A stretch of DNA of 8,854 bases from an uncultured Limnohabitans sp. (GTDB taxonomy: Bacteria > Pseudomonadota > Gammaproteobacteria > Burkholderiales > Burkholderiaceae_C), in the NCBI RefSeq assembly GCF_937889215.1, contig NZ_CALBEX010000483.1, positions 1-8,854 of the forward strand, written 5' to 3'. The notes beneath the pieces were generated by a model. The model had not been told where the DNA came from and searched no databases. It worked only from the letters and a program-made list of their open reading frames with translations. How positions within the stretch are numbered: the stretch's first letter is position 1; each line of letters starts with the position of its first letter. The translations under genes and the position numbers were made by a program. Positions 1-8,854 of the stretch are shown here, piece after piece.

Positions 1-798
1 GGTGGGGTCGGACTCGGGCAGGTTCTCGGGGTCCAGGCCCGCTGCGCGGATCGAAGGCGCGAGGTAGTTGCCATGCACACCGGTAAACAGGTTGCTGTAG
101 ACGATGTCGTCGGAGTTGCTGTCCACGATGGCTTGTTTGTAGTCATCGGCGGCACGAGCTTCGGTGGTGGCGATGAAGGCCGAGCCGATGTAAGCAAAGT
201 CTGCACCCATGGCTTGCGCCGCCAAAATCGCATCGCCCGTGGCGATTGAGCCCGACAAAGCGATCGGGCCGTCGAACCACTGGCGGATTTCCTGGATCAA
301 AGCGAACGGGCTTTTCACACCCGCATGGCCTCCCGCACCCGCGGCCACAGCGATCAGGCCGTCAGCGCCCTTTTCGATCGCTTTGTGCGCGTGCTTGTTG
401 TTGATGATGTCGTGCAAGACCACACCGCCGTAGCTGTGGGCGGCTTCGTTGATTTCTTCGCGTGCGCCGAGCGAGGTGATGATGATCGGCACCTTGTACT
501 TCACGCACATGGCCATGTCGTGTTCCAGCCGGTCGTTGCTCTTGTGCACGATCTGATTGATCGCAAAAGGCGCGGCGGGTTTGTCGGGGTTGGCGGCGTT
601 GTAGGCGGCCAGGGTTTCGGTGATCTCAATCAACCACTCTTCGAGCTGCGCGGCAGGGCGGGCATTCAAAGCGGGCATGGAGCCGACGATGCCCGCCTTG
701 CACTGCTCAATGACCAGCTTGGGGTTGCTGATGATGAACAGGGGGGATGCGATGGCGGGGAACGGCAAGTTGGCCAAAACGGGGGGTAGCTTGGACAT
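1..798 (-). CDS. Nitronate monooxygenase-family FMN oxidoreductase (3' end beyond window)
   Basis: The first 266 residues of a TIM-barrel flavoprotein of the nitronate monooxygenase / 2-nitropropane dioxygenase family are visible; the C-terminus lies off the left edge, and the family is usually about 320-360 residues. Family members bind FMN and typically oxidise alkyl nitronates to carbonyl compounds and nitrite. Visible marks are the N-terminal strand with a hydrophobic SPLFIISNP segment (18-26), the GAGGHAG motif (154-160) whose His158 matches the conserved active-site histidine, and the phosphate-binding GSIATG (183-188) followed by MGADFAYIGSAFI (197-209). The ATG at 796-798 is chosen because AGGAGA lies four bases upstream (803-808). 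It lies downstream of an acyl-CoA dehydrogenase gene on the same strand after a 262-base gap, so co-transcription is uncertain. The broad family also contains FabK-like enoyl-ACP reductases, so the exact substrate is open. Confidence 0.85.
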   Translation of the reverse strand, partial: MSKLPPVLANLPFPAIASPLFIISNPKLVIEQCKAGIVGSMPALNARPAAQLEEWLIEITETLAAYNAANPDKPAAPFAINQIVHKSNDRLEHDMAMCVKYKVPIIITSLGAREEINEAAHSYGGVVLHDIINNKHAHKAIEKGADGLIAVAAGAGGHAGVKSPFALIQEIRQWFDGPIALSGSIATGDAILAAQAMGADFAYIGSAFIATTEARAADDYKQAIVDSNSDDIVYSNLFTGVHGNYLAPSIRAAGLDPENLPESDPT

Positions 799-1003
799 GA
801 AGTCTCCTGAAAAAATATTGGCTATTGTGTGTTGACAAGCAGGCCAGCAGGTGTCGGCGCGGCGACAAGGGCGGGAGTGTCTGGCACACCAACGCGCCCA
901 AACCATCGCGCACGGGGTGCTTTCCTACAAAGAGATGCCATGGTGTCAACCAGCAGCTCGCCCAGTGCCTCATCCATAAAGATAAGGATGGCATTTTGTA
1001 GAA

Positions 1004-1018
1004 GCCCACCCTGTGGGC
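1004..1018 (-). other. Weak hairpin between the acyl-CoA dehydrogenase and monooxygenase genes
   Basis: GCCCAC (1004-1009) and GTGGGC (1013-1018) form a perfect 6-bp stem with a 3-base loop, 43 bases past the end of the acyl-CoA dehydrogenase gene. On the minus strand it is followed by TTCTACAAAA rather than a T-run, so it is at best an inefficient terminator or an RNA-stabilising 3' structure. The rest of the 799-1060 gap shows no convincing gene. A TTGACA (minus strand, 944-949) has no good -10 box at a normal distance. Confidence 0.25.
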
Positions 1019-1060
1019 GATGGGGCGCAGGACACGCACCATGCCATTCACAGCATGAGA

Positions 1061-2851
1061 TCAGAATGCATCCAGCGCCATCGCCGTCACGCTGCCTGCG
1101 CCTTCGACGATGCTGTCGCGGATGCCGGGTGCTTTGGACAAAATGTGGTCAGCATAGAAACGCGCGGTGGTCACTTTGGCTGCCATGAACGCAGCGTCTT
1201 GTGTCTGGGCTTCAGGCGTCAACGCAACCAACAGCGCACGGCCCATTTGCCAGCCCGCCATCAGGTTACCGGCCAGCATGAGGTAAGGCACGCTGCCTGC
1301 AAACACGTCGTTGGGGTGGGCTTTGGTGTTGCCGGCCACAAACTCGACCACATCCACAAAAGCTTCACGGGCGGCTTTGAGGCGCTTGGCAACGGCCAGC
1401 GCATCGGCGTTGCCCGATGCGACCAATTCGCTTTCGGTCTGGGCCACTTGCGCGGCGAGCGCCTTGGCAGTCTGGCCACCATCGCGTGCGGTCTTGCGGC
1501 CCACCAGGTCGTTGGCCTGGATGGCTGTCGTGCCTTCGTAGATGGTCAAAATTTTGGCGTCGCGGTAGTACTGCGCAGCGCCCGTTTCTTCGATGAAACC
1601 CATGCCGCCGTGCACTTGCACGCCCAAGCTGGTGACTTCCAGGCTCATCTCGGTGCTGTAGCCCTTGACCAGCGGCACCATGAATTCGTAGAACGCCAGG
1701 TTCTGTTTGCGCACCTCAGCATCGGGGTGGTGGTGCGAGGCGTCATAGGCCGCAGCAGCGGTGGCCGCCATGGCGCGGCAGCCTTCGGTGTAAGCGCGCA
1801 TGGTCATCAGCATGCGGCGCACATCGGGGTGGTGAATGATCGGGCCAGCAGCAGGCAAGCTGCCGTCCACTGGGCGGCTTTGCACGCGGTCACGGGCGTA
1901 CTGCACGGCACGCTGATAAGAACGCTCGGCAATCGCGACGCCTTGCACGCCCACGGCGTAGCGGGCGGCGTTCATCATGATGAACATGTATTCGAGACCC
2001 CGGTTTTCTTGGCCCACCAAGAAACCCACACCACCACCGTTGTCACCAAACTGCAGCACCGCTGTGGGGCTGGCTTTGATGCCCAACTTGTGTTCGATGC
2101 TCACGCAGTGCACGTCGTTGCGGTCGCCCAAGGCACCATCACCATTGACCATGAACTTGGGCACCACAAACAAGCTGATGCCTTTGACACCTTCGGGCGC
2201 GCCCATCACGCGGGCCAGCACCAGGTGCACGATGTTCTCGGCCATGTCGTGCTCACCGTAGGTGATGTAGATCTTGGTGCCGAAGATTTTGTAAGTGCCA
2301 TCGGGCTGGGGCTCAGCACGGGTGCGCACGGCGGCCAGGTCCGAGCCGGCTTGTGGCTCGGTCAAGTTCATGGTGCCAGTCCACTGGCCGGAGATCAGCT
2401 TTTCCAGGTACGTGGCCTTGAGTTCATCGGAACCTGCCGTGAGCAAGGCTTCGATCGCGCCATCGGTGAGCAAGGGGCACAGCGCAAAGGCCATGTTGGC
2501 CGAGTTGAGCATTTCGCCGCAAGCCGCACCAATGGTTTTGGGCAAACCTTGGCCACCAAAGTCGGCGGGGTGCTGCAGACCTTGCCAGCCGCCTTCGGCG
2601 TATTGCTGATAGGCCTCTTTGAAGCCGGGCGTGGTGGTCACGCCGCTGCCGTTGTGGAAGGACGGGTTTTTGTCGCCTTCCCAGTTCAAAGGCGAGATCA
2701 CGTCTTGGTTGAGCTTGGCGCACTCCTCCAGCACCGCTTGCGCGGTTTCCAGGCCGGCGTCTTCAAAACCTGGAATTTTCGCGATCTGGTCGATGCGGGC
2801 CAGGTGCTCGATGTTGAAAAGCATGTCCTTGAGGGGGGCGATGTAGCTCAT
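1061..2851 (-). CDS. Acyl-CoA dehydrogenase with C-terminal extension (DmdC/FadE-like, 596 aa)
   Basis: This is an FAD-dependent acyl-CoA dehydrogenase that oxidises an acyl-CoA to the trans-2-enoyl-CoA and passes electrons to ETF. At 596 residues it belongs to the long subgroup with an extra N-terminal helix and a C-terminal domain of about 130 residues, the architecture of 3-methylmercaptopropionyl-CoA dehydrogenase (DmdC) and many uncharacterised homologues. Visible features are the flavin/substrate signature MNLTEPQAGSDL (161-172), KIFGTKIYIT (188-197), QVHGGMGFIEE (412-422), and IYEGTT (437-442), whose Glu439 aligns with the catalytic base of medium-chain dehydrogenases. The reading frame is open to 2935, but the start is placed at 2849-2851 because AGGAGA lies six bases upstream and the family begins with this MSYIAPLKDM-like sequence. 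It follows etfBA after a terminator, which fits its need for ETF. Chain-length or branched substrate preference cannot be read from the sequence. Confidence 0.93.
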   Translation of the reverse strand: MSYIAPLKDMLFNIEHLARIDQIAKIPGFEDAGLETAQAVLEECAKLNQDVISPLNWEGDKNPSFHNGSGVTTTPGFKEAYQQYAEGGWQGLQHPADFGGQGLPKTIGAACGEMLNSANMAFALCPLLTDGAIEALLTAGSDELKATYLEKLISGQWTGTMNLTEPQAGSDLAAVRTRAEPQPDGTYKIFGTKIYITYGEHDMAENIVHLVLARVMGAPEGVKGISLFVVPKFMVNGDGALGDRNDVHCVSIEHKLGIKASPTAVLQFGDNGGGVGFLVGQENRGLEYMFIMMNAARYAVGVQGVAIAERSYQRAVQYARDRVQSRPVDGSLPAAGPIIHHPDVRRMLMTMRAYTEGCRAMAATAAAAYDASHHHPDAEVRKQNLAFYEFMVPLVKGYSTEMSLEVTSLGVQVHGGMGFIEETGAAQYYRDAKILTIYEGTTAIQANDLVGRKTARDGGQTAKALAAQVAQTESELVASGNADALAVAKRLKAAREAFVDVVEFVAGNTKAHPNDVFAGSVPYLMLAGNLMAGWQMGRALLVALTPEAQTQDAAFMAAKVTTARFYADHILSKAPGIRDSIVEGAGSVTAMALDAF

Positions 2852-2857
2852 GTCTTG

Positions 2858-2863
2858 TCTCCT
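2858..2863 (-). promoter_or_regulatory. Ribosome binding site deciding the acyl-CoA dehydrogenase start
   Basis: AGGAGA on the minus strand, six bases before the ATG at 2849-2851. It decides against the 28-residue longer start at 2935, which would put translation inside the terminator hairpin and give a non-homologous Arg-rich leader. The monooxygenase gene downstream has the same AGGAGA core. Confidence 0.8.
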
Positions 2864-2895
2864 GATACGGGTCCGAGGAAATTGGGGTCGGGTAC

Positions 2896-2924
2896 AAAAA
2901 AGACCTCTCTCGGAGGTCTTTTTT
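2896..2924 (-). terminator. Intrinsic terminator after etfA, symmetric in both directions
   Basis: Perfect 12-bp inverted repeat: A6 plus GACCTC (2896-2907) against GAGGTC plus T6 (2913-2924), with a 5-base loop. Read on the minus strand it starts 15 bases after the etfA stop and ends in a T-run, as a Rho-independent terminator should. It is equally good on the plus strand. It should separate etfBA expression from the acyl-CoA dehydrogenase gene, which begins 44 bases further on, unless read-through occurs. Confidence 0.9.
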
Positions 2925-2939
2925 GCAATTGTCAAATCA

Positions 2940-3872
2940 TCACAGTGCGTTGGTCAACTCAGGCACAGCCGCAAACAAATCGGCTTCGAGGCCAAAGTCG
3001 GCCACGCTGAAGATCGGCGCTTCGGGGTCTTTGTTGATCGCCACGATCACCTTGGAATCCTTCATGCCTGCCAAGTGCTGAATCGCACCCGAGATGCCGC
3101 AAGCCACATACAACTGGGGCGCGACGATCTTGCCGGTCTGGCCCACTTGCAAATCGTTGGCGGCGTAGCCAGCATCGACCGCAGCGCGGCTGGCACCGAT
3201 GGCGGCACCCAGTTTGTCGGCCAGCGGTGTCATGACTTCGTTGAACTTCTCGGCGCTGCCCAGAGCACGGCCACCGGACACGATGATCTTGGCGGCGGTC
3301 AATTCGGGGCGGTCGTTTTTGGCGATTTCGCTGCCCTTGAAGCTGCTCTTGCCGCTGTCGGCTTGGGCTGCGGCACTTTCAATCGATGCGCTGCCGCCGG
3401 TGGCGGCTGCAGCGTCAAAACCGGTGGTGCGCACCGTGATGACTTTGGTGGCATCTTGGCTTTGCACAGTGGCCATGGCGTTGCCCGCGTAGATGGGGCG
3501 CTCGAAAGTGTCGGCCGAGATGACTTGTGTCACATCACTGACCTGCGCCACATCGAGCTTGGCGGCCACACGAGGGGCCACGTTCTTGCCCGCAGCAGTG
3601 GCGGGAAACACGATATGGCTGTAGTTGGCGGCAATGGCCAGCACTTCAGCGGCCACGTTTTCAGCCAGGCCGTGCGCCAGGCTTTCGCTGTCTGCATGGA
3701 TGACTTTGGAAACACCAGCGATTTGGGCAGCGGCTGCAGCAGCAGCGGCAGCATTGTGGCCAGCCACCAGCACATGCACATCACCACCACAAGCGGCTGC
3801 GGCAGTCACGGTGTTCAAGGTGGCCACTTTGATCGTGGCGTTGTCGTGTTCGGCAATAACGAGTGCGGACAT
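2940..3872 (-). CDS. etfA: Electron transfer flavoprotein subunit alpha
   Basis: Alpha subunit of the ETF heterodimer, which binds FAD and carries electrons from acyl-CoA and related dehydrogenases to ETF:ubiquinone oxidoreductase. The length of 310 residues is typical. The C-terminal FAD domain is clear: SGGRALGS (199-206) with the flavin-contacting Arg202, GASRAAVDAG (226-235), QVGQTGKIVAP (242-252), and the family signature LYVACGISGAIQHLAGM (254-270) followed by VAINKDPEAPIF (277-288). The N-terminal domain (1-190) is alanine-rich, with a run of nine alanines at 41-49. The ATG at 3870-3872 is two bases past the etfB stop, with a modest AAAGG ten bases upstream inside the end of etfB, so the two subunits are translationally linked. 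The strong hairpin just downstream ends the etfBA transcript. Confidence 0.97.
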   Translation of the reverse strand: MSALVIAEHDNATIKVATLNTVTAAAACGGDVHVLVAGHNAAAAAAAAAQIAGVSKVIHADSESLAHGLAENVAAEVLAIAANYSHIVFPATAAGKNVAPRVAAKLDVAQVSDVTQVISADTFERPIYAGNAMATVQSQDATKVITVRTTGFDAAAATGGSASIESAAAQADSGKSSFKGSEIAKNDRPELTAAKIIVSGGRALGSAEKFNEVMTPLADKLGAAIGASRAAVDAGYAANDLQVGQTGKIVAPQLYVACGISGAIQHLAGMKDSKVIVAINKDPEAPIFSVADFGLEADLFAAVPELTNAL

Positions 3873-3874
3873 GG

Positions 3875-4630
3875 TCAGATTACCTTTGCAACGTTTTTCA
3901 ATTTATCCACCAGCGTGGCGACATCGGGCACCATGATGCCGGCGCTGCGCTTGGCCGGCTCGGCCACTTTCAGGGTCTTGATGCGGGGGGCCACATCGAC
4001 ACCCAAATCTTCGGGCTTGAAGATGTCGAGCTGTTTTTTCTTGGCCTTCATGATGTTGGGCAGCGTCACGTAACGCGGCTCGTTCAGGCGCAAGTCGGTG
4101 GTCACCACCGCAGGCAGGCCGACGCTGAGCACTTCAAGGCCACCATCGATCTCGCGTGTGACATGGGCTTTGCCGTCCACGATCTCAACCTTGGAGGCAA
4201 ACGTGGCTTGGGGCAAGTCGGCCAAAGCTGCCAACATCTGGCCGGTTTGGTTGCAATCGTCGTCAATGGCTTGTTTGCCCAAAATGATCAGGCCTGGCTG
4301 CTCTTTGTCGACCAATGCTTTGAGCAACTTGGCCACGGCCAAGGGCTGCAGGTCCAGATCGGCTGGGGTCTCGACCAGGATGCCGCGATCGGCACCAATG
4401 GCCATGGCGGTGCGCAAGGTTTCCTGGCACTGGGTCACGCCGCAAGACACAGCGATGACTTCGGTGGCAAAACCTTTTTCTTTCAGGCGCACGGCTTCTT
4501 CGACAGCGATCTCGTCAAAGGGGTTCATGCTCATCTTGACGTTGGCGATGTCCACGCCGGAACCATCGGACTTGACGCGTACCTTGACGTTGTAGTCCAC
4601 CACCCGCTTCACGGGAACCAGAATTTTCAT
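3875..4630 (-). CDS. etfB: Electron transfer flavoprotein subunit beta
   Basis: Beta subunit of ETF; it binds AMP structurally and carries the recognition loop that docks on acyl-CoA dehydrogenases. It has 251 residues, the normal size. The family start [14 protein letters not shown] is present, as are [15 protein letters not shown] (36-50), [15 protein letters not shown] (118-132), and the beta signature spanning 157-199 ([31 protein letters not shown]). The [10 protein letters not shown] stretch is the conserved lysine-rich loop next to the dehydrogenase contact region. The ATG at 4628-4630 has GGAGAT (4637-4642) six bases upstream. It is first in the etfBA pair and is divergent from the TRAP transporter operon. 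A near-perfect palindrome 53 bases before the start (4684-4698) is a candidate control site. Confidence 0.97.
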
Positions 4631-4683
4631 GAAAGCATCTCCATTGATATCAAACCAGAACGCCTTGAAACGCCAGCACGAGG

Positions 4684-4698
4684 TTGACGTTACGTAAA
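4684..4698. promoter_or_regulatory. 15-bp palindrome, candidate LiuR/MerR-type operator for etfBA
   Basis: TTGACGT (4684-4690) and ACGTAAA (4692-4698) are inverted about T4691, with six of seven pairs matching. It lies in the 5' leader or promoter of etfB. From memory, ACGT-centred TTTACGT half-sites resemble the operator proposed by comparative genomics for LiuR, a MerR-family regulator of branched-chain amino acid and acyl-CoA catabolism whose predicted regulon can include etfBA. The palindrome is seen in the sequence; the assignment to LiuR is inference. Confidence 0.4.
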
Positions 4699-4821
4699 CT
4701 TCAATTGTGCATCAAAACAGCAATCGGGAAGCCCTGAAGGCGAGAAAAAAGCACGATCGTTCGTATTTTAGGCGCGATTTTTGAGAACCATCTTGGTCAC
4801 CCGCGGGCTTGACCCCCGGGA

Positions 4822-4847
4822 ATTCACCGACCAACCGGTAGGTGAAT
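4822..4847. promoter_or_regulatory. 26-bp dyad, candidate operator of the TRAP operon
   Basis: Arms ATTCACC (4822-4828) and GGTGAAT (4841-4847) pair perfectly. Inside them ACC (4830-4832) pairs with GGT (4837-4839), with one mismatch at 4829/4840. It ends five bases before a possible -35 box of dctP. The size and position suit a dimeric repressor or activator. No regulator gene is in the window, so the protein is unknown. Confidence 0.4.
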
Positions 4848-4852
4848 CAGGG

Positions 4853-4879
4853 TTAACATTGATTTCGCGATTGTTTAAT
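4853..4879 (+). promoter_or_regulatory. Possible sigma-70 promoter for dctP
   Basis: TTAACA (4853-4858) and TTTAAT (4874-4879) each match the -35 and -10 consensus at five of six bases, but the spacer is only 15 bases. Transcription would start near 4886, giving a leader of about 39 bases before dctP. It lies immediately beyond the 4822-4847 dyad and overlaps the CGATT/AATCG inverted repeat. Confidence 0.3.
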
Positions 4880-4924
4880 CGGCATTACGATTATGTTTTG
4901 TAACCAAATCAACGGGGCAATTGG

Positions 4925-5941
4925 ATGAAAAAAACTTTGACTTACGTGGCCGCAGCGGCCCTGGCCAGCTTCGCCACTCTGGCGCAAGCCCAAACCGTGT
5001 TGACCGTCTCGAGCTGGGTCCCTCCCACGCACGGCCTGTCGGTTTCGCAAAAAGAATGGTGCGACGACCTGGCAGCCAAAACTTCCAAGCGCGTTCGTTG
5101 CAACATCCTGCCCAGGGCTGTGACGCCCGCGCCCGGCACTTTTGACGCGGTCAAAAATGGCTTGGTTGATGTGTCGTTCACCGTGCACGGTTACACACCC
5201 GGACGTTTTGTCCTCTCCCAAATGGCCGAGTTTCCATTTTTGGGCGACCGTGCAGAGCCCTTGTCAGTGGCCTTCAACCGCATTGCCGCCAAAAATTCCG
5301 AGTTCGAAGCAGAACACCAAGGTGTGAAAGTTCTGGGGTACTTCACCCACGGCCCGGGCATTGTGTTCAACACCAAAAAACCCATCACCCGCGTGGAAGA
5401 CCTCTCAGGCCTGAAATTCCGAGTAGGCGGCGGCATGGTCAACGAGATCTCCAAAACCCTGGACATGAACGTCACCCTCAAGCCAGCGCCTGAGTCTTAC
5501 GAACTGCTGTCAAGCGGCGTGATGGATGGCACCTTGTTCCCCGCCGAGTCCACCGACTCCTTCAAGATCGACAAGATCATCAAGCACGCCACCCAGTTCC
5601 CCGGCGGTCTGTACAACACCAGTTTCGTCTTCATGATGAACCCGGCCAAATACAACAGCCTCTCGGCCGAAGACAAAAAAGTCGTGGACGAGTTGTCGGG
5701 TGAAGCCGTCGCCCGTCGTTTTGGCCAAGCTTGGGACCGGGTGGACGCCCGTGCTTTGACGAACATGCAAAAAAATGGCGTGAAAGTCATCAAGGCTGAC
5801 AACAACTTTGTCAGTGGCGTGACCATCCGCGTGAGCAAACTCGAACGCGATTGGGCGCAAGCTGCCAAAGCCAAAGGCCTGAAAGACCCATCGGGCACAT
5901 TGGCTGAATTCCGTGCTGAAATCGCCAAACTGCAAAAGTAA
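4925..5941 (+). CDS. dctP: TRAP transporter substrate-binding protein, DctP family
   Basis: Periplasmic binding protein of a tripartite ATP-independent (TRAP) transporter; it captures an organic anion and delivers it to the DctQ/DctM membrane pair. It has 338 residues, normal for the family. A clear Sec signal peptide is seen: MKKTLTYV, a hydrophobic core, then cleavage after ALAQA near residue 22. The mature domain shows GYTPGRFVLSQMAEFPF (89-105) and GLKFRVGGG (162-170), whose Arg166 aligns with the arginine that usually grips the substrate carboxylate. The PAPESYELLSSGVMDG segment (188-202) and the FVFMMNPAKYNSLS segment (235-247) are also typical. Cys46 and Cys59 are the only cysteines in the mature protein and could form a disulfide. 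The ATG at 4925 has a weak GGGG seven bases upstream, but the signal peptide supports it. The symbol is at family level: the ligand could be a dicarboxylate, a keto acid, an aromatic acid or another anion. Confidence 0.92.
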   Translation: MKKTLTYVAAAALASFATLAQAQTVLTVSSWVPPTHGLSVSQKEWCDDLAAKTSKRVRCNILPRAVTPAPGTFDAVKNGLVDVSFTVHGYTPGRFVLSQMAEFPFLGDRAEPLSVAFNRIAAKNSEFEAEHQGVKVLGYFTHGPGIVFNTKKPITRVEDLSGLKFRVGGGMVNEISKTLDMNVTLKPAPESYELLSSGVMDGTLFPAESTDSFKIDKIIKHATQFPGGLYNTSFVFMMNPAKYNSLSAEDKKVVDELSGEAVARRFGQAWDRVDARALTNMQKNGVKVIKADNNFVSGVTIRVSKLERDWAQAAKAKGLKDPSGTLAEFRAEIAKLQK

Positions 5942-5957
5942 AATTGATCGGGTATGC

Positions 5958-5977
5958 CCTGGGTGAATCACCCAAGG
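5958..5977 (+). other. Hairpin downstream of dctP
   Basis: TGGGTG (5960-5965) and CACCCA (5969-5974) form a perfect 6-bp stem with a 3-base loop, extended by CC/GG across a one-base bulge. It has no T-run. It lies between the dctP stop and the strong terminator, so it may protect the 3' end of the dctP message from exonucleases. Confidence 0.5.
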
Positions 5978-5992
5978 TGAGGCACGCACCAG

Positions 5993-6026
5993 CGGTATTT
6001 GCCCTCTCAGCAAATACCGTTTTTTT
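5993..6026 (+). terminator. Intrinsic terminator between dctP and dctQ
   Basis: CGGTATTTGC (5993-6002) and GCAAATACCG (6010-6019) form a perfect 10-bp stem with a 7-base loop, followed directly by seven Ts (6020-6026). It is a textbook Rho-independent terminator inside the operon. Partial termination here would give much binding-protein message and less dctQM message, a common arrangement in binding-protein transporters. The T-run abuts the ATG at 6027. Confidence 0.93.
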
Positions 6027-6521
6027 ATGGGTGACAAGTTGAAAAAAACTCTCGAAATTTTGTGCGGCACTCTGGCTGGCTTGGCCTTGTTCGCCATCAT
6101 GGTGCTGACGTTCCTGGATGTCTCTGGCCGGAAAATTCTGTCGCAATCCATCACGGGCTCTTTGGAGTTGACCGAGTTGCTGATGGTGGTCGTCATTTTT
6201 GGCGCACTGCCCTTGGTGTCCCTCAAAGGCGAACATGTGGTGTTTGACTCGCTGGACGTGCTGCTGCCGCGCCTGGTCAGGAAAATCCAGCAAGGCCTGA
6301 TTCATCTGGCTTGCGCAGGCTTGCTGCTCGGGCTGGCTTACCTGATGTGGCAAACCGGCGGAGAGTTTGCAGCCACAGGCGAGACCACGGCGCAACTGAA
6401 AATCACCAAAGCCCCGTTCATTCAAGGCATGGGCGTGCTGTGTGGCCTCGCTGGCCTGGTGCACTTGGCCAAAGCCTTCTGGTCGAGAGATGAAACCACT
6501 TCCGACGGAGGCACGCTGTGA
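6027..6521 (+). CDS. dctQ: TRAP transporter small membrane subunit, DctQ family
   Basis: Four-helix inner-membrane subunit of the TRAP transporter. It pairs with DctM and helps dock the binding protein. It has 164 residues, with hydrophobic helices near 9-31, 44-65, 86-110 and 128-150. Typical family segments are FLDVSGRKIL (29-38), SLELTELLM (45-53) and LVSLKGEHVVFD (63-74). The start is uncertain. The ATG at 6027 follows directly on the terminator T-run and has no ribosome binding site. A TTG at 6039 is in frame, is preceded by GGGTGA (6029-6034), and would give a 160-residue protein with the same helices. The stop overlaps the GTG of dctM in GTGA, so the two are translationally coupled. 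Expression depends on read-through of the upstream terminator unless there is an unseen internal promoter. Confidence 0.92.
   Translation: MGDKLKKTLEILCGTLAGLALFAIMVLTFLDVSGRKILSQSITGSLELTELLMVVVIFGALPLVSLKGEHVVFDSLDVLLPRLVRKIQQGLIHLACAGLLLGLAYLMWQTGGEFAATGETTAQLKITKAPFIQGMGVLCGLAGLVHLAKAFWSRDETTSDGGTL
6029..6034 (+). promoter_or_regulatory. Possible ribosome binding site favouring a TTG start of dctQ
   Basis: GGGTGA contains GGTGA, which pairs with the 3' end of 16S rRNA, and lies four bases before TTG at 6039. No purine-rich site exists before the ATG at 6027, where the upstream bases are the terminator T-run. The evidence is suggestive only, since the pairing is short. Confidence 0.35.
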
Positions 6522-7810
6522 CCGAAGCCTTGCTGGGATTTTTGGCCATCTTCGTGTTGGCCCTTTTGCGCATGCCTTTGGCTTTTTCCATGGGCCTGGT
6601 TGGCATTGTGGGCATTGCCCTGACTCGCGGCTGGTTGCCCGCCTTGGCCAGTACCGCCCAGGTGGTTCACGAGACCGGTTTCGCCTACACCTTGTCGGTC
6701 ATCCCGCTGTTCATTTTGATGGGCAATTTTGTGGCCCGTGCAGGTTTAGCGCATGAGCTGTTTCATGCGGCCTACACCTTCATTGGCCATCGAAAAGGGG
6801 GCTTGGCGCACGCCACCATTGCCGCCTGTGCTGGGTTTGGGGCCATCTGCGGCTCGTCCATTGCCACCGCTGCGACGATGAGCAAAGTGGCTTACCCGTC
6901 CATGAAAAAACTGGGCTACAGCGACGCCATGTCCACGGGCGTGATTGCCGCGGGCGGCACCTTGGGCATCATGATCCCGCCCTCCACCATTTTGGTCATC
7001 TACGGCATCATCACAGAAACCCACATCGGCAAACTGTTTGCGGCCGGGGTATTGCCGGGCATCTTGACGGCCGGCCTGATGATGCTGGCGGTGGTGCTGA
7101 TGACTTGGCATAACCCGGAACATGCCCCTGCGGGCGAAAAGTTCAGTTGGGCTCAACGCATGAAGGCCCTGCGCGGCATCTGGGGCGTGCTGCTCTTGGT
7201 CGTGCTGGTGCTGGGCGGCATTTATGGCGGCTTTTTCACCGCCACCGAAGGCGCAGGCATGGGGGCCATGGGGGCATTTTTGTTTGCACTGGCGCGCAAA
7301 GCCTTGAGCTGGAAGGTGCTCATGCAGGTGCTGGTTGAATCGGCTCGAACCACCGCCATGCTGTTCACCTTGCTGATTGCCGCCACGATCTTCGCCAACT
7401 TTGTGAACTACACCAGCTTGCCGTTTGAGCTCAAGGACTGGATCACCGGCCTGGGCCTCTCGCCCATCATGATCGTGGCTGCCATGATGCTGGTGTACGT
7501 GCTGCTAGGCACCGTGATGGAAGAGCTGACCATGGTACTGCTGACCATTCCGCTGTTCTTTCCCATCGTGGTGGATCTGGGCTTTGACCCGGTTTGGTTC
7601 GGAGTGCTGATCGTCATGGTGATTCAGATTGGCCTGATCTCTCCGCCTGTGGGCATGAACCTCTTTGTGCTCAACACCTTGCTGCCCAACGTGGGGCTGG
7701 GCCCCATCTTCCGGGGTGTCTGGCCCCTGGTGCTGGTGCTGGTCATCACGCTGGGCATTTTGCTGGCCTTCCCTGGCATCAGTCTGTGGCTGCCTTCGAT
7801 GATGGATTGA
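6518..7810 (+). CDS. dctM: TRAP transporter large membrane subunit, DctM family
   Basis: Large transport subunit of the TRAP system, a 430-residue inner-membrane protein of the ion-transporter superfamily that moves the substrate with a sodium or proton gradient. Conserved segments are visible in order: PLFILMGNFVARAG (63-76), CGSSIATAATMSKVAYPSM (111-129), GTLGIMIPPS (147-156), GGFFTATEGAG (237-247), MEELTMVLLTIPLFFP (334-349) and ISPPVGMNLFVLN (374-386). The two hairpin-loop regions around IPPS and SPPVG form the transport site in solved relatives. The start is GTG at 6518-6520, overlapping the dctQ TGA, with GGAGG (6507-6511) six bases upstream. The length is normal and no residue is obviously missing. 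Its last 32 bases overlap the end of the convergent MscS gene, and no terminator lies between them. Confidence 0.96.
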   Translation: MTEALLGFLAIFVLALLRMPLAFSMGLVGIVGIALTRGWLPALASTAQVVHETGFAYTLSVIPLFILMGNFVARAGLAHELFHAAYTFIGHRKGGLAHATIAACAGFGAICGSSIATAATMSKVAYPSMKKLGYSDAMSTGVIAAGGTLGIMIPPSTILVIYGIITETHIGKLFAAGVLPGILTAGLMMLAVVLMTWHNPEHAPAGEKFSWAQRMKALRGIWGVLLLVVLVLGGIYGGFFTATEGAGMGAMGAFLFALARKALSWKVLMQVLVESARTTAMLFTLLIAATIFANFVNYTSLPFELKDWITGLGLSPIMIVAAMMLVYVLLGTVMEELTMVLLTIPLFFPIVVDLGFDPVWFGVLIVMVIQIGLISPPVGMNLFVLNTLLPNVGLGPIFRGVWPLVLVLVITLGILLAFPGISLWLPSMMD

Positions 7811-8606
7811 CCATGTGCATGACGCGCTGCGGGTACGGGATTTCGATCTTGTGCTCGCGCAGCGCGGCCAAGATCAGCATGTTGATGGTCGAGCGCAGCG
7901 CCAGTTGGCCGTTTTCCGGATCTTCAATCCAGTAACTCACGGTGAACTCCAAGCCGTCCGCGCCAAATTGGCTCAGGAAGGCATTGGGTGCCGGATCGCG
8001 CAACACACGCGGCTGGCTCTCGCAGGCATCGATCAAAAGCCGGCGCACCAAGTCCACATCGCTGTCGTATGCCACAGAGACCAGCGTGGTCTGCGCCATT
8101 TTGGTGTCTTGCAAAGTGAAATTTTCAACCCTGTTGATGATCAGCATCTCATTGGGCACGATGGACTCGCGCCCGTTCACAGCGCGGATCACGGTGTAAC
8201 GCGCTTTGATGTCCACGATGGTGCCTTCAAAGCCATCAACCAGCACCATGTCCCCAATGCGCATGCTGCGCTCGGCCAAGATGACGAAGCCGCTGACGTA
8301 ATTGGAGGCCAGCTTTTGCAAGCCAAAACCAATGCCCACACCCACCGCGCCGCCCAACACCGACAAAGCGGTCAGGTCAATGCCCACCGACGACAGCGCC
8401 AGCAGCAAGCCCACAAACATGAGCAAGGCCCGCACTGTGTTGCTGATGACCTTGCGCAGTGACAAGTCGCTGCGTGTGGCCGATTTGAGCAACCGCGCCT
8501 CGATCGCCGCTGACACCCACAGCGCCACAATCAGCACGGCTCCGGCCGTGAGCGCACCTTCGATCAAGGTGCGCACCGACAGGACACTGCCGCCAATTTT
8601 CCAGTT
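7779..8606 (-). CDS. MscS-family mechanosensitive channel, N-terminus replaced at a junction
   Basis: These 275 residues hold a whole MscS core. There are three membrane helices (about 12-33, 54-76 and 79-109), the last being the Gly/Ala-rich pore helix AVGVGIGFGLQKLASNYVSG, then the beta domain with RIGDMVLVDGFEG and VPNEMLI (150-156), then the alpha/beta C-terminal domain ending at a TGA at 7779-7781. The family forms heptameric inner-membrane channels that release solutes on osmotic downshift. No start codon with a ribosome binding site precedes the first helix. Instead the frame continues past 8606 into kinase-like sequence, to a nominal GTG at 8822 and on to the window edge. The true bacterial N-terminus, probably with extra helices as in many proteobacterial homologues, is missing. 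Codon use matches the other bacterial genes. It converges on dctM. Confidence 0.88.
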   Translation of the reverse strand, partial: NWKIGGSVLSVRTLIEGALTAGAVLIVALWVSAAIEARLLKSATRSDLSLRKVISNTVRALLMFVGLLLALSSVGIDLTALSVLGGAVGVGIGFGLQKLASNYVSGFVILAERSMRIGDMVLVDGFEGTIVDIKARYTVIRAVNGRESIVPNEMLIINRVENFTLQDTKMAQTTLVSVAYDSDVDLVRRLLIDACESQPRVLRDPAPNAFLSQFGADGLEFTVSYWIEDPENGQLALRSTINMLILAALREHKIEIPYPQRVMHMVNPSSKAATD

Positions 8607-8610
8607 GATT
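8598..8610. other. Junction between bacterial channel and eukaryote-like kinase sequence
   Basis: On the minus strand the kinase-like peptide ends with NELDQI (ATC at 8607-8609) and the channel sequence begins about NWKIGG (from 8606). MOK-type kinases continue after DQI with a KIH-containing stretch, not with a membrane helix, so the break is within a few codons of 8606. The shared Asn/Lys/Ile codons leave room for short microhomology. No insertion-sequence end, att-like repeat or target duplication is visible. Confidence 0.75.
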
Positions 8611-8854
8611 TGGTCCAGCTCGTTTGTGCCTGGGAACAACGGGAACAGACTGACTATTTCGAAGAACACGCAGCCGACACCCCAGATGTCCATCTTATAG
8701 TTGTAGAAGCCGTCTGTCAGCAAACATTCCGGCGCTCGATACCAGCGTGTCGAGATGTACTCGGTGTAGGGCTGTTTGCTGTAGATGCCGCGGCACGAAC
8801 CAAGGTCGGCGAGCTTCAGCACGTCGTCCGAAATGAGAATGTTCTCCTGCGAAC
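8607..8854 (-). CDS. Eukaryotic MOK/RAGE-like Ser/Thr kinase fragment (partial at both ends)
   Basis: About 82 residues of a eukaryotic protein kinase domain of the MOK (RAGE, RCK) family are read from the right edge. In order: ENILI (3-7) with the metal-binding Asn4 of the catalytic loop, ADLGSCRG (15-22) where DLG replaces the usual DFG, a TEY activation loop (30-32), STRWYRAPECLLTDG (34-48) with the APE motif, and KMDIWGVGC (53-61), the DxWxxG of subdomain IX. It ends with SLFPLFPGTNELDQI. TEY plus APECLLTDG points to MOK rather than to the related MAK and ICK kinases. Bacterial Hanks-type kinases lack this activation loop. The fragment lacks the ATP-binding lobe (beyond the edge) and everything after subdomain IX, so it cannot be a working kinase as it stands. 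It is in frame with the channel gene downstream. Host DNA joined by assembly or amplification is the likeliest source. Confidence 0.85.
8847..8854 (-). other. Possible 3' splice acceptor at the window edge
   Basis: Read on the minus strand the window opens with GTTCGCAG followed by GAGAAC (Glu-Asn). Kinases of this family have Lys-Pro before Glu-Asn, but the frame here gives Ser-Gln. An intron ending in CAG at 8847, phase 0 between Pro and Glu, would explain the mismatch. Only eight bases are visible, so this is a suggestion. Confidence 0.35.

Follow-up and report, generated by a model that had tools for sequence, protein, structure and literature searches.

A reading frame from a MOK-type kinase fragment into a Limnohabitans MscS channel is probably an artificial join at a contig end

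Is a frame that leads from a eukaryotic kinase straight into a bacterial channel a gene, or are two unrelated DNAs joined there? The window that we analyzed, 8,854 bases in length, is the entire contig C483 of a Limnohabitans-type MAG (607 contigs totalling 2,723,130 bases; completeness 82.41%, contamination 2.87%). The sequence past 8854 had been marked for a check; the window being the complete contig, there is none.

A kinase fragment and a channel in one frame

A minus-strand frame of 357 residues (8852-7779) is open throughout and runs off the source end, with a MOK/LF4-type kinase fragment at its start and an MscS channel at its end. In a Pfam search of the frame, residues 3-88 matched Pkinase (E 2.6e-18), and the three MscS domains together lie within residues 140-338 (beta-domain E 5.7e-19). 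The open frame and these domains bear out the original prediction of a continuous minus-strand kinase-MscS frame. The kinase is confined to the last 230 bases, at the very end of the contig. Base composition was rejected as a marker of the join, as there is no clear step between the kinase (GC 0.547, GC3 0.773) and the MscS part (GC 0.587, GC3 0.784).

Table 1. Features around the kinase-channel frame.
Feature	Position	Strand	Basis
Likely eukaryotic intron 3' end, GTTCGCAG ahead of exon GAGAAC	8847..8854	-	Sequence; inferred from protein
MOK/LF4-type kinase exon fragment, ENIL to PGT	8625..8846	-	Pfam PF00069; 98% identity to P0001-P0003
Activation loop with DLG, TEY, APE, DxWxxG	within 8625..8846	-	Sequence
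Join zone, 21 bases; as protein, NELDQIN belongs natively to both parents	8604..8624	-	Alignment ends
Limnohabitans MscS-family channel, C-terminal part	7782..8603	-	Pfam, relatives; native protein ~430 aa, first ~149 residues gone
TRAP transporter DctM, convergent neighbour	6518..7810	+	Adjoins the channel in L022 too; marks normal bacterial context

The kinase piece, of 82 residues, covers only positions 127-203 of the 263 in the Pkinase profile, and so the domain is incomplete, missing the N-lobe, the catalytic HRD loop and the lower C-lobe. It carries TEY (8765-8757), APE (8735-8727) and DIWGVG (8690-8673), confirming the TEY, APE and DxWxxG motifs noticed earlier. According to PMC4171540, a TXY motif in a CDK-like activation loop marks the RCK kinases, to which MOK/LF4 belongs, and the TEY of the window is such a motif. 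Searching with residues 1-84 returned 2,580 matches, and we considered the best 120. The nearest relatives are P0001-P0003, MOK-type proteins of metagenomes that are 98% identical to the query; P0001 bears the name 'renal tumor antigen', which is given as a name of MOK in the same paper (PMC4171540). Two Tetraselmis proteins (P0009 and P0014; taxids 582737 and 63592) are 94-95% identical to residues 1-84, and Chlamydomonas LF4 (P0051) is 94% identical to the kinase piece. After the green algae, the named relatives among the matches listed include haptophytes, a cryptophyte, a diplonemid and land plants. All 120 have kinase Pfam domains only, and every visible organism name is that of a eukaryote. 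This search thus substantiates the predicted eukaryotic MOK identity of the kinase part.

By sequence likeness, the fragment's best named relatives are green algae, not animals. Daphnia or another animal had been suggested as the donor; no animal appears among the names visible in these 120 of 2,580 matches, which are mostly nameless, and the nearest named relatives are green algae. An animal donor is therefore unsupported by the visible names, and 82 residues are not enough to fix the taxon.

The window reads DLG at 8807-8799 in place of DFG; among the 120 MOK relatives listed, DFG is found in 118 and DLG in 2. The DLG may be genuine variation, or may stem from a sequencing error, the tail perhaps being of low depth.

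The first codons of the frame suggest where the exon begins. KP precedes EN[IV]L in 112 of the 120 MOK relatives listed, and the window has SQ (TCG CAG) at this place. Four of those 120, P0001-P0004, share the form xQ-ENIL. P0001-P0003 begin near the ENIL point or carry unrelated residues ahead of it, and P0004 has KP, then ~35 unrelated residues ending in VQ, and then ENIL. The P0004 pattern resembles a read-through intron with a CAG acceptor, which suggests that the first 8 bases of the fragment (8854-8847) are probably an intron 3' end and that the source was unspliced genomic DNA. The predicted MOK piece of about 82 residues thus stands, but its coding probably does not extend right to 8854, since 8854-8847 is probably this intron end.

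We found no other MOK matches in this MAG. Among 90 congeneric genomes the kinase is present in the MAG's own and absent from the other 89. A virus was rejected as the carrier, as none of 25 pattern matches in viral contigs is a relative of the kinase.

A broken channel in an ordinary Limnohabitans neighbourhood

The remainder of the frame is the C-terminal two thirds of an ordinary Limnohabitans MscS-family protein of ~430 residues. It has PF21088, PF00924 and PF21082, corresponding to the TM2/3 helices, the beta-domain and the C-terminal domain of MscS, and its best relative, P0121, is 92% identical; the Pfam matches and the relatives' channels agree with the MscS identity proposed before. 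Seven other frames scanned in the window are ordinary too: a nitronate monooxygenase, an acyl-CoA dehydrogenase, two electron transfer flavoprotein subunits, DctP, DctQ and DctM. L022, a Limnohabitans MAG contig, is colinear with the window over 3879-8624 at 84% DNA identity (3879 lying near the end of the L022 stretch compared), and this alignment stops at 8624. For a second locus, L024, alignment at a comparable level is confined to the channel (7810-8624) and likewise ends at 8624; the downstream neighbours in L024 are unlike those of the window, whereas those of L022 are the same. Forty of 40 genomes examined, the MAG's own included, match the query, and outside its own genome no match starts before query residue 57; the relatives thus have the channel but not the kinase. 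The colinearity of L022 and the channels of congeneric genomes fit the Limnohabitans-like bacterium that had been assumed.

Another locus, L026 (CALQKH020000022.1), is titled as an Akkermansia muciniphila MAG and has a Limnohabitans-type MscS locus at 89% identity; the title looks wrong.

The L022 channel, an MscS-family protein of 430 residues, runs upstream into its native N-terminus and is preceded, on our reading, by an enoyl-CoA hydratase. The nearest solved relatives of this native protein by sequence are MscK (7uw5), MscM and MscS. The channel of the window has neither its own start nor its N-terminal helices, and searches found the native N-terminus in neither the window nor the MAG. 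The flanking hydratase gave 11 matches in the MAG (best E 1.2e-27), none above 39% identity and so paralogues only. Both the native N-terminus and the adjoining hydratase occur in six of six relatives, which were chosen for holding the channel; the query itself evidently came from one of the six, G007, and in G018 the hydratase is cut by a contig end. Thus, what is missing in the MAG is present in all six chosen relatives, and therefore the assembly broke here, which marks an assembly gap at the channel locus of the MAG (G000). Comparing 121 bases across the join with the MAG's own sequence returned their own place plus ten chance matches of 14-26 bases (E at least 0.286), and searches with the join, the N-terminus and the hydratase found no MAG contig with the true bacterial continuation.

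A seven-residue word at the join

The original prediction placed the junction at a point, 8607/8606. The join itself stands, but its position is better given as a zone of 21 bases, 8624-8604, whose seven residues, NELDQIN, suit both parents. The window reads PGT-NELDQIN-WK here, with kinase to the left and channel to the right. Kinases P0001-P0005 have PGT-NELDQIN-KIH, i.e. GTNELDQINKIH, and the channel P0121 has LVL-NELDQIN-WK, i.e. LVLNELDQINWK. Limnohabitans channels mostly have LVL, then some form of NELDQIS, then WK. The site is followed by W[KR] in 119 of the 120 MscS matches listed, and the exact word NELDQIN is found in three of them, P0121 included. Most other relatives' channel alignments start at 8624-8621.

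NELDQIN is the longest word common to P0121 and each of P0001, P0002, P0003 and P0005, and in each of these P0121-kinase pairs none of 300 shuffles reached a shared word of length 7. We also compared 400 kinase-channel pairs (40 of the 120 listed kinases with 10 of the 120 listed channels, a set not chosen for independence from P0001-P0005 and P0121); NELDQI was the longest word in common for 297 pairs, and NELDQIN for 7. Judging from these protein words, the MOK and MscS families share most of NELDQIN widely, by happenstance. It is possible that NELDQI, being common to MOK kinases and Limnohabitans-type MscS channels, is a hot spot for chimeric joins in freshwater metagenomes.

At the DNA level, mean identity to bacterial relatives in 15-base bins (23 distinct alignments, ungapped) is 0.12-0.45 over 8764-8630, 0.53 in the straddling bin 8629-8615, and 0.64-0.87 over 8614-8435. 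With two families in one frame and the bacterial alignment ending at 8624, the predicted chimeric join of a eukaryotic MOK to a bacterial MscS gains support. The residues NELDQIN are native to both families at the protein level, and it is from these protein words that we infer the 21 identical bases. Bacterial relatives match 13-18 of the window's 21 join bases (29 loci, some from the same record twice; no congener in the DNA alignment is nearer than 87%), and at 24 of the 29 loci CAG stands in place of the window's CAA. The stretch of true identity may therefore be shorter.

An artificial join and its rivals

A shared word at the exact join, a 230-base tail at the contig end, a missing native continuation and 89 congeners without the kinase together indicate a chimeric assembly join. 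We consider it likely that the join is artificial and was probably made by a short-read assembler that passed from Limnohabitans-type MscS into what is probably algal DNA, through 21 bases that the two likely share. Both parents would carry these identical 21 bases, and the assembler, rather than a molecule, would have made the join by running from the MscS gene through the 21-base stretch into eukaryotic DNA; the co-sampled eukaryote would be an alga or a related protist. In short-read assembly, 21 is a common smallest k-mer. One use of MEGAHIT with a k-min of 21 is described in PMC11092197. The frame would be open for no other reason than the common phase in which both proteins read the shared bases, and selection would not be needed. 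As predicted, neither part is intact, and a product would be functionless because the kinase is without its N-lobe and lower C-lobe and the channel without its N-terminal third. Judged on its sequence, the kinase-channel frame would be neither a gene nor a biological feature.

Several observations count against an assembly chimera. There is no clear GC step, the exact word NELDQIN is found in just three of the 120 listed channels, and the search for a MAG contig with the true continuation came up empty. In addition, the GUNC authors call misassemblies relatively rare (PMC8201837).

The main rival is a library chimera, in which algal and bacterial fragments became linked ahead of sequencing, by template switching or ligation at the amplification step, via the same shared stretch. 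An origin of this kind would give the same picture in the assembled sequence. A join within a shared stretch suits chimeras of incomplete extension as well as a k-mer join, and the 230-base tail would correspond to about one to two short reads of usual length. However, such molecules are usually rare and would seldom prevail in an assembly unless depth is low, and we regard this origin as a minor possibility.

Alternatively, microhomology-mediated recombination could have placed eukaryotic DNA in the chromosome of this Limnohabitans and so interrupted its MscS gene. Recent insertion had been named earlier as the interesting alternative, and our results lend it no support. The junction has microhomology at the protein level, which illegitimate recombination could use, and the frame is continuous. 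However, the kinase extends right up to the last base of the contig, the assembly of the MAG breaks at the channel locus, a second junction is not seen, and only one of the 90 genomes of the genus, the MAG's own, has the kinase. We therefore consider a real insertion very improbable, and would say the same of a very recent alga-to-bacterium capture of a piece of a cilium-length kinase, intron end included, as an in-frame hybrid.

Integration of bacterial DNA in a eukaryotic (algal) nuclear genome would account for a kinase end that resembles unspliced genomic DNA with an intron acceptor. It is hard to reconcile with the other 8.6 kb, a bacterial gene array in a Limnohabitans-type MAG bin that is colinear with L022 over 4.7 kb, all of L022 that was compared, and we find it highly implausible.

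Finally, a genuine bacterial family of kinase-MscS fusion genes, for which one open frame of 357 residues might speak, can practically be dismissed: neither the 120 whole-frame matches listed (of 7,998) nor the 120 kinase matches listed (of 2,580) span both parts, and the kinase matches in 14 of 398 other genomes of the bacterial family sample are weak. Specifically, with the whole frame as query, coverage of the frame reaches at most 83% in the best 120 of the 7,998 proteins scored, and none of these 120 shows the kinase motifs that were looked for. The same kinase-channel architecture was found in 0 of 120 and 0 of 120 proteins in the two sets listed. Five MOK words sought in the DNA of 80 named loci occurred in 0 of 80, with the window positive as control. 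The 14 kinase matches have E of 1.7e-5 to 9.9e-4 at 27-35% identity, and on our reading are ordinary bacterial Hanks-type kinases. Among these 80 loci, L057 gave an alignment starting at residue 32; this was rejected as a gapped extension that by chance enters the N-terminus of a native MscS, which also reads NELDQI, with no kinase.

We conclude that, as biology, the frame has no significance, and that it is useful as a caution. A chance word common to two unrelated families can produce, where a contig ends, what seems a seamless in-frame 'fusion', and such a join, without a clear GC step, can pass for a transferred domain. Anyone who draws on this MAG to argue for transfer from eukaryotes to bacteria should first drop the last 230 bases of the contig.

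Compared with known systems, the start of the frame is like a MOK/LF4 kinase, of the RCK family of cilium-length regulators (MAK, ICK and MOK), in its TEY loop, APE, DxWxxG and PGTNELDQIN; it differs in being merely a middle piece of ~82 residues, with DLG and not DFG. The end of the frame is like the Limnohabitans/Comamonadaceae MscS channel (~430 aa) in its three MscS Pfam domains, its 92% identity to P0121 and the neighbours shared with L022, but the first ~149 residues are here replaced by a foreign stretch. The whole is like the chimeric contigs of MAGs, as the GUNC paper (PMC8201837) defines them, in holding pieces of two sources in one contig; it differs in that the foreign part is only 230 bases at the contig end, a length that gene-level tools for contamination would likely miss.
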